Shown: positions 1 through 64,000 of the stretch, in pieces
Layout of the letters: each line of letters opens with the position of its first letter
Numbering within the stretch: position 1 is the stretch's first letter
From: Roseococcus sp.
Lineage (GTDB): Bacteria > Pseudomonadota > Alphaproteobacteria > Acetobacterales > Acetobacteraceae
Direction: 5' to 3'
Length of the DNA stretch: 64,000 nucleotides
Assembly: GCA_026414745.1 (NCBI GenBank)
Contig: JAOAIK010000037.1
Location: 1 to 64,000, forward strand
Position numbers and translations under genes: made by a program
Notes under the pieces: generated by a model
Databases searched by the model: none
What the model was told of the DNA's origin: nothing
What the model saw: the letters and a program-made list of their open reading frames with translations, nothing else

Positions 1-1
1 G

Positions 2-328
2 ATGTTCGCCGCCCTCGCGCTGGGCGGGCTGTTCCGCTCGCTGCAGTTCACCGCCATGAACACCCTCGCCTTCGCCGAGATCCCGCGCGAGCGGCTCTCC
101 GCCGCCACCGCCTTCTACGGCACCGCGCAGCAGCTTCCCCCCGCCATCGGGGTGGTGATGGCGACGGGCGTGATGGAGGCCGCCCGCCATCTCGCGGGGC
201 GCGAGGCGCTGGCGGTGGCCGATCTCCACCTCGCCTTCCTCGCCGCCGCGCTGGTGGCGCTGATCGCCGCGCCGCTCGCCCTCAGACTGCCGCGCGACGC
301 GGGGGCGGAGATCGCCGGCCGGAGGTGA
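2..328 (+). CDS. MFS transporter, C-terminal part (truncated by window start)
   Basis: Hydrophobic ORF FRSLQFTAMNTLAFAEIPRERLSAATAFYGTAQQLPPAIGV, typical of DHA2-type MFS permease C-termini. Confidence 0.75.
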   Translation: MFAALALGGLFRSLQFTAMNTLAFAEIPRERLSAATAFYGTAQQLPPAIGVVMATGVMEAARHLAGREALAVADLHLAFLAAALVALIAAPLALRLPRDAGAEIAGRR

Positions 329-396
329 GCGGCAAGGGCCCGCCGCGCGCCCCGCCCTGCTGGACGCGCAGGGCGAGAGGGCGTAACCGCCCCCGC

Positions 397-1767
397 ATGC
401 TGGAGCACGCCGATTTCGTCCCGCCGCGCCCCGTCCTTCCCGCGCGCTTCGGCGGCACGCTGGCGCTGCTGCGCACCTCGGCCGAGGACATGCTGCGCTT
501 CTTCCCCGAAAGCGGCTTCCGCCACCGGCTCATCCCCATGCGCACGCTGCGCCGCCGCCTCCTGGTGGTGAACGACCCGGAGCTGGTGCGCGAGGTCTTC
601 GTGCTGCACGCCGCCGCGAACGAGGCGAAGAGTCCGCATTTCCGCCAAGCCCTGGCGCCGGTGATCGGGGATTCGATGTTCCTGAACTCGGGGCGCGTCT
701 GGGCCGAGCGGCGGGCGGTGATCGCGCGGCTGATCCACCCCTCGCGCACCGCGCAGTTCCACCCGCTCTTCGTCGAGGGCGCCGAGGCGCTGGCCGCGCG
801 CTGGCGCGGGCGCGTGGATGTGGCGCGCGAGCTCGCTGCCGCCACGGCGCTTGCGGTCATGCGCGCGCTGTTTCCCCGCACCGCCCGCGAGGCCGACGCG
901 GCGGCGCTGGCGGCCGCCTTCACCGCCTATGAATCCCGCGTGCTGGCGGTGGATTTCGCGCATCTGCTGGGCCTGCCCGAACGCCTCTCGGGCTTGCAGC
1001 TGCGCGCCGCGCGCCGCCACGCGCGCGAGATCCGCGCGCTCTGCGCCGCGGCCATCGCCCGTGCCTTGCCCGATGAGGGCGGCCTCTTCGCCGAACTCCG
1101 GGCCGCCTGCGACGCGGCGGGCCGCCCGCTGCTCGACGCCGAACAGCTTCTCAACGAGGTGGCGATGCTGCTGCTCGCGGGCAGCGAGACATCGGCCAAT
1201 GCGCTCACCTGGGCGCTCTACCTGATCGCGCGCCACCCGCCCACGCTGGCCCAGCTGCGCGCCGAGCATGCGCGGGTGCTGGGCGGCCGCGCGCCCTCCT
1301 TCGCCGATCTCGCCGAGCTGCCCTTCACCAAGGCGGTGACGCAGGAGGCGATGCGCCTCTACCCGCCGGTGCCCTACCTCTCGCGCGAGGCCGCGGCGAG
1401 CCTGCGCGTGGGGCAGGTGACCCTGCATCCGGGCGACACGGTGATGGCCCTGCCCTGGCTCCTGCACCGCCACGAGCAGCTCTGGGACGCGCCGCACGCC
1501 TTCCGCCCCGAGCGCTTCCTGCCCGATGCGCCGCGCAAGCCGCCGCGCATGGGCTACATCCCCTTCTCCATCGGCCCGCGCGTCTGCGCCGGCGCGGCCT
1601 TCGCCCAGGCGGAGATGAGCGTGTTCCTTGCCGTGCTGCTGCAGCGGCTCGACTTCTCCGCCCCGCCGGGCGCCGAACCCATGCCGCGCGCGCGCCTCAC
1701 CACCCGCCCGCGCGGCGGTCTCGTGCTGGAGGTGACGCCGCGGGGCGCTCGATCGGAGCGCATGTGA
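397..1767 (+). CDS. Cytochrome P450
   Basis: Heme-binding motif FSIGPRVCAGAAFAQAE, I-helix LLLAGSETSANAL, ExxR-like EAMRLYPPVPYLSREA. Confidence 0.93.
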   Translation: MLEHADFVPPRPVLPARFGGTLALLRTSAEDMLRFFPESGFRHRLIPMRTLRRRLLVVNDPELVREVFVLHAAANEAKSPHFRQALAPVIGDSMFLNSGRVWAERRAVIARLIHPSRTAQFHPLFVEGAEALAARWRGRVDVARELAAATALAVMRALFPRTAREADAAALAAAFTAYESRVLAVDFAHLLGLPERLSGLQLRAARRHAREIRALCAAAIARALPDEGGLFAELRAACDAAGRPLLDAEQLLNEVAMLLLAGSETSANALTWALYLIARHPPTLAQLRAEHARVLGGRAPSFADLAELPFTKAVTQEAMRLYPPVPYLSREAAASLRVGQVTLHPGDTVMALPWLLHRHEQLWDAPHAFRPERFLPDAPRKPPRMGYIPFSIGPRVCAGAAFAQAEMSVFLAVLLQRLDFSAPPGAEPMPRARLTTRPRGGLVLEVTPRGARSERM

Positions 1768-1849
1768 ATTCTCGGTAAGCCGAGGAGATCGCGCTGCGGG
1801 TCGGCGCCGCTGGCGTGCGAGGCTCGGGCCGAGAGGAAGGATCTTCGGC

Positions 1850-4800
1850 ATGCTGCGGCGCTGGCTCGCTCCCCTCCTCCTGCTTGTGGCGCTCGCCGTG
1901 GCGCCGCCCGCGCGCGCCTTCGATCTCCCCGGGCTCAGCGCCGATTCCGACGGCTACCGCCTGTCGCTCGAGCGCCGTTTCCCCGCCGGCGGCACGGCGC
2001 AGCAGCGCCAGCAGGCGGAGGCGCGCGCCCAGCAGGCCGAGCGGACGAACAACTGGGCCGCCGCCGCCCAGGCCTGGGAGGAGCGGGCGGGGATGCGCGA
2101 GGCGAGCGCCGCGCAGTGGCTCGCCCTCGCCCGCGCCCAGCTGCGCCGCAGCCCGCCCGAGGCGCTGCGCGCCCTCCACGCCGCCTGGCAGGCCTTCATG
2201 CTCGAACGCGCGGGGCCGCCCGAGATCCCCGCCCTGCTCGTCATCGCCGAAGCGCTCGGGCAGCTCGATCGCCCCCAGCAGCGGATCGCGGCGCTGCAGG
2301 CGGTGGTGCAGCGCAACCCGGGCGAGCCGCGCTTCCAGCAGATGCTCGCCGAGGCGCGCCGCGCCGCCGGGCTTCTGGTCGCCCGCATCACCACCGAACC
2401 GGAGAGCGAACCGGCCCGCGCCTGCATCGGCTTCACCGTTCCCCCCGCCCGGCGACAGGACTGGAACCCGGCCGACTGGATCCGGGCCGACCCGCCGCTG
2501 CCAGGCCTCGCCGTGACCCGCGAGCGGGATGTCCTTTGCATCGCCGGGCTGCCGCACGGGCGCGTCACCCGCCTTCTCCTGCGCGCCGGGCTGCCGGGCG
2601 AGGAGGGGCTGCGACTCAACCGCGACACGCCGCTCGCCATCGCCATGCCCGACCGCGCGCCGCGTCTCGCCTTCGATTCCCGCGCCTTCATCATCCCGGC
2701 CAACCGCGGCGAGGCGCGGGTGCCGCTTGCGCTCATGAATGTGAACGCGCTGACGATGCGCATCGTGCGGATCACCGAGCGCAATCTCGTCCCCTTCTCG
2801 CGCGACTGGCGGCCCGGGCAGACCCTCGACTGGTGGACGACCGACGACCTGCACGAGGTGTGGGGCCGGGTGGTGTGGGAGGGCAGCCTGGAGCTGCCGC
2901 CGGGCGAGGCGAACCGGTTCCGTCGCATCGCGGTGCCCGTGCCGGAGGCGGTGCGCAACGCCGGCCCTGGCCTCTACATGATGGTCGCGCGCAGCGCCGA
3001 CGGCGGACCCGATCAGCGTCGGCTGGTCTCGGTGCAGGGGCTGGTGCTGACCGATCTCGGCCTCACCGCCTGGCGCGGGGCGGGCGGCCTCGCGGTGCAG
3101 GCGCGCCGCCTCTCCGACGCGCGGCCCGCCGAGGGGGTGCGCGTCGCGCTGATGGCGCGCAACAACGACATCCTGGCCGAGGCGGTCTCCGGCGCCGATG
3201 GCCTCGCGCGCTTCGGCCCCGCCCTGCTGCGCGGCGAGGGGCCGATGCAGCCCGTCGCCCTGCACGCGATGACGGAGACCGACTTCGTCGCCCTCGACCT
3301 CGAGGCCGCGGCCTTCGACCTCTCCGATCGCGGCGCCGAGGGGCGGCCCCATCCCGGCCCGCTGGACGCCTTTCTCTGGCTCGATCGCGGCATCTACCGG
3401 CCGGGCGAGACGGTGAACGCCATGGCGCTGCTGCGCGATGGCGGCGGCGCGCCGGTGGAGGCGCCGCTGCGGCTGCGGCTGCGCCGGCCCAACGGCCAGG
3501 TGGCGGCCGAGCATGTGCTGCGCGATGGCGGCCACTGGCCCATCGCCCTGCCGCCCTCGGCCCCCGCGGGGGCCTGGCGGCTCGAGGCGCTGACCGACCC
3601 CGCCGCCCCGCCCGTGGGCGGAACGAGCTTCCGGGTGGACGCCTTCGTGCCCGAGCGGCTGGCGGTGGAACTCGGCCCCGCGCCGGGGCCGCTCATCCCC
3701 GGCCGGCCGCTTCCCATCCCCGTCGTCGCACGCTTCCTCTACGGGGCGCCGGGGGCGCAGCTCCAGGGCAGCGCGGAGCTGCGCCTCGTCACCCTCCGCT
3801 CCCCCTTCCCCGATCTGCCGGGCTTCCGCTTCGGTCTGGAGGAGGAGGGCTTCGCCCCCGGCCTGATCACCGCCGAACTGCCCGAGACCGATGCGGACGG
3901 GCGCGCCACGCTCGAGCTCTCCCTGCCCCGCGCGCCCGACACCACGCGCCCGCTGCGCGGCGAGCTCACCGTGCTGGTGGAGGAACCGGGCGGCCGCGCC
4001 TCGCGCGCGACGCTTGACATCGCGGTCGCGGCGCAGCCGCGCCTCCTCGGCCTGCGCGCCCCCGAGGCGGTGGATGCGGGATCCGAGGCCGGCTTCGAGA
4101 TCGTGATGACCGACCCCGAGGGGCGGCCGCAGCCCGGCGAGATCGCCTGGCGGCTGCTGCGCGAGCGGCCGGACTGGCGCGTGGTGCTGCGCGGCGGCAT
4201 CCCCCGCTACGAGACGGTCTGGACCGATGAGCCGGTGGATTCCGGCACCCTCGCGCTGGGTGCCGCGCCCGCCCGGCTCGCGCGCACCCTGCCCTTCGGC
4301 CGCTACCGCTTCGAGGCGCAGCAGCAGGGCGGCATGGCCCTCGCCTCGGTGCGGGTGCGCGCGGGCTGGGTGGCGAGCGAGAGCGCCGAGACCCCCGACA
4401 AGGTGGATGTGGCCACCGACCGCCGCGCCTACGCCCCCGGGGAGACGGTCCGGCTGCGCATCGCGCCCCCCTTCGGCGGGCGCGCCGCGCTGGCCGTGCT
4501 GACCGACCAGCTGCGCGAGTTGCGCGAGATCGATCTGCCCGAGGCGGGGGCCGAGGTGGAACTTCGCGCCGACCCCGCCTGGGGCGCGGGGGCCTATGTC
4601 GCGGTCACGGTGTTCCGCCCCGGCGAGGCGGCGAACATGCCCGGCCGCGCGCTCGGCCTCGCCTGGGTGCAGCTGGACCCGGCGGCGCGCCGCCTCGCCC
4701 TCACCCTCGGCGGGCCGGAGCGCGCGCGGCCCAACAGCCGCGTCGAGATCCCGGTCACGGTGCAGGGGGCCTCCGGCCCGGTGCGCCTCACTCTCGCCGC

Positions 4801-6931
4801 GGTGGACGAGGGCATCCTTCGCCTCACCCGCTTCGCCACCCCGGATCCGCTCGCGCATTACACGGGGCAGCGGCGGCTCGGGGTGGACATCCGCGACGAC
4901 TACGGCCGGCTGATCGCGCCGCCCGAGGGCGCGCCGGCCGCGCTGCGCCAGGGCGGCGACGAGATCGATTCCCTCGCCGTGCACAACCCGCCGCAGCGCA
5001 GCGTCGCGCTTTTCTCGGGCGTGGTGGAGACGGACGCCGATGGGCGCGGGATCGTTCCGCTCGAGCTGCCCGACTTCGCGGGGGAGCTGCGGCTGATGGC
5101 GGTGGCCTGGGCCGGCGAGCGGATCGGCGCCGCCGCCCGCCCCCTGACGGTGCGCGACCCGGTGCTGGCCGAACCGCTGCTGCCGCGCTTCCTCGCCCCC
5201 GGCGACGAGGCGCAGGCGGGGCTGCTCCTGCACAACCTCGAGCTTCCGGCGGGCGAGGTGGCGGTCAGCCTCTCGGCCGAGGGCGCGATCCGCCTCGCCG
5301 GCCCCGCGCGCGTCGCGGCGCGGCTCGCCACCGGCCAGCGCGCCGAGCCGCGCTTCGGCCTGGTGGCGAGCGGCCCGGGCGAGGGCGTGCTGCGCTTCTC
5401 CGTCACCGGCCCCGAGGGCTTCAGCGCCGGCCGCGAGGCGCGCATCGAGGTGCGCTCGGCCCGGCCGGTGGCCACCGCGCTCAGCCTGATCGAGATCGCG
5501 CCGCGCGCGGAGGCGAGGCTTGCGCCCGAGGGCGCCGGCTTCCTGCCCGGCTGGCGGGCGGTGGCGCGGCTCGGTGCGCCCCTGCGCTACGACGCGGAGG
5601 GGATGCTCGCCGCCCTGCAGGCCTTCCCCCTCGCCTGCCTCGAGCAGAGCGCCTCGCAGGCGCTGGCGCTCGCCGCGGCGCTCACCGAGGGCAGCCCGGC
5701 CGCGACGCAGGGCGCGCTGCAGCGCGCCGTGGAGGCGGTGCTCGCCCGACAGCGCTTCGACGGCAGCTTCGGCCTCTGGTCCGCACAGGGCGAGCGCGAG
5801 GCCTGGACCTCCGCCCATGCCGTGGAGGCGCTGCTGCGCGCCCGCGCCGCCGGGGCCGCCGTGCCGCAGGCGGCGCTCGAGGCCGCCCTCGCCCATCTCT
5901 CCGCGGCGCTCGACGAGGAAGGCCCGGAACGGCCGGAGGAGTTCGCCGCCCATGCGGCATGGTTGAACGCGCTCTCCCTGGCCGGGCGGCACCGCCTGGG
6001 CGCGGCGCGCCGCCTCCTCGAGCAGCTCGAGCGGCTTCCCACCCCGCTCGCGCGCGCCCAGCTCGCCGCCAGCTTCGCCCGCGCCGGCGACATGGAGCGG
6101 GCCGAGCGCGCCTTCGCCGCCGCGCTGGCCGACCCCGCCCGACGCGACTGGCTCGCCGATTACGGCAGCGCGGCGCGCGACGCGCTGGCGCTGCTGGTGC
6201 TGGCGCGCGAGGCGGGGCTGCCGGCCGCGCAGCAGCAGGCGGCGCTGGCCCGGCTGCCGGGGCCGGAGTTCACGCCCGCCCGCGCCTCGACCCAGGAGCA
6301 GGCCTGGGCGGTGCTCGCCGCCGCCACGCTGGGTCGGGACGGACGGCCCATCCGCGCCGCCCTCGATGGCCGGACCGTGCCCGGGCGCAGCGTCGAGGTG
6401 ACGGCCGGCGGCGTGCTGCGCAACCTGGGCGAGGCGCCGCTTCCGGTGCAGGTCGCCGTGCAGGGAATCCCGCGCGACGCCCCGCCCGCGGCGCGCCAGC
6501 ACATGACCATCCGCCGCCGTTTCGTGGATCTGAACGGCTTGCCGCTGAACCTCGATGCGCTGCGCGTCGGCCAGCAGTTCGTGCTGGTGCTGGATGCGAG
6601 GGCCGAGACGGGGCAGCGCCACATGGCGATGGTGACCCAGGGCCTCCCGGCGGGCTGGGAGATCGTGGCCCGCTACCCGGCCGGGCCGGTGCCGGGCTTC
6701 CCGGGCCTGGGCGAACTCTCCGAGGCCGATGCGCAGCCCGCGCTCGACGACCGCTTCGCCATCGCCGTCACCTTTTCCGACGAGCGACGCGAGGCGCGCT
6801 TCGCCGCGCGCATCCGTGTCGTGACCGCCGGGCGCTTCGAGCTGCCCGGCGCGGAGGTGGTGGACATGTATCGCCCGAGTTTCATGGCGCGGCAGGCTGT
6901 GGGGCGCATCACCATCCAGCCCGGGCCCTGA
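1850..6931 (+). CDS. Bacterial alpha-2-macroglobulin family protein with thioester motif CLEQ
   Basis: 1693 aa; signal peptide; MG domains (DRGIYRPGETVNAMALLRD), VDEGILRLTRF, thioester region FPLACLEQSASQAL. Confidence 0.93.
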   Translation: MLRRWLAPLLLLVALAVAPPARAFDLPGLSADSDGYRLSLERRFPAGGTAQQRQQAEARAQQAERTNNWAAAAQAWEERAGMREASAAQWLALARAQLRRSPPEALRALHAAWQAFMLERAGPPEIPALLVIAEALGQLDRPQQRIAALQAVVQRNPGEPRFQQMLAEARRAAGLLVARITTEPESEPARACIGFTVPPARRQDWNPADWIRADPPLPGLAVTRERDVLCIAGLPHGRVTRLLLRAGLPGEEGLRLNRDTPLAIAMPDRAPRLAFDSRAFIIPANRGEARVPLALMNVNALTMRIVRITERNLVPFSRDWRPGQTLDWWTTDDLHEVWGRVVWEGSLELPPGEANRFRRIAVPVPEAVRNAGPGLYMMVARSADGGPDQRRLVSVQGLVLTDLGLTAWRGAGGLAVQARRLSDARPAEGVRVALMARNNDILAEAVSGADGLARFGPALLRGEGPMQPVALHAMTETDFVALDLEAAAFDLSDRGAEGRPHPGPLDAFLWLDRGIYRPGETVNAMALLRDGGGAPVEAPLRLRLRRPNGQVAAEHVLRDGGHWPIALPPSAPAGAWRLEALTDPAAPPVGGTSFRVDAFVPERLAVELGPAPGPLIPGRPLPIPVVARFLYGAPGAQLQGSAELRLVTLRSPFPDLPGFRFGLEEEGFAPGLITAELPETDADGRATLELSLPRAPDTTRPLRGELTVLVEEPGGRASRATLDIAVAAQPRLLGLRAPEAVDAGSEAGFEIVMTDPEGRPQPGEIAWRLLRERPDWRVVLRGGIPRYETVWTDEPVDSGTLALGAAPARLARTLPFGRYRFEAQQQGGMALASVRVRAGWVASESAETPDKVDVATDRRAYAPGETVRLRIAPPFGGRAALAVLTDQLRELREIDLPEAGAEVELRADPAWGAGAYVAVTVFRPGEAANMPGRALGLAWVQLDPAARRLALTLGGPERARPNSRVEIPVTVQGASGPVRLTLAAVDEGILRLTRFATPDPLAHYTGQRRLGVDIRDDYGRLIAPPEGAPAALRQGGDEIDSLAVHNPPQRSVALFSGVVETDADGRGIVPLELPDFAGELRLMAVAWAGERIGAAARPLTVRDPVLAEPLLPRFLAPGDEAQAGLLLHNLELPAGEVAVSLSAEGAIRLAGPARVAARLATGQRAEPRFGLVASGPGEGVLRFSVTGPEGFSAGREARIEVRSARPVATALSLIEIAPRAEARLAPEGAGFLPGWRAVARLGAPLRYDAEGMLAALQAFPLACLEQSASQALALAAALTEGSPAATQGALQRAVEAVLARQRFDGSFGLWSAQGEREAWTSAHAVEALLRARAAGAAVPQAALEAALAHLSAALDEEGPERPEEFAAHAAWLNALSLAGRHRLGAARRLLEQLERLPTPLARAQLAASFARAGDMERAERAFAAALADPARRDWLADYGSAARDALALLVLAREAGLPAAQQQAALARLPGPEFTPARASTQEQAWAVLAAATLGRDGRPIRAALDGRTVPGRSVEVTAGGVLRNLGEAPLPVQVAVQGIPRDAPPAARQHMTIRRRFVDLNGLPLNLDALRVGQQFVLVLDARAETGQRHMAMVTQGLPAGWEIVARYPAGPVPGFPGLGELSEADAQPALDDRFAIAVTFSDERREARFAARIRVVTAGRFELPGAEVVDMYRPSFMARQAVGRITIQPGP

Positions 6932-7218
6932 GGCGCGGGCTCAACCCGGCGGCCGCTGTCTCTGGACTCATACCACACGCGCGCCGGTGTCGCCTTCGCG
7001 CGCCTCGGTCGCCGGGCGGCGGCCCATCCGGCCGCCTTGGCGTCACCGCACAGGCCGCGGGCCGCATCCGCGGCCTCGGTCCTCCGGGCCGCAGGGTTGG
7101 GACTTCCTGCGCTTGGTATCAGGGGAAGGCGGCGCGGCCGCCGCTGTGGCTGTGTCTTGCCGCGCCGCCGCTTGCCCGCCGGGCATGGGCGAAGGGGCGG
7201 CATGTCATGGCGCCCGCC

Positions 7219-10056
7219 TCAGCCGCCGAAGGCGAGCCGCGCGATCACCCGGGCGCGCTGGGCGGCCCCGCCCACCGCCTCGGGCGGCGGCAGCCAGCGC
7301 ACGCCCCGCCCACGGGCCAGCGCCTCGGCCTCCGGGGCGGCGCTGAGCAGCGCATCGCCGGGCAGCAGCACCGCCTTGGCCTCCGGCGGCGGCGGGCCCG
7401 GCAGGCGCAGCCGCGCCCAGGCCCAGCCATGGTGGGTGCGCAGCACGCCCGCCTCCAGCCGCGCCGGCTCGGGCCGGAAACCCGGCACGCCCAGGCGCAG
7501 CATCTCCTCGATGCCGGCGGCGAAGCCGGGGGCGCCCGTGTCCAGCCAGAGCCTGGGTCCGCGCGGGCGCGGCCAGCTCGCGGCCAGGGCCTCGCCGAGC
7601 CGCGCCTCCTCCTCCGGCGCGAGCGGCAGCAGCGCCGCCCGCCGCGCGAAGGAAAGCACCCCGGCCAGCGGCCCGGTGCCATAGGCCTCCTCGATGACGT
7701 GGCGCACCCGCGCGCCGATGGTCTCGGGCGCGAGCGCCTCCCGCGCCCAGGCGGCGGCGGCGGCACCCAGCGCCTCGCGCGCCGGCGCATCGGCCAGCAG
7801 CGCGGCAAGCGCGGCGCCGAGCTCCTCCGGGCTGGGGGCGTCGGGCAGGCGGCGGCAGACATGCGCGGGGAGTTCGGCCATCGCGCCATGGGCGTTGACC
7901 AGGGTGGGCAGCCCGGCGGCCAGCGCGTCCTTCACCGCGCCCGAGGTCTCGCCCGTGCTGCCGCTGCGCAGCTGCACGGCAAGGTCGCTCGCCGCCAGCC
8001 AGCACCGGTAGCTTTCGACCGGCAGCCGGCCGGTCACGCGCACGCGCTCGCCGAGGCCGAGCCTTTCCGCCTCGGCGGCGACGGCGCGCTCCAGCCCCTC
8101 CTCCGCCCCCCCCACATACACGAGGTTCGCCCGCGGCCACTGGGCCGCGATCCCGGCGAAGGCGGCGAGCAGGAGGAGGGGCGCCTTGCGGGGCGTGACC
8201 AGGCCGAAGGCGGCGACGATCTCCGCCTCCTCCGGCAGGCCCAGCGCGGCGCGGGCCGCGGCGCGGCTCGGCAGGTCGAGGGGGGCGCGCAGATGCGGCA
8301 CCACCCGCACATGGGCGGTGGCCGCGGGGCCGTATTCGGCCTCGAGCCGCGCCCGGGCGTGCTCGGAATGGACGATGACCATGGCCGCCTCGGCCAGAAC
8401 CCCGGCGCTGCCCATGCCCATCCGCCCCGCCAGCGCGGCGGGGTAGCCCTCCTCCTCCACCCGCTCGGGCAGGGCGCGCTCGCGCGCCGCGCGGTCGGTC
8501 AGCAGCCAGTGGCGCAGATCGGTCAGCGCCGGGTCGTGCAGCGTCACCACCCCGGGCTGGCGGGGCAGAAGCCGCGTCAGCGCCGCGGCGTGCAGCGGGT
8601 TGTTGCCGATCTGGTAGAGCACCCGCTCGAAGCGCCCGCCCTCGCGCGCGAAGGCCGCCTCCTCCATCCAGGGCAGCCGGCCGGCCAGCGCGCCCTCGGG
8701 CGGCGCGGCCGAGACGAGGGTGATGGCGTAGTGCGGCCGCAGCGCGAGGGCGAGTTCGGCCGTGTAGTCCGCCACCCCGGTGGGCGCGGGCGGGAGCGGC
8801 GCGACGAGCGCCAGCCGCGGCCGGGGCCGGGGCCGCCAGGGCACGCCCTGGGGCGCGCGCTCCTCCAGCGCGCGCCAGGCCCGCGCCGCCACCCCGTCCC
8901 AGGAGAAGTCGCGCGCCCGCCGCCGGCCATAGGCGGCGAGATCGGCCCGCCGCGCGGGGTCGCCCAGCAGCCTCTCCATCAGCCGGCAGAGGCCCTGGGC
9001 GTCGGTCGGGTCGAAGAGCGCATCGGCGCGGCCGATCACCTCGGGCAAAGCGGGGCGGTCGCTCGCGATCACCGGCGCGCCGCAGGCCATGGCCTCCACC
9101 GCCGGCAGGCCGAAGCCCTCGGCGAGGGAGGGAAAGACGAAGAGCGCGGCGGCGGCATAGAGCCCGGGCAGATCGGCCTCGGGCACATGCGGCAGCACCA
9201 CCGCCTCGCGCGCCGAGAGGCCGCGCGCGGCGATGGCGGCGGCCAGCGCCGGCGGGTTCACATGGCCGATGGCGAGCGGATGGCGCGCGCGCAGCGCCGC
9301 GGGCAGCGCGGCATAGGCGTCGAGCAGCACCGCCTCGTTCTTGCGCAGGTCGCCCATGCCGAGCGCCAGCACATAGCCGGGCGGAAGCCCGTAGCGCGCC
9401 GGCAGGGCGGGGTCCGGCCGGGCGGGGGGCGCGAAATCCGGGTTCACCCCCGCCCCGATCACCGCCAGCCGCTCGCGCGGCGTGGCGAGATGGGCGAGCG
9501 CCTCCGCCCGCGTCGCCTCCGAGTTGCAGAGCAGCAGCCCCGCGGCGGCGGCCTCGTCGAGGCCGCGCATGTACCAGGGCAGCAGCCCGCCCTCGCCCCA
9601 GGCGCCATCCAGGTAGAGGGCGCGCAGCGAGAGGGGGATGAGGTCGTGCAGCACGGCCGCGGTGGCCACCCGCTCGACCTCCTCGGGCCAGGTCACCACC
9701 GCCTCGTCGCGCCAGCCCTCGAACAACGAGCCGAGCAGCAGCAGGTCCACGCGCGCCTCGCAGACCGCCTCGGCGCGGATGAGCTCGGCGGCGCGGCGCA
9801 GGGCCGAGAGCGGCGCGCGCCCCGCCACCGCCCCCTCGGGCACGGCGAAGCGGCGGATCGCGGCCTCGCCCAGCAGGGGGGCGAACTCCTCGGCGATGCG
9901 GCCGGCCGTGTCGGTCAGCGTGTCGTTGACCAGCAGCAGCAACTCGTGCCGGCCGCGGGCGCGGGCCATGGCGCGGGCGAGGTCGAGCACATAGCGCCCC
10001 ACCCCGGCCCGGGCCGAGGCGCCCTGCGCCCCCTGCATGTCGAGCAGCACGCGCAT
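7219..10056 (-). CDS. Tandem-domain GT4-type glycosyltransferase (two GT modules)
   Basis: Two Rossmann GT-B-like halves: FPSLAEGFGLPAVEAMACGAPVIASDRPALPEV and LVAPLPPAPTGVADYTAELALAL...SGSTGETSGAVKDALAAGLPTLVNAHGAMAEL. Confidence 0.88.
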   Translation of the reverse strand: MRVLLDMQGAQGASARAGVGRYVLDLARAMARARGRHELLLLVNDTLTDTAGRIAEEFAPLLGEAAIRRFAVPEGAVAGRAPLSALRRAAELIRAEAVCEARVDLLLLGSLFEGWRDEAVVTWPEEVERVATAAVLHDLIPLSLRALYLDGAWGEGGLLPWYMRGLDEAAAAGLLLCNSEATRAEALAHLATPRERLAVIGAGVNPDFAPPARPDPALPARYGLPPGYVLALGMGDLRKNEAVLLDAYAALPAALRARHPLAIGHVNPPALAAAIAARGLSAREAVVLPHVPEADLPGLYAAAALFVFPSLAEGFGLPAVEAMACGAPVIASDRPALPEVIGRADALFDPTDAQGLCRLMERLLGDPARRADLAAYGRRRARDFSWDGVAARAWRALEERAPQGVPWRPRPRPRLALVAPLPPAPTGVADYTAELALALRPHYAITLVSAAPPEGALAGRLPWMEEAAFAREGGRFERVLYQIGNNPLHAAALTRLLPRQPGVVTLHDPALTDLRHWLLTDRAARERALPERVEEEGYPAALAGRMGMGSAGVLAEAAMVIVHSEHARARLEAEYGPAATAHVRVVPHLRAPLDLPSRAAARAALGLPEEAEIVAAFGLVTPRKAPLLLLAAFAGIAAQWPRANLVYVGGAEEGLERAVAAEAERLGLGERVRVTGRLPVESYRCWLAASDLAVQLRSGSTGETSGAVKDALAAGLPTLVNAHGAMAELPAHVCRRLPDAPSPEELGAALAALLADAPAREALGAAAAAWAREALAPETIGARVRHVIEEAYGTGPLAGVLSFARRAALLPLAPEEEARLGEALAASWPRPRGPRLWLDTGAPGFAAGIEEMLRLGVPGFRPEPARLEAGVLRTHHGWAWARLRLPGPPPPEAKAVLLPGDALLSAAPEAEALARGRGVRWLPPPEAVGGAAQRARVIARLAFGG

Positions 10057-10067
10057 CGGGGCGCGAT

Positions 10068-13013
10068 CTAGCCCCGCCGCAGGGCGGAGAGCAGGCGCAG
10101 CGCCCGTCCCGACTCGCCCCCGGGCGGCGGCTGCGCCGCGGCGGCCAGGGCAGAGAGCCGGGCCTCCAGCGCCGCAAGCCCGCCTGCCTCCGGCCCGGCT
10201 GCCGGCTCGACCCCGGCCATGGCCTCGAGCAGGGCGATCCGGCCGGGCAGGTCGTCCTCCGCCGCCCAGTGCAGGGCGGCCAGCCGCAGGGGCGGCACGC
10301 CGCCCCCCGCCATGGCGAGCGCGATCTCCACCACCCCGCCCTCGCCGGTGGTGAGAGCGAGCGGCAGGGCGAAAGGCCGCCCGCCCGGCGGCAGCGGCGT
10401 CTCCCCGCCCGGGTGGCGAAGCCGCCCCGTCGCGCCGGGGCGGGGCGCGAGGTGAAGCACGGCGCGCAGCGCCTCGCCCGCGCCGAGCCCCTCCGCGCGG
10501 AAGCGGATCACGGGAGCGGGCGCCATGGGCTCGACCCCGGCGGAATCGGCGGCGAGGTCCCAGCCCTCGGCCAGCAGCGCGGCCCAGCCCGGCCCCTCGG
10601 CGCGGGCGGCGAACACCACCGGCACGCGCGGCGCCACCGTGCCGCCCGGCGGCGGCGCGGCCGCCACCTCCTTCAGCGCGACGCGGATGGGGCGCGGATC
10701 CTCGCCCCGGGGCGCGGCGAGCGGCCCCTCCACGACGAGGCCGAGCCGCGTCTCGCCCGCCGGCAGGGCGATGGCGGCCAGCACCTCCTGCCCCGGCATC
10801 AGGCCGAACCAGCGCGGCGGCGCCGCGCCGGCGAAGAGCCCCACCCGGTTCATCTCCGCCCAGGGGCGGGCGGCGAGCCGCAGCAGCACCGTGGCCGGTT
10901 CGGCGAGGCGCAGCGTCAGCGCCCCAGCAGGGCCGACCAGCGCCGCCCCGCCCGGGCCCGGCGCCTCGAAGCCCGCCCCCAGCAGGCCGGCCGCCGCCCA
11001 GTCCTCCTCCGCCTCCAGCCCGATGCGCGCGCCGGGCGCGAGGGCGGGGGGGAGGGCGGGCTCGCGCTGCGGCGGCGGCAGGGCGGAGAGCTCATCCACC
11101 CTGGCCAGGAAATCCGCCGCCACCTCGGGCCAGCCGCGCGGGCGGAACCCCTCGCGGATGCGCGCCTCGGCCGCCGCCAGCGCCGCGCGGTCGGTGCAGA
11201 GGCGGCGGATGTCGGCGGCGATGCCGCGCGGGTTGTAGGGGTCGATCGGCAGGGCGAAGCCCGCCCCGGCCTCGGGCGTCGCGCCCTCCTGGCTGGCCAG
11301 CACCACCTTGCCGAGCGCCAGCGCCTCGCCCACCGGCAGCCCCCAGCCCTCGGTGAAGGAGGGGAAGACGGTGAACAGGCAGGCGCGGTAGAGCGCCTCC
11401 AGCTCCGGATCCGAGACGCCGTGCAGGAGGCGGATGCGGCCGCCGAGGAAGCGCGTGGCCTCGAGCTGCGCCATCAGGTCGTCCACCCGCCAGCCGGGGC
11501 GGCCCACCAGCACCAGCGGCGGCGGGGAGAAGCCCTCGGCGAGGAGCAGCCGCCAGGCCTGGAACAGGGCGAGGTGGTTCTTGCGCGCCTCGATGGTGCC
11601 GACGCAGAGCACGAACTCCCGCCCGCGCAGGTCGGCGAGGCGCGCCGGCCACTCCTCCGGCCCCGGGGGCGCGCCGGCATTCATGCGGTGCGCCAGCGGC
11701 ACGGGGCGGATGGGCAGGGCGGGCGCGCCCTGCGCGGCCAGGGCGGAGGCCAGCTCCCGCGCCGTCCAGGCGCTGATGGTGAGCGCGAAATCCCACAGCC
11801 GCGCGCCCTCGGCGAGGCCCTGGCGATAGGCGCGCACCGTGCCCTCGCTCGTGTATTCGGGGTGGGTGAGGGGGATCAGGTCATAGACCAGCACGCCGAT
11901 GCGGATCCCCGCCGCGCGCAGCCGCGCCAGCGCCGCCGGCGCCCCGGCCCAGAACCAGAAGGCGCCGAGGATGAGGAAGCGCCGCGCGCTGGGCAGATGG
12001 GTGGGCCGGGCGCGGTCCATGGCCTGGGCGACGAGCTGGCGCGCGCGCTCGATGTCGTGCCGCTCGGCGAGGCAGTAGCGGATCAGGGCGCGCAGATCGG
12101 CCGGGTCGAGGGTCCAGAGCGGGCCCATGCGCTCGGCGAGGAAGACGAAGCGCGCGCGCGAGGCGGCCTCTGCGTCGTTCAGGATGCCCTCGGCGAGGCC
12201 GAGCTGCACGCGCTGGATGCCGGTGGCGCGCCCCGTCTCCTGCAGGAGGTTCAGCAGGTCGGTCACGTCGTAGAGGTCGGGGCCGCCGGGCGCACCCTCC
12301 TCCGGCGCGGCGCCGGCGATGCGGCGCAGGAGCTGCCAGTGCCGGCGGTCCGGCGCGAGGGCGAAGGCGCGCCCGGCCGCCTCGCGCGCCCCCGCGCGGT
12401 CATGCGCGGCGAGCCGCGCCTCGGCCAGCGCGCGCCAGGCGGCGGGATCGTCGGGGCTCGCTTCGGCGGCGGCGCGCAGGGCGGCGAGGTCGGGCGTCTC
12501 GCCCGCGGGGGCGGCCGGGCGCGGCGCGATGACGGGCGGCGGCAGGGCGCCCGCCGGCAGCAGGGCGCGCAGCTCCTCGGCGGCGTGGTTGACGGGGGCG
12601 AGCTCGGCCGAGAGCTGGTAGGCAAGCACCGCCTCCTCGAGCCGGCCCATGAGCTTCAGCACATGCCCAAGATGCAGGGGCGGGTCATGATCGCGCGGGG
12701 CGAGCGCCATGGCCTCGCGATAGGCGGCCTCGGCGGCCTCGAGCCGCCCCGCCTCCTTCTCGGCATGGCCGAGCTGGACCCAGATCGGCGCATCGGCCGG
12801 ATGGGTCTCGAGGTGGCGGCGGTAATGCGTCGCCGCCTCCTCCCAGCGCCCCGCGTCGCGCGCGCGGTCGCCGAGCAGCCTCCCGCTCGGCGGGGCGGGG
12901 CGGCGGAGGCGGCGCAGCAGCGCGCCGATCATCGCCCCTGCCCTGCCCGCGCCGCGCGACGCCGCCGCATGCCGCCTGCCCCCGAGATGGCGGAGCCCTT
13001 CGCCCCGCCGCAT
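10068..13013 (-). CDS. TPR-containing glycosyltransferase (GT4) with extra C-terminal domain
   Basis: N-terminal TPR-like repeats, central GT4 FPSFTEGWGLPVGEALALGKVVLASQEGATPEAGAG, C-terminal beta-rich region. Confidence 0.85.
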   Translation of the reverse strand: MRRGEGLRHLGGRRHAAASRGAGRAGAMIGALLRRLRRPAPPSGRLLGDRARDAGRWEEAATHYRRHLETHPADAPIWVQLGHAEKEAGRLEAAEAAYREAMALAPRDHDPPLHLGHVLKLMGRLEEAVLAYQLSAELAPVNHAAEELRALLPAGALPPPVIAPRPAAPAGETPDLAALRAAAEASPDDPAAWRALAEARLAAHDRAGAREAAGRAFALAPDRRHWQLLRRIAGAAPEEGAPGGPDLYDVTDLLNLLQETGRATGIQRVQLGLAEGILNDAEAASRARFVFLAERMGPLWTLDPADLRALIRYCLAERHDIERARQLVAQAMDRARPTHLPSARRFLILGAFWFWAGAPAALARLRAAGIRIGVLVYDLIPLTHPEYTSEGTVRAYRQGLAEGARLWDFALTISAWTARELASALAAQGAPALPIRPVPLAHRMNAGAPPGPEEWPARLADLRGREFVLCVGTIEARKNHLALFQAWRLLLAEGFSPPPLVLVGRPGWRVDDLMAQLEATRFLGGRIRLLHGVSDPELEALYRACLFTVFPSFTEGWGLPVGEALALGKVVLASQEGATPEAGAGFALPIDPYNPRGIAADIRRLCTDRAALAAAEARIREGFRPRGWPEVAADFLARVDELSALPPPQREPALPPALAPGARIGLEAEEDWAAAGLLGAGFEAPGPGGAALVGPAGALTLRLAEPATVLLRLAARPWAEMNRVGLFAGAAPPRWFGLMPGQEVLAAIALPAGETRLGLVVEGPLAAPRGEDPRPIRVALKEVAAAPPPGGTVAPRVPVVFAARAEGPGWAALLAEGWDLAADSAGVEPMAPAPVIRFRAEGLGAGEALRAVLHLAPRPGATGRLRHPGGETPLPPGGRPFALPLALTTGEGGVVEIALAMAGGGVPPLRLAALHWAAEDDLPGRIALLEAMAGVEPAAGPEAGGLAALEARLSALAAAAQPPPGGESGRALRLLSALRRG

Positions 13014-13072
13014 GGTTTCAAGGCCGGAGCGCGGCGCGTCAAGCGGCGAGGGGGCGCGCGCGACGGGTGCGC

Positions 13073-13951
13073 TCAGGCGCGCCCGTTCACCAGCGCGTCG
13101 TAGTCGCGCATCAGCGTCTCGGTGATCGTGCCCGGCGTGTAGTGGTGATCGCCGATGCGCCGCACAGGCGTCACCTCGGCCGCGGTGCCGGCGAGGAAGA
13201 CCTCGCTCGCGCGCGCCATCTCCTCGGGGCGGATCACGCGCTCCACCACCTTCATCTGCCGCTTGCGCGCGAGGTCCATGACCGTGCGCCGCGTGATGCC
13301 GTCAAGGAAGCAGGAGGGGACGGGCGTGTGCACCTCGCCGTCGAAGACGAAGAAGGCGTTGGCGCCGGTGGCCTCGGCCACATCGCCCTTCCAGTCGAGC
13401 ATCATGGCGTCGTCCGCCCCTTCGTCCATCGCCGCGTGCTTGGCGAGGGTGCCTATCATGTAGAGGCCCGCGGCCTTGGAGGCGGTGGGCGCCGTCTCCG
13501 GGTGCGGGCGGCGCCACTTCGCCAGGGCGAGGTGCACGCCCTTCATGCGCTGCTCCACGCCGAAATAGGCGCCCCATTCCCAGACGGCGATGGCGAGGTG
13601 GATGCGCGTGTTCTTCGCCGCGACCCCCATCTCCTCCGCCCCGCGCCAGGCGATGGGCCGCACATAGGCGTCGGAGAGGCCGTTCCTCGCCAGCGTCTCG
13701 TTGCAGGCGGCGTCGATCTCCTCGGCCGTCCAGGGAATCTCGAAGCCGAGAATCCGGCCCGAGGCGATCAGCCGCTCCGTGTGCGCACGCAGCTTGAAGA
13801 TGCGCCCGCCATAGGCGCGCTCGCCCTCGAACACCGCGCTGGCATAATGAAGCCCGTGCGAGAGGACGTGCAGATTCGCCTCGCGCCAGGGGCGGAAGGC
13901 GCCGTCCCACCAGATGAAGCCGTCGCGGTCGTCGAAGGGAACAAGGGCCAC
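13073..13951 (-). CDS. ilvE: Branched-chain amino acid aminotransferase
   Basis: DGAFRPWREANLHVLSHGLHYASAVFEGERAYGGRIFKLRAHTERL; GTG start preceded by GGAGGA. Confidence 0.93.
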   Translation of the reverse strand: MALVPFDDRDGFIWWDGAFRPWREANLHVLSHGLHYASAVFEGERAYGGRIFKLRAHTERLIASGRILGFEIPWTAEEIDAACNETLARNGLSDAYVRPIAWRGAEEMGVAAKNTRIHLAIAVWEWGAYFGVEQRMKGVHLALAKWRRPHPETAPTASKAAGLYMIGTLAKHAAMDEGADDAMMLDWKGDVAEATGANAFFVFDGEVHTPVPSCFLDGITRRTVMDLARKRQMKVVERVIRPEEMARASEVFLAGTAAEVTPVRRIGDHHYTPGTITETLMRDYDALVNGRA

Positions 13952-14087
13952 AGCGATTCCTCCAGGTCGGATCACAGGCTTGCGTCCGCACCCGAAGGGG
14001 CGTTCCGTTCGCAACCCGGGTGGTTCGCCTGACGCATGATCCTTGCGTTTGCCAGCGCCTTCTAGAAGGGGCGGGAAAATTGTGTCA

Positions 14088-14702
14088 ATGAAGCTGACCG
14101 AAAATCGGAGCATGGCAGCCATGCCGCAACGGCCGGAACCGGAGCGCCCGCGCGAGAGCGGCCCCGCGCGCAGCCTCCTCTTCCTGCGCGAGGAGGAGCT
14201 CCGTCTCGCCCAGGACCTGCTCTATTTCGGCTATCGCGACTTCACCGCGGGGGCCGACCGCCTCCTCGCCGAGCTCGGCATGGGCCGGGCGCATCATCGC
14301 GTGCTCCATTTCGTCGGCCGCGCCCCGGGGATGAAAGTGGGGGATCTGCTCGCCATTCTCGGCATCACCAAACAGTCCCTGGGGCGGGTGCTGCAGCCGC
14401 TGATCGAGGAGGGCTATGTGCGCCAGGATCCCGGCCTCAAGGACAAGCGCCAGCGCCTGCTGCGCCTGACCGAGAAGGGCGAGGCGCTGGAGCGTCGCCT
14501 CTTCGAGGCGCAGCGCGAGTGGGTGTTGCGCGCCTATCGCGAGGCCGGGCCAGAGGCGGTGGAGGGCTTCCGCCGCGTCATGCGCGGCCTGATGGGCGAG
14601 GAGGCGCGCGCCCAGTTCGAGGCGCTGGAGCGCCAGGCCGCCCCCGGCCGCACCACCACCCCCGCCTTCAGCCCCCGCACGCTGGAGAGGAAGACCGCCT
14701 GA
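14088..14702 (+). CDS. MarR-family transcriptional regulator (PetP-like)
   Basis: HHRVLHFVGRAPGMKVGDLLAILGITKQSLGRVLQPLIEEGYV wHTH; next to OmpR-type regulator as in Rhodobacter petP-petR. Confidence 0.88.
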   Translation: MKLTENRSMAAMPQRPEPERPRESGPARSLLFLREEELRLAQDLLYFGYRDFTAGADRLLAELGMGRAHHRVLHFVGRAPGMKVGDLLAILGITKQSLGRVLQPLIEEGYVRQDPGLKDKRQRLLRLTEKGEALERRLFEAQREWVLRAYREAGPEAVEGFRRVMRGLMGEEARAQFEALERQAAPGRTTTPAFSPRTLERKTA

Positions 14703-14704
14703 CC

Positions 14705-15409
14705 ATGCCCGAGACCGCGGCCGACATCCTGGTGGTGGACGATGACGCGCGGCTGCGCGGCCTCTTGCAGCGCTTCCTCGCGGAGCAGGGGCACCGCGTC
14801 GCCGTCGCCGCCGACGGCCCCTCGGCCCGCGCCGCGCTCGCCGCCATGGCCTTCGACCTCCTGGTGGTGGACGTGATGATGCCGGGCGAGAGCGGGCTCG
14901 AATTCGTCGAGTCCCTGCGCCGGGCGGGCAACGACACGCCGGTTCTGATGCTCACCGCGCGCGGCGACCCCGATGACCGCGTGGCGGGCTTCGAGCACGG
15001 CGCCGACGACTACCTCGCCAAGCCCTTCGACCCGCGCGAGCTGGCGCTGCGCATCCGCACCATCCTCAAGCGCGCCCAGCCCGCCGCCGCGCCCGCTGCA
15101 GCCCCCCTCGGCCCCATCCAGCTCGGCACGCGCTGGTACGACCCCGCACGGAACGAGCTGCACGGGCCCGAGGGCGTGCAGCGCCTGACGGGGGGCGAGG
15201 CGGCGCTGCTGGTCGCGCTCGCCCGCCGGGCGGGCGAGGTGCTCTCGCGCGAGGAGATCGCCGCGGCCCTCGGCACGCCCGAGGCCGGCGAACGCAGCGT
15301 GGACGTGCAGGTGACGCGGCTGCGCCGCAAGATCGAGGCCGACCCGCGCGAACCGCGCTTCCTCCACACCGTCCGTCACCGGGGCTATGTGCTGCGCCCG
15401 GGGCCGTGA
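14705..15409 (+). CDS. OmpR/PhoB-type response regulator (PetR-like)
   Basis: Receiver domain DILVVDDDARLRGLLQRFL...VVDVMMPGESGLEF...KPFDPREL plus wHTH VDVQVTRLRRKIEADPREPRFLHTVRHRGYVL. Confidence 0.93.
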   Translation: MPETAADILVVDDDARLRGLLQRFLAEQGHRVAVAADGPSARAALAAMAFDLLVVDVMMPGESGLEFVESLRRAGNDTPVLMLTARGDPDDRVAGFEHGADDYLAKPFDPRELALRIRTILKRAQPAAAPAAAPLGPIQLGTRWYDPARNELHGPEGVQRLTGGEAALLVALARRAGEVLSREEIAAALGTPEAGERSVDVQVTRLRRKIEADPREPRFLHTVRHRGYVLRPGP

Positions 15410-15461
15410 TTGCCGCGCGGGGCGCGGCCTCGCCGGGCCCGGTGGCTGAGGGCGGCGGCGC

Positions 15462-16808
15462 ATGCGCCCCGACAAGTCCCTCGCGCGACGTATCTCCACC
15501 CTGCTGCCGCGCGGGCTGCTCGCGCGCACCCTCATCATCCTGCTGCTGCCCATGGTGCTGCTGCAGGCGGTGGCGCTGCAGCTCTTCTACGGCGGGCAGC
15601 TCGACGTCATCTCGCGGCGCCTCACTGGCGCCCTGGCCGGCGACATCGGCTTCGTCGCGAGCTTCATCGAGGAGGTCACGCCCGAGCAGCGCGCGCGCAT
15701 GATGCGCGAGGGGCAGTGGCGCCTCGGCCTCGCCCTCAGCTACGAGGAGGGCGGCCAGCTCGGCCCGGTGCCCGAACGCCCCGCCTGGTCCCCCCTTCTG
15801 CCGCTGGAGGGCGACCTGCAGGCCGCGCTGCGCGAGCGCCTCGCCCTGCCCTTCGATGCGGACTGGCTGAGCGATCCGGCCGCCATCGTGATCCGCGTGC
15901 AGCTTCCGGGCGGCGTGCTGCATGTGGAGGCCCCGCGCCGCCGGCTGATCACCAGCACCCTCTACGTCTTCATGGTGTGGCTGGTCGGCACCGCGCTGCT
16001 GCTCGCCCTGGTGGCCGCGCTGTTCATGAAGAACCAGGTGCGGGCCATCCGCCGCCTGGCCGCCGCGAGCGAGGCCTTCGGCCTCGGCCGCGACGGGGGG
16101 CCCATCAAGCCCGAGGGCGCGCGCGAGGTGCGCCAGGCGGCGCTCGCCTTCAACGCCATGCGCGAGCGCATCATCCGCTTCGTCGCCCAGCGCACCACCA
16201 TGCTGGCCGGGGTCAGCCACGACCTGCGCACGCCGCTGACGCGCCTGCGGCTCGGCCTCGCCATGCTGCCCCGCACGCCCGAGACCGAGGCCGACATCGC
16301 CGCCCTCACCCAGGACGTGGAGGAGATGGAGCGGCTGATCGACGCCTACCTCGCCTTCGCCCGCGGCGAGGGGACGGAACCCGCCCGCGAGGCCGACCTC
16401 GCCGCCCTGGTGCGCGAGGCGGCCGCCAAGGCGCGGCGCGCCGGCGCGGCGGTGGAGGTGGAGGCGCCCGAGACGCTGCCGCTGCGCCTGCGCGCCGATG
16501 CCCTGGGCCGGGCGCTCGCCAATCTGCTCGACAACGCCCGCCGCCACGCGGGGCGCATCGCCGTCGCGGTGCGCCCGCCCGGCGGGGAGGCGCCGGGCTT
16601 CGCCGAGGTGGTGGTGGACGATGACGGCCCCGGCATTCCCGAGGCCGAGCGCGCCGAGGCGCTGAAGCCCTTCCACACCGGTTCGCCCAGCGGCACGGGG
16701 CTCGGCCTCGCCATCGCGCACGACATCCTGCGCGCCCATGGCGGCGAGCTGCTGCTCGAGCAGAGCCCGATGGGCGGGCTGCGCGCGCGGCTCAGGCTGC
16801 CGGCGTGA
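15462..16808 (+). CDS. Sensor histidine kinase (EnvZ-like)
   Basis: [22 protein letters not shown]-box, [12 protein letters not shown]-box, [20 protein letters not shown]. Confidence 0.93.
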
Positions 16809-18057
16809 TGCGCTCCATCCCGCCCATCCAGGGCCGCAGCACCTGCGGGATCTCGATGCCGCCGTCGGGCTGCTGATAGGTCTCCATCACCGCGATCAGC
16901 GCGCGGCCCACCGCCACGCCCGAGCCGTTCAGCGTGTGCAGGAACAGGTTCTCCTTCCCCCGCCGGAAGCGCGCCTTCATGCGCCGCGCCTGGAAGTCCC
17001 GGCAGTTGGAGCAGGAGGAGATCTCCCGCCAGGCGCGCGCCCCCGGCAGCCACACCTCGAGATCGTAAGTCCGCGCCGCGCCGAAGCCCGTATCCCCGGC
17101 GCAGAGGAAGACCCGCCGCCAGGCGAGGCCGAGCGCGGTGAGGATGCCCTCGGCGCAGCGCGTCATGCGCTCGTGCTCGGCGTCGCTCTGCTCCGGCGTG
17201 CAGAGGGAGACGAGCTCCGCCTTCATGAACTGGTGCTGGCGCAGCATGCCGCGCGTGTCGCGCCCGGCCGCGCCCGCCTCGCTGCGGAAGCAGGGGGTGA
17301 GCGCGGCGAAGCGCAACGGCTCTTCCGGCTCGGGGATGATGGAGTCCGCGACGAGGTTGGTCAGCGGCACCTCGGCGGTCGGGATCAGGTAGTGATCGCC
17401 GGCGCGGAAGAGGTCCTCGCCGAACTTGGGCAGCTGCCCGGTGCCGTAGAGCGTCGCCGCGTTGACCAGCAGCGGCGGGCTGACCTCGGTATAGCCGTTC
17501 CGCTCGGTGTGCACCGAGAGCATCCACTGCCCGAGCGCGCGTTCGAGCCGCGCCAGCGCGCCCTTGAGCACCACGAAGCGGCTGCCGGAGAGCTTCGCCG
17601 CCCGCTCGAAATCCATCAGCCCGAGCGCCTCGCCGAGCTCGAAATGCTGCTTCGCGCCGGGGATGTCGCGCGGGGTTCCATGGCTGTGGAGGACGCGGTT
17701 GCCGGTCTCGTCCGCGCCGTCGGGCACCTCGGCGTCGAGGGTGTTGGGCAGGCGCGACAGCGCGTCCTCGAGCGCGGCGGTCCGCGCCGCGGGATCGACG
17801 CTCTCGGCCGCCGCCATGGCCGCGGCGACCTCGGCCTTGAGGCGTTCGGCCTCGGCCGCATCGCCGCGCTTCATCGCCGCCCCGATCTCCTTCGAGAGCG
17901 CGTTGCGCCGGGCGAGCGCGGCCTCGGTGGCGGCGATCGCCTCGCGCCGCGCCTCGTCGAGCGCGATCAGCGCCGCGGCCTGCGGCGGCAGCCCGCGCCG
18001 GGCCAGGGCCGCGTCGAAGGCCTCGGGGTTCTCCCGCACCTTGCGGATGTCGTGCAT
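16792..18057 (-). CDS. serS: Seryl-tRNA synthetase
   Basis: [23 protein letters not shown]; class II motifs [31 protein letters not shown]; overlaps kinase 3' end by 17 bp (convergent). Confidence 0.97.
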
Positions 18058-18086
18058 GGCTCAGTCCACCAGAAGGGCGCGGCGCG

Positions 18087-18884
18087 TCAGGCGTTGCCAG
18101 GCTTGGGCGGCCGCGGCGTGATCCAGGAGGCGAAGAGGATCGAGATCTCGTAGAGCAGGATCAGCGGCAGCGCCAAACCCACCTGGCTGATCACGTCGGG
18201 CGGCGTGATGATGGCCGCCAGCACGAACATGCCCACGATGGCGTAGCGCCGCCCCTTCTTCAGCGTCTCCACGCTCAGGATGCCGACGCGGCAGAGGAGC
18301 ACCAGCGCCACCGGCATCTGGAAGGCAAGCCCGAAGGCGAGGATCATGTGCATGACCAGCGAGAGATACTCGCTCACCTTCGCCTCGAGCTGGATGGGCA
18401 CGGTGCCGCCGCCGGTCGGCGTCTCGAAGCTGATGAAGAAGTGCCAGGCCAGCGGGAAGATGAAGTAGTAGGCGAGCGCCGCGCCGAAGAGGAACAGCAC
18501 GGGCGAGGCGATGAGGAAGGGCATGATCGCCCGCTTCTCGCTGCGGTAGAGGCCGGGGGCGATGAACAGCCAGGCCTGGGTGGCCCACATCGGGAAGCTG
18601 AAGAACACAGCCCCGAAGAAGGCCACCTTCAGGTAGGTGAAGAAGGCCTCGTAGAGGGCCGTGAAGATCATGCGCCGGTCCCCGCCCCCCTGGGCCATCA
18701 GGATGTCGGCCAGCGGCGCGGCGAGGAAGCCGTAGATCTGCGCCGAGAAATAGTAGCACACGCCGAACATCACCGCGAAGGTGCCCACGGACCAGAGGAG
18801 CCGCTGGCGCAGCTCCATCAGGTGCTCGATGAGCGGCATGGGCTTGTCGTCGATCGGGTCGTCGTCGCGCGCGGTGTTGGACAC
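18087..18884 (-). CDS. tatC: Sec-independent protein translocase TatC
   Basis: MPLIEHLMELRQRLLWSV and multiple TM segments. Confidence 0.96.
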   Translation of the reverse strand: MSNTARDDDPIDDKPMPLIEHLMELRQRLLWSVGTFAVMFGVCYYFSAQIYGFLAAPLADILMAQGGGDRRMIFTALYEAFFTYLKVAFFGAVFFSFPMWATQAWLFIAPGLYRSEKRAIMPFLIASPVLFLFGAALAYYFIFPLAWHFFISFETPTGGGTVPIQLEAKVSEYLSLVMHMILAFGLAFQMPVALVLLCRVGILSVETLKKGRRYAIVGMFVLAAIITPPDVISQVGLALPLILLYEISILFASWITPRPPKPGNA

Positions 18885-18893
18885 GATCGGGCC

Positions 18894-19514
18894 TCAGGCG
18901 GTCTTGGCCGGCGCGGAGGCCGGCGCTGGGGCATCCGCGACGGGCGGCGCGGCGGACGCGGTTGCAGGCCCCGCATCGGCCGATGGGGCGGGGCCGGAGG
19001 CGGCCGGCGGCGCGGGTTCGGGCGCGAGCCCCGCCGGAGCCGGCGTGGAGGGCGGAACGAAGGCCGGCGCCGGGACGGGCGGCGGCTCGGGCGGCCTGTA
19101 GGGCGCCATCGTCTGCGGCGGGATCATCGCCGGCGCGTCGGGCACGTCGCGCGCCGTGGGCGGGGGTGTCCAGGCGGGCGGGCTCGCGGCGCCCAGATCC
19201 CTCAGCGGATCCTCATTGAAGGCCTTGGTCAGGGTGCCGTCCGCATCCACCGCCCTGCGGATCTCGCCCTTCAGGTCGAAGCTGCGGATCTCGTTGATGG
19301 CGCCCTTCACCTCGGCGATCTGGTTGCGCACTTCGTCGAGCTTCGCCTCGCGGACGAGCTCATCCGCCTGCTGCTGGAACTGCGCCAGCTGCTGCTTGCC
19401 CTTCTTGATCACGTCGGCGATGCCGCGGATGGCGCCGGGCAGATCCTTTGGCCCGATCACCACCAGCGCCACCACGATGATCAGCAGGATCTCTGACCAG
19501 GCGAGATCGAGCAT
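18894..19514 (-). CDS. tatB: Sec-independent protein translocase TatB
   Basis: MLDLAWSEILLIIVVALVVIGPKDLPGAIRGIADVIKKGKQQLAQF; Pro/Ala-rich tail. Confidence 0.92.
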   Translation of the reverse strand: MLDLAWSEILLIIVVALVVIGPKDLPGAIRGIADVIKKGKQQLAQFQQQADELVREAKLDEVRNQIAEVKGAINEIRSFDLKGEIRRAVDADGTLTKAFNEDPLRDLGAASPPAWTPPPTARDVPDAPAMIPPQTMAPYRPPEPPPVPAPAFVPPSTPAPAGLAPEPAPPAASGPAPSADAGPATASAAPPVADAPAPASAPAKTA

Positions 19515-19611
19515 TCCATCCCCGGAGCGGAAAACCTCGCCCCCCGATACCAGGGGCGGGCCGCCGCGCCAATGCGGCGGAGAGGTTACTTGGTGTGGAG
19601 GCGGGCGGGAG

Positions 19612-20673
19612 TCACCCCTCCGCCCCCCCCGCGGGGAAGGCGAAGGCACGGGCGGGATCGAGCGCCACCCCCACGACCTGCCCGCGGGCCAGCGCCGCGC
19701 CGGGCGGGAGCCGGGCATGGAGGTGCAGCACCCCCCCCTCCCCGTCCTCCACCGCCATGTGCACGAGGGTGGTGGCGCCGAGCAGCCGGCAGGCCTCCAC
19801 CTCGGCGCGCGTGGCGCCCGGCGTGCCCGCCGGCAGCACGCGCAGCCCTTCGGGGCGCAGCAGCAGCTCGGCCGCGCTTCCCTCGGGCAGTCCGCGCCCC
19901 GGGGCGGCGCCGATCACCGTCTGCGCCTCGCCGCCGCGGATGCGCGCGGGCAGCCGGTTCACCTCGCCGAGAAAGGTGGCGACGAAGGGTGTCGCCGGGT
20001 TCAGATAGAGATCCTCCGGCGTGCCGAGCTGCACGATCCGCCCCTCGCGCATCAGCGCGATGCGGTCGGCCATGAACATCGCCTCCTCCGCGTCATGGGT
20101 GACGATGAGGGCGGGAATCCCGGACTGCTGGAGCACATGCAGCGTGTCGTCGCGGACCTGCTCGCGCAGCCGCGCGTCGAGGCTGGCGAAGGCCTCGTCC
20201 AGCAGCAGCGCGTCGGGGCGCGGGGCGAGGGCGCGGGCCAGTGCCACGCGCTGCTGCTGCCCGCCCGAGAGCTGGTGCGGCCAGGCGTTGGCATAGGCCT
20301 CGAGGCCCACGCGCGCCAGCGCCTCGGCCACCCGCCAGGCACGGTCCCCGCGCGGCACGCGGCGCAGGCCGAAGGCGACGTTGTCCGCCACCGTCAGGTG
20401 CGGGAACAGCGCATAGTCCTGGAAGACGAAGCCGACATTGCGCCCCTCGGGCGGCACCTCGACCCCCGGCCCGGCGAGCACCCGGCCACCCAGCGAAATC
20501 TCGCCCTGCTGCAGCCGCTCGAGCCCGGCCACGAGGCGCAGCAATGTGGTCTTGCCATCGCCCGAGGGGCCGAGCAGACAGACGATCTCGCCCGCGGCCA
20601 CCTCCAGCGAGACGCCGCGCAGAACCTCGCGCGCGCCATAGCGGTGGCGGATGTCGCGCAGCACCAGGCTCAC
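19612..20673 (-). CDS. ABC transporter ATP-binding protein (FbpC/PotA-like) with TOBE region
   Basis: Walker A GPSGDGKTTLL, signature LSGGQQQRVALARAL, Walker B LLLDEAFASLD; GTG start. Confidence 0.9.
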   Translation of the reverse strand: MSLVLRDIRHRYGAREVLRGVSLEVAAGEIVCLLGPSGDGKTTLLRLVAGLERLQQGEISLGGRVLAGPGVEVPPEGRNVGFVFQDYALFPHLTVADNVAFGLRRVPRGDRAWRVAEALARVGLEAYANAWPHQLSGGQQQRVALARALAPRPDALLLDEAFASLDARLREQVRDDTLHVLQQSGIPALIVTHDAEEAMFMADRIALMREGRIVQLGTPEDLYLNPATPFVATFLGEVNRLPARIRGGEAQTVIGAAPGRGLPEGSAAELLLRPEGLRVLPAGTPGATRAEVEACRLLGATTLVHMAVEDGEGGVLHLHARLPPGAALARGQVVGVALDPARAFAFPAGGAEG

Positions 20674-20740
20674 GGCCGGCCGCCCCGGCCGCCATGAGGC
20701 GCGCCTGCGACGGGCCGGGGGCGGCGCGGATGGCCGGGGG

Positions 20741-20954
20741 AGAGGGGCGCCGCCCCTCTTCGGACCTCTCCCCGCCAGGAGCCGGTGGGCTCCTGGACCT
20801 CGGGAGTCGAGTCGGGTTTGGTGGAAGGGGCCGACGCCCTCGCCGAGTCCTGCGCGCGCACGGGCCCCTCCCGCCCAACCCGACCCGGTTCCGGCTTCCA
20901 AGGGCCTTCCGGCCCTTGGTGGGAAGGGTCTGGGGAGGGCAAGGCCCTCCCCAG
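20741..20954. repeat. Mosaic intergenic hairpin array (REP/BIME-like)
   Basis: Four perfect hairpins (20741-20759, 20775-20796, 20898-20919, 20930-20954) plus a 22-bp inverted repeat with 3 mismatches (20811-20832 / 20863-20884). Confidence 0.8.
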
Positions 20955-20991
20955 GGCCATGCGCGCCACGCTCGCCCGCTGCACGCGCGCC

Positions 20992-21594
20992 TCAGGCCGC
21001 CCGGGCGCCGTCCGGGATCATCGGTGGCGCGCCGTCGCGTTCGCCGCCGACCGGCGCGGCGGCGATCTCGCTCGACACCAACTCCTCCTTGCGCGGCAGA
21101 TCCTTCAGGGATTTCAGCCCGAACTGGTCGAGGAACCTCGCCGTGGTGCCCCACAGGGTGGGGCGGCCCGGGGATTCGCGCCGGCCACGGGGCGCGATGA
21201 GCCCCGCCTCCAGCAGGGTCTCGAGCGTGGTCTGGGCGAGGCTCGCGCCGCGGATCTCCTCGATCTCCGCGCGCGTGACAGGCTGGTGGTAGGCGATGAT
21301 GGAGAGCGCCTCCATCGCCGCCTTGGGCAGCCGACGCGGCGTCTCCACCACCCGGGTGATGGCCGGGGCGAGATCGAGCGCGGTGCGGAAGGCGAAGCCG
21401 CCCGCCACCTCCACGAGCTCCACCGCGCGCCCGGCCGTCCGGGCGGCGAGGGCGGTCAACACCGCCTGGGCGTCCACTCCGGCGGGCAACGCCATCTGCA
21501 CCCGCGCCGCCGGCACGGGGCGGTCGGAGGCGAAGATCAGCGCCTCGGCGATGCGCAGGGCGCGGGCGAAGTCCGGGCTCTCCTCAGGCGACAT
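20992..21594 (-). CDS. scpB: Segregation and condensation protein B
   Basis: IAEALIFASDRPVPAARVQMALP...ALSIIAYHQPVTRAEIEEIRG...LWGTTARFLDQFGLKSL. Confidence 0.95.
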   Translation of the reverse strand: MSPEESPDFARALRIAEALIFASDRPVPAARVQMALPAGVDAQAVLTALAARTAGRAVELVEVAGGFAFRTALDLAPAITRVVETPRRLPKAAMEALSIIAYHQPVTRAEIEEIRGASLAQTTLETLLEAGLIAPRGRRESPGRPTLWGTTARFLDQFGLKSLKDLPRKEELVSSEIAAAPVGGERDGAPPMIPDGARAA

Positions 21595-22354
21595 GCGGCA
21601 GCTCCCCTATTCCCGGCTTGATAAAGATGGGCGCGAAGGGCGCGTCCTGCTTGAGTTCGATGGCCCCGCCCCGCGCCGCCTCCAGCGCGGCGACGAGGGT
21701 GCTGGCCAGCGCTGCCCGGCGATCGAGCGGCGTGGGCAGCCCCTCGGGCAGGAAGGCCGAAAGGGTGGACCAGCCCGGCCCCGCGGTGCCGATCAGCGCC
21801 TTGAGCCGGGCCAGCGCCTCGGCCGCCGACCACAGCCGGCGCGGCTTCGGCGTGAAAGGCCGCTCAGCCACGGCCCGCCGCCGCGCCTCGGCATAGGCGC
21901 GCAGCAGCCCGGCGAGATCGGCCACCAGCCCGGACCGGTCCTGCACCGTGAGCGTTTCGGGCGCGCCCCGGGCGAAGGTCTCGTGCCCGAGCTGGGCGCG
22001 GCGGGAGAGCCACTCGGCCGCCGCGCGCATGCGCTCGAGCTCGGCGAGGCGCTCGGTCAGGCGCTGCGCCGCGAGAAGGGGGTCCTCCTCCTCCGGCCCG
22101 CGCTCCTCCTCGGGCAGCAGCAGCCGGGACTTGAGCCAGGCGAGCCAGGCGGCCATGACCAGCCATTCGGCGGCAAGCTCGATCCGCACGCGCCGCGCGC
22201 CCTCGATCACCGCGAGATACTGGTCCACGAGCTGGAGGATGCTGATCCGCCGGATATCCACCTTCTGCGCGCGGGCGAGCTCGAGCAGCATGTCGAGCGG
22301 GCCCTGGAAGCCCTCCAGCTCGAGCAGCAGGGCCTCGGCGGCGGTCCCGCTCAC
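21584..22354 (-). CDS. scpA: Segregation and condensation protein A
   Basis: ELEGFQGPLDMLLELARAQKVDIRRISILQLVDQYL; GTG start. Confidence 0.94.
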   Translation of the reverse strand: MSGTAAEALLLELEGFQGPLDMLLELARAQKVDIRRISILQLVDQYLAVIEGARRVRIELAAEWLVMAAWLAWLKSRLLLPEEERGPEEEDPLLAAQRLTERLAELERMRAAAEWLSRRAQLGHETFARGAPETLTVQDRSGLVADLAGLLRAYAEARRRAVAERPFTPKPRRLWSAAEALARLKALIGTAGPGWSTLSAFLPEGLPTPLDRRAALASTLVAALEAARGGAIELKQDAPFAPIFIKPGIGELPHVA

Positions 22355-23055
22355 GGCAGGTCGTGCCCCGCGGCGCGCAGTACCAGCGCGAAGCCGGGGC
22401 GCACCAACTCGCGCAGGAACCACTCCATCGGGCGGAACTCGGGCACCGCCAGCGGCAGCAGGAACAGCACCCCGATCACGAGGAACAGCCCAACGGGCTC
22501 GAGCCGCGCCCAGGCCATGGCGGCGCGGAAGGGCAGCAGCCCCACCAGGATGCGACCGCCATCGAGCGGCGGGACCGGGATGAGGTTGAACAGGCCGAGC
22601 ACCAGATTCGCCAGGATGAACAGACCGAGGAAGCGATAGAGCAAGGCGGCCGAGTCGGCCGAGAGAAGCGGCTCCGCCCAGAGCGCGGGGTGCAGCGCGA
22701 AGGCGGCGATCAGCGCGAGCGCCGCATTCATCGCCGGCCCCGCCGCCGCCACCCACATCATGCCGGTGCGCGGATTGGCGAAGTGGCGCACATCCACCGG
22801 CACGGGCTTGGCCCAGCCGAACAGCACATCCACCCGCCCCGTCGCGAGAAGCTGCGAGGCGAGCAGGATGGCCGGCAGCAGCACCGTGCCGAAAGGGTCC
22901 ACATGGCGCAGCGGATTGAGCGAGACGCGCCCGAGCAGGGCCGCCGTGGGATCGCCCAGCGCGCGGGCGGCATAGCCGTGCGCCGCCTCGTGGAAGGTGA
23001 TGGCGATGACGGCGGCCAGCACCGCCGCCGCCGCCTCGGGCAGCCAGTCAGGCAT
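22351..23055 (-). CDS. Site-2 protease family (M50) membrane metalloprotease
   Basis: HEAAHGYAARALGDPTA HExxH motif; NLVLGLFNLIPVPPLDGGRI. Confidence 0.93.
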   Translation of the reverse strand: MPDWLPEAAAAVLAAVIAITFHEAAHGYAARALGDPTAALLGRVSLNPLRHVDPFGTVLLPAILLASQLLATGRVDVLFGWAKPVPVDVRHFANPRTGMMWVAAAGPAMNAALALIAAFALHPALWAEPLLSADSAALLYRFLGLFILANLVLGLFNLIPVPPLDGGRILVGLLPFRAAMAWARLEPVGLFLVIGVLFLLPLAVPEFRPMEWFLRELVRPGFALVLRAAGHDLP

Positions 23056-23977
23056 GGGTCGGCAGGGCCGCGCGGGCGGCGGCGAGCCGCGCCTCGGCGC
23101 CTGGGGAGAGGAAGGGGGCGGCCTCCAGCACCTCGGCCGTCTCCGCCGCCACGCCCGAACAGTGCAGCACCGCGTCGCACCCCGCCGCCAGCGCCGCGCG
23201 CGTCCGCGCGCCGAGCCCGCCCGAGAGGGCGCGCATGGCGAGGTCATCCGAGATCAGGAAGCCCGGAAAGCCGATCTCGCCCCGGATCACGCGCCCGATG
23301 ACGCGCGGCGAGAGGGTGGCGCAGAGCGCCTCGTCCCAGGCGGGATAGAGGATATGCGCCGTCATCGCCCAGAGATCGGCCGCGGCCAGGGCGCGGAAGG
23401 GGGCGATGTCGGCCTCCAGCACCGCCGGCGCCTCCGCCACCACCGGCAGCGCCTCGTGGCTGTCGAGCTCCGCCCGGCCATGGCCGGGGATGTGCTTGAT
23501 CACCGGGATCGCGCCGCCCGCGCGCAGCCCCGCCACCCAGGCGGCGCCGAGCCGCGCCACCTCGGCCGGATCGGCGGAGAAGGCGCGGTCGCCGATCACT
23601 GCATGGGCCCCGGACAGGCGCAAATCGAGACAGGGGGCGCAGACCACATCGAAGCCCTCGGCGGCGCAGAGCCGGCCGATGGCCTCGGCGTTGGCGCGGG
23701 CGGCCTCGGCGGGGCCGTGCTCGAAGCGGGCGGCGGAGGGGAACTCGGGCCAATGCGGCGGCGCCAGCCGCGCCACCCGCCCCCCCTCCTGGTCCACGAG
23801 AAGGGCCGCCTCCTCGCCCAGGATTCCGCGCAGCGCGTCGGTCAGGGCGCGCAGCTGGGCGGGCGAAGCGATGTTGCGCCGGAAGAGGATGGCCCCGAGG
23901 GGGCGGTAACGGGCGAGCAGCCCCGCCTCTTCCGCCGTCAGGGCGGGGCCGGAGAGGCCAATGATGGCCGCGCGCAC
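23048..23977 (-). CDS. nagZ: Beta-N-acetylhexosaminidase
   Basis: LFRRNIASPAQLRALTDAL, DQEGGRVARL, KHIPGHGRAELDSHEALP. Confidence 0.95.
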   Translation of the reverse strand: MRAAIIGLSGPALTAEEAGLLARYRPLGAILFRRNIASPAQLRALTDALRGILGEEAALLVDQEGGRVARLAPPHWPEFPSAARFEHGPAEAARANAEAIGRLCAAEGFDVVCAPCLDLRLSGAHAVIGDRAFSADPAEVARLGAAWVAGLRAGGAIPVIKHIPGHGRAELDSHEALPVVAEAPAVLEADIAPFRALAAADLWAMTAHILYPAWDEALCATLSPRVIGRVIRGEIGFPGFLISDDLAMRALSGGLGARTRAALAAGCDAVLHCSGVAAETAEVLEAAPFLSPGAEARLAAARAALPTHA

Positions 23978-23981
23978 GCCG

Positions 23982-24698
23982 CTACCCGGGCACCACCACG
24001 CAGGCGCCGCCGCGGGCGCGCACCTGCTCGCACAGGGCGCGCGCCGCCTCGCGGTCGGCGAGACCGCCCACCCGCAGGCGCCACAGCGGGGGCTGGCCCT
24101 CGCGCTCGACCCGGCTGATCACCGGGCTGCGCCCGGCCAGTTCCGGCACACGGGTGCGCAGCCGCTCCCATTCCTGGCGGGCGGCCTCCTCGCTGCGCAG
24201 CGCGCCGAGCTGGATCGTGGCGCGGCCCTGGGCCGCGGCCGGACGTGGGCCCTGCCCCGCGGGCGCCGCGCCGGGCGAGCGCGGCGGCCCGCCGGCAGGC
24301 TGGGCGGGTGTGGGCTGGCCGGGCTGGGCTGAACCGGGAGCCGGCCCGGCGGCCGGCGGGGCACGCATCGCCTCGGGCCGGGGCTGCTCGGGCCCGGGGG
24401 CCAGCCGCGCTTCGCCCACCCGCTCGGGCCTGGCGTGCCGGTCCAGGATCATCTCGGGGGGTGGCGCGGGTGCGGCGGGCGCCCCTTCCGGACGGACCCG
24501 ATAGGGTCGCGGATCGGGCTCGATCAGCGGCACCCCGCGCGGCCCCATCTGCCCCATCGCCCAGATGATCAGGGCCGCCAGCGCCACCGAGCCGGTCAGC
24601 CCGCCCAGGATCATCCAGAGCTTGGGCGGGATCCCCCATCCCGCCCGCGCCCTCTCGGGCGGGCGCACCCGCCAGGAGGGCAGCGTCGTCTCGCTCAT
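23982..24698 (-). CDS. SPOR domain-containing protein
   Basis: Single TM, Pro/Ala linker, C-terminal [19 protein letters not shown]...[28 protein letters not shown]. Confidence 0.85.
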
Positions 24699-26473
24699 CT
24701 CAACTCCTCGACCGGCGTGACCCCCATCACGCCAAGCCCGGAACGGATCACCAGGGCGGTGGCCGCCACCAACGCCAGCCGCGCCCGTGTCCCCTCCGGG
24801 TCGGCCTCCTGGATGAAGCGGAGGGTCGAATCCTCCGCCCCGCGATTCCACAATAGGTGGAAATCGGCCGCGAGGTCATGCAGAAAAAATGCCACCCGGT
24901 GCGGCTCCCGCGCCGCGGCGGCCGTCTCCACCACGCGCGGCCAGGCGCAGAGGCGGCGGATGAGCGCGAGCTCCGCCGGATCGTGCAGCGCCTCGAGCGG
25001 CGCGAGGGCAAGGTCCTGCGGTGCCGGCTCCCCCGCCTTGCGCAGCACGGAGCGGCAGCGCGCGTGGGCGTACTGCACGTAGAACACCGGGTTGTCGCGC
25101 GTCTGGCGCAGCACGAGGTCGAGGTCGAACTCCATCTGCGCGTCGGCCTTGCGCGTCAGCATGGTGAAGCGCACCGCATCGCGCCCCACCTCCTCGATCA
25201 GGTCGCGCAGGGTGATGTAGCTGCCCGCGCGCTTGGACATGCGCACCGGCTGGCCGTCCTTCAGCACATGGACGATCTGCGTCAGCACCACCTCGAGCGG
25301 CACGCGCCCGCCCGAGAGCGCGGCCACCGCCGCCTGCATGCGCTTCACGTAGCCGCCGTGATCCGCGCCCCAGACATGGATCAGCGCATCGAAGCCGCGC
25401 GCGAGCTTGCCCAGGTGGTTGGCGATGTCGTTGGCGAAATAGGTGCCGCTGCCGTCGGACTTGCGCAGCGGCCGGTCCACCTCGTCGCCGAAGCGCGTGG
25501 CGCGGAACAGGGTCTGCTCGCGCGGTTCCCAGTCCTCGGGCGTCTTGCCCTTGGGCGGCTCCAGCACGCCGCGGTAGATCAGGTCCTGCGCGGCGAGCTG
25601 CGCCTCGGCGCGCTCGAGCATCCCCTCGGCCACCAGCGCGGCCTCGCTGACGAAGACGTCGTGGCGCACGCCGAGCGCGGCGAGATCCTCGCGGATGGCC
25701 TGCATCATCATCGCCACGGCGGTCTCGCGCACCTCGGCGAACCAGCGGTCGGGGCCGGCCATGCCTGGGCCATGGGGCGTGTCGCGCTCGGCCAGCGCGT
25801 CGCCATGGCGGTGCTTGAGCGCCTCGCCGACGGGGATGAGATACTCCCCGCGATACTGCAGCCCGCCGGGGATGAGCTGGGCGTACTCCTCCTCCGTCAT
25901 GGTGGTGCCGAGCGCCTGGAGGTAGCGCCAGTAGGCGGCGTAGGCGAGCGCCTGCACCTGCGCGCCCGCATCGTTGATGTAGTATTCGCGCGTGACGTCG
26001 TGCCCCGCCTTGGCGAGCAGATTGGCCAGCGCATCGCCCACCACGGCGCCCCGGCAATGGCCGACATGCATGGGGCCGGTGGGGTTGGCCGAGACGTATT
26101 CGACATTGACGCGCCCGGGCTTGGGCGCACCATCGCCATAGGCCTCGCCGGCGTTCAGGATCACCGGCAGCTGCGCGCGCAGATAGGCCTCGCGCAGCCG
26201 AAGGTTGACGAAGCCCGGGCCGGCCGGTGCGGCCTCCGCCACCTCGGGCAGGGTGGCAAGGCGCGCGGCGAGCTCCGCCGCGAGCTTCGGCGGCGGAAGC
26301 TTGGCCGCCTTCGCCACCACCAGCGCGGCATTGGTGGCCATGTCGCCATGGCTCGCCTCGCGCGGGGGCTCCACCGTCACGCGGGCGAGGGCCTCGGCGG
26401 GCAGGTCGGGCAGCAGGGCGGCGAGGGCCTCCACCACGCGGGCGCGCAGATGCGCGAAGATGTCATGCGTCAT
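24695..26473 (-). CDS. argS: Arginyl-tRNA synthetase
   Basis: [57 protein letters not shown]. Confidence 0.97.
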
Positions 26474-26520
26474 GGAGCGGGCTTGTGCGGCGGCCGACGC
26501 GGTTTCGGCAAGGGGCGGCC

Positions 26521-27678
26521 TCAGCCCCCCACATGCGGATCGGTCAGGCGGCGATACTCCTCGAGGGCGAAGCGGTCGGTCATGCCGGCGATGTAGTCGC
26601 AGACGAGTTCGGCCGTGCCGGCGCTGCCCGACCCGACGGCGCGGGCGCGCCACTCCTCGGGCAGCATCTGCGGCCCGCCGTGCAGCAGGCTGAAGAGCAT
26701 CTGCACCACCCGCTTCGACTTCTGCGTGCTGCGGTTCACCCGGAAGTGCCGGTACATGCGCTCGAAGAGGAAGGCGCGCACCTCGGCGTTGGCGGCCTGC
26801 ATGGCGGGGCTGAAGGCCACCACCGGGGCGGGGGCGGCGCGGATCGCCTCCACGCTCGCGGGCGCGAGGGCGGCGAGGCGGCGGCCGGTCTCGGCCACCA
26901 CATCCTCGATCATGGCGGCGATCACGCGGCGCACCATCTCGGGCGCGGCGCGTCCGGCGGGCAGCCCCGGATGGGCGGCGCGCGCCGCCTCCAGCGCGCG
27001 GCCGGGCAGCGGGAGTTCCGCCACCTCCTCGAGGGTGAAGAGCCGGGCGCGGATGCCGTCCTCCAGGTCGTGGTTGTTGTAGGCGATGTCGTCGGCGATC
27101 GCGGCCACCTGCGCCTCGGCGCTGGCATGGCTTGCGAGCTCGAGGTCATGCGTCGCGTTGTAGTGCGCGAGATACGGGGCGGGCCGGCGCACCGGGCCGT
27201 TGTGCTTGGCCAGCCCCTCGAGCGTCTCCCAGGAGAGGTTGAGGCCGTCGAAGGCGGCATAGCGGCGCTCGAGCAGCGTGACGTGCTTGAGGCTCTGCGC
27301 GTTGTGGTCGAAGCCGCCCCAGGGGCGCATCGCGCCATCCAGCGCCTCCTCGCCCGCATGGCCGAAGGGGGGGTGGCCGAGGTCATGCGCGAGCGCCAGC
27401 GCCTCGGCGAGATCCTCGTCGAGCCTGAGGCGGCGGGCGAGGCTGCGGGCGATCTGCGCGACCTCGATGGAGTGCGTCAGCCGGGTGCGGAAATGGTCGC
27501 CCTCGTGGAAGACGAAGACCTGCGTCTTGTACTGCAGGCGGCGGAAGGCGCGGGAATGGATGATCCGGTCGCGGTCGCGCTGCCAGGGCGTGCGGGTGGG
27601 ATCCTCGGCCTCGGGATGGAGCCGGCCGCGCGTGGTCTGCACGGCGTAGGGAGCCTTCGATTCGCGCATCGCGTGCAT
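26521..27678 (-). CDS. dgt: Deoxyguanosinetriphosphate triphosphohydrolase-like HD protein
   Basis: [20 protein letters not shown]...[15 protein letters not shown]...[19 protein letters not shown]. Confidence 0.94.
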
Positions 27679-27758
27679 GGCCCCTCGCCTAACAGGGGCG
27701 GCGCGGGCGTGGAAATCCTTTGCGCCGCCCTCTACATTCCGGGGCCAAGGAGCCGCCC

Positions 27759-28109
27759 ATGCCGGATGTATCCAACCCCCGCAGCTTCCTGGTCACGCCC
27801 CGCGCCGCGCAGGAAATCGCCGCCATCGCCGCGCGCGAGGGCCGGCCCGGGGCGGGGCTGCGCGTCAGCGTCTCGGCGGGCGGCTGTTCCGGCCTGCAAT
27901 ACGGCTTCGCGCTGGAGGAGGCGGCCGGCGAGGACGACCTGGTGGTGGAGGTGGGCGGCGTGCGGGTCTTTGTGGACTCCGTCTCGCTCGATTTCCTTGG
28001 CGGCTCCGAGCTCGACTGGCACGAGGAGCTGATCGGATCGCATTTCGTCGTGCGCAACCCCCAGGCCGTCAGCGGTTGCGGCTGCGGCGCCTCCTTCTCG
28101 GTGGGCTGA
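27759..28109 (+). CDS. erpA: A-type iron-sulfur cluster insertion protein
   Basis: LTV-like SVSAGGCSGLQYGFALEE and C-terminal GCGCGASFSV cysteines. Confidence 0.9.
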   Translation: MPDVSNPRSFLVTPRAAQEIAAIAAREGRPGAGLRVSVSAGGCSGLQYGFALEEAAGEDDLVVEVGGVRVFVDSVSLDFLGGSELDWHEELIGSHFVVRNPQAVSGCGCGASFSVG

Positions 28110-28156
28110 GGCGGCAGGGCTTGCGCCACCCGCCCGGTCGGGGCTGACTGGACGCG

Positions 28157-28927
28157 ATGCGCCTGGCCACCTTCAACGTGAACTCGATCCGCCGGCGGAT
28201 GCCGCAGCTGCTGCGCTTCCTCGACCGCCACGCGCCCGATCTCGTCGTGCTGCAGGAGCTGAAATGCCGCAGCGAGGAGTTCCCGGCCATGGAGCTCTCC
28301 GCCGCCGGCTATGCGGTGCATGCGCTGGGCCAGGGGGGAGGGCGCAACGGGGTGGCGGTGCTGGCCAGGGGGGGCTTCGACCTCCTCGCCGAGGCGCTTC
28401 CCGGCGAGGCGGAGGACACGGAGGCGCGCTTCCTGGCCGTCGGCTGGCGCGGCCTGACGGTGGCGGGGATCTACCTGCCCAACGGCAACTCGGGCGGCGA
28501 GGCGGGGCTGGCCTACAAATGGCGCTGGATGGAGCGGCTGCGCCTCTGGACGGCGGCGCAGCTCGACGCCTTCCGCCCGCTCGCGCTGCTCGGCGACTTC
28601 AACGTGGCGCCCACCGAGGCCGACCTCGCCCCCGGCGCGCTGGCGCCGACCGACGCGCTGGTCCACCCGGAAAGCCGCGCGCGCTTCCGGGCGCTCATGC
28701 ATCTCGGCCTGACGGACGCGCTGCTCGCCCTGCACCCCGATCACCCGCCCTTCACCTACTGGGACTACGGCGCGGCCTTCGAGGAGAACCGCGGCCTCAG
28801 GATCGACCACGCGCTGCTCAGCGCGGAGCTGGCCGAACGGCTGACCAGGGCGGAGGTCGACACCGCCGCCCGCGCCGAGGAGAGCCCGAGCGACCACGCC
28901 CCGGTCTGGATCGAGCTCTCGGAGTAA
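28157..28927 (+). CDS. xth: Exodeoxyribonuclease III
   Basis: [70 protein letters not shown]. Confidence 0.95.
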
Positions 28928-28934
28928 GGCGGCC

Positions 28935-29615
28935 TCAGGCGGGCACCACCCGCCCCTCGCGCAGCGTCACCACCCGGTCCATCCGCCGGGCGAGATCGGG
29001 GTTGTGGGTGGCGACGAGCGCGGCGAGCCCCCTGCCGCGCGCCTCGGCCAGCAGTTCGGCGAAGACCTGCTCGGCGGTCGCGGCGTCGAGGTTGCCGGTG
29101 GGCTCGTCGGCCAGAAGCACGGCCGGGGCGTTGGCCAGCGCCCGGGCGATGGCCACACGCTGCTGCTCGCCGCCCGAGAGCCTGCCGGGCCGATGGTCGA
29201 GCCGCGCCGAGAGGCCGAAGGCGCCGAGCAGTTCGACCGCCCTCCGCCGCGCCGCCGCCCGCGCGACGCCCGCCGTCATCTGCGGCAGCATCACGTTCTC
29301 GGCAGCGGTGAACTCGGGCAGGAGGTGGTGGAACTGGTACACGAAGCCGATGGTGCGGCGGCGGATCGCGGTGCGCGCGGCGTCGTCCAGCGTGCCGGCC
29401 GCCGCCCCCTCGACATGCACCTCGCCGCCATCGGGCCGCTCGAGCAGCCCCGCGAGGTGCAGCAGCGTGGACTTGCCCGTGCCCGAGGGCGCCACCAGCG
29501 CCACCAGCTCGCCCCGCGCGAGGGCGAGATCGGCCCCGCGCAGCACCTCGATCGCGCCCGCCCCGGTGCGGTAGCGGCGCTGCACGCCGCGCAGCTCCAG
29601 CACCGGCTCACTCAT
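28935..29615 (-). CDS. lolD: Lipoprotein-releasing ABC transporter ATP-binding protein
   Basis: [57 protein letters not shown]. Confidence 0.95.
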
Positions 29616-30858
29616 GGCGCAGCATCTCCACCGGATCGGTGCGGGCGGCGCGCCAGGAGGGATAGAGGGTGGCGAGCAGCGACAGCCCGAGCGCCAGCGC
29701 CACCACCTCCGCCACCTCGCGCCAGTTGAGGACGGCGGGAAGCTGGGTGAGGAAATACACCTCCGGGCTGAACAGCTCCGTGCCCGAGAGCCCCTGGACG
29801 AACTGCCGGATGCTCTCGATGTTCAGGCAGAACAGCACCCCCGCCACGCAGCCGAGCGCGGTGCCCACCACGCCGATCAGCGCCCCGCACATCAGGAAGA
29901 TGCGCATCACCGCGCCGCGCGTGGCGCCGATGGTGCGCAGCACCGCGATGTCGCGCCCCTTGTCCTTCACCAGCATGATGAGGGAGGAGACGATGTTGAA
30001 GGCGGCGACGATGATGATCAGCGTGAGGATGAGGAACATGACGTTCCGCTCCACCTGCACCGCGGCGAAGAAGCTGGAGTTCGCGTCCTGCCAGTCGAGG
30101 ATGCGCACGGGCTGGGCGAGGGCGGCGCGGATCTCGCGGTTCGCCGCGCGCACCCGCGTCGGGTCCTGCACGAAGACCTCGATCTGCGTCGCGGCGTCGC
30201 CGGTCTGGAAGTAGAGCTGCGCGGCGGGCAGGGGGAGGAAGACGAAGCCGCTGTCGTACTCGTTCATCCCCACCTCGAAGAGCGCGACGATGGTGTAGGC
30301 GCGCAGCCGCGGCACGGTGCCGATCACCGTGGCCCTGCCCTGCGGGCTGACCAGCGTGATGCGATCCCCCACCGCCACGCCGAGCCGCGCGGCCAGCCGG
30401 GTGCCGATCACGATCGCGTCCTCGCCGCCGAAGCGCTCGAGCGAGCCGGCGCGGATGTTCTCGGCGATGATGCGCCGCGCGCGCAGGTCCTCGGGCCGGA
30501 TGCCGCGCGCGAGCCCGCCCGTGGCGCCCCCGCCCTCGGCGGTGAGCAGCACCTGCCCCTCCACGATGGGGGTGGCGGAGAGCACGCCGGGCACGCGGCG
30601 GATGGTCTCGGCCATGCGCGCGTAGTCGGGCAGGCCGCCGCGCTCGGCCGCATAGACGCCCATATGGCCGTTGAGGCCGAGGATGCGCCCGAGCAGCTCC
30701 TGCCGGAAGCCGCCCATCACGCTCATCACGATGATCAGCGTCGCCACCCCGAGCATGATGCCGAGGAAGGAGAAGGTGGCGATGACGGAGGTGAAGCGGT
30801 CGCTCTTGCGCGAGAGCAGGTAGCGGGCGGCCACCGTCCGCTCGAAGGCGTCGAACAT
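29608..30858 (-). CDS. lolC: Lipoprotein-releasing ABC transporter permease LolC/E
   Basis: [44 protein letters not shown]. Confidence 0.93.
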
Positions 30859-32171
30859 CAGCCGGCGAGCCGGGCGAGCGCGTCCTCCAGCGAGAGCTCC
30901 ATGCGCTCGCCGCTCATGCGGCGCTTGAGCTCCACGCGGCCGGCGGCGGCCCCGCGCGGGCCGATGATCGCCTGCCAGGGAAAGCCCATGAGGTCGGCGT
31001 CGGCGAACTTCACCCCGGCGCGCTCGGGGCGGTCGTCGAGCACGGCCTCGTCGGGAAAGGCGGCGTGCAGGCGCTCGGCCAGCGCGTCGCAGGCGGCGTC
31101 GCCGGGCTTGAGGTTGAGCACGGCGAGTTTCCAGGGCGCGACGGAATCCGGCCACTTGATGCCGGCCTCGTCGTGATGCGCCTCGATGATGGCGGCGACG
31201 AGGCGGGAGACGCCGATGCCGTAGCTGCCCATCTCGGGCACGATCATCTGTCCGTCCGGCCCCGCGACGGCGAGCCCCATGGGCTGCGAATACTTGGTGC
31301 CGAAATAGAAGATGTGCCCGACCTCGATGCCCCTGCCCTCGCGCCGGCGCGCCTCGGGCACCTCGGCCCAGGCGGCGGGGTCGTGCATCTCCTCGGTCGC
31401 GGCGTAGCGCGAGGTGGCGAGATCGAAGCAGGCCTTCATGTCGGCCACGCTGTCGAAGTCGAAGGCGGCCCCCGCCCAGTCGATGGTCTCGAGCTCCGCA
31501 TCGTAGAAGACGCGGCTCTCGCCCGTCTCGGCCAGGATGATGAACTCGTGGCTGAGGTTGCCGCCGATGGGGCCGGTGTCCGCGCGCATGGGCAGCGCCT
31601 TGAGGCTCATGCGCTCGAAGGTGCGCAGATAGGCGTAGAGCATCTGACGGTAGGAGTGCTGGGCGCCCTCCCTGGTCAGGTCGAAGGAGTAGGCGTCCTT
31701 CATCAGGAACTCGCGCCCGCGCATCACGCCGAAGCGGGGGCGCAGCTCGTCGCGGAACTTCCACTGGATGTGGTAGAGGTTGCGCGGCAGGTCGCGATAC
31801 GAGGTGGCGTAGGCCTTGAAGACGTCGGTGATCATCTCCTCGTTCGTCGGGCCGTAGAGCATGGGCCGGTCGTGCCGGTCGGTGATGCGCAGCATCTCCT
31901 TGCCGTAGTCCTCGTAGCGGCCGGAGCGCTGCCAGAGCTCGGCGCTCTGGATGGTGGGCATGAGGAGTTCCTGCGCACCGGCGCGGTCCTGCTCCTCGCG
32001 CACGATCTGGCTGACGCGGCGCAGCACGCGCCAGCCGGCCGGCAGCCAGGTGTAGATGCCCGCGGCGGTCTGCCGGATCAGCCCGGCGCGCAGCATCAGC
32101 CGGTGCGAGACGATCTGCGCCTCGGCCGGGGTTTCCTTGAGGGTGGGCAGGAAGGCACGGGACAGGCGCAA
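30858..32171 (-). CDS. proS: Prolyl-tRNA synthetase (start likely TTG at 32171)
   Basis: [57 protein letters not shown]. Confidence 0.94.
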
Positions 32172-32400
32172 GTCGGGGTTCCCCTTCTGACGGCAGCGGG
32201 AGAAGGCTACAGCGATTCCGGCGCTTCTGTCCCCGACCGCCGGTCGCGTCCAGCCCGCGCCCGGATGAGCCTGTCGCCCGAGGACGCGCAAGAACCGCGC
32301 GCATTCGTTTCAATAACGCACCGAAAAACGCAAGATTGCTGCGCCGCACCATGGGCGGCCAGCAAGAAAAGACTTGAAACCGGCGCCCGAAACCATTTAC

Positions 32401-32491
32401 GGAAAAGAAAGGGCCACTCCCGCGAGGGAGCGGCCCAAGTTTAGGGAGGAAACGCCAGTCACACGGCAGAAAGAGGAACATCCTCTCTCTG
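32401..32491 (-). ncRNA. Putative anti-Shine-Dalgarno small RNA, copy 1
   Basis: Minus strand: hairpin 32491-32467 (10 bp, one G-U), 13 nt, GTTTCCTCCCTAAAC at 32453-32439, 2 nt, terminator hairpin 32436-32411 (one G-U) followed by TTTCTTTT. 5' end not determined. Confidence 0.65.
32411..32436 (-). terminator. Intrinsic terminator of putative sRNA copy 1
   Basis: GGGCCGCTCCC-TCGC-GGGAGTGGCCC followed by TTTCTTTT on minus strand. Confidence 0.75.
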
Positions 32492-32589
32492 ACCGCACAG
32501 TGCCGCAAAGGGCGGGGCTCGCTCAATGGCGAAACGCTCCGTCAGACGGTGAAAATCCCGGCGAAAACCGCGGGAATGACTAGAAACAA

Positions 32590-32637
32590 GGCGGCTGGCG
32601 GCGAGAAGGCCCCAGGCCGCCTGTTTTTTGTGCAGTC
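32590..32637 (+). terminator. Rho-independent terminator-like hairpin
   Basis: AGGCGGCTGG...CCAGGCCGCCT (one bulge) followed by GTTTTTT on plus strand. Confidence 0.5.
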
Positions 32638-32774
32638 TTATGGCGCTGCACCTCGCGGCTGGAACAGGCGCATCGCAGATCCGGCCTTCCGCCCCCGCAC
32701 GCCCTCACGCGGCACGACAGAAGCTGGCCGGGGACTCCCGGCCGCCCCCCCAGGCGATGGGGCGTGCGGCTGCC

Positions 32775-33689
32775 TCAGGCGGCGCGCGGCGTGACCTCGC
32801 GGTTCTGGCGCAGCAGCGCCGCCGTCTCGCTGACCGTGCGGCCGACTTGCGCAGCCATCGCCTTGCGGTCCGGCACCGAGTCCGGCGCCAGCACCTCGTG
32901 CATCACCACCGTCACGCGCGTGCCCGTGCGCCGCAGCAGGCGCCAGGCATGGCGTCCCGTCTCCATGTCGCCATACCAGGCGAAGAGCGGGCGATCCCGC
33001 CGGCCGAGGGGAAGCCCGCCCAGCCGGTCGTAGACGATGGTGATGGGCTGCACCGCCTCGGCCGAGCCGGCGACGGCGAAAAAGGTGGAACGGAAGGGCA
33101 GCACCCGCGTGCCGTCGCTGGTCGTGCCCTCGGGGAAGAGGATCAGGCTTTGCCCCTGCTCGAGCCGGGCGCGCATCGCCTGCGCCTCGCTGCCCGTGCG
33201 CCCGCGCGCGCGACTGACGAAAACGGTGCGACCCAGCCGCGCGATCCAGCCGATCAGCGGCCAGCCATCCACCTCCGCCTTGCTGACGAAGCGCGCATTG
33301 AGCAGCCCGCCCAGCACGATGATGTCGAGCCAGGAGGAGTGGTTCGAGACGTAGAGCGTGCGCGGCCGGCCATGTGGGGCACCGATCACCCGCAGTTTCA
33401 GCCCGATGATGCGGCAGAGGGTGCGGTGGTAGAAGCGCGGGAAGTGATCCTTCGCCGGCCCGGGCAGCCAGAGCAGCACCGCCTGGATCGCCATGCAGGG
33501 GAAGGTGAACAGCAGCGCCGTGACGATGCGCCGCACCGCCCGGAAACGCCCGCCGACCGGCCGCTCGCCCAGAACATCGTTCCATGCGGCGCCCGGCAGG
33601 CGCGGGCGGAAGCGGAGCGGGCGGCCACGCCGCAGGCGGCGGGCCTTCGGAGGGCGACTCTGGGGAAGGACGGTCTGTTCCGAGCGCAT
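32775..33689 (-). CDS. plsC: 1-acyl-sn-glycerol-3-phosphate acyltransferase
   Basis: YVSNHSSWLDIIVLGG (NHxSxxD-type), FPEGTTSDGTRVLPF. Confidence 0.9.
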   Translation of the reverse strand: MRSEQTVLPQSRPPKARRLRRGRPLRFRPRLPGAAWNDVLGERPVGGRFRAVRRIVTALLFTFPCMAIQAVLLWLPGPAKDHFPRFYHRTLCRIIGLKLRVIGAPHGRPRTLYVSNHSSWLDIIVLGGLLNARFVSKAEVDGWPLIGWIARLGRTVFVSRARGRTGSEAQAMRARLEQGQSLILFPEGTTSDGTRVLPFRSTFFAVAGSAEAVQPITIVYDRLGGLPLGRRDRPLFAWYGDMETGRHAWRLLRRTGTRVTVVMHEVLAPDSVPDRKAMAAQVGRTVSETAALLRQNREVTPRAA

Positions 33690-33816
33690 GCGGCGAGCTA
33701 TCGCCCATTCCGGGGCAGGGCAATGACGCCCGCGCGACAGGACGATGAATCCGTCACATTCCGCAAGGGCTTGCCGCCGATTGCCGGGCGCGGACGGTCG
33801 GGGCAGTGTCGCGGCG

Positions 33817-34752
33817 ATGTCTCCGGCCGATCCGCCCCTTCGAGTCGCCGTTCTCGGCGCGGGCCCGCATGGCACAGCAATGGCGGCCCTCGCTGCCGCC
33901 CATGGCCACGAGGTGGCGATCTGGTCGCCACGCGGCGGCGGCACGCGGCACATCCTGGGCCATGTGGTGACCCGCGGCGCGCTGGCCGGCCGCTGGCCGA
34001 TGCGGGTGGCGGCCGATCTCGGCCGCGCGATCGAGGGGGCGCAGGTGCTGCTCGTCTGCCTGCCGGCGCGGCTCCTGCCCGTCGCGGTGCAGCGCATCGC
34101 CGCGGCGCTGCGCGGCGATCCCGCCATCCTCTTCGCCCCCGCCGGCGGGCTCGCCGCGGCCCTGATGGCAGAGGCGCTCGCCTATCGCGGCGGGATCCCG
34201 CGCGTGGCCGCCCTGCCCGTCCTGCCCCTCACGGCGCGGCGCGATATCGATGGAGGGGTGAGCATTCCCGCCGCGCGTCCGCGCCTGTGGGTCGCGGGGC
34301 TTCCGGGGGCGCCGGCCATGGGCAAGCTGGTCGGGCGCCTGTTCAGCCTCGAGGTCGCGGCGCTGGCCGACCCGCTGGCCGCCGGCTTGGCGGACCCGAT
34401 GCCGATTCTCGGCGCGGCGCGGCTGCTCGCGCCCCCGCGGCTCGAGGAGGCGCCGCTTCGGCTGCTGGCGGCGCTGGGGCGCGAGCGCGCCAGCCTCGCT
34501 GCCGCCTGGCGCCGGCAGGTCCCGCCTTTGCACGAGATGCTGGCGGGCCTTGGCGCCCTGCCGGAGGCGGATCTCGGCGCCGCGGTCGAGGGGCTCTCCT
34601 TCCTCGCGGCCCTGGCCGGGCGGGCGAAGGCGCCACTGCCGCTGCTCACGGGCGCCCTGGCCCTGCTGCGTGCGGCGACCGGCGAGGCGGCCCAGCCCCA
34701 CCCGGTCTGGGCGGCGCTCTCGCCCGAGACCCTGGCCCGCATCCTCGCGTGA
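33817..34752 (+). CDS. NAD(P)-dependent glycerol-3-phosphate/opine dehydrogenase-like Rossmann protein
   Basis: VAVLGAGPHGTAMAALAAAHGHEVAIWSPRGGG; helical C-terminal half. Confidence 0.65.
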   Translation: MSPADPPLRVAVLGAGPHGTAMAALAAAHGHEVAIWSPRGGGTRHILGHVVTRGALAGRWPMRVAADLGRAIEGAQVLLVCLPARLLPVAVQRIAAALRGDPAILFAPAGGLAAALMAEALAYRGGIPRVAALPVLPLTARRDIDGGVSIPAARPRLWVAGLPGAPAMGKLVGRLFSLEVAALADPLAAGLADPMPILGAARLLAPPRLEEAPLRLLAALGRERASLAAAWRRQVPPLHEMLAGLGALPEADLGAAVEGLSFLAALAGRAKAPLPLLTGALALLRAATGEAAQPHPVWAALSPETLARILA

Positions 34753-34757
34753 GCCGG

Positions 34758-35396
34758 CTACCGCGCCGGCAGGGCGAGGCCGGGCGGCGGCAGGGCGGTG
34801 CCGCGCGGCAGCCCGCCCCCGGTCGCGGCGCCCGAGGTCGGGGGGACGGGCGGCAGCCGCAGGCTCTGGTAGCCCGCGGGCCGGTCGAACCGCGCCGGAT
34901 CCTGCGCGGCCACCTCGAGGGAGACGGCCTCGATGCGGCTTTCGGGCCGCCCGACCGCCTCCGAGCGCAGCATGAAGCCCTCTTCCGTGAGGCAGACGCG
35001 ACTCGCCTCGCCCTCCTGCTCCACCCGCCAGAGGGTGCAGGGGCGGTGGGCGATCCGCGCCTCGCCCTCGCGGGTGAAGCGGGCGCCTTCGCCCGTCAGC
35101 AGGCCCCGCCCCTGGAACTGACCGCGGCCGATCTCCATGACCAGGCGCTCGCGCGTCATGGCCATGAAGCCCGTGCCGGAGGCGGGATCCATCACGCTGA
35201 AGCCGAGGCCGCCGGCCAGTTCCGTGCGCATCAGCCGGCGCGCTGCGAGCCAGGCGACGCGCATCTCCCCCGCCTCGCCGGGGAGCCGGTAGGTGATGGC
35301 GACGTCGCGCGCCGGGATGAGGATCGGGCGCTCCTGCGCGGAGACGGGCACCACCGCGAGCGGCAGCGCGAGCACCAGGGCGGCGAAGAGGCGCAT
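34758..35396 (-). CDS. Secreted hypothetical protein
   Basis: Signal peptide MRLFAALVLALPLAVVPVSAQ, no recognised domain. Confidence 0.7.
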   Translation of the reverse strand: MRLFAALVLALPLAVVPVSAQERPILIPARDVAITYRLPGEAGEMRVAWLAARRLMRTELAGGLGFSVMDPASGTGFMAMTRERLVMEIGRGQFQGRGLLTGEGARFTREGEARIAHRPCTLWRVEQEGEASRVCLTEEGFMLRSEAVGRPESRIEAVSLEVAAQDPARFDRPAGYQSLRLPPVPPTSGAATGGGLPRGTALPPPGLALPAR

Positions 35397-35479
35397 GCGG
35401 GCTGCCTTCCGGACGGGAAGACAGCCTCGCCACGGGGGCGGGCGGCGGTCAAGCCCGCCGCGCGCCGGTGGGAAACGGG

Positions 35480-36241
35480 TCAGAAGCGGAAGGCGATGCT
35501 GCCGAGCGCCCGCGCGCCGCAGATGTTCTGCCCGCCCACGCAGCGGCCCTCGCTGATCGAGGTCTGGTAGTAGCCGATCGACGCGACGATGGTGCCCACC
35601 CGCTCGATCGGGAACTCGCGCGTCAAGGTGATGGACCACCAGGCGTAATCGGGCGTGCCGAAGAGCCGGTTGTTCTCGATCCACTGGTAGCCCACGCGGC
35701 CGCCAAGCGTCAGATCCCACACGCCGGTCTTCCAGTCGGCGCCGCCCTCGATATAGATGCCCGTGCCACTGTTGCCGAAGAAGCTGGGCGAACCGGCGAG
35801 CGTGCCGAGCAGCGTCACCGGCCCGATCTCGCGCGACACCTTCGCGTAGGCCTCGAAGAAGTCGAGGCGGGACACCGCCCCGGTCGGCGCGGTGTAGCCC
35901 GGGTAGAGGTAGCCGATCACGCCGACGTCGAACTTCGTGTCGAAGGCCGTGAAGCGATAGCCGCCGAACACGTCCACCTCCTGGCGCGCATCGGTGCCGA
36001 GGAAGCGCACGTTGGAGATGAAGGCGCCGACATAGACGCCGCTCGCGTGCTCGACCTCGCCGGTGAGCTGATAGGCCATCCGGCTGCGGGTCTGGCTGAT
36101 GCCGCGGAAGAGGTAGTCGCTCGCGTAGGTGGCGGTCACCGTCGCCGTGAGGCCGGTGTCGCCCAGCGTGACCTGTGCCTGGGCCGGTCCGCCGAGGGCG
36201 AGACCGCCGGCGGCGGCGAGGGCGAGGAGAAGCTTTCGCAT
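35480..36241 (-). CDS. TorF family putative porin
   Basis: Signal peptide then TVTATYASDYLFRGISQTRSRMAYQLTGEVEHASGVYVGAFISNV; C-terminal aromatic SIAFRF. Confidence 0.85.
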   Translation of the reverse strand: MRKLLLALAAAGGLALGGPAQAQVTLGDTGLTATVTATYASDYLFRGISQTRSRMAYQLTGEVEHASGVYVGAFISNVRFLGTDARQEVDVFGGYRFTAFDTKFDVGVIGYLYPGYTAPTGAVSRLDFFEAYAKVSREIGPVTLLGTLAGSPSFFGNSGTGIYIEGGADWKTGVWDLTLGGRVGYQWIENNRLFGTPDYAWWSITLTREFPIERVGTIVASIGYYQTSISEGRCVGGQNICGARALGSIAFRF

Positions 36242-36375
36242 GGACAAGACCCTTTCGTCACAGGGGGGCTTTCCCGACGAATGAAAAACCTGTGACGCCG
36301 GGCCGCAAGACGCGGACCGAGGAAAACGCCGCGAAGTTGCGCGAAAGCCGCTGATAGCCGCGCAATGGCCAGGCG

Positions 36376-36585
36376 TTATGCCCGCAAATCGAGCAAGGAG
36401 CCCCGTGGCAAGGGCTTGGCCGGCGGGGGCGGCACGGCGTCGAGACGGCGCTGCGCCACGGCTTCGGCCTCGACGGGACGAGCCTCGGGGCTGCGGCGCA
36501 CCGCCGCCCCCGGCGCGGCCTCGGTGACGGGGCGATGGCGCGCCACCTCCTGCGTGAAGGCGGCCAGGGAGTTGGTGCTGATCAT
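36376..36585 (-). CDS. Small proline-rich hypothetical protein (69 aa)
   Basis: MISTNSLAAFTQEVARHRPV...RRLDAVPPPPAKPLPRGSLLDLRA; plausible short ORF with terminal motif PLPRGSLLDLRA. Confidence 0.5.
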   Translation of the reverse strand: MISTNSLAAFTQEVARHRPVTEAAPGAAVRRSPEARPVEAEAVAQRRLDAVPPPPAKPLPRGSLLDLRA

Positions 36586-36741
36586 GCGCGCCACTGTCCA
36601 GCGAAGCCCTGAAGATCCGGTAAATCCCCGGCCCGCTGACCGCCCCCATGCGGCGATGAGACGATTGAGGCGCATGCGGGCAGGGTGACCCCTCCCCGCG
36701 TTAACACTCCAGCAACCAGCGGCTGTATCGTTGGGAAACCG

Positions 36742-37932
36742 TTAACACTCCAGCGCCGCCACTCCGGGCAGCGTCTTCCCCTCCAGCCATTCGAGGAAGG
36801 CACCCCCGGCGGTGGAGACATAGCTCAATCGCTCCGCCACCCCCGCATGGCGCAGCGCCGCCACGGTATCCCCGCCGCCGGCCACGGAACGCAGCGTGCC
36901 CGCCTGCGTCAGCCGCGCCACCTCGCCCGCCACGGCCACCGTCGCCGCGTCGAAGGGCGGCAGCTCGAAGGCGCCAAAGGGCCCGTTCCAGACCAGGGTG
37001 CGCGCGGCGGCCAGCTTTGTCGTCACCGCCGCCACCGTGGCGGGGCCGACATCGAGCGCCATCATCCCCTCTGGGACCGCCCCCACCGCCACGACGCGGT
37101 GCGGGCTGTGCGCGGCGAAGCCCTCGGCCACCACCAGATCGCAGGGCAGCAGCACCTCGCAGCCCGCAGCGGCGGCGTCCTTGAGGATGTGCCGCGCCGT
37201 CTCGTGCATCTCCGCCTCCTGCAGCGAGGCGCCGACGGCATGGCCCTGGGCGGCAAGGAAGGTGTTGGCCATCGCGCCGCCGATCACCAGCACATCCACC
37301 TTGCGCGAGAGGTTGCCCAGCAGGTCGAGCTTGGTGCTGACCTTCGCCCCGCCCACGATCGCCACCACCGGCCGCCGCGGCGCGCCGAGGGCGGCTTCCA
37401 GCGCCTCCAGCTCCGCCTGCATCAGCCGGCCGGCATAGGCGGGCAGCCGCCGCGCCACGCCCTCGGTGCTGGCATGGGCGCGATGCGCCGCGCTGAAGGC
37501 GTCATTGACGAACACATCGGCGAGCCGGGCGAGGGCCTCGGCCAGCGCGGGGTCGTTCTTCTCCTCGCCGGGGTGGAAGCGCGTGTTCTCGAGCAGCAGC
37601 ACCTCGCCATCGCCGAGCGCGGCCGCGGCGGCCTCGGCCTCCGGGCCCACGCAGTCCTCGGCGAAGCGCACCGGGCGGCCGAGCGCCTCCGCCAGCGCCG
37701 CCTGCATGGGCCGCAGCGACATCTCGGGCACGCGCCGCCCCTTGGGCCGGTCGAAATGCGAGCAGACGATCACCCGCGCCCCCTTCCCGGCCAACTCGCG
37801 GATGGTGGGCAGGAGGCGCTCGATGCGCGTCATGTCGGTGATGCGCCCCTCCTTCACCGGCAGGTTCAGGTCGGCGCGCAGCAGCACCCGCTTGCCGCGC
37901 GGGTCGAGACTGTCGAGAGTGCGGAAGGCCAT
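36742..37932 (-). CDS. pgk: Phosphoglycerate kinase
   Basis: [56 protein letters not shown]. Confidence 0.97.
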
Positions 37933-37957
37933 GACTCGTTCCTGGGGATGGAGCGCG

Positions 37958-38380
37958 ATGATTCGGACCGCCTTCCGGGCGCTGGCGGCCCTCGGGGCGA
38001 TGGCGCCGCTCCTAGCATCGGCCGAGCCCCTTCCACAAACGCCCCCGCCCGCCTTCCAGAGCCCCTCGGGCAACATCCACTGCCTGTTCCGCGAGGGGCG
38101 GATGCGCTGCGACGTGCAGGAGCGCCACTACACCCCCCCGCCCCGCCCGCAGGGCTGCCGGGACGACTGGGGCTCGAGCCTCGCCCTCGGCGCGCGCGGG
38201 CCGGCGCGGCTGCTCTGCGTGCGCCGGCCGCTGCGCGACGAGGAGGCCTTCGTGCTGGGCTACGGCGCGCGCTGGATCGGCCGCGCCATCATCTGCGAAT
38301 CGGACGAGGCCGGACTCGCCTGCACCAACCGCGAGGGGCGCGGCTTCCGCGTCTCGCGCAGCCGGCTGGAGCTGTTCTGA
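37958..38380 (+). CDS. Secreted hypothetical protein (DUF6636-like)
   Basis: Signal peptide, [26 protein letters not shown], conserved cysteines. Confidence 0.7.
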
Positions 38381-38390
38381 CCGGCGCCGG

Positions 38391-39353
38391 TCAGTCGGCC
38401 GTGATGTTCGCCTCGCGCACCACGCTGGTCCAGAGGGCGCGGTCCTCGCGGATCATCCGGTCCACCTCCGCCCCCGGCGCGAAGCGCGGGAAGGTGCCGA
38501 GCCCGACCAGCACGCGCGGCAGGTCGGTGTTCTCGAAGATCCAGCGCAGGCTGTCCTCCAGTCGCTGGCGCACCGCGGCCGGGGTGGCGGCGGGGGCGAC
38601 GATCGCCTGCCAGCTGGTGAACACCCAGTCGAGCCCCTGTTCCTTGACCGTCGGCACATCGGGAAGCTGAGGGTGGCGCTCGGCGGAGGTGATGGCGATC
38701 ACGCGCACGCGCCCGCCCTCGTGCGCGCCGCGCATCAGGGAGTAGCCGTCCAGCATCATCTGGATGCGGCCCCCGAGCAGATCCTGCAGCGCCGGGGCGG
38801 AGCCGCGATAGGGCACATGCACGATGTCCACACCCGCCTGACGCTTCCACACCTCGAAGGCGAGATGCGGCACGCCGCCCGAGCCGCCGGAGCCGAAGTT
38901 CAGCGCGCCGGGCCGCGCCCGCGCCGCCGCGACCAGGTCGGCGAGGCTGCGGATCGGGCTGTCGGCATTCACCGCGAAGACGAGCGGGCCGAGGGTGAGC
39001 TGCCCCACCGCGCGGAAATCGCGCGAGGTGTCGAAGGGAAGATTGGGGAAGAGCGCGTGGGTCATGGCGAGGTTGCCCACATTCCCCTGGAACAGCGTGG
39101 TGCCGTCGGGCGGGGATTTCGCCACATGGTCCATGGCGATGTTGCCGTTGTTGCCGGGCCGGTTGTCGATCACGACGGGCTGGCCGAGCCGCTCGGCCCA
39201 GCGCTGGGCCACGGGCCGCGCGATGGAATCCACCCCGCCCCCGGCCGGGAAGCCGACAACGAGGCGAATGGCCCCCGACTGGGCCCGGGCCAGCCCTGGT
39301 GCGGCGAGCAGCAGCGCGGAGGCGCCGAAGGCGGCGCGGCGGCGGATGGGCAT
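38391..39353 (-). CDS. Bug family tripartite tricarboxylate transporter substrate-binding protein
   Basis: IRLVVGFPAGGGVDSIARPVAQRWAERLGQPVVIDNRPGNNGNIAMDHVAKSPPDG. Confidence 0.93.
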   Translation of the reverse strand: MPIRRRAAFGASALLLAAPGLARAQSGAIRLVVGFPAGGGVDSIARPVAQRWAERLGQPVVIDNRPGNNGNIAMDHVAKSPPDGTTLFQGNVGNLAMTHALFPNLPFDTSRDFRAVGQLTLGPLVFAVNADSPIRSLADLVAAARARPGALNFGSGGSGGVPHLAFEVWKRQAGVDIVHVPYRGSAPALQDLLGGRIQMMLDGYSLMRGAHEGGRVRVIAITSAERHPQLPDVPTVKEQGLDWVFTSWQAIVAPAATPAAVRQRLEDSLRWIFENTDLPRVLVGLGTFPRFAPGAEVDRMIREDRALWTSVVREANITAD

Positions 39354-39356
39354 GGT

Positions 39357-39367
39357 GTTTCCTCCCT
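39357..39367 (-). promoter_or_regulatory. Ribosome-binding leader of Bug gene; putative sRNA target site
   Basis: mRNA AGGGAGGAAAC (then ACCATG) is exact complement of GTTTCCTCCCT in both putative sRNAs. Confidence 0.5.
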
Positions 39368-39423
39368 GAGAGACGCGCAGCCTGCCGCATCGCCGCGACG
39401 GCGATCAAGCAGGAGAGGGCCGC

Positions 39424-40092
39424 TCAGAAGTCCAGGTCGGCGTAGTGCGGGGGCGGATCCATGCCCGTCACGCGGTCGGCCAGCAGCGGCCGGAAGGCGG
39501 GTCGCGACTTCACGCGGCTGTACCAGTCCTTGGCGCTCTCGTTGTGGCTCCAGTCCACGTCGTTGCCGTAGTCGAGGGCGGAGAGATGCGCAGCGGCCGC
39601 GAAATCCGCGAGGCTGAGATGGGGCCCGGCGAGCCAGGGACGGTGCTCGGCCAGCCAGCCGATCATGTCGAGGTGCGGCCGGAGATTGGCATAGCCCTGG
39701 CGGATCACCGCCGCATCCGGATTGCCGAAGCCGAGCGGGCGCTTGAGGTGGCGTTCCCAGACCAGCTTGCGCGTCACCTCCTCGGCGAAGCGCTGGTCGA
39801 ACCAGGCGACGAGGCGGCGCACCTCGGCGCGCTCGGCGAGCGTGCGGCCGAGCAGCGGGAGATCGGGGTAGGCCTCGTCAAGATATTCGCAGATGGCATA
39901 GCTGTCGGCCACCACCATCCCGTTCTCCTCCACCAGCACGGGCACGGTGCCGGCGGGATTGAGGGCGAGGAACTCCTCGCGCCGCTCCCACACCCGTTCG
40001 GTCTTGAGTTCGAAGGGAAGGCGCTTCTCGCCGAGCGCGAGGCGCACCTTGCGCGCGTAGGGCGAAAGGGGGAGGTGGTAGAGAATCCGCAC
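39424..40092 (-). CDS. Glutathione S-transferase family protein
   Basis: LSPYARKVRLALGEKRLPFELK...NPAGTVPVLVEENGMVVADSYAICEYLDEAYP; GTG start. Confidence 0.92.
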   Translation of the reverse strand: MRILYHLPLSPYARKVRLALGEKRLPFELKTERVWERREEFLALNPAGTVPVLVEENGMVVADSYAICEYLDEAYPDLPLLGRTLAERAEVRRLVAWFDQRFAEEVTRKLVWERHLKRPLGFGNPDAAVIRQGYANLRPHLDMIGWLAEHRPWLAGPHLSLADFAAAAHLSALDYGNDVDWSHNESAKDWYSRVKSRPAFRPLLADRVTGMDPPPHYADLDF

Positions 40093-40178
40093 AGGGTCTC
40101 TATGCCACCCGCCCCGCGCCGGGTGAAGGCGCGGGGGCGTGACGGCGCCGCCCCGGCGGCCGGGCGGGCGGCAGCGGC

Positions 40179-43100
40179 CTATTCCGCCGCCACCGCCATC
40201 TCGCTCATCGGCCGCGGCAGGTAGCGCGCATACTCCTTCGGGACGACGTGCCAGAAGCGCGCGCGCTCCGTCTCCCAGTCGTTGAGGATGCGTGCGGCGT
40301 GGCGGCTGCCGGTCTCGGCCACATGGCGCTCGATCAGCCGCCGCAGCTCTCCCTCCCAGTGGGCGGAGGCGAGGCGCTGCCAGAGCAGCGTGTCCGGGTT
40401 GACGCGGCGTTCGAAGGTGCCCGCCGCGTCGTGGACGAAGGCCTGGCCGCCGGTGAAGCCCGCGCCGAAATTGTCGCCCACCTCGCCGAGAATGACCACG
40501 AGCCCGCCGGTCATGTATTCGCAGCCGTTCGCGCCGCAGCCCTCCACCACCGCCGTCGCGCCGGAGTTGCGCACGGCGAAGCGCTCGCCCGCCTGGCCCG
40601 CCGCGAAGAGCGCGCCCGAGGTGGCGCCGTAGAGGCAGGTGTTCCCGATGATGGTGTTCTCGTGCCAGGCGAGGTTCGAGGACGGCGCCGGGCGCACCAC
40701 GATGGTGGCGCCCGAGAGCCCCTTGCCCACGTAGTCGTTGGCGTCGCCGAACACCTCGAGCTTGAGCCCCTTCACGCCGAAGGCGCCGAGCGACTGCCCG
40801 GCCGAGCCGCGCAGCCGCACCGTGAGGTGCCCCTCCTGCAGGCCGCTCATGCCGAACTGCCGCACGATGCGCGAGGACACCTTCGTCCCGATCGCGCGGT
40901 GCGTGTTGCGGATGTTGTAGGCGAGCTGCATCTTCTCGCCGCGCTCGAAGAGCGGCGCGGCGTCGCGCAGCATGTCGGCGTCGAGCGTCTCCGGCACCTC
41001 GTTGCGGCCCTCCATGGTGCAGTAGGGCGCGAAGGGGCCCGGATCCGCCTTCACGAGCAGCGGGTTGAGGTCGAGGTCGTCGAGGTCCTCGGCGCCGCGG
41101 CTCACCTGTTTCAGCAGGTCGGTGCGGCCGATCACCTCCTCGAGGCGCCGGAAGCCGAGCGAGGCGAGGATCTCGCGCACCTCCTCCGCGATGAAGGAGA
41201 AGAGCGCGATCACCTTCTCCGGCGTGCCGGTGAACTTCGCGCGCAGCGCCTCGTCCTGGGTGCAGACGCCGACGGGGCAGGTGTTGGAGTGGCACTGCCG
41301 CACCATGATGCAGCCCATGGCGACCAGGCTCGCCGTGCCGATGCCGAACTCCTCCGCCCCCAGCATGGCGGCGATCACCACATCGCGGCCCGTCTTGATG
41401 CCGCCATCCGTGCGCAGCTTCACCCGGTGCCGCAGGCGGTTGAGCAGCAGCACCTGGTGCGCCTCGGAGAGCCCCATCTCCCAGGGCAGCCCCGCGTATT
41501 TGATGGAGGTGACGGGCGAGGCGCCGGTGCCGCCCGAATGCCCCGAGATCAGGATCGCGTCCGCCTTCGCCTTGGCGACGCCCGCCGCGATGGTCCCGAT
41601 GCCCGACCGGCTGACGAGCTTCACGCAGACCGTCGCCTCGGGGTTGATCTGCTTGAGGTCGTAGATGAGCTGCGCGAGATCCTCGATCGAGTAGATGTCG
41701 TGGTGCGGCGGCGGCGAGATCAGCGTGACGCCGGGGGTGGAGTGGCGCAGCCGCGCGATCAGCTCCGTCACCTTGAAGCCCGGCAGCTGCCCGCCCTCGC
41801 CGGGCTTGGCGCCCTGCGCGATCTTGATCTCGATCTCGCGGCAGTTGTTGAGGTATTCGGCCGTGACGCCGAAGCGGCCCGAGGCGATCTGCTTGATCGC
41901 GCTGTTCGCGTTGTCGCCGTTCGGGCGGGGCTTGGCCCGCGCCGGGTCCTCGCCGCCCTCGCCGCTGTCGGAACGCGCGCCGATGCGGTTCATCGCGATG
42001 GAGAGCGTCTCGTGCGCCTCGGGGCTGAGGGCGCCGAGCGAGATGCCGGGCGCGACGAGCCGCTTGCGGATCTCGGTGATGCTCTCCACCTCCTCGAGCG
42101 GCACGGGCATCACGCCCTCGGTGCGGAAGTCGAGCAGGTCGCGGATGGCGATGGGTGGCCCCTTGCGCACCGCCTCGCTGTAGCGCTTGAAGGTCTGGTA
42201 GCTGTCGGTCTCCACGGCCTTCTGCAGCATGTGGATGAGCGTGCCGCCGAAGGCGTGCGATTCGCCGCGCAGGCGCAGCTTGTAGAGGCCGCCGACAGGC
42301 AGGGTCACCGCCTCGCTGCCATAGGCCCTGCGGTGCAGATCCAGCACGCGCCGCGCGAGGCCCGCGAGCCCGATGCCGGAGATGCGCGAGGGCACGCCCG
42401 GGAAATACTCCGCAACCAGGGCGCGCGAAAGGCCGATGGCCTCGAAGTTCATCCCCCCCCGATAGGAGGAGATGACGGAGATGCCCATCTTGGACATCAC
42501 CTTGAGAAGCCCCTTGTCCACCGCCTTCTTGTAGCGCGCGATGGCCTGATCGAGCGTCAAGTCGCCGAACAGGCCGCGGCGGTGGCGGTCGGCGATGGAG
42601 GCCTCGGCCAGATAGGCGTTGATCGTCGTCGCCCCAGCCCCCACCAGCACGGCGAAGTAGTGCACGTCCAGGCACTCGGCGCAGCGCACGTTGAGCGAGG
42701 TGAAGGTGCGCAAGGAGGTGCGCACGAGATGCGTGTGCACGGCCGAGACGGCGAGGATCATCGGGATGGCGACCCGCTCGGGGCCCATCGCCTCGTCGGT
42801 CAGGATCACGTGCTGGCAGCCGGAGCGCACGCCCTCCTCCGCCTCGCGGCGGATGCGCTCGAGCGCGCGGCGCAGCCCGGCCTCGCCCTCCGCCGCCGGG
42901 AAGGTGCAGTCCACCTCGCAGGCGGAGGCGCCCATGTAGCCGCGCATGGCGACGAACTCGGCGGTGGAGAGCACGGGGCTCTCCAGCATCAGCATGTCGC
43001 ACTGCGTCGGATCCTCGTCGAGGATGTTCCCGAGGTTGCCGAGGCGCGTGCGCAGCGTCATCACCCGCGTCTCGCGCAGGGAATCGATCGGCGGATTGGT

Positions 43101-44708
43101 GACCTGGCTGAAGCTCTGGCGGAAGTAGTGGTGCAGGCCGCGATAGTGCTGCGAGAGCACGGCCACGGGCGTGTCGTCGCCCATGGAACCCACCGCCTCC
43201 TGCGCGTCCTCCACCATGGGGTGAAGGATCTGCTCCAGTTCCTCGAGCGTATAGCCGACGGCGAGCTGGGCGCGGCGCAGCGCCTCGCCCGCCATCTGCG
43301 CGGGCGGGGCGGCCTGGGCCTTGAGGATGCCATCGATGCGCGTGGTGCGGTTCACCCACTGGCCGAAGGGCTTGCGCGCGGCCAGCATGTCCTTGAGCTC
43401 GGCGTCGAGGTAGAGGCGCCCGCTGTCGAGGTCCACGCCGATGCACTGGCCCGGGCCGACGCGCCCCTTGGCGCGGATCGCGTCCTCCGGCAGCTTCACC
43501 ATGCCGGTCTCGGAGCCGACGATGAGCAGCCCGCCCTCGGTGACGGTGTAGCGCAGCGGCCTGAGCCCGTTGCGGTCGAGCCCCGCCACCACCCAGCGCC
43601 CGTCCGTGCCGCAGAGCGCGGCCGGCCCGTCCCAGGGCTCCATCACCGCGTTGCAGTAGAGGAAGAGGTCGTGGTGGTGCTGCGGCATGGTGGCGTTGTT
43701 GCCGAGCGATTCCGGGATGAGCATGGCCTTGGCCATGGGCGCATCCCGCCCGCCGCGCACCAGCAGCTCGAAGACGTTGTCGAGGCAGGCGGTGTCGCTG
43801 CCGCCGGCCTGGATCACCGGCTTGATGTCCTCGAGATAGGGATCGAGCAGGGGGTGGGAGAGGCGCGTCTCGTGCGCCTTCATCCAGTTCACGTTGCCGT
43901 GCAGCGTGTTGATCTCGCCGTTGTGGGCGATCATGCGGAAGGGCTGCGCCAGCCGCCAGGTCGGGAAGGTGTTGGTGGAATAGCGCTGGTGGTAGATGGC
44001 GAAGCGGCTGACGAAGCGCTCGTCCTGCAGGTCGGGATAGAACTCGGAGAGCGCCTCGGCGAGGAACATCCCCTTGTAGATCACCGACCGCGCCGAGAGC
44101 GAGCACAGGTAGAGCTCGGGGATCTGCGCGGCGATGGCCTGCTTCTCGATGCGCCGGCGCACCACGTAGAGGTCGCGCTCCATCGTCTCGCCGTCGCGCC
44201 CCTCGGGGTCGTGCAGCAGGATCTGCTCGATCTCGGGGCGGGTGGCGTTGGCCTTCTCGCCGATCACCGCGACGTTGATGGGCACCTGGCGCCAGCCATA
44301 GATGGCGAAGCCCATGGCCAGGATCTCGGTCTCGACGATCTGGCGGCAGCGCTCCTGCGCGCCGAAATCCGTCTTGGGCAGGAAGACCATGCCGACCGCG
44401 ATGGGGCCGGGCTTGAGGCTGTCGCCGCCATCCTGCACGGCCTGGGCGAAGAAGGCCTGCGGAATCTCCACATGGATGCCCGCGCCGTCGCCGGTCTTGC
44501 CGTCGGCGTCCACGGCGCCGCGGTGCCAGACGGCCTTGAGCGCGTCGATCCCCGCCTGCACCACGGCGCGCGAGGGCTTGCCGTCGAGGGCGGCGACCAG
44601 GCCCACGCCGCAGGCGTCGTGCTCCATGGTGTCCACGCCCGCAGCCTCGAGCAGGGCGGCGTTGCGGCGATAGGCCTCGACGAACTGCGTGCCGGATTCC
44701 TGGGTCAT
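40179..44708 (-). CDS. gltB: Glutamate synthase large subunit
   Basis: DTMEHDACGVGLVAALDGKPSRAVV; QRYSTNTFPTWRLAQPFRMIAHNGEINT; GGIKTGRDVVIAAMLGAEEFGIGT. Confidence 0.98.
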   Translation of the reverse strand: MTQESGTQFVEAYRRNAALLEAAGVDTMEHDACGVGLVAALDGKPSRAVVQAGIDALKAVWHRGAVDADGKTGDGAGIHVEIPQAFFAQAVQDGGDSLKPGPIAVGMVFLPKTDFGAQERCRQIVETEILAMGFAIYGWRQVPINVAVIGEKANATRPEIEQILLHDPEGRDGETMERDLYVVRRRIEKQAIAAQIPELYLCSLSARSVIYKGMFLAEALSEFYPDLQDERFVSRFAIYHQRYSTNTFPTWRLAQPFRMIAHNGEINTLHGNVNWMKAHETRLSHPLLDPYLEDIKPVIQAGGSDTACLDNVFELLVRGGRDAPMAKAMLIPESLGNNATMPQHHHDLFLYCNAVMEPWDGPAALCGTDGRWVVAGLDRNGLRPLRYTVTEGGLLIVGSETGMVKLPEDAIRAKGRVGPGQCIGVDLDSGRLYLDAELKDMLAARKPFGQWVNRTTRIDGILKAQAAPPAQMAGEALRRAQLAVGYTLEELEQILHPMVEDAQEAVGSMGDDTPVAVLSQHYRGLHHYFRQSFSQVTNPPIDSLRETRVMTLRTRLGNLGNILDEDPTQCDMLMLESPVLSTAEFVAMRGYMGASACEVDCTFPAAEGEAGLRRALERIRREAEEGVRSGCQHVILTDEAMGPERVAIPMILAVSAVHTHLVRTSLRTFTSLNVRCAECLDVHYFAVLVGAGATTINAYLAEASIADRHRRGLFGDLTLDQAIARYKKAVDKGLLKVMSKMGISVISSYRGGMNFEAIGLSRALVAEYFPGVPSRISGIGLAGLARRVLDLHRRAYGSEAVTLPVGGLYKLRLRGESHAFGGTLIHMLQKAVETDSYQTFKRYSEAVRKGPPIAIRDLLDFRTEGVMPVPLEEVESITEIRKRLVAPGISLGALSPEAHETLSIAMNRIGARSDSGEGGEDPARAKPRPNGDNANSAIKQIASGRFGVTAEYLNNCREIEIKIAQGAKPGEGGQLPGFKVTELIARLRHSTPGVTLISPPPHHDIYSIEDLAQLIYDLKQINPEATVCVKLVSRSGIGTIAAGVAKAKADAILISGHSGGTGASPVTSIKYAGLPWEMGLSEAHQVLLLNRLRHRVKLRTDGGIKTGRDVVIAAMLGAEEFGIGTASLVAMGCIMVRQCHSNTCPVGVCTQDEALRAKFTGTPEKVIALFSFIAEEVREILASLGFRRLEEVIGRTDLLKQVSRGAEDLDDLDLNPLLVKADPGPFAPYCTMEGRNEVPETLDADMLRDAAPLFERGEKMQLAYNIRNTHRAIGTKVSSRIVRQFGMSGLQEGHLTVRLRGSAGQSLGAFGVKGLKLEVFGDANDYVGKGLSGATIVVRPAPSSNLAWHENTIIGNTCLYGATSGALFAAGQAGERFAVRNSGATAVVEGCGANGCEYMTGGLVVILGEVGDNFGAGFTGGQAFVHDAAGTFERRVNPDTLLWQRLASAHWEGELRRLIERHVAETGSRHAARILNDWETERARFWHVVPKEYARYLPRPMSEMAVAAE

Positions 44709-44713
44709 CTGTC

Positions 44714-46150
44714 TCACTCCGCAGCCTGGGCGAGGCCGGCCTTGGCCAGCACGTATTGCGCGATCTGCTCCGCGGCGTCGCGCCCGTCGCGGATGCCCCA
44801 CACCACCAGCGAGGCGCCGCGCACGATGTCGCCGCCGGCGAAGACGCCGGGCAGCGAGGTCATCATGGTCCGGTGATCCACCTTCAGCGTGCCCCAGCGC
44901 GTCACCGCCAGCGCGGGTTCGCCGAACAGCGCGGGCAGATCCTCGGGGTCGAAGCCGAGCGCCTTGATCACCAGCGTGGCGGGCACGACGAAACGGCTGC
45001 CCTCGATGGGCGCGACCTGCTGGCGGCCGGAGGCGTCTGGCAGGCCGAGATGCATGCGGATCGCGCGCACGCCGCTCACCGCCCCGGCGCCGAGGAAGGC
45101 CTCCGGCGCGGAAAGCCAGAGGAAGCGCACCCCCTCCTCCTCCGCGTTCGCCACCTCGCGCATGGAGCCGGGCATGTTCGCCTTGTCGCGGCGGTAGAGG
45201 CAGGTGACCATGGCGGCCCCCTGGCGGATGGCGGTGCGCACGCAGTCCATCGCCGTATCGCCGCCGCCGATGACCACCACCTCCTTGCCGGCGGCATCCA
45301 GCGCGCCGCTCTCGAAGGCGGGCACCGCATCGCCGAGCCCCTTGCGGTTGGCGGCGGTGAGATAGTCGAGCGCCGGCACGACGCCCGCGAGGTCGCTGCC
45401 CGGCAGCTCCAGGTCGCGCGCCTTGTAGACGCCGGTGGCGATGAACAGCGCGTCGTGCCGCTCGCGCAGCTCGGCGAGGGAGAGGTCGCGGCCCACCTCG
45501 ACGCCGAGGTGGAAGCGGATGCCGCCCGCCTCGTACTGGCGCCAGCGGCGCAGCACCACCTCCTTCTCCAGCTTGAAGTTGGGGATGCCGTAGATCATCA
45601 GCCCGCCGACACGGTCGTAGCGGTCGTAGACATGCACCTGGAAACCCTGCACGCGCAGCCGCTCCGCCGCCGCGAGCCCGGCGGGGCCCGCCCCGATGAT
45701 CCCCACGCTGTAGGGCAGCTCGCGCGCCGGCGCGGGCGGCTTCACCCAGCCCTGCTCCCAGGCCGTGTCGGCGATGAACTTCTCGATCGAGCCGATGGTG
45801 ACGGAGTGGAAGCCCTTCTCGATGACGCAGTTGCCCTCGCACAGCCGGTCCTGCGGGCAGACGCGGCCGCAGATCTCGGGGAAGGTGTTGGTCGCGGCGG
45901 CGACCTCGTAGGCCTCCTCGAGGCGGCCCTCGGCGGTGAGCTTCAGCCAGTCGGGGATGTTGTTGTTGAGCGGGCAGTGCACCTGGCAGAAGGGCACGCC
46001 GCACTGGCTGCATCGGCTGGCCTGGGCCTTGGCGCGCTCCGGGTCGAAGGCGGCGTAGATCTCGTCGAAATCCTCGCGCCGCTGGCTGGCCGGACGTTTG
46101 TCGGGCGTCTGCTGCTGGAGGCGGACGAATTGCAGCATGCGCTCGGCCAT
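44714..46150 (-). CDS. gltD: Glutamate synthase small subunit
   Basis: ASRCSQCGVPFCQVHCPLNNNIPDW; VGIIGAGPAGLAAAERLRVQG; VVIGGGDTAMDCVRTA. Confidence 0.97.
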   Translation of the reverse strand: MAERMLQFVRLQQQTPDKRPASQRREDFDEIYAAFDPERAKAQASRCSQCGVPFCQVHCPLNNNIPDWLKLTAEGRLEEAYEVAAATNTFPEICGRVCPQDRLCEGNCVIEKGFHSVTIGSIEKFIADTAWEQGWVKPPAPARELPYSVGIIGAGPAGLAAAERLRVQGFQVHVYDRYDRVGGLMIYGIPNFKLEKEVVLRRWRQYEAGGIRFHLGVEVGRDLSLAELRERHDALFIATGVYKARDLELPGSDLAGVVPALDYLTAANRKGLGDAVPAFESGALDAAGKEVVVIGGGDTAMDCVRTAIRQGAAMVTCLYRRDKANMPGSMREVANAEEEGVRFLWLSAPEAFLGAGAVSGVRAIRMHLGLPDASGRQQVAPIEGSRFVVPATLVIKALGFDPEDLPALFGEPALAVTRWGTLKVDHRTMMTSLPGVFAGGDIVRGASLVVWGIRDGRDAAEQIAQYVLAKAGLAQAAE

Positions 46151-46348
46151 GGGCGTTCCTTTATCGCAACGGCAGACGGGCGCGCGGGCCACGCTTGCGC
46201 CGGGGGCAGCCCTTAACGCCTCGGGCAGCACGTGAAAAGGCCGAATCAGCCAATCACGACAGCGAACCTGCCCTATAATCTTTCCTGGCGCCTCATTTCC
46301 GCCATGGAGACGGGGGTGCCCCTGACACAAAGGTCCGATCCGGACCCT

Positions 46349-47281
46349 TCAGCGGCCGGGCCGCACCCGCCGGTTCCCGCCCGGCCGGAACCGCGCCAGC
46401 AGCGCCGGCGCATGCGCCTCCACGGGCTGCGGCGCGATGCCGAGATCGGCCAAGGTCAGCGCCCCCTCACCCACCACATTGTCCCGCTGCAGCAGCAGGA
46501 GCTGGTCGCGCGTCAGCGGCGGGTTGGGCAGCCACTCCCCGATCCGCGCCTGCAGCCGCGCGAGCCCCATGGGAAGCTCCACGAGCGGCCGGTGGCGGCC
46601 CGTCTCCTTCACGATGAAGGCCAGCAGTTCGCGGAAGCTCCAGACACGCGGCCCGCCGAGCTCGTAGGTCCGGCCCGCCGCCTCGGGGCGGTGCAGCGCC
46701 GCCATCACCGCATCCGCCGCATCGCCGACATGGACGGGCTGGAAGCGCGTCCCGCCCGAGATGACGGGCATCACGGGCAGCAGCATTGCCATCTGCCCGA
46801 AGCGGGAGAAGAAGCCGTCGCCGGGCCCGAAGACGATGGAGGGGCGCAGGATGGTCGCGCCGGGGAAATGCCGCCGCAGCCCCGCCTCGCCCAGCGCCTT
46901 GCTGCGCGCGTAGCGGCTCGGGCTCTCGGCATCGGCGCCGATGGCGGAGAGGTGCACGAGCCGGCCGACCCCCGCCGCGGCGGAGAGCCGGCCGAGACGC
47001 TCCGGCCCCTCGGCCTGCACCCGCTCGAAATCCCCGTGCAGGATGCCGACGGTGTTCACCACCACCTCCGCCCCCTCCACGGCGCGGGCGACGGCGGCCT
47101 CCTCCGTGATGTCGGCCGCGAAGGGGACGATCTGCCCCACGCGGCCCATGGTCTGCAGGGCGCGCGCGCGCACCGGATCGCGCCCGGCCACGCGGACCAC
47201 ATAGTCCTCGCGCGCCAGGCGCTGCACCACATGGCGGCCGATGAAGCCCGCCCCGCCGAACACCGTCGCCACCTTGCGCAT
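46349..47281 (-). CDS. NAD(P)-binding, complex I NDUFA9-like epimerase family protein
   Basis: VFGGAGFIGRHVVQRLAREDYVVRVAGRDPVRA...ATILRPSIVFGPGDGFFSRF. Confidence 0.9.
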   Translation of the reverse strand: MRKVATVFGGAGFIGRHVVQRLAREDYVVRVAGRDPVRARALQTMGRVGQIVPFAADITEEAAVARAVEGAEVVVNTVGILHGDFERVQAEGPERLGRLSAAAGVGRLVHLSAIGADAESPSRYARSKALGEAGLRRHFPGATILRPSIVFGPGDGFFSRFGQMAMLLPVMPVISGGTRFQPVHVGDAADAVMAALHRPEAAGRTYELGGPRVWSFRELLAFIVKETGRHRPLVELPMGLARLQARIGEWLPNPPLTRDQLLLLQRDNVVGEGALTLADLGIAPQPVEAHAPALLARFRPGGNRRVRPGR

Positions 47282-47390
47282 CGGTCGCTGCCCTCCGTCG
47301 CGGCGGACCATATGGGGCGAAACCGGGCACGGCCAGATGGGGTTGACGCGCCGCCCGCCCGCCTCTATCCCCCGCCCACTTCGCCCCATC

Positions 47391-47477
47391 GCCCAGATGG
47401 CGGAATTGGTAGACGCGCAGGTTTCAGGTACCTGTGGCCGCGAGGCCGTGGAGGTTCGAGTCCTCTTCTGGGCACCA
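47391..47477 (+). tRNA. tRNA-Leu (CAG), CCA encoded
   Basis: GCCCAGATGGCGGAATTGGTAGACGCGCAGGTTTCAGGTACCTG...GGTTCGAGTCCTCTTCTGGGCACCA; anticodon loop TTCAGGT, 7-bp acceptor stem. Confidence 0.96.
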
Positions 47478-47512
47478 TCCCCCTCCTTTTCGGCTCGCTG
47501 ACGGGGTTCGCC

Positions 47513-48166
47513 ATGGCGACGACCATGTTCACGCCGACCGGCCCCATCCACCTGCACCGGCACGACCTGCCCGAGGGGCTCGATCTCGGCCCCGTGGTGG
47601 CGGTGGACACCGAGGCGATGGGCCTCAACCCGCACCGCGACCGGCTCTGCCTCGTGCAGCTTTCGGCGGGCGACGGGGTGGCGCATCTCGTGCAGATCCT
47701 GCCGCCCGCGCTCGGCGGGCGCGGGGGCGATGCCCCCCGGCTGCGCGCCCTGCTCTCCGACCGGCGGGTGACCAAGCTCTTCCACTTCGCGCGCTTCGAC
47801 GTGGCGCTGCTGCACCGCGCCCTGGGCTGCGAGGTGGCACCCGTGATCTGCACGAAGATCGCCTCGAAGCTCGTGCGCACCTACACCGACCGGCACGGGC
47901 TGAAGGACCTGCTGAAGGAACTCCTCGGCGTCGAGATCAGCAAGCAGCAGCAGACCAGCGACTGGGGCGCGCCCGAGCTCACGCCCGAGCAATGCGCCTA
48001 TGCGGCCTCGGACGTGCTGCACCTGCACGCCCTCTGGGCCAGGCTCGAGGCGCTGCTGATCCGCGAGGGCCGGCGCGAGATCGCCCAGGCCTGCTACGAT
48101 TTCCTGCCCACGCGCGGCAAGCTCGACCTGCTCGGCTACGAGGAGCCGGACCTCTTCGCGCACTGA
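47513..48166 (+). CDS. rnd: Ribonuclease D (3'-5' exonuclease)
   Basis: VVAVDTEAMGLNPHRDRLCLVQLS...LFHFARFDVALLHRALG...CAYAASDVLHLHALWARL. Confidence 0.92.
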   Translation: MATTMFTPTGPIHLHRHDLPEGLDLGPVVAVDTEAMGLNPHRDRLCLVQLSAGDGVAHLVQILPPALGGRGGDAPRLRALLSDRRVTKLFHFARFDVALLHRALGCEVAPVICTKIASKLVRTYTDRHGLKDLLKELLGVEISKQQQTSDWGAPELTPEQCAYAASDVLHLHALWARLEALLIREGRREIAQACYDFLPTRGKLDLLGYEEPDLFAH

Positions 48167-48188
48167 GGCGGCGGGGCGCCGCCGCGGC

Positions 48189-48779
48189 TCAGCCCGGGTC
48201 TATCCAGCCGATATGGCCGTCCTTGCGGCGATAGACCACGTTGATGCTGCGGTTGGCGGCGTTGCGGAACACGAGCACCGGCGCGTCGGAGAGATCGAGG
48301 CGCATCGTCGCCTCGCCCACTGTGAGCAGGTGGAGCTCGGTCGCCGCCTCGGCCACCACGGCCGGATGCTCGGCGCCGGTGATGGCGGGGGCCTCCTCCG
48401 CATCCTCCGGCTCGCGCACCACGTACTGGCGGGCGATCTCGGCGGCCTCGCGCTCGGCGGCGCGGCCCCGCGCATGTTCGTTCACCCGCCGGCGGTAGCG
48501 GCGCAGCCGCTTGGCCACATGCTCGGCCGCCTGGTCGAAGGCGCGGTGCGCGTCGGGCCCGTGGCCCTCGCCGCGCATGGTCAGGCCGCGGCCCGCGTGC
48601 AGGTTGATGTCGCAGGCGAAATGCCCGCCGTTCGATCCCTTGCTCTCCTTGTGGAAGGTGACGCGCGCCTCGATGGCATGGTCGAAGTACTTCGCGGTGA
48701 TGGCGCCGAGCCCCTGCTCGACATGCGCGCGCAGCGCATCGGATGTGGCGACCTGCTTGCCCGCGACCGTGATCTGCAT
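48189..48779 (-). CDS. hpf: Ribosome hibernation promoting factor, long form
   Basis: MQITVAGKQVATSDALRAHVEQGLGAITAKYFDHAIEARVTFHKE; C-terminal VFRNAANRSINVVYRRKDGHIGWIDPG. Confidence 0.94.
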   Translation of the reverse strand: MQITVAGKQVATSDALRAHVEQGLGAITAKYFDHAIEARVTFHKESKGSNGGHFACDINLHAGRGLTMRGEGHGPDAHRAFDQAAEHVAKRLRRYRRRVNEHARGRAAEREAAEIARQYVVREPEDAEEAPAITGAEHPAVVAEAATELHLLTVGEATMRLDLSDAPVLVFRNAANRSINVVYRRKDGHIGWIDPG

Positions 48780-48832
48780 TCGTGCATCGTCCCCTTCTGC
48801 CAGCCGCCCCCCGGCCCGGCGGGAAGATGCCC

Positions 48833-50278
48833 TCAGGCCGTGGCGGCCTTCTCGCGCCTGCGCTGGACCGAGCCCGGTATGCGCATCGCTTCGCGATATT
48901 TGGCCACGGTCCTGCGGGCGATGTCCACGCCTTCCTCTCGCAGCCGCGAAACGATGGCGTCGTCGGAGAGGACCGCATCGGGGCGTTCGGCGGCGATCAG
49001 CGCGCGGATGCGGTGGCGCACCGCCTCGGCGCTCACGCTCTGGCCGCCGGCGGTGCCGGGGATCGCGGTGGTGAAGAAGTATTTCAGCTCCAGCGTGCCG
49101 CGCGGAGTGGCGATGTACTTGTTGGCGGTGACGCGGCTGACGGTGCTCTCGTGCATCTCCACCGCCTCGGCAACGTCGCGCAGGATGAGCGGGCGCAGAT
49201 GCTCCACGCCATGGCGGAAGAAGGCATCCTGGCGGCGGACGATCTCCCCCGCCACCTTGAGGATGGTGTTCGCGCGCTGCTCCAGGCTCTTCACCAGCCA
49301 GTTGGCGGCGGCGAGATGCTCGGAGAGGTAGCCGCGCTGCTCCTTGTCGCGCGCCTGGACCAGGGCGCGCGCCGCGAAGCCGCGGTTGACCAGGACGCGC
49401 GGCAGGGTCTCCGGGTTGAGTTCGAGCAGCCAGCCCCCCTGCGGGGCCGGGCGCATCAGCAGATCAGGCAGGATCGGGGCGAGCGGCGCCTCGTCCGCCC
49501 CCGCGCCGGGCTTCGGGTCGAGGCGGCGCAGCTCCGCCACCATCTCCGCGAGGTCTTCGGCGTCCACACCGCAGGCGGCCATCAGCGCCTTCATGTCGCG
49601 GCGCGCGAGCAGGTCCAGGTGGTCGAGAAGACGCTGCATGAAGGGATCGAGCCGCCCCCGCTCCTCGAGCTGCACGGCAAGGCACTCGCGCAGGTCGCGA
49701 CAGAACATCCCCACCGGCTCGAAGCGCTGCATGGCGCGGCGGATGCGCTCCACCTCCTCCGGCGCGGCGCCGAGGCGCGCCGCGAGCGCGGCGCTGTCGA
49801 GCGCGAGCCGGCCCGAGGGCTCGACGAGGGCGAGCATCGCCGCCGCGATCATGCGCTCGCGCGGGGCGGCGAAGGCGAGGCGGATCTGCTCGGCCAGCCT
49901 TTCGCGCAGGCTGGGGCCGGCGGCCGGCATCTCCTCGATGCCCGAGAGGTCCTCGGCGAAGTCCGTGCGGCCGCCGCTGCCGAGGCTCGGGCGGAAGGGC
50001 TCGCCCTCGTCCACGAGGTTCGAATAGTCGGCATCCAGCGGCGTCTCGGCCAGGGTGTCGCTGCGGGCGGCCTCGGCGGCATCGGCGGGCGCGGGCGGCT
50101 CGGCCACGGGCAGGGGGCGCGTCTCCGCCACCTCGAGCAGCGGATTGCGCGCGAGCTCCTGCTCCACGAAGGCCGTGACCTCGAGGTTGGAGGACTGCAG
50201 CAGCTTGATGGCCTGCCGCAGCTGCGGCGTCATCACCAGCGACTGCGACTGCCGCAAATCGAGACGCGGCGAGAGCAT
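48833..50278 (-). CDS. rpoN: RNA polymerase sigma-54 factor
   Basis: LRQSQSLVMTPQLRQAIKLLQSSNLE; RPLILRDVAEAVEMHESTVSRVTANKYIATPRGTLELKYFF; ARRTVAKYREAMRI RpoN box. Confidence 0.98.
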   Translation of the reverse strand: MLSPRLDLRQSQSLVMTPQLRQAIKLLQSSNLEVTAFVEQELARNPLLEVAETRPLPVAEPPAPADAAEAARSDTLAETPLDADYSNLVDEGEPFRPSLGSGGRTDFAEDLSGIEEMPAAGPSLRERLAEQIRLAFAAPRERMIAAAMLALVEPSGRLALDSAALAARLGAAPEEVERIRRAMQRFEPVGMFCRDLRECLAVQLEERGRLDPFMQRLLDHLDLLARRDMKALMAACGVDAEDLAEMVAELRRLDPKPGAGADEAPLAPILPDLLMRPAPQGGWLLELNPETLPRVLVNRGFAARALVQARDKEQRGYLSEHLAAANWLVKSLEQRANTILKVAGEIVRRQDAFFRHGVEHLRPLILRDVAEAVEMHESTVSRVTANKYIATPRGTLELKYFFTTAIPGTAGGQSVSAEAVRHRIRALIAAERPDAVLSDDAIVSRLREEGVDIARRTVAKYREAMRIPGSVQRRREKAATA

Positions 50279-50392
50279 GGCTAGATCCGCGCGGCCGGCC
50301 GCGCCGGGGTGGTGCGCACCGCCGCGGCGCGCGAACCGGGCACCCGCCGGGCCGGCAGGGTTGGCGTGGCGGCTGCCGGCACGGCGGGCAGA

Positions 50393-51151
50393 CTAGAGAC
50401 TGAACGTCTCGCCGAGATAGACCCGGCGCACGCCCTCATGCGCCACCACATCCCTGGGCAGCCCCTCCATGAGCACCTGGCCGTCATGCATGATGTAGGC
50501 GCGGTCGATGATCTCCAGCGTCTCGCGCACATTGTGGTCGGTGATGAGCACGCCGATGCCGCGGTCCTTCAGGTGTTTGACGAGGTCGCGGATTTCGGCC
50601 ACGGCGATGGGGTCGATTCCGGCCAGCGGCTCGTCGAGCAGGATATAGGCCGGGTGGGTGGCCAGCGCGCGCGCGATCTCGCAGCGCCGCCGCTCTCCGC
50701 CCGAGAGGGAGAGGGCGGGGGCGCGGCGCAGATGCGCGATGCCGAATTCGGCGAGCAGGCTGTCGAGCATCTCCTCGCGCCGGTCGCGCAGCGGTTCCAC
50801 CACCTCGAGCGCGGCGCGGATGTTGTCCTCCACCGACAGGCCGCGGAAGATCGACGCCTCCTGCGGCAGGTAGCCGAGGCCGAGCCGGGCGCGGCGATAC
50901 ATGGGCAGATGCGTGACATCCGCGCCGTCGAGCGTGACGCTGCCTTCGTCCGGCTGCACGAGACCCGTGATCATGTAGAAGGTGGTGGTCTTGCCCGCGC
51001 CGTTGGGGCCGAGCAGGCCCACCGCCTCGCCGCGCCGCAGATGCAGCGAGACTCCACGCACCACCGGCCGCTTGCGGTAGCGCTTGCCGAGGCCGGTGGC
51101 GACGAGGCCCGGCGCGCCGCCCTCGATGGCGGTGAGGGTCGGCTTGCTCAT
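50393..51151 (-). CDS. lptB: LPS export ABC transporter ATP-binding protein
   Basis: GLLGPNGAGKTTTFYMITGLVQPDEG; LSGGERRRCEIARALATHPAYILLDEPLAGIDPIAV. Confidence 0.97.
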   Translation of the reverse strand: MSKPTLTAIEGGAPGLVATGLGKRYRKRPVVRGVSLHLRRGEAVGLLGPNGAGKTTTFYMITGLVQPDEGSVTLDGADVTHLPMYRRARLGLGYLPQEASIFRGLSVEDNIRAALEVVEPLRDRREEMLDSLLAEFGIAHLRRAPALSLSGGERRRCEIARALATHPAYILLDEPLAGIDPIAVAEIRDLVKHLKDRGIGVLITDHNVRETLEIIDRAYIMHDGQVLMEGLPRDVVAHEGVRRVYLGETFSL

Positions 51152-52077
51152 CGGCGCTCTCCTGCGGGCGCGGTGCGGACGGAGGGCGCCTGCTGCCCGC
51201 CGCCCCCGCCCTGCTGGGGCTGGGGCGAGACGATGCCCTGCACGCGCTGGCCCGGCTGGGCGACGAGGCGCGAGACGCCGGTGTTGAGATTCACCAGCGC
51301 CTCGCGCCCGTTGATCTGGTTGGGGCCGCGGGTGATCCTCACATCGCCGAGGATGCGGGCGAGGCCGGTGGCGGCGGAATAGACGCCGCGCTCGCCGCGC
51401 ACCACCTCGGTCTCGGAGCGGATTTCGACATTGCCGAACAGCTCCACCCGATCCAGCCGGCCCTGGCCCGGGGGGCGCGGGGCGGCGCCCTCCGTGCCCG
51501 GGCGCACGGCGGCAGGCTGCGCAGCGGGCGGCTCCTCGAGGAGGTAGGCAACGATCACGTCGGCGGTGATGCGCCGGTTGTCCTGGGTGGTGACGACGGC
51601 AGCGCCGCGCGCCACCGCCATCCGCCGCCGGGTCCAGTATTCCAGGCTGTCGCGCGCGGTGATGGTCTGCTGCGGGGTGGCGAGGGTGGGGGTGCGGCCG
51701 GAGAGGACGAGCACCGCCTGGTCGATGTCGTAGACGGCGCGCTCTCCGGTGGCGGTGTCGGTGGCGGTGAAGATCCGCACGCCGCCCTCGGCTTCGAACC
51801 GCCAGATCTCGTTCTGGCCGCCGCTGGGGTCGGCCCCGGCTGGGGGGGCGGCGCTCCCGGCCACGGGGCGGTAGCGCGCGATCAGCCGCTCGGCCTCCAC
51901 GGTCGTGCCGTCGCGGCTCGCGCGGGCCTGGCCGCGGGCGACGACCACCTGTTCGGCCTGGCGCCACTCCATGCCGTCGCGGGCGGTGATGTCCACCGGC
52001 CCGCCCTGGCTGAGGTCGATGGTCTGGGCCGGCACGGCGAAGGGCAGCAGGGCGAGGATGAGGGCGAGGGCTCTCAT
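51148..52077 (-). CDS. lptA: LPS transport periplasmic protein LptA (OstA)
   Basis: Signal peptide; DITARDGMEWRQAEQVVVARGQARASRDGTTVEAERLIARY; position next to lptB. Confidence 0.9.
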   Translation of the reverse strand: MRALALILALLPFAVPAQTIDLSQGGPVDITARDGMEWRQAEQVVVARGQARASRDGTTVEAERLIARYRPVAGSAAPPAGADPSGGQNEIWRFEAEGGVRIFTATDTATGERAVYDIDQAVLVLSGRTPTLATPQQTITARDSLEYWTRRRMAVARGAAVVTTQDNRRITADVIVAYLLEEPPAAQPAAVRPGTEGAAPRPPGQGRLDRVELFGNVEIRSETEVVRGERGVYSAATGLARILGDVRITRGPNQINGREALVNLNTGVSRLVAQPGQRVQGIVSPQPQQGGGGGQQAPSVRTAPAGERR

Positions 52078-52766
52078 CGCTGCCGCCCCTCGAGCACGGC
52101 GTGGGAGCGGCCGGTGAAGACCAGCACCGCGCCGCGCTCGCGCATCTCGAAGCCCTCGGCGCGGATCACGCCGAAACTGCCCTGCGCGAGGGTGGGCCGG
52201 TCGCCGCGCGCGCTGCCGCCGGCGATGTCCACCTCGGCCTCCTCGGTCCGGAACATGGTGCCGTTGTCGTGGAAGATGGTGACATCGCCCTGGAGCTCGA
52301 GGCTCTGGGCGGCGCGGTCGTAGCGGCCGCGGCGGCTTTCGGCGTAGACCCAGGCGGCGCCGTCGTCGAGCAGCATGTCGGCGCGCGGATCCTCGAGCAG
52401 CACGACCTCGCGCTCCCGCTCCTCGCGCAGCAGGCGCGCGAGGCGGGCGGTCACGGTGTAGGGGCGGTTCTGCTCGTCCGCCCCCTGGTAGCGCGCCTCC
52501 GTGACCTGCAGCGTCTCCGGGGCCAGGGTCGGGCCCCGGCGGAAGGAGAGCCGGCCCTCGCGCCCCTCGATGTCGGGCCAGAACAGGAGAAGGGCGAAGA
52601 GCGCCGCGGCGAGCAGCGGCATGGCGAGCTTGGCAGCGCGCACCATCAGGCGCCGGCGCGCGATCTCGCGCTGGCTCGGGGCACGCCGGCCACGCGAGGG
52701 CGCGAGGCGCCGTCGCCGCTCCTCGGGCGGAGTGGCGAAATCGGCCCGGATCACGCGCTCGCTCAT
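52074..52766 (-). CDS. lptC: LPS export protein LptC
   Basis: One TM, ARYQGADEQNRPYTVTARLARLL, adjacent to lptA. Confidence 0.88.
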   Translation of the reverse strand: MSERVIRADFATPPEERRRRLAPSRGRRAPSQREIARRRLMVRAAKLAMPLLAAALFALLLFWPDIEGREGRLSFRRGPTLAPETLQVTEARYQGADEQNRPYTVTARLARLLREEREREVVLLEDPRADMLLDDGAAWVYAESRRGRYDRAAQSLELQGDVTIFHDNGTMFRTEEAEVDIAGGSARGDRPTLAQGSFGVIRAEGFEMRERGAVLVFTGRSHAVLEGRQR

Positions 52767-52911
52767 CCGGCGTCCTGCGGACGGAGTCCGGACCGCGACA
52801 GGCCATCGGCGCTCATGGCTCGAGGAAAAGCGAGGGACACTCTCTTCCTATGGGCGCAGCATCGGCCGCCGGTCAAGGCAAGGAGCGTGCCAAAGAGTGA
52901 CAGCCGGGCCG

Positions 52912-53445
52912 TCAGACCCGCTCGGCCACCTTGATCGCCACCTTGCAGCCGAGCTTGATGGCCGCGGAGAGCAGCCGGTAGCCCGGCGTCAGCTCCGCCT
53001 CGTTGGCGATGCCGATGTCGCGGTGTTCGAGCTCCTCGGCGCGGAAGCGGGCGATGTCGGCGCGCAGTTCGGCCTCGTCCTCGCCCAGATTCTCCTCCTG
53101 CGCGCGGTAGTGCTCGTCGATCGCCTCCTCGACCGCCACGGTGCAGGCCATGGCGGCGCGCGGCCCCATGGCGGCGGTCAGGGCGCCGAGCGCGAAGCCC
53201 GCCACGTGCCAGAAGGGGAGAAGGGCGGTGGGGCGCACCCGGCGCTCGGCGATCAGGCGGGAGAAGGTGTCGAGATGGACCTGCTCCTGCTCCTGCATGT
53301 GGCGGATGGTGGGCTCGTGCTTCGTGCCGCGCAGCACGGCGAGCTGGCCCTGGTAGATCCGCTTCGCGCCGTATTCGCCGGCATGGTCCACGCGGATCAC
53401 GCGCTCCAGATAGCGCCGGGGGGTGAGGGCGGGCGGGGTGCTCAT
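52912..53445 (-). CDS. coq7: Demethoxyubiquinone hydroxylase
   Basis: RVDHAGEYGAKRIYQGQLAVLRG, EEAIDEHYRAQ, EELEHRDIGI di-iron motifs. Confidence 0.96.
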   Translation of the reverse strand: MSTPPALTPRRYLERVIRVDHAGEYGAKRIYQGQLAVLRGTKHEPTIRHMQEQEQVHLDTFSRLIAERRVRPTALLPFWHVAGFALGALTAAMGPRAAMACTVAVEEAIDEHYRAQEENLGEDEAELRADIARFRAEELEHRDIGIANEAELTPGYRLLSAAIKLGCKVAIKVAERV

Positions 53446-53915
53446 GCGGTGCGGCTCCGTCGGGCGAGGCCGAGGGCGAACGCGCCCAGGGCCAGCGCAT
53501 AGATCAGGTTGAGGGCGGCCATGGAAAGGGGCAGGCCCGGGATGAGGAAGGCCGGCTCGTCGCAGGGCTTGGCGGGGGCGGGGCGCAGCGCGGCCATGAG
53601 GTCCTCCACGCTGGCGCCCGTGCCGGCCGAGGCGGCGGCGCAGCCGGGCAGCGGCGAGGGCCACCAGCCCGCCTCCACGCCCAGGTGGAAGGCCGCGATG
53701 GCCCCGGAGGCCAGCACCGCCGCCCCGGCCAGCCGCAGCATCCAGGGCCGGCGCACGACGAAGGCGGCGAGCAGGGCGAGCGCCGCCGCCCCCCAGTAGG
53801 GCCAGCGCTGCCAGAGGCAGAGCTCGCAGGGCACGAGGCCGAACCAGCCCTCGGTGCCGCGGGCCATGAGCGGCGCGGCGGCGGCCAGGGCGGCGATGGC
53901 GAGGGCGCTCCACAT
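53442..53915 (-). CDS. dsbB: Disulfide bond formation protein B
   Basis: GLVPCELCLWQRWPYW, four TM segments. Confidence 0.92.
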   Translation of the reverse strand: MWSALAIAALAAAAPLMARGTEGWFGLVPCELCLWQRWPYWGAAALALLAAFVVRRPWMLRLAGAAVLASGAIAAFHLGVEAGWWPSPLPGCAAASAGTGASVEDLMAALRPAPAKPCDEPAFLIPGLPLSMAALNLIYALALGAFALGLARRSRTA

Positions 53916-53962
53916 GGCCCCATTGCACCGCAGCACGCCCCCCGGCGGCAAGGGTGGGGCGG

Positions 53963-54982
53963 CTAACGCCCCTGGCTGCGCCGGGTCAGCGAGACGGCAT
54001 AGGGCGCGGCGCGCGCCTGCAGGGTGGGATCGTCGCTCATCTGGATGCCGGGCTCCATGTCGAGCTGGAGAAAGCTGATGCCATCGCAAGGCCCGCCCGG
54101 CCCCGCCTCGGCCGCGACGATGGCGAGGCGCCCCACCGTCACGCGCGGCCGGTCCTCGGGCCAGGCCTGGGTGGGGTTCAGCAGGTCATCCCCCGCGGCG
54201 GGGAAGACCAGCACCATGTCGAACTCCACCGGGCCCGCCTGCAGGCGGCGGCGCAGCTCATCGGCCAGGAAGTCGCGCGGGAGGGACTGCATCTGCTCCG
54301 CGCTCAGCCGCTCCACGCCGGCGCGCGGCTCGAACACCCAGCGGGCGGGGCGGGTCTGCCCGTCCTGGCCGCGGAAGAGGAAGGTGTTGACCCCCCAATA
54401 GGGCGTCGTTGCCCAGGAGGCCGGCGGGTTGTTGGCGGCGAGCCAGGCGGCCTGGCGAGTCGTCTCGGGGTGGGCGGCGATGAAGGCCGCCACCCGCGCC
54501 GGGTCGGGCTGGCCCGTCGCGGGCAGGGGGGCGCGGGCGTGCAGCCCCGCGACCAGCAGCTCGGGCGTCGGTGCGCCGAAGATGGGGGCCGAGATGCTGG
54601 CCGTGTCCCACTGCTCGCCGCGCGCCGTCTCCAGCCGGAAGGCGAGGCTGCGCGTGGTGCGCGCCGTGTCGCTGGCCTGCGGGTTGGCGCCTGCCACACC
54701 CAGGCGGATGATGGCGTCGATACGCTCGCCGCTGAACACGGGCGCGACGGAGAGGCGCGTGCCCTCGGGCGTGGCCTGGAAATGCCCGGCGGCGCACAGC
54801 CCCTTGGGGTGGCTCGGCCGATGCGTGCGGATCGGGCCGAGCGCGGCCTCGAAGGCGTCCACGATCTCCTCGGGCGAGAGGCCCTGCGCGGCGGCGGGGC
54901 CAGGCGCGCCGGCGCCGAGCGGGAGCGCGAACAGGCCAAGCAGCAGGGAAGCGGCGAGGACGGTGCGGCGGGCTGACGGCAT
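53963..54982 (-). CDS. Catalase-related (SrpA-like) periplasmic peroxidase
   Basis: Signal peptide; RPSHPKGLCAAGHFQATPEG...VFSGERIDAIIRLGVAGANPQASDTARTTRSLAFRLE. Confidence 0.8.
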   Translation of the reverse strand: MPSARRTVLAASLLLGLFALPLGAGAPGPAAAQGLSPEEIVDAFEAALGPIRTHRPSHPKGLCAAGHFQATPEGTRLSVAPVFSGERIDAIIRLGVAGANPQASDTARTTRSLAFRLETARGEQWDTASISAPIFGAPTPELLVAGLHARAPLPATGQPDPARVAAFIAAHPETTRQAAWLAANNPPASWATTPYWGVNTFLFRGQDGQTRPARWVFEPRAGVERLSAEQMQSLPRDFLADELRRRLQAGPVEFDMVLVFPAAGDDLLNPTQAWPEDRPRVTVGRLAIVAAEAGPGGPCDGISFLQLDMEPGIQMSDDPTLQARAAPYAVSLTRRSQGR

Positions 54983-55688
54983 GGGACGCATCCTTGACTC
55001 CGGGCGCCGCAGGCCCGGCACCCGATCGGGAGAGGAAGGTGGCACGCGCCGGCCCTCCGGCGAAGCGGAAACCGCCTGGAGGAGCCGCCCCCCCTCTGCC
55101 CCGTCCCGCACGGAGTGCTCGACCACCCTGTCGCATTGTGACTGCCCAGAGGAAGCGGCCCACCCCCAGCGCTGGCCACACAGCCACATCGACGCACGCC
55201 TGCCATGGCGCCGCGCGAAGACAGGCCAGGCCTGAGCCGCCTCGACGCCGAGGGGCGTCGAGAGGCGCTTACCCCCGCCCTCTCCCTGCCCTGCCGCGCC
55301 GGGCTCGCGACGGCGGCTGAGCCCGTGCCGGTGCTCGGCCCGCTGCTCCTGGCGGCGGCGGCCGTGGTGCATCACGGCTCCTGGAACAGTGGGAGGAGCG
55401 GTTGACGCCCGCGCACCGGGGGTTCCGCCTGCCCGCCAGGACAGCCTTCGCCGAGGCTCTGCGCGGAACGGCGCCCTCCCTCCCCTCTCCATCCTCCGAG
55501 CCGCGCCTCGGCCCCTGCCAGCCGCCTTCTGTCATCACACCTGCAGCGGCCTTCGCGCGGCCGCCCGGACCCGGACCTGGCGGCCCGGTGACCATCACCA
55601 GACCCGACACCCCGAAGAAACAGCCGGCGGCTGTGCGGCAGGCGGTCTCCGAACCATCGGTTCCCGGCCCACCCTCCCGGGGGCGTCG

Positions 55689-56446
55689 TCACTCGGGCGT
55701 GGCGAAGACTCTCGCGGCCACGGCCTCGGCCACGTCGAGGAAGGCGTCCACATCCCTCGACAGCAGCAGCCCATCATGCTGCTCGATGACGTCCCGCGGC
55801 CATTCCCAGCACCGGACGCGCAGAAGCCGAGCGATCTGCTCCTCCGAAAAGCGGAGCTTCTTCTGCCGTGCGGGGTTGCCGGCCACCATGGCATAGGGCG
55901 CCACGTCGCGGGTCACCACCGCATGGGCCGCACGCACGGCGCCGTCACGCACCGTCACGCCGGAGAGGATGGTGACGCAACGTCCGATCCAGACGTCGTT
56001 GCCGATCACCACATCCCCCGCCATCGTCCGGCTTGCGCGGCCATGGGCAGGGCCCGCGGGCGTGCGCTCGCTGCGCCGGCATCGGCGCGCTCCTCGGCGA
56101 GGGAGAGTGCGGCCGGGAAGCGGCGCGCATTCGGATCCACGGCGCCGAAGGGAGAGGTGGTCACCCAGCCCGTCCGGTGCTGGCCGCCGAGGGAGATGGT
56201 CACGCCGGCGGCAGTGGAACAGTAGCGCCCTATGACAAGACGGCCCGAGCGGCGGTTGCCACCGGCGAAAATCTTCGGCACCCCGCGGGAGAACTCGCCA
56301 ATCCGCCAGTCGCGGCCCTTCGCCTGCTCGGCCAAGCCATCGCGCGTGAAGAGGCGTGTACGCCACCCTCGGCACAGACGACGACGAGTCGCTGGAGCCT
56401 CCTGCGGGGCCGAGCCCTCTCCGGCGAGGACGACGAACCGCGTCAT
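55689..56446 (-). pseudogene. Frameshifted hexapeptide (CatB/XAT-like) O-acetyltransferase
   Basis: N-terminal half [17 protein letters not shown]...[35 protein letters not shown] in one frame; C-terminal half [28 protein letters not shown]...[13 protein letters not shown] in another. Confidence 0.75.
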
Positions 56447-56795
56447 GGGCACTGCGGTCCGCCCTGCCGGTGCCAAGCCCGCACCGGCTCTATTCCATGG
56501 GGACTACCGCCAAACACGCCCGAAGGGGCGGCAGGGCCGGGGGACGCACCCGCTTTTGAACGGGGAAATCTTATAGATCATTGACTTTACGAATTTTATT
56601 GTGACTTGACTCGATATTCGGCTTGACCTGTGCAAAGGCAGCCGCCATGGTGATGTCGGGTGGCTGCTGCGCTCGCCCCATCGCGGGCCGCCGCCACGCT
56701 ACGGCTTGCTCCTCGGTCCAACCCCAACACGGCGGAGACCGTTCGTGGCGGCGTCCGGACCGTGGCAGACCACTTGACCGGAGTGAAAAGCGAGC

Positions 56796-57110
56796 ATGGC
56801 CAAGTCAAATACGGGAACCGGTGCGCCGGAGGAGGGCGGAAAGGTGGCGAAGACAACCGATGTCGAGCAGAAGCAGCGTAGCGTCTATCTCATGGCCCGG
56901 GCCAAGGCGCTGCGCGCCGAGATATCGGCGCTGCGCACCGAACAGAAGGAAGTGACGGCAAAGCTCCAGGGCATGGCCGAGCGCTCCTCGCCGGAGGCGC
57001 GCGCCCTGCGCCAGCGCCGGATCTACCTGCGCCTGCGCCCGGCCGAAGCGAGGGCAGAGCTCGAGAAGGTCCTGGCGGAGCGCGCGGCGCTTCAGGCCGC
57101 CAAGGCGTGA
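56796..57110 (+). CDS. Small coiled-coil hypothetical protein (104 aa)
   Basis: Charged heptad-like sequence QRSVYLMARAKALRAEISALRTEQKEVTAKLQGMAERSS; preceded by AT-rich promoter-like region. Confidence 0.55.
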   Translation: MAKSNTGTGAPEEGGKVAKTTDVEQKQRSVYLMARAKALRAEISALRTEQKEVTAKLQGMAERSSPEARALRQRRIYLRLRPAEARAELEKVLAERAALQAAKA

Positions 57111-57147
57111 CCGGAGGGGCGGCGCGGGCCGTCAGTGCCGGCGCCGG

Positions 57148-58236
57148 TCATCGCCCCGCGAGCCACTCGATCACCGGCGCGGCCATCCGCGCCGGGGTGA
57201 AACGCGCGGCTTGCGCGAGAGCCTTGGGCCGCAACTCAGCGAGGCGGTCGGGGTGGGAAATCTCCTCCAGCCCCTGCACGAAACTCTCCACCGAAAGCGG
57301 GTCGAAATACACCCCGGCATCGCCGACCACCTCGGGAAAAGAGGATGTCCACGAGGCGAGCACCGGCTTGCCCAGCAGCGCAGCCTCCAAGGCGGGGATG
57401 CCGAAGCCTTCGTAGATCGAGGGGAAGACCAGGAACTCCGCCGCGCGCAGGAAGCGGTATTTCATGAACTCCGAGACGAAACCGGTGAACTTGAGCCGGG
57501 CAAGCTGCTCAGGCTGCAGCCCAGCCAGAGCCTCGTCGATGTTCCAGCCGCGCTTGCCGATCACCACGAAATTGAGGCGGCTCGCCCTCAGCGCGGGGTG
57601 CGAAAGGGCCCGGAGCAGCAAGCCGAGATTTTTCCGCGGCTCGATGGTGCCGATCACCGCCGCATAGCGTCCGAGGGCAAGACGCGGGGCATTCCGGTCG
57701 TTCAGTGCGAATTCGGCCGGCCAATCCGCATACTGGTAAAGCACCCGGGTCTTGGACGCGACCGAGGGATGCGCCGTGACCAGCGCGGCGCGCGTGGCCT
57801 CTGAGGCGCAGAACACCACATCATCCGTGAGGAGTTCCTCGCGCAGCGGGTCGAGGTGGTAGCGCACGTTCGCTTCGCTGTGCGTCTCGGGCATCACCAG
57901 GGTGCTGATGTCGTGAACAACGCTCGCCTCCTTCACGGCCACGCCGAAGCCGGTCTTGACCGACGGGAAGAGCAAGGCGCGGTCGGCCTCGACCTCGCCG
58001 ATGCGCTCCATCAGGCCGAACTCGAACTCGGTGCGCAGCGCGGTTCCGGAGCCGGCGCGGATCGCAGCCCAGACCCGGTCGGCCGGGATCCGCGTCAATC
58101 CGACCGAGAAGGCCAAGTCCACGGCCTCGCTGCCGGCCAGGGCCTGGACGAGGCGCCGCGTGAACTGCGGAATGCCCGTCCACTGGTCCTCGAGCAGGGG
58201 GGTGACGTCGATGGTCAGGCGGTAGGGGCGGGCCAT
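57148..58236 (-). CDS. Glycosyltransferase family 4
   Basis: IGTIEPRKNLGLLLRAL...FPSIYEGFGIPALEAALLGKPVLASWTSSFPEVVGDAGVYFDP. Confidence 0.92.
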   Translation of the reverse strand: MARPYRLTIDVTPLLEDQWTGIPQFTRRLVQALAGSEAVDLAFSVGLTRIPADRVWAAIRAGSGTALRTEFEFGLMERIGEVEADRALLFPSVKTGFGVAVKEASVVHDISTLVMPETHSEANVRYHLDPLREELLTDDVVFCASEATRAALVTAHPSVASKTRVLYQYADWPAEFALNDRNAPRLALGRYAAVIGTIEPRKNLGLLLRALSHPALRASRLNFVVIGKRGWNIDEALAGLQPEQLARLKFTGFVSEFMKYRFLRAAEFLVFPSIYEGFGIPALEAALLGKPVLASWTSSFPEVVGDAGVYFDPLSVESFVQGLEEISHPDRLAELRPKALAQAARFTPARMAAPVIEWLAGR

Positions 58237-58239
58237 GGC

Positions 58240-59379
58240 TCAGACGACGGTGCCGACCTTGACCCGATGGGGCGCCATCTCGGGCCGCAGAGCCCGAACC
58301 GGCGCGAGGCCGTCCAGCCATTGGCGTATCAGAGCGGTGAAGCGAGCGCCGGCCGGGCTCTGCTGCGCCACGAGCACCTCATCGAGCACGCGCCACATCT
58401 CCTCCCCGTAGCGCCAGAAATCCACGCCCGGGTGCAGCAGCACGCGCGCCCCCTGGAGATCCTGCGCAGCGGGCACGGCAGTGCACCAGGCGACATGGCG
58501 CGAGGGCGTACGAGGAAAGCTGACGCCTGTCACAGCAAGGGAGCGGACCGCGGCGGCGATGTGCCGCGAAACCTCCGCGTCGTCGCCGGAGGAGGGTGGA
58601 AGCTCCAGCACGATCTTCTGGTCGCCGCGGAGCGTGCTGGCCAGCATGCGCTCGGCCAGCCAGCGCAGGAAGGTTGAATCGGCGAGAACGGCCGCGGAGA
58701 GAGGCACATGCAGCAGAGGCACGCCGCGGGGCGATGACCTCAAGTCGCCCTCGGACGTCTCGACCTGCCCGATGTCCGTCCCGTCCGGCATCGCCTTTTC
58801 CGCGAGGAGGGAAAGCTCGGCGGCGCGTTCGGCGCTGCCGGGGTGCATGACAAAGGGCAAGCGGCGCGCCTCCTGCAAGCGAGGAGTTTCGGTGAAACGC
58901 AGCAGGCTCGTTGTGGGGCGCCACCAGGTTCCGTCCATGCGGAAGCTGAGCGTGCCATTCACTTGGCTGTGCAGCAGAGAGAAGGTTTCGGGGGCGCGGG
59001 CCACCAGAGCGCGCAGCGCCTCCACCGCCTCGGGCACCGTCCGTCGGTAGAAGAAGAGATGGTTTCGCATCCCCGGCAGCAGACGGCAGCTGCGTCCGTC
59101 CGACAGGGCCAGGTGATCGGCGATGCCGCCCAGTTCGGCGGACAGACGCTCGGTCAGCACCCCGTGGGTGAACATTTCGGGACGGGCAATGAAGCGCAAG
59201 GGCCGGCCGGCCGCGCTCATCGCCGCCATCACGAGGTTCGTCGCCGTTCGCAGCTCCGGAGAGAGCACCAGGGAGTTCAGTTCCTGCGGGCCGAATACCG
59301 ACCTCGCGAGAGGAGCGCGGAGAATCTCCGCGCCGGGCAGCGAGACGAGAAGCCCCCGCTCGCAGGAGGCCGTCAGCAT
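58240..59379 (-). CDS. Hypothetical protein of glycan cluster (379 aa, no recognised domain)
   Basis: Long ORF sandwiched with 3-bp gap to the GT and 7-bp overlap with upstream ORF. Confidence 0.75.
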   Translation of the reverse strand: MLTASCERGLLVSLPGAEILRAPLARSVFGPQELNSLVLSPELRTATNLVMAAMSAAGRPLRFIARPEMFTHGVLTERLSAELGGIADHLALSDGRSCRLLPGMRNHLFFYRRTVPEAVEALRALVARAPETFSLLHSQVNGTLSFRMDGTWWRPTTSLLRFTETPRLQEARRLPFVMHPGSAERAAELSLLAEKAMPDGTDIGQVETSEGDLRSSPRGVPLLHVPLSAAVLADSTFLRWLAERMLASTLRGDQKIVLELPPSSGDDAEVSRHIAAAVRSLAVTGVSFPRTPSRHVAWCTAVPAAQDLQGARVLLHPGVDFWRYGEEMWRVLDEVLVAQQSPAGARFTALIRQWLDGLAPVRALRPEMAPHRVKVGTVV

Positions 59380-60065
59380 CGGAAGACGAAGCCGGGCGAG
59401 GAGGGCGGCGGGAGGAGCCGCGAACGGCTTTGGAACTCGGAGCTGTCCGCAAGCACCGTCAGCAGCCCGAAGGGCGTGATGGAGCCGTTGCGCAGCATGC
59501 GGCCATAGGCCATCAACCCCTCCGGGTCCGCGGCGCGGCCCAGAACATAGGCGTAGGCCGCGCGAACGAACTCGTTGACGCCGCGCTGCTTGACGAACCT
59601 CGCGAAGAGAGACTGGCAGCCGCGCAACTGGTCGATAGAGCGCAGCACGGTGGGATCCTCGTCCACTGCAGCCTCAACGCGCGTGTAGGCATCATCTATA
59701 TCCTCGCGCAGGGGCCAGTTGTCGGCCGCGTGCAGGAGTTCACCCCCAGGCAGGGCGCGAAGCTCCAACCGCCGCTGCCGAAGCCCTGGCGCGCGCCGGT
59801 CGAGGCGCAAGCGAAAGGCGCACCAGCCCAGACCGTACTCGACGTCGGCGAGATCTCCGCGGAAGAGATGAGCGAAACCATGGGCGACACGTTGCCCCTC
59901 GGAATCCCGCACCTCGACCTCGAGGGCGGGGATGCCATACGAGGGATCGAAGGCCCAGCCTTCGACGAAGTCCGTCGTGGTCAGTGTGTCGATATGCCCC
60001 GTCAGCACGCGCGAGTTCCAGCCCTTCTTTGAGGACATCCCGCCGGATCCAAGCCGACCGAGCAC
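59373..60065 (-). CDS. DUF4214-type domain protein with N-terminal beta domain
   Basis: FVRAAYAYVLGRAADPEGLMAYGRMLRNGSITPFGLLTVLADSSEF (DUF4214-like); N-terminal GHIDTLTTTDFVEGWAFDPSYGIPALEVEVRD. Confidence 0.8.
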   Translation of the reverse strand: MLGRLGSGGMSSKKGWNSRVLTGHIDTLTTTDFVEGWAFDPSYGIPALEVEVRDSEGQRVAHGFAHLFRGDLADVEYGLGWCAFRLRLDRRAPGLRQRRLELRALPGGELLHAADNWPLREDIDDAYTRVEAAVDEDPTVLRSIDQLRGCQSLFARFVKQRGVNEFVRAAYAYVLGRAADPEGLMAYGRMLRNGSITPFGLLTVLADSSEFQSRSRLLPPPSSPGFVFRC

Positions 60066-60201
60066 CTCGGACTGACTAACCCTCCCCTGCGTAGGCTAGC
60101 CGAAGGGTCCGATGCTGACAACGACCTCATCGGGGAGAAGGGTGGCATACCCGCCGGATGCCCGCCTTGGACGCCGCCGGAAAGGCGCCCGACCCGGGCC
60201 G

Positions 60202-60639
60202 TCAGGCGTCGCGCCGGAACTGAAGCGAGAAGAGCTGCACGCCCAGCACCCTGTCATCCTCGACCCCGACTTTGCGCGGCTGGATCGAGTCCGGCGTGTC
60301 GAGGGTGAGGACGTTGCCCTTGGCCCTGAGAAGGCTGGCCGGAACGCTGCAAATCACCATGCGACGGTATGACATGTAGAATGAACCGATACGCAGCCCG
60401 TTCAGATAGACAAAGACATTCTGCCCGGGATGCGCTTCTCCATGCTTGAACACATCCATGTCAAGCATCACGTCGATGTTCGCGCAGCGGCCCTTAGAAC
60501 TCTCCTGGAAGTCGAAGTTTATTTCGCCGAAACGTCCAGTCTGCCAGACGAAGTTATCCTCGACGTTGGAAAATCCCTTGAGGACAACTCCGGCGCTCGG
60601 CCAATCCATGACTTCGAGCGTACTGTCGCATCCGAACAT
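60202..60639 (-). CDS. Hypothetical small beta-rich protein (145 aa) of glycan cluster
   Basis: Single clean ORF; VFVYLNGLRIGSFYMSYRRMVICSVPASLLRAKGNVLTLDTPDSIQPRKVGVEDDRVLGVQLFSLQF. Confidence 0.7.
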   Translation of the reverse strand: MFGCDSTLEVMDWPSAGVVLKGFSNVEDNFVWQTGRFGEINFDFQESSKGRCANIDVMLDMDVFKHGEAHPGQNVFVYLNGLRIGSFYMSYRRMVICSVPASLLRAKGNVLTLDTPDSIQPRKVGVEDDRVLGVQLFSLQFRRDA

Positions 60640-60899
60640 GCTAGCCTCCCCGACAAGGCCATCCGAGCAGCACCGAGCACTTCACTCACGCACTGGTAGG
60701 GTCCAAGCACCGGCGAGGTCAAGTGTCCCGGGGAAATTTTTGGATCTCTGCGAAGGAGCCGGCCAGAGAATGTGACAGGTTGTCTGGAAAACCCCTCCGA
60801 TACGACGCGGAATGGGCCAATGGCCAAGGCGCTTCGTGGTTCGTCCGGGTTGCGAGACCTTGGGCGAAATGAACGATGTGCGCCCGTCCACCCGCCGGC

Positions 60900-61020
60900 A
60901 GCGCAGCCGGGCGGGCCTGCGCTCTGCGAGTGACCTGGTCGACGGTGGATGGCGGATTGTGAAACCCTTCATGGAGAGGGCGTGCAAGCGGGCGCCGTTG
61001 CACGGCCATCCGCGGGAGCG
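60900..61020 (+). mobile_element. Degenerate IS5-like transposase N-terminal remnant
   Basis: LRSASDLVDGGWRIVKPFMERACKRAPLHGHPRE resembles the IS5-family start SDLTDAEWxLIxPLL...GRPR; no intact downstream frame. Confidence 0.4.
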
Positions 61021-61569
61021 CATGCCGTGCGCGCCGCCTGTGCGCCTCCGCGTGCGGCCGGCGTCCTCGCTTCGCCTGCAGATCGGTACCCGAAACACCG
61101 GCAGTGAGCGCTGCCACGCAGCGATCGGTCGGCGCGCAGGATCTCAACCCCTGATGCGATCGAGAATGCCGGCTTCGGCCAGCACCTCGCGCGGGGACGC
61201 GCCGCCATCGGACTCGTCCATGAACACCTCACCGCCCTCTGTCTCAGGCCTTTCGTGCCGAACCGGGCGTTCACCCCGCCGGACGGCACCTGGGCGAGGC
61301 GGCGGTCGGCCAGCGGGGCACGGAGCCGACGCGGCGCTGTCCCGTCCAGCGTCCTGTCATCCAGATCGACGCACCGGAAGCAGCCAAACGACGGCCGGTC
61401 GACGAGCCCTTTCTTGCGGCCAGGACCAGAGAGCCCGCAGCAGGGCGCCAGTCCCAGCAGGCCGGAGCGGCCCGGCGGCGGCTCGCCGGGCCGGACGGTC
61501 GGCGCAGGCTGCGGCGCCAGAAGGCTCCCCCTCGCTGGCCCGATCAAGCAGGCCGGCGGTGAGCTCCAC

Positions 61570-61679
61570 CAGCCTGTCGGATTCCCATCCGGCCTGGGAG
61601 GGGTGCGTGTGCGCGGCATGACGCGGAGCATGCCGGTCAGCCGGGAACGACAGACCCAAGACGCAAGTCCGACAGGCTG
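61570..61679. repeat. 110-bp element bounded by 12-bp perfect inverted repeats (MITE-like)
   Basis: CAGCCTGTCGGA at 61570-61581 and TCCGACAGGCTG at 61668-61679. Confidence 0.5.
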
Positions 61680-61710
61680 CTAGCCTCCCGCCATCCGAGG
61701 GAGGACGGCG

Positions 61711-62337
61711 ATGCTGAGGATCTGGGGGCGGGCCAACTCGTCCAACGTCATGAAGGTGCTCTGGCTCTGCGAGGAGCTCGGCATCCCCTTCGAGCGCATC
61801 GACGCCGGCGGCGCCTTCGGCCGCACGCGGGAGCCCGCCTACCTCGCCATGAACCCGAATGCCCGCGTGCCCACCATCGAGGAGCCGGACGGCTTCACCC
61901 TGTGGGAGAGCAACACGATCTGCCGCTACCTCGTCGCGACGCGGGCGCCCGGCCATGCGCTGCACCCCGCCGATCCGCGCCAGCGGGCGCGCATCGAACG
62001 CTGGATGGACTGGCAACTCGGCCACCTCAACGCACCGATGACGACCCTCTTTTTCACCTACGTCCGGACGCCCGAGGAAAAACGCAACTGGCCCGCCACC
62101 CACGCCGCGCGCGACGAGGCCGAGGCGCTGTGGGACATGGTGGAGGGCGCGCTGGAGAGCCACGACTTCCTGGGGGGCGCGGCGCTCAGCCTCGCCGACA
62201 TCGCGCTCGGCCCCTACCTGCATCGCTGGCTCAAGCTGCCCATTGCGCGCAAGCCCCAGCCGCGCCTCGCCGGCTGGTATGAGCGACTGTGCCGGCGTCC
62301 GGGCTACAACCGCCATGTCGCCGTGGAGATGAGCTGA
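61711..62337 (+). CDS. Glutathione S-transferase family protein
   Basis: IWGRANSSNVMKVLWLCEELGIPFERIDAGGAFGR...NPNARVPTIEEPDGFTLWESNTICRYL. Confidence 0.94.
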   Translation: MLRIWGRANSSNVMKVLWLCEELGIPFERIDAGGAFGRTREPAYLAMNPNARVPTIEEPDGFTLWESNTICRYLVATRAPGHALHPADPRQRARIERWMDWQLGHLNAPMTTLFFTYVRTPEEKRNWPATHAARDEAEALWDMVEGALESHDFLGGAALSLADIALGPYLHRWLKLPIARKPQPRLAGWYERLCRRPGYNRHVAVEMS

Positions 62338-62790
62338 TGCGCATGGCGGCCGCCCTCGCGCCGGTCATGCTCCCTGTTCCCGCCCCCGGCCGTGGCGTGG
62401 CCGAGCCGGGCCAAGGGGCGGCCCGGCGAATCGGGGCGGCGCGATCGGGGCGGCGCGCGCTCTTCGCCTCGCGCGATCTCGGCATCGCATGGCCGCGGCC
62501 ACGGACGGAGGCTTCGGCGCCCATCTGATCCGCGCCATTCCCGGCCGCCATGCCGAGCCGCAGGGACGGCTGCGCGCGCTCGCCGTGCCGATGGCCAGAG
62601 GGGTGACGAGCCGGGCGCGATCCGACGCCGAGGAGATCGGCGAGGTGCGGCTGACGGCCGGCAGCGCGGCGCCGCAACGGCCCCCCGGCCGTCATCGGGA
62701 ACTGGCGCATGCGAGAGATCTGCCCCTGCCGAGATCGCCTCCCCCGAAACCGTTCGTTGCGCCGCCTGCCCCGGCCCCCTGAGGGCGGGG

Positions 62791-62820
62791 AAAAAAAAGG
62801 CGGTGCGTCGCCGCACCGCC
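62791..62820 (-). terminator. Intrinsic terminator of putative sRNA copy 2
   Basis: Perfect 9-bp GC-rich stem followed by eight T on minus strand. Confidence 0.85.
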
Positions 62821-62876
62821 GAGTTTAGGGAGGAAACGTCCAAGAAAGCGGGCAGGAACCGGAATCCCTGCCGCCC
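62791..62876 (-). ncRNA. Putative anti-Shine-Dalgarno small RNA, copy 2
   Basis: Minus strand: hairpin 62872-62851 (one G-U), 13 nt, GTTTCCTCCCTAAAC at 62837-62823, 2 nt, terminator GGCGGTGCG-GCGA-CGCACCGCC + T8. 5' end inferred from promoter-like CTTGCG-N17-CTAGAA. Confidence 0.7.
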
Positions 62877-62881
62877 CCCTC

Positions 62882-62910
62882 TTCTAGGGGAAGGATCGTT
62901 CGCACGCAAG
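62882..62910 (-). promoter_or_regulatory. Candidate sigma-70-type promoter for sRNA copy 2
   Basis: CTTGCG (62910-62905), 17-bp spacer, CTAGAA (62887-62882); predicted start falls just before the 5' hairpin. Confidence 0.35.
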
Positions 62911-63001
62911 CGATTTTTCGCATTGCAGCATTGCGCCGCCGCGCGAGGCCGGCGTCGCGCAGCGAATGTCCGGCTGGCATGGGGCTTGCGCTCGGGGGCA
63001 C

Positions 63002-63772
63002 ATGGCCCGCCGCCCCCGCCTCCTCCTCTTCCCGCTCCTCGCGCTGCTGCTGCTCGCGCTCTCCGGGCCCAGCCGCGCCGGCAGGAGCCCCGATCCCACC
63101 GAACTCTGCCGTGCGGCCATCGCCCGGGCGGAGCAGGAGGCGAACATCCCTCCGGGCCTGCTGCAGGCCATCGGGCGGGTGGAGTCGGGCCGGCGCAACC
63201 CCGAGACGGGCGCCTTCGGCCCCTGGCCCTGGACGATTCATGCCGAGGGACGCGGCCAATTCTTCCCGGACCGGGCAAGCGCGGTCGCCGCGGTGCGGGA
63301 GATGCAGGGCAGGGGCGTGCGCCTGATCGATGTCGGCTGCATGCAGGTGAACCTGCACCACCACCCCCGCGCCTTCGCAAGCCTGGAGGAGGCCTTCGAC
63401 CCCTGGGCCAATGCCCGCTACGCGGCCCGCTTCCTGACGGAGCTGCATGCCGCGCGGCCGGACTGGATGGTGGCCGCGGGACATTACCACTCGCACACGC
63501 CGGACCTCGCCGAGGCCTATCGCGCGCGTGTGCGCCAGGCCTGGCCAGAGGCGCAGGCACGCCTTGCGGAGGACCGGTCGCTCGGCGCGCGTCTGGCGGG
63601 ACTGCCGGCGCCGCTCACGGCGCTCTCCCTCTCCAACCGGCCCGAGCGTGCCCAGGTCATTGCCGCCCCCGCCGCCGCGGGGCGGGGACTCGACGCCTAT
63701 CGCGCCCAGCCCGTACCCCTCGCCTCGCGGGCCTTCCTTGCCGTCACCACGGGCGCTTCGCTGCGCCGGTGA
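63002..63772 (+). CDS. Lytic transglycosylase (SLT domain) protein
   Basis: Signal-like N-terminus; ANIPPGLLQAIGRVESGRRNPETGAFGPWPWTIHAEGRGQFF...DVGCMQVNLHHHP. Confidence 0.9.
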   Translation: MARRPRLLLFPLLALLLLALSGPSRAGRSPDPTELCRAAIARAEQEANIPPGLLQAIGRVESGRRNPETGAFGPWPWTIHAEGRGQFFPDRASAVAAVREMQGRGVRLIDVGCMQVNLHHHPRAFASLEEAFDPWANARYAARFLTELHAARPDWMVAAGHYHSHTPDLAEAYRARVRQAWPEAQARLAEDRSLGARLAGLPAPLTALSLSNRPERAQVIAAPAAAGRGLDAYRAQPVPLASRAFLAVTTGASLRR

Positions 63773-63910
63773 GCAGGCGCGGCGCCCCGGCCGCGCCGCG
63801 GACCGGATGACGGCGCCGCAATCCTCTTGAAAGACCGCCCCGATGCAGGCACATGCCAGGCCGGCCGGGAGGGCATACCTCGCCCGGGAGAGACGAAGGG
63901 ACAGAGACAC

Positions 63911-64000
63911 ATGAAACTCACCGCGTTCGCCGCCGCCGCGGCGGCGTTGCTCGCTTTCGGGCCCATGGAGGCGCTGGCGGGCCGCGATCTCGACCAGATC
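63911..64000 (+). CDS. Start of a secreted protein (truncated by window end)
   Basis: ATG AAA CTC ACC GCG... MKLTAFAAAAAALLAFGPMEALAGRDLDQI, signal-peptide-like; too short to identify. Confidence 0.5.
   Translation, partial: MKLTAFAAAAAALLAFGPMEALAGRDLDQI

Follow-up and report, generated by a model that had tools for sequence, protein, structure and literature searches.

What does the minus strand between plsC and proS encode in this Roseococcus genome, and how might its product act? An earlier note on the window, by which we mean the whole 64,000-nucleotide stretch of DNA analysed here, had proposed a trans-acting sRNA of the anti-Shine-Dalgarno (anti-SD) class. We found support for that class in a family score above the Rfam cut-off, in covariation and in candidate target sites, while the exposed loop in which the anti-SD motif had been placed did not hold.

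Results

Family and position of the sRNA gene

The predicted gene occupies 32403..32492 on the minus strand, would give a transcript some 88-90 nt long, the ends being approximate, and is flanked by plsC (Acyltransferase, PF01553) and by proS (PF00587, PF03129), with which it shares its direction. Read 5' to 3' on the minus strand, the locus consists of a promoter-like pair, a 5' hairpin, GCCGUGUGACUGGC, GUUUCCUCCCUAAAC, a terminator stem and TTTCTTTT.

The cmscan against Rfam that the earlier note had suggested returned a family: RF00519 (suhB/MmgR) matches 32474-32397 with 48.8 bits against a curated gathering cut-off of 41, over the full length of the model (1-77) and with E = 2.6e-9 for the 320-nt stretch searched. 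RF00519, named suhB in Rfam, is the alpha-r8 (MmgR) family. Over the whole window, three matches exceeded the curated cut-offs, namely one tRNA and two RF00519 genes. At the sRNA locus itself no other Rfam family passed its cut-off, those of AbcR and NfeR1 included, the next-best minus-strand match being SorY with 16.7 against a cut-off of 111.

These scores bear directly on the families with which the RNA had previously been compared, since a mechanistic likeness to AbcR/ar15 and ar14 had been named, with no claim of homology. The actual homology is to a third family, alpha-r8 (MmgR, SisA-D; RF00519). That the RNA nevertheless belongs to AbcR/alpha-r15 or alpha-r14 (NfeR1) would fit the shared CU-rich anti-SD motif and terminator, as well as the partial homology of AbcR RNAs to suhB (PMC7143759); but only RF00519 passes its cut-off, and the single unpaired anti-SD motif found here compares with two in AbcR and three in NfeR1. 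We rejected this assignment on the Rfam scores and the motif count, and hold it to be extremely improbable.

An N-formylglutamate amidohydrolase (FGase) gene is a frequent neighbour of alpha-r8 genes, though not a required one; in Caulobacter, one of the four siblings, sisA, has it (PMC12559287). In the present genome the FGase gene lies at C45:18844-19530, and no RF00519 match was found on that contig. Because sisA is the only one of the four Caulobacter siblings with such a neighbour, its absence does not exclude alpha-r8 membership. The genome also carries an hfq gene. Taken together, we are highly confident that the sRNA is a member of the alpha-r8 family acting by an anti-SD mechanism.

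Orthologues at proS

An RF00519 match above the cut-off was present in 43 of the 60 genomes searched (this one and its relatives). Among the 36 Acetobacteraceae genomes searched, 27, the own genome included, have a proS-linked orthologue; G014 and G026 have a copy of the proS-linked type, with ProS outside the fetched stretch. Across the proS-linked orthologues a 34-nt core, TGCCGTGTGACTGGCGTTTCCTCCCTAAACTTGG, is nearly invariant. The named genomes that carry it in the vicinity of proS are Neoroseomonas alba, Caldovatus aquaticus, Rhodovarius lipocyclicus, Belnapia mucosa and Siccirubricoccus phaeus; the proS loci of Acetobacter and Gluconacetobacter did not yield it. The own ProS is at most 79% identical to the ProS proteins of the named genomes.

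Folding and covariation

The minus strand folds with -46.7 kcal/mol, compared with -29.3 +/- 3.2 for shuffled sequences (z -5.4; none of 200 shuffles as good). The structure had been described as strand-specific. Its minus-strand G-U pairs indeed correspond to A-C on the plus strand, whose fold is weaker (-41.7). The 5' hairpin of 10-11 bp (32467..32491, minus strand) and the intrinsic terminator (32403..32436, minus strand), with its 11-bp stem at 32436-32411 and its TTTCTTTT tail at 32410-32403 directly after the seed region, are both present as previously claimed.

The three helices of the earlier note were then counted over 27 distinct proS-linked sequences for pairs that show, at least once, a change on both sides. 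Such changes occur in 5 of the 11 pairs of the 5' hairpin, in which 93.3% of cells are paired, and in 6 of the 11 terminator pairs. The covariation score was 0.219 against 0.144 +/- 0.010 for shuffles, none of 500 reaching 0.219. Registers slid along the alignment are the better control, because shuffles ignore the kinship of the sequences, and every slid register scores worse than the claimed one. Compensatory changes in related genomes, the absence of which had been named as grounds against an sRNA, were thus found in both the 5' hairpin and the terminator. The hairpin is particular to the proS-linked subtype, where it probably protects the 5' end.

The segment between hairpin and seed had been described as a 13-nt linker. 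It holds the weak GCCG/UGGC pairing of the family (32454..32467, minus strand), which appears in the Rfam alignment and in the consensus fold. Its probability is about zero in the ensemble of this copy alone, and its pairs never vary, hence they are invisible to covariation.

A single-stranded seed

The heptamer CCTCCCT is located at 32449-32443, as previously reported. It belongs to a seed, UUUCCUCCCU (32443..32452, minus strand), that is letter for letter the published alpha-r8 10-mer (PMC12559287), and whose mean unpaired probability is 0.79. The published description (PMC12559287) recognises the family by its terminator and by 5'-UUUCCUCCCU-3', single-stranded and placed below a weak hairpin.

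On the other hand, we did not recover the GUUU-CCUCCCU-AAAC stem-loop that was thought to present the heptamer. It is in neither the minimum-energy nor the centroid fold. The probability of its pairs averages 0.09 here and 0.10 across 29 copies, never exceeding 0.25. Over the 27 distinct sequences, three of its pairs are invariant and the fourth is broken in two orthologues, leaving no covariation; in the consensus fold the stem is replaced by GCCG/UGGC upstream of the seed. Because of these findings we rejected the 4-bp stem and dropped the loop; a single-stranded seed, as in SisA, is the best reading. The invariance of the seed is accounted for by its pairing role and offers no argument for a stem.

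A second copy and the cis-acting alternative

A second alpha-r8 sRNA gene, copy 2 of the earlier note, lies at 62784..62860 on the minus strand and scores 53 bits with RF00519, above the cut-off. Analysis of the neighbours shows that the two copies of the window form two separate orthologous groups, the second group adjoining a lytic transglycosylase and/or glutathione-transferase gene. The window member of that group has both as neighbours, and these are conserved. The second copy also has a conserved upstream block of its own, CTTGC followed by CTA about 20 nt on.

The existence of this second group matters for an alternative in which the RNA would act in cis on proS, as a leader or attenuator, given that its terminator lies on the same strand, some 230 nt upstream of where proS probably starts. 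Such a leader would be in keeping with a linkage kept in 27 genomes and with the common direction of sRNA and proS. However, the same layout of seed and terminator occurs at unrelated places without proS, copy 2 among them, the Caulobacter members of the family act in trans, the RF00519 match lies anywhere between about 110 and 360 nt from the ProS match among orthologues, and the fold showed no alternative with an anti-terminator. We therefore consider a proS leader very unlikely and retain the trans-acting sRNA.

Two further kinds of locus were observed. At L118 2029-2099 (minus strand; G000:C39:14528-14598), a weak RF00519 match of 31 bits contains a different conserved stretch, GACAGCTTTGCCTTCCTCAACCTTGCCTTGG, followed by a terminator. 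This stretch also occurs in five genomes of the same genus (L128, L137, L149, L152 and L166), and loci of this type may represent a separate sRNA family with a seed of its own. At locus L120 (G000:C37:41152-41226, minus strand), a sub-threshold match of 21 bits contains the complement of GGGAGGAAAC; it could be a third alpha-r8 paralogue, as could L148, L158, L161 and L172 in relatives.

A promoter-like pair upstream of the sRNA

Five nucleotides before the 5' hairpin we noted a promoter-like pair, TTGAGC (32526-32521) and CACTGT (32502-32497), separated by 18 nt (32497..32526, minus strand). A similar pair (T[TG]GNNN, 17-18 nt, [CT]ANNNT) is found in 25 of 29 orthologues, a count that carries no significance because the motif was picked by eye, after the fact, from the comparison of orthologues. 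A scan of the region upstream of the sRNA with a generic sigma-70 consensus found no promoter.

Candidate targets among TctC genes

Within the window, the perfect 10-nt complement of the seed, AGGGAGGAAA, occurs at 39358..39367 (minus strand), with 4 nt between it and the ATG of a gene for a TctC (Bug) solute-binding protein (38391..39353, minus strand; PF03401, 209 bits), which makes the two a predicted target site and target gene. In the 3.2-Mb assembly AGGGAGGAAA occurs five times: two occurrences lie in the sRNA genes, and the other three each precede an ATG by 3-5 nt. The backwards control pattern has no occurrence. The three sites outside the sRNA genes are C16:39358-39367, which is the window site, C6:18346, just before a TctC match at 18499, and C17:33839, at a protein that by appearance resembles an alpha/beta hydrolase. 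Hence two of the three stand at the start of TctC (Bug) genes, of which there are 103 in this genome and at least 150 in G035 of the same family.

For a broader comparison, 1,091 genes were called with a simple codon-model caller on 1.23 Mb. With stretches chosen to cover TctC genes and gene starts chosen partly by SD strength, GGAGGAAAC was found in the start regions of 4/89 TctC genes and 2/987 other genes (p 6e-4), and GGAGGA in 42% and 8%, respectively. Duplexes with the seed region had a mean energy of -17.7 for TctC genes (n=89) and -13.8 for the others (n=987; p 6e-13), the TctC paralogues being not fully independent of each other and most of them less than 60% identical.

Since the seed overlaps a generic anti-SD sequence, it should be complementary to strong SDs even where no regulation takes place. 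The TctC signal might accordingly be a by-product of strong SDs, with the true partners being a few other mRNAs or another sRNA, in the manner of CrfA, which sponges SisA in Caulobacter (PMC12559287). The SDs of TctC genes are indeed stronger than those of other genes (anti-SD energy -10.1 vs -8.4, p 4e-7). Against this, an excess of -2.6 kcal/mol survives stratification by anti-SD energy (permutation p 2e-4). Moreover, when the flanks of the seed were shuffled and UCCUCCC was kept, pairing with TctC genes became weaker in 100/100 shuffled seeds, none being as good, and pairing with other genes in 75/100. The flank test points in the same direction in relatives and is weaker there, with 3/300 shuffled seeds doing as well in G010 (the nearest), 11/300 in G035 and 22/300, a marginal specificity, in G004. 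Weighing both sides, we give the by-product explanation slightly less than an even chance, and view a TctC regulon of this sRNA, as suggested by the sites and pairing energies, as a tentative proposal that we would not yet favour.

Regarding the wider family, G028 and G033, the two genomes of high completeness that lack any RF00519 match, also have no TctC gene, two cases being too few for statistics; G057, a genome without alpha-r8, has one TctC gene. Our literature search returned nothing usable on TctC as an sRNA target.

Discussion

The comparative evidence from sequence gives the locus good support as a genuine sRNA gene. It adds a member to a family that is already known, as is the way in which that family acts. 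The orthologue is well defined and placed at a conserved site in Acetobacteraceae. Our literature search found no work on the alpha-r8 family in Acetobacteraceae and nothing usable on sRNAs in Acetobacteraceae. The interest of the locus lies in a conserved proS-linked subtype with a covarying 5' hairpin, and in a testable TctC lead.

In Caulobacter, the seed of SisA pairs upstream of the start codon and, with Hfq, represses mRNAs, as proven by compensatory mutations (PMC12559287). We infer that this mechanism carries over to the present sRNA, a transfer supported by the identical seed, the hfq gene and the target sites. A trans-acting RNA of about 88-90 nt would have its own minus-strand promoter in the gap between plsC and proS, stop at the intrinsic terminator and bind Hfq at its U-rich 3' end. 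The single-stranded UUUCCUCCCU, together with the preceding GGCG, would then pair with ribosome-binding sites that have the form AGGGAGGAAACGCC-AUG, which would block 30S loading and lead to mRNA decay. The sRNA would most likely shut off the translation of nutrient-uptake genes via their ribosome-binding sites. Its main targets would most likely be some of the numerous TctC (Bug) genes and a few genes of carbon metabolism, and in this way it may help to set which substrates the cell takes up.

In Roseomonas-like Acetobacteraceae, alpha-r8 sRNAs could by now be broad repressors of an expanded TctC repertoire, many of whose start sites would have been kept complementary to the seed, an idea that we put forward with some doubt. 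The TctC/Bug uptake proteins offer a concrete, testable candidate regulon and thereby a route to the role of the widely conserved alpha-r8 sRNAs outside Caulobacter and rhizobia.

How does this sRNA compare with known systems? The CU-rich anti-SD motifs are held in common with AbcR (alpha-r15) and NfeR1 (alpha-r14), whose targets are largely transport proteins (PMC7143759). AbcR RNAs are defined by three stem-loops and two unpaired CU-rich anti-SD motifs, NfeR1 by three hairpins with an anti-SD motif in each loop (PMC7143759). The present sRNA has one unpaired motif where AbcR has two, and, unlike NfeR1 with its motifs in hairpin loops, carries it in the linker between two stable hairpins.

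MmgR of Sinorhizobium meliloti (RF00519, suhB) belongs to the same family, above the cut-off, and shares the anti-SD motif and the U-rich terminator tail. It is 77 nt long, compared with the predicted 88-90 nt or so here, and it has a link to polyhydroxybutyrate that is without support for the present sRNA.

SisA-SisD of Caulobacter crescentus (PMC12559287) have exactly the same 10-nt seed, UUUCCUCCCU, and an intrinsic terminator. As here, there is more than one sibling per genome, the upstream sequences are unrelated and action is predicted at ribosome-binding sites. Our sRNA differs from them in its covarying 10-11 bp 5' hairpin, in its linkage to proS rather than, as for sisA, to the N-formylglutamate amidohydrolase gene, and in its predicted targets, which are TctC solute-binding proteins here and TonB-dependent receptors for many of the SisA targets.

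Follow-up and report, generated by a model that had tools for sequence, protein, structure and literature searches.

The leader of a Bug/TctC solute-binding-protein gene in Roseococcus sp. is exactly complementary, over 11 nucleotides of its Shine-Dalgarno (SD) sequence and spacer, to the seed loop of two small RNAs (sRNAs) of the αr8/MmgR family, and the leaders of Bug genes in this and other alphaproteobacterial genomes are enriched in complements of this loop beyond what SD strength accounts for. We propose, with a probability of roughly 0.6, that αr8 represses the translation of Bug genes by occluding their SD, which would make it a shared brake on a family of largely solitary binding proteins. 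In some bacteria, Bug genes make up very large families of paralogues; in alpha- and betaproteobacteria, the Bug/TctC family has tens or hundreds of members. If true, our proposal would give a simple answer to the question of how cells keep from producing large numbers of binding proteins that they do not need.

Two αr8/MmgR small RNAs

The window, that is, the whole stretch of 64,000 nucleotides of Roseococcus sp. DNA that we analysed, presents three matches at the Rfam gathering level and nothing else: one tRNA and two members of RF00519 (suhB/mmgR), the αr8/MmgR family. Both sRNAs lie on the minus strand, at 32397-32474(-) (48.8 bits for a gathering threshold of 41; ...GUGUGACUGGCGUUUCCUCCCUAAACUUGGGCC...) and at 62784-62860(-) (53.0 bits; ...UUUCUUGGACGUUUCCUCCCUAAACUCGGCGG...). 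A GC hairpin followed by a U-run, typical of a rho-independent terminator, is found directly 3' in each copy, and the conserved single-stranded 10-mer of the family, UUUCCUCCCU, is present in both. The seed loop GTTTCCTCCCT occupies positions 32443-32453(-) of the first copy and 62827-62837(-) of the second. The 32397 copy is structured (z-score of -4.5) and its loop has a predicted unpaired probability of about 0.9; the corresponding value for the 62784 copy is about 0.67. The first-pass annotation had likened the two sRNAs to AbcR. Their RF00519 identity leads us to reject this analogy, and no AbcR match reaches the Rfam gathering level in the window.

One copy of αr8 usually, although not obligatorily, adjoins an N-formylglutamate amidohydrolase gene. 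The neighbours that we scanned around the two copies in the window encode ProRS, an OlsA-like acyltransferase, a glutathione S-transferase (GST) and one protein without an assignment. Among further αr8 copies, which come from relatives as well as from distant alphaproteobacteria, all but one have CGTTTCCTCCCT unchanged; as these copies were located by means of TTCCTCCC, only the surrounding bases are informative on conservation. Two αr8 types, CUUUCUUGGACGUUUCCUCCCU and CUGCCGUGUGACUGGCGUUUCCUCCCU, are present in this bacterial family, and AAACGCC, an extension that matches the second type, is enriched in Bug leaders (6 of 102, against 4 of 907 other leaders). In three of the genomes that we compared (G242, G290 and G035), the distance between an αr8 copy and a Bug gene is no more than about 1.5-2.3 kb. 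Elsewhere in the Roseococcus genome, a sub-threshold RF00519-like match (contig C39, 14528-14598(-), 31 bits) is accompanied by a terminator and by a weak sbrA-like match; being below the gathering threshold and devoid of the UUUCCUCCC core, it was not retained as a third αr8.

A Bug leader complementary to the αr8 loop

The candidate target gene, at 38391-39353(-), encodes a Bug/TctC solute-binding protein of 320 amino acids (PF03401, 209.4 bits for a cut-off of 27) whose N-terminus, MPIRRRAAFGASALLLAAPGLARAQ, resembles an export signal. Its leader reads CTCTCAGGGAGGAAACACCATG on the minus strand (more widely, ...GCGTCTCTCAGGGAGGAAACACCATGCCC...). The SD/spacer segment AGGGAGGAAAC, at 39357-39367(-), lies upstream of the ATG, which starts at 39353(-), and is the exact complement of the loop of both sRNA copies, as the first-pass annotation had stated. 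An FzlA-like gene, in the same orientation, precedes the gene by 71 bp; the other neighbour is a PGK-like gene. Neither TctA nor TctB is found among the immediate neighbours, so the gene does not belong to a complete tripartite (TTT) operon. The whole 3.21-Mb assembly contains 103 Bug/TctC (PF03401) genes, about 3% of all genes, versus only four TctA genes, none of them on the contig of the window: most binding proteins must therefore be solitary or share permeases.

The 32397 copy (UGGC-GUUUCCUCCCU) pairs with the leader at 14 of 15 positions, with a single mismatch beside the 11-mer and an energy of -25.2 kcal/mol, and this pairing extends to the base adjoining the start codon. For the 62784 copy (GGAC-GUUU...), pairing covers the 11-mer and continues beyond it only via internal loops (-22.9 kcal/mol). 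An extended pairing had been announced for one of the copies, and the 32397 copy provides it; the figure of 12 of 13 further positions given at the time was not reproduced. The arrangement is that of a SisA-type target: the complement of the conserved 10-mer covers the SD upstream of the start codon, here over 11 nucleotides. When the leader is folded in silico, part of the site is base-paired, with a mean unpaired probability of 0.53, which counts against our proposal.

The 11-mer and its complement give three matches in the window, against an expectation of 0.01 when the window is shuffled. Five occurrences are found in the whole assembly: two are the sRNA genes themselves (as the complement) and three are gene leaders, before Bug genes at C16:39357 and C6:18346 and before an alpha/beta hydrolase gene at C17:33838 (contig and position). 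No other leader in the window has so extended a match, in agreement with the earlier observation. The next best, and the sole other one with at least 8 nucleotides of complement, is that of the GST gene at 61711-62337(+), where AGGGAGGA at 61698-61705(+) provides 8 nucleotides; this gene is a possible further target of αr8. It lies about 450 nucleotides from the αr8 copy at 62784.

Enrichment of the loop complement in alphaproteobacterial Bug leaders

How general is this complementarity? We set 102 Bug leaders against 907 leaders of other genes in stretches of the same genome amounting to about 1.08 Mb; background genes were sampled around the Bug genes, and genes were called with a simple codon-usage caller, which favours SD-like starts in all genes. 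At least 7 nucleotides of loop complement are present in 40 of the Bug leaders (39%) against 53 of the others (5.8%; odds ratio 10, P = 5e-19), and at least 8 nucleotides in 20 (20%) against 19 (2.1%); the full 11-mer occurs in two of the 102. The enrichment check that had been named beforehand thus turned out positive, at about 10-fold. The 19 non-Bug genes with at least 8 nucleotides encode mostly catabolic or oxidoreductase enzymes, and 10 control genes with AGGAGG look similar. Ranked by αr8 pairing energy, the Bug leader of the window comes 20th among the 1009 sampled genes, and Bug genes make up 19 of the 40 best leaders.

Matches of at least 7 nucleotides are also over-represented in Bug leaders of a congener (19/46, 41%, vs 12/328, 3.7%), of another alphaproteobacterial family (8/32, 25%, vs 20/318, 6.3%) and of a Pseudoroseomonas cervicalis plasmid (3/12 vs 9/194), the annotated starts of the 12 plasmid genes again giving 3/12. 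A different genus of the family shows a weak effect (10/65, 15%, vs 18/320, 5.6%). When the five samples are pooled, with each genome assigned to a class by kinship labels and by the sRNAs it carries, 80 of 257 Bug leaders have such a match against 112 of 2067 others (Mantel-Haenszel odds ratio 8.0, P = 6e-45), and the difference persists when the Roseococcus genome is left out (40/155 vs 59/1160, P = 2.5e-19). On P. cervicalis pL11-B, the Bug gene WP_271138564.1 (46023-47012) has a complete CAGGGAGGAAAC leader with the full 11-mer, which makes it a handy experimental target in a named species.

With no reference to any sRNA, GGGAGGA comes out as the 7-mer most enriched in Bug leaders (27/102 vs 24/907). 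AGGGAGGAAAC ranks first of the 4096 NN-GGAGG-NNNN strings for telling Bug leaders from others; since close variants nearly tie with it, the discrimination comes from AGGGAGGA. What is conserved from one Bug leader to another is a seed complement of 7-8 nucleotides, GGGAGGA(A), and the 11-mer is exceptional. About 60-70% of the Bug leaders in the alphaproteobacterial samples are devoid of a 7-nucleotide match, which counts against our proposal; with about two thirds of the leaders unmatched, any regulon would be partial.

The same picture emerges from the orthologues of the window's gene. We compared ten leaders, its own and those of nine orthologues of 83-96% identity. The exact 11-mer is not retained in the orthologues. 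At least 8 contiguous nucleotides of complement to an αr8 copy of the GGCGUUUCCUCCCU type are present in nine of the ten, for a background rate in leaders of 1-2%, and the sequences vary around a kept core of the GGAGGAAA type. The closest orthologue (96% identity) has GGAGGAAACGCC, a 12-nucleotide complement of a copy of the GGCGUUUCC type. The earlier suggestion that these sRNAs may control Bug/TTT mRNAs through the SD is thus favoured by the enrichment, provided that the putative regulatory unit is redefined as the seed complement of 7-8 nucleotides in place of the 11-mer.

A betaproteobacterial counterpart

We found no αr8 in six Bug-rich genomes of another class of the phylum, the Betaproteobacteria, which was assigned in the same way. 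A different sRNA family, RF02278 (S17), is present in each of six betaproteobacterial genomes tested for it and absent from the four alphaproteobacterial genomes tested. In one of the betaproteobacterial genomes (G235), GGAGACA is present in 20 of 46 Bug leaders against 13 of 288 others, and none of the Bug leaders has the αr8 complement. The bias is repeated in Cupriavidus necator pBB1 (9/16 vs 10/216). In the two samples together, GGAGACA(A) is found in 31 of 62 Bug leaders versus 25 of 504 others and the αr8 complement in none of the 62; conversely, none of the 257 alphaproteobacterial Bug leaders has GGAGACA(A).

A match between GGAGACA and RF02278 was predicted before the sequence of the sRNA was read: S17 genes were located with a primer from PMC11722255, which at that stage gave positions only. 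The conserved 5' end of RF02278 turned out to be UUGUCUCCUCC, in which UUGUCUCC is the exact complement of the betaproteobacterial Bug motif, UGUCUCC being that of GGAGACA. We also looked at S17 loci of Alcaligenaceae as an additional source of Bug data and found no Bug gene there. Published data agree with this match: the targets of S17 Site 1 include BP3501 (PMC11722255, Table 1), a TTT protein that is raised in an hfq mutant (PMC6627887). The two classes together suggest that small RNAs may restrain the Bug scavenging genes collectively, with a different sRNA in each class.

SD strength, paralogy and chance

Could translation alone explain these motifs? Bug SDs might be strong and clade-typical simply to ensure high translation upon induction. 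The complement of any strong SD would then look like an anti-SD sRNA, and the match would be incidental, the sRNAs acting on other mRNAs. The seed complement does contain an SD-like GGAGG or GGAG, the pairing energy with 16S rRNA is also better in Bug leaders than in others of the Roseococcus genome, and in betaproteobacteria the most frequent 7-mers of non-Bug leaders are again GGAGACA and AGGAGAC, so a consensus-SD reading retains some plausibility. However, AGGAGG and GGAGGT, which are better matches to 16S rRNA, are not significantly enriched in alphaproteobacterial Bug leaders. In logistic regression, αr8 energy improves on 16S energy alone in each of the five alphaproteobacterial samples (P from about 1e-8 in the Roseococcus genome to 0.04) and in neither of the two betaproteobacterial ones, where RF02278 energy takes this role in both samples. 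Furthermore, among alphaproteobacterial leaders that share GGAGG, those of Bug genes are shifted toward the αr8 complement at G-1, A+5, A+6, A+7 and C+8; position -2 shows no such shift. In each clade, flanking bases that are dispensable for 16S pairing shift toward its own sRNA. In 14 leaders of ABC-type binding proteins from the Pseudoroseomonas plasmid, no 7-nucleotide match was seen by eye. The lack of enrichment of the better SDs, the added sRNA energy and the flank shifts argue that SD strength alone is not responsible. The consensus-SD explanation is weakened, and we consider it unlikely that translation is all there is to these leaders, without dismissing the idea.

Paralogy and chance both fare much worse. 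These genomes have a large, expanded Bug family, and its leaders could have been copied along with their genes and retained free of any current selection. Nearest paralogues (median identity 44%) have a concordant motif status in 46 of 102 cases, for 52.9 expected, and sharing that does not exceed chance makes such inertia improbable, indeed largely refutes it. The spacing between motif and ATG also varies, mostly from 3 to 9 nucleotides, and orthologous leaders differ around the kept core. As for an 11-nucleotide coincidence at one leader, the rarity of the 11-mer among sampled Bug leaders would be in its favour. The three matches in the window are far above the shuffled expectation, however, and two of the three leader occurrences in the genome precede Bug genes, a family that represents roughly 3% of genes. 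The enrichment of 7-8 nucleotide matches recurs in independent genomes, which refutes chance as the source of the family-level signal; for the single leader of the window, we hold coincidence to be very improbable, slightly more so than paralogue inertia.

A proposed shared brake on Bug translation

Repression by αr8 through SD occlusion therefore remains our preferred reading. The exposed loop GUUUCCUCCCU would pair with the SD and spacer of the window's Bug mRNA and most likely block binding of the 30S subunit, probably with the help of Hfq. A scavenging binding protein would in this way be held down until αr8 is withdrawn or sponged, and the physiological trigger is probably carbon or nitrogen status. 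The gene of the window would not be alone: at least 7 nucleotides of complement are found in about 40% of the Bug genes that we sampled from its genome. That αr8 is expressed, depends on Hfq and represses Bug genes is what we infer from the sequences compared here.

A broader scenario, to which we would give even odds, is that two unrelated anti-SD sRNAs, αr8 for alphaproteobacteria and RF02278/S17 for betaproteobacteria, have each taken over the Bug/TctC family as a whole, its SDs having drifted to exact complements of the respective seed, GGGAGGA(AAC) and GGAGACA(A). A single sRNA would then tune the whole repertoire, and new copies would join through the local SD dialect. If αr8 does control Bug genes, this would define a class of αr8 targets outside Caulobacter and provide a sequence rule applicable to any Bug-rich genome. 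The betaproteobacterial parallel suggests that a resident sRNA, and not the ribosome alone, can shape the choice of SD in a gene family.

Comparison with known systems

The AbcR1 and AbcR2 sRNAs (αr15) of rhizobia are linked to Hfq and repress transport mRNAs. They resemble the role proposed here for αr8 in this repression, and differ in belonging to another sRNA family. We found no open-access literature linking TTT transporters with an alphaproteobacterial sRNA.

The closest parallel is provided by SisA-D of Caulobacter, which, like the sRNAs of the window, belong to the αr8 family, have the UUUCCUCCCU loop and pair upstream of the start codon of uptake mRNAs. According to the published account (PMC12559287), SisA-D repress uptake genes via this same loop and form a broad repressor regulon under good nutrition; SisA acts through the same 10-mer upstream of the start codon, as compensatory mutants established, and in carbon starvation the sponge CrfA lifts its repression. 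The targets given there include TonB-dependent receptors, and the parts consulted describe no TTT/Bug regulon. Sinorhizobium MmgR is likewise a member of RF00519 with an anti-SD loop. PMC7143759 and PMC12559287 link MmgR to carbon and nitrogen status and report a phenotype in PHB granules, with no direct mRNA target known. Finally, the double-hairpin sRNAs of RF02278, such as Bordetella S17 and Burkholderia ncS27, share with αr8 a CU-rich anti-SD seed and target transporter and catabolic genes, including that of the TTT protein BP3501 (PMC11722255, PMC5688073), whereas they differ from αr8 in sequence, in structure and in the bacterial class that harbors them.

Follow-up and report, generated by a model that had tools for sequence, protein, structure and literature searches.

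Two alpha-r8 (suhB/mmgR) small RNA loci in Roseococcus and their predicted link to TctC/Bug solute receptors

Introduction

A stretch of 64,000 nucleotides from the genome of Roseococcus sp. (in the following, the window) carries two short modules on the minus strand, located about 30 kb apart, which share an identical 15-mer directly in front of a terminator. The original prediction read both as copies of an sRNA gene under selection for RNA structure, the second one equipped with a candidate promoter. This raises the question of whether the modules are indeed sRNA genes, to which family they belong and which genes they would regulate. The answer leads to alpha-r8, an sRNA family that is present in most alphaproteobacteria and for which, to our knowledge, no base-paired target had been proven until 2025.

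Results

The gene termed copy 2 (62791..62876, minus strand) has a predicted transcript of about 84-86 nt, and a direct reading of the minus strand confirmed the proposed anatomy to the letter. The 5' hairpin GGCAGGGATTCCGGTTCCTGCC (62851..62872, minus strand, read 62872-62851), identified by folding, is followed by the single-stranded seed GUUUCCUCCCUAAAC (62823..62837, minus strand), which had been read as the 15-mer GTTTCCTCCCTAAAC and is near-invariant in the ortholog alignments. A TC separates the 15-mer from an intrinsic terminator (62791..62820, minus strand), in which a 9 bp stem (GGCGGTGCG-GCGA-CGCACCGCC, 62820-62799) precedes the T8 that forms the 3' end (62798-62791). The claimed spacing of exactly 13 nt between hairpin and seed is correct as read, but it depends on where the hairpin is closed: the folded stem continues beyond a bulge to 62848-62874, and the gap shrinks to 10 nt if this part is counted. 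Copy 1, as defined by the ortholog alignment, is located upstream of proS (32403..32491, minus strand), and the 15-mer search placed its seed GUUUCCUCCCUAAAC at 32439..32453 (minus strand); its terminator consists of 11 bp plus TTTCTTTT. The identity of the 15-mer in both copies is far beyond chance, with two matches in the window at up to two mismatches compared to 0.01 expected by shuffling. It had also been considered that the 15-mer might be no more common near terminators than elsewhere, but it occurs exactly twice in the 3.2 Mb assembly and in both cases 2 nt before a terminator. Both copies fold far more stably than their shuffled versions (z-scores of -3.25 and -3.92), and none of 200 shuffles was as good.

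Both loci are members of the known alpha-r8 (suhB/mmgR) family, as shown by full-length matches (1-77) to RF00519 with 53.0 bits for copy 2 (62784-62860) and 48.8 bits for copy 1 (32397-32474) at a gathering cut-off of 41 bits. This recognition by Rfam supports the sRNA genes that had been predicted from sequence. RF00519 was the sole family reported at either locus in a search of all Rfam families, and the AbcR model (alpha-r15) gave no match. The 10-mer UUUCCUCCCU, which defines alpha-r8 (PMC12559287), is contained in the copy 2 seed, is found in both copies and is mostly unpaired in the folds, and a Rho-independent terminator follows directly 3' of the core in both cases. Linkage to an N-formylglutamate amidohydrolase gene is absent at both loci, where the neighbors are SLT and glutathione S-transferase (GST) genes for copy 2 and acyltransferase and proS genes for copy 1; sisA of Caulobacter crescentus adjoins such an amidohydrolase gene, a linkage that is stated for most species and is common but not defining. 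Among 60 relatives, 43 contain a match to RF00519 above the cut-off, usually two to four per genome. A literature search on suhB in Acetobacteraceae returned nothing relevant.

For the analysis of conservation we used the matches from 20 in-genus genomes, that is, from the genus-level group including Rubritepida flocculans and Roseococcus (Acetobacteraceae), together with those of genome G021 from a neighboring genus. The orthologs split cleanly into group A, which contains copy 2, and group B, which contains copy 1. Structural conservation of the 5' hairpin and the terminator was evaluated over 20 pairs in 21 sequences of group A, based on a plain MAFFT alignment. Standard pairs are present in 96.9% of the cells, and changes on both sides were found at 10 of the 20 pairs; shuffles gave 4.1 and slid controls 2-5 such pairs, and 0 of 500 shuffles reached 10. 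In the 5' hairpin, compensatory changes affect 7 of 11 pairs, and the terminator is paired in 100% of the cells with both-side changes at three pairs. The idea of RNA-structure selection was therefore right for copy 2, whereas the support is weaker for group B and resides mostly in the terminator, because the 5' half of these sequences barely varies; in particular, the hairpin before the 10-mer of copy 1 (UGCC...GGCG) is invariant and hence uninformative on covariation. The P1 stem of the Rfam model, located ahead of the seed, lacks support for copy 2, as it is only 73% paired in group A and shows no covariation; it is the more distal 5' hairpin that covaries.

To which mRNAs would such a seed bind? 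The assembly contains five sites with the complement AGGGAGGAAA. Two of these sites are the sRNAs themselves, and all three others are ribosome-binding sites located 3-5 nt ahead of an ATG that opens a long reading frame. Two of the three belong to TctC/Bug receptors, one of them within the window and only 7 kb from copy 1. This predicted target, tctC, encodes a TctC/Bug tricarboxylate transporter receptor (38391..39353, minus strand; Pfam TctC, 209 bits), and its Shine-Dalgarno (SD) sequence AGGGAGGAAAC (39357..39367, minus strand) is a perfect 11-nt complement of the seed with a duplex energy of -22.0 kcal/mol. Genus-wide, 14 of the 22 AGGGAGGAAAC sites followed by ATG stand at the start of TctC genes (9 of about 17 with each ortholog group counted once), and the reversed pattern yielded one site in all. 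The own genome gave a similar picture for 586 genes from about 0.78 Mb of stretches, which were chosen partly around TctC genes and in which a simple home-made program called the genes and their starts: at least seven contiguous seed matches were found in 18 of 56 TctC leaders and in 32 of 530 other genes (P = 6e-8). At the family level, TctC accounts for 3 of 30 sites, and many of the others resemble other exported solute-binding proteins, as judged by the N-terminus and not by a family scan. A literature search on TctC in combination with small RNAs returned nothing relevant. As a side observation, the 3.2 Mb assembly contains 103 TctC/Bug receptor matches, which represents a large expansion.

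The most serious alternative accepts both loci as alpha-r8 sRNAs but explains the TctC link as a by-product of strong SD sequences in highly expressed exported proteins, with the real targets being others such as phasins, TonB receptors or metabolic genes. Strong SD sequences resemble the complement of the seed, and SD strength accordingly accounts for part of the TctC signal. In line with this, the pairing with the 16S tail is somewhat better in TctC leaders (-10.2 versus -8.8), 8 of 30 sites of the one-mismatch form AHGGAGGAAAC already belong to TctC genes, and a TonB-dependent receptor is among the targets of SisA in Caulobacter (PMC12559287). For leaders with at least seven matches, 19 of 400 flank-permuted seeds equaled the count of the real seed. 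However, the seed effect persists after stratification by the strength of 16S pairing (P = 2e-4). Among flank-permuted seeds that keep CCTCCC, 0 of 400 reached the mean difference of the real seed (1.41 compared to 0.90 on average). Furthermore, exact sites are richer in TctC genes than one-mismatch sites (14/22 versus 8/30, P = 0.008). We had considered AHGGAGGAAAC as a clean negative control, but it keeps 9 nt of the complement and so provides a gradient only. In the non-alphaproteobacterium G121, which has 39 TctC matches but no RF00519, 0 of 30 leaders passed compared to 6 of 27 and 7 of 8 TctC leaders in RF00519-bearing alphaproteobacteria, a contrast that is confounded by phylogeny, as all alpha-r8-positive genomes tested are alphaproteobacteria. 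Taken together, the seed matches slightly favor the expanded TctC/Bug family as the predicted largest target class in this clade, and the explanation by SD strength stays a serious competitor at somewhat less than even odds.

Two other candidate classes of pairing partners were rejected. Phasin mRNAs do not appear to be direct targets, since their leaders pair weakly (-7.0 kcal/mol) or moderately (-16.0 kcal/mol) with the seed compared to -22.0 to -24.5 kcal/mol at perfect ribosome-binding sites. A CrfA-like perfect-complement sponge, which is a Caulobacter feature, is also missing: the only perfect complements of the 10-mer outside the sRNAs in the own assembly are the three ribosome-binding sites.

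The proposed promoter of copy 2, CTTGCG-N17-CTAGAA (62882..62910, minus strand; -35 at 62910-62905, -10 at 62887-62882), is well conserved, as CTTGC[AG]-N17-[CG]TA is aligned in 20 of 20 in-genus orthologous loci with CTTGCA-N17-CTATAT as typical form. Transcription is predicted to start 6-8 nt past the -10 element. The -10 element of copy 1, which had been described as weak, is weak in its orthologs too. Directly upstream of the copy 2 -35 element we found a PhaR/AniA-like box, TGCAATGCG (62919..62927, minus strand). Its consensus TGCANYGCA (TGCA-N-YGCA) is matched exactly by 16 of the 22 group A orthologs and with one deviating base by the six others including the window, so that a relaxed form covers 22/22; among 552 background windows, 1 contains an exact match, and the box is absent upstream of 20 of 20 group B orthologs. 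The same form of box is reported for PhaR/AniA sites of phasin genes and of Sinorhizobium meliloti mmgR, where it is supported by gel shifts and PhaR binds the mmgR promoter (PMC12542648). Two phasin genes in the own genome carry related palindromic boxes, and PhaR was found in 11 of 12 in-genus relatives examined. We infer that the copy 2 box is a PhaR site that would act on the sRNA and not on the divergent SLT gene, but as it is positioned between divergent genes it could serve the SLT gene instead. On balance, the conservation of the box points slightly toward a control of copy 2 by a PhaR/AniA-type regulator, so that the carbon-storage status might set the uptake of organic acids.

The window itself departs from group A in this region, with CTAGAA instead of CTATAT as -10 element and TGCAATGCG instead of TGCAATGCA as box, and PhaR was not found in its own assembly, which is 91.5% complete. 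These deviations may reflect either a loss of this input in the source strain or an assembly gap.

The genomic neighborhood bears on two further explanations. A divergent SLT transglycosylase gene (62966..63772, plus strand; Pfam SLT) is present at every group A member, and a GST gene (61711..62337, plus strand; Pfam GST), which is convergent with copy 2 and carries the 8-nt seed match GAGGGAGGA in its leader, is usually found on the opposite side. The conserved neighbor of copy 1 is proS, encoding proline--tRNA ligase (30858..32291, minus strand; NCBIfam PRK12325, 697 bits), which is located downstream at 18 of the 19 group B loci from within the genus and also in G021; the similarity does not begin before residue 40, which places the actual start near 32171. 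Since proS follows copy 1 on the minus strand after about 230 nt, one might regard the element as what is left of the terminator and leader of a neighboring gene, either a 3' UTR or an attenuator, and not as a free sRNA. This is very improbable: a conserved promoter belongs to copy 2 itself, which is oriented divergently from the SLT gene and convergently with the GST gene; terminators close both units; and in Sinorhizobium and Caulobacter, the sRNAs of this family are free molecules bound by Hfq (PMC8401924, PMC12559287). The least probable explanation, a recent tandem-type duplication without separate roles, might be suggested by the identical 15-mers at a distance of 30 kb and by a similar distance of 26 kb in the close relative G010, but it is contradicted by the separate ortholog group, promoter, 5' hairpin and neighbor of each copy across the genus and in G021 and by genomes such as G003 and G004, in which the copies are located on different contigs or Mb apart. 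Copies 1 and 2 represent two ancient ortholog groups, which have the seed in common, whereas their promoters, 5' hairpins and terminator sequences are different; therefore, they are siblings in the manner of SisA-D and not the outcome of a recent duplication.

Two minor observations concern these neighborhoods. G015 has two group A copies (L082, L083), each of which is accompanied by a separate pair of SLT and GST genes; with a listed contamination of 7%, this genome is likely to be a mixed bin. An OlsA-like acyltransferase gene upstream of copy 1 (32775-34127 of the window) is shared only with G010, and no match to it was found upstream of the copy 1 orthologs in the other relatives.

Discussion

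We consider it highly probable (about 0.85) that both loci encode trans-acting alpha-r8 sRNAs whose seed blocks SD sequences, probably together with Hfq. Beyond the original prediction, the family turned out to be already described, the copies are ancient separate loci and the conserved loop is an anti-SD seed. Each RNA would carry a 5' hairpin and a Rho-independent terminator, with GUUUCCUCCCUAAAC between them as the unpaired seed. The U-run of such a terminator is a normal landing site for Hfq. The seed would pair with AGGGAGGAAA-type SD sequences just ahead of start codons and thereby stop ribosome loading, probably in an Hfq-dependent manner. Many nutrient-uptake genes have a start site that matches this seed, so the sRNA probably silences them, which would result in translational repression of solute-uptake genes in trans, with copy 2 being coupled to carbon storage. 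The promoter of copy 1 differs, so the same seed would appear under a different signal.

This mechanism is modeled on SisA of C. crescentus, which pairs with an mRNA leader via the 10-mer, as tested by a point mutation of the seed and its compensation (PMC12559287); having the same 10-mer, the two Roseococcus RNAs are inferred to act by anti-SD repression as well. The alpha-r8 RNAs SisA-D also resemble the situation described here in that several siblings with unrelated promoters share one 10-mer and pair with leaders in an anti-SD manner (PMC12559287). MmgR of S. meliloti (alpha-r8, RF00519) is similar in its seed UUUCCUCCCU, its terminator and its size, and in the PhaR/AniA-type box at its promoter (PMC12542648). 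On the other hand, mmgR is a single-copy gene in S. meliloti (PMC12559287), whereas two main copies with different neighbors are present here; the box is located upstream of the -35 element, whereas the mmgR motif lies between -35 and -10 according to a review (PMC8401924); and, unlike in the MmgR comparison case, the phasin leaders are not strong seed matches.

The repression of periplasmic solute-binding protein mRNAs by the anti-SD motifs of AbcR1/2 (alpha-r15) and NfeR1 (alpha-r14) is a parallel to our proposal (PMC8844928). These RNAs belong to different families and target the binding proteins of ABC transporters, whereas TctC receptors are the predicted targets here. In this respect, anti-SD sRNAs directed at mRNAs of solute-binding proteins have a precedent in AbcR and NfeR1 (PMC8844928).

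Family and mechanism are already known from MmgR and SisA; the new parts are the predicted TctC regulon and the putative PhaR wiring in Acetobacteraceae. A regulon of about a hundred related receptors in combination with a PhaR-type box would form a testable circuit from carbon storage to nutrient uptake and would give a candidate role to an sRNA family of mostly unknown function. It is conceivable, but rather unlikely in this generality, that alpha-r8 RNAs are general repressors of TctC/Bug receptors across alphaproteobacteria, that the leaders keep AGGGAGGAAA-type SD sequences for this purpose, and that the copy 2 type of the Acetobacteraceae is controlled by PhaR to link organic acid uptake to the carbon store.

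Finally, the genomes contain weaker relatives of the two loci. A third RF00519 candidate in the own genome scores 31.2 bits (C39:14528), and further ones are likely chance matches. This candidate falls into a divergent sRNA-like group with GACAGCTTTGCCTTCCTCAACCTTG and a terminator (C39:14528-14598, designated L096, as well as L045, L054, L067, L070, L088 and L095), which is kept in at least seven in-genus genomes, reaches about 30 bits for RF00519 and is devoid of the CCUCCC seed; it is possibly a separate, unnamed sRNA family. In addition, third siblings with a TTTCCTCCC core and an altered 3' half were detected (L041, L061, L066, L076, L081, L085, L091 and L094), most of which score below the Rfam cut-off.
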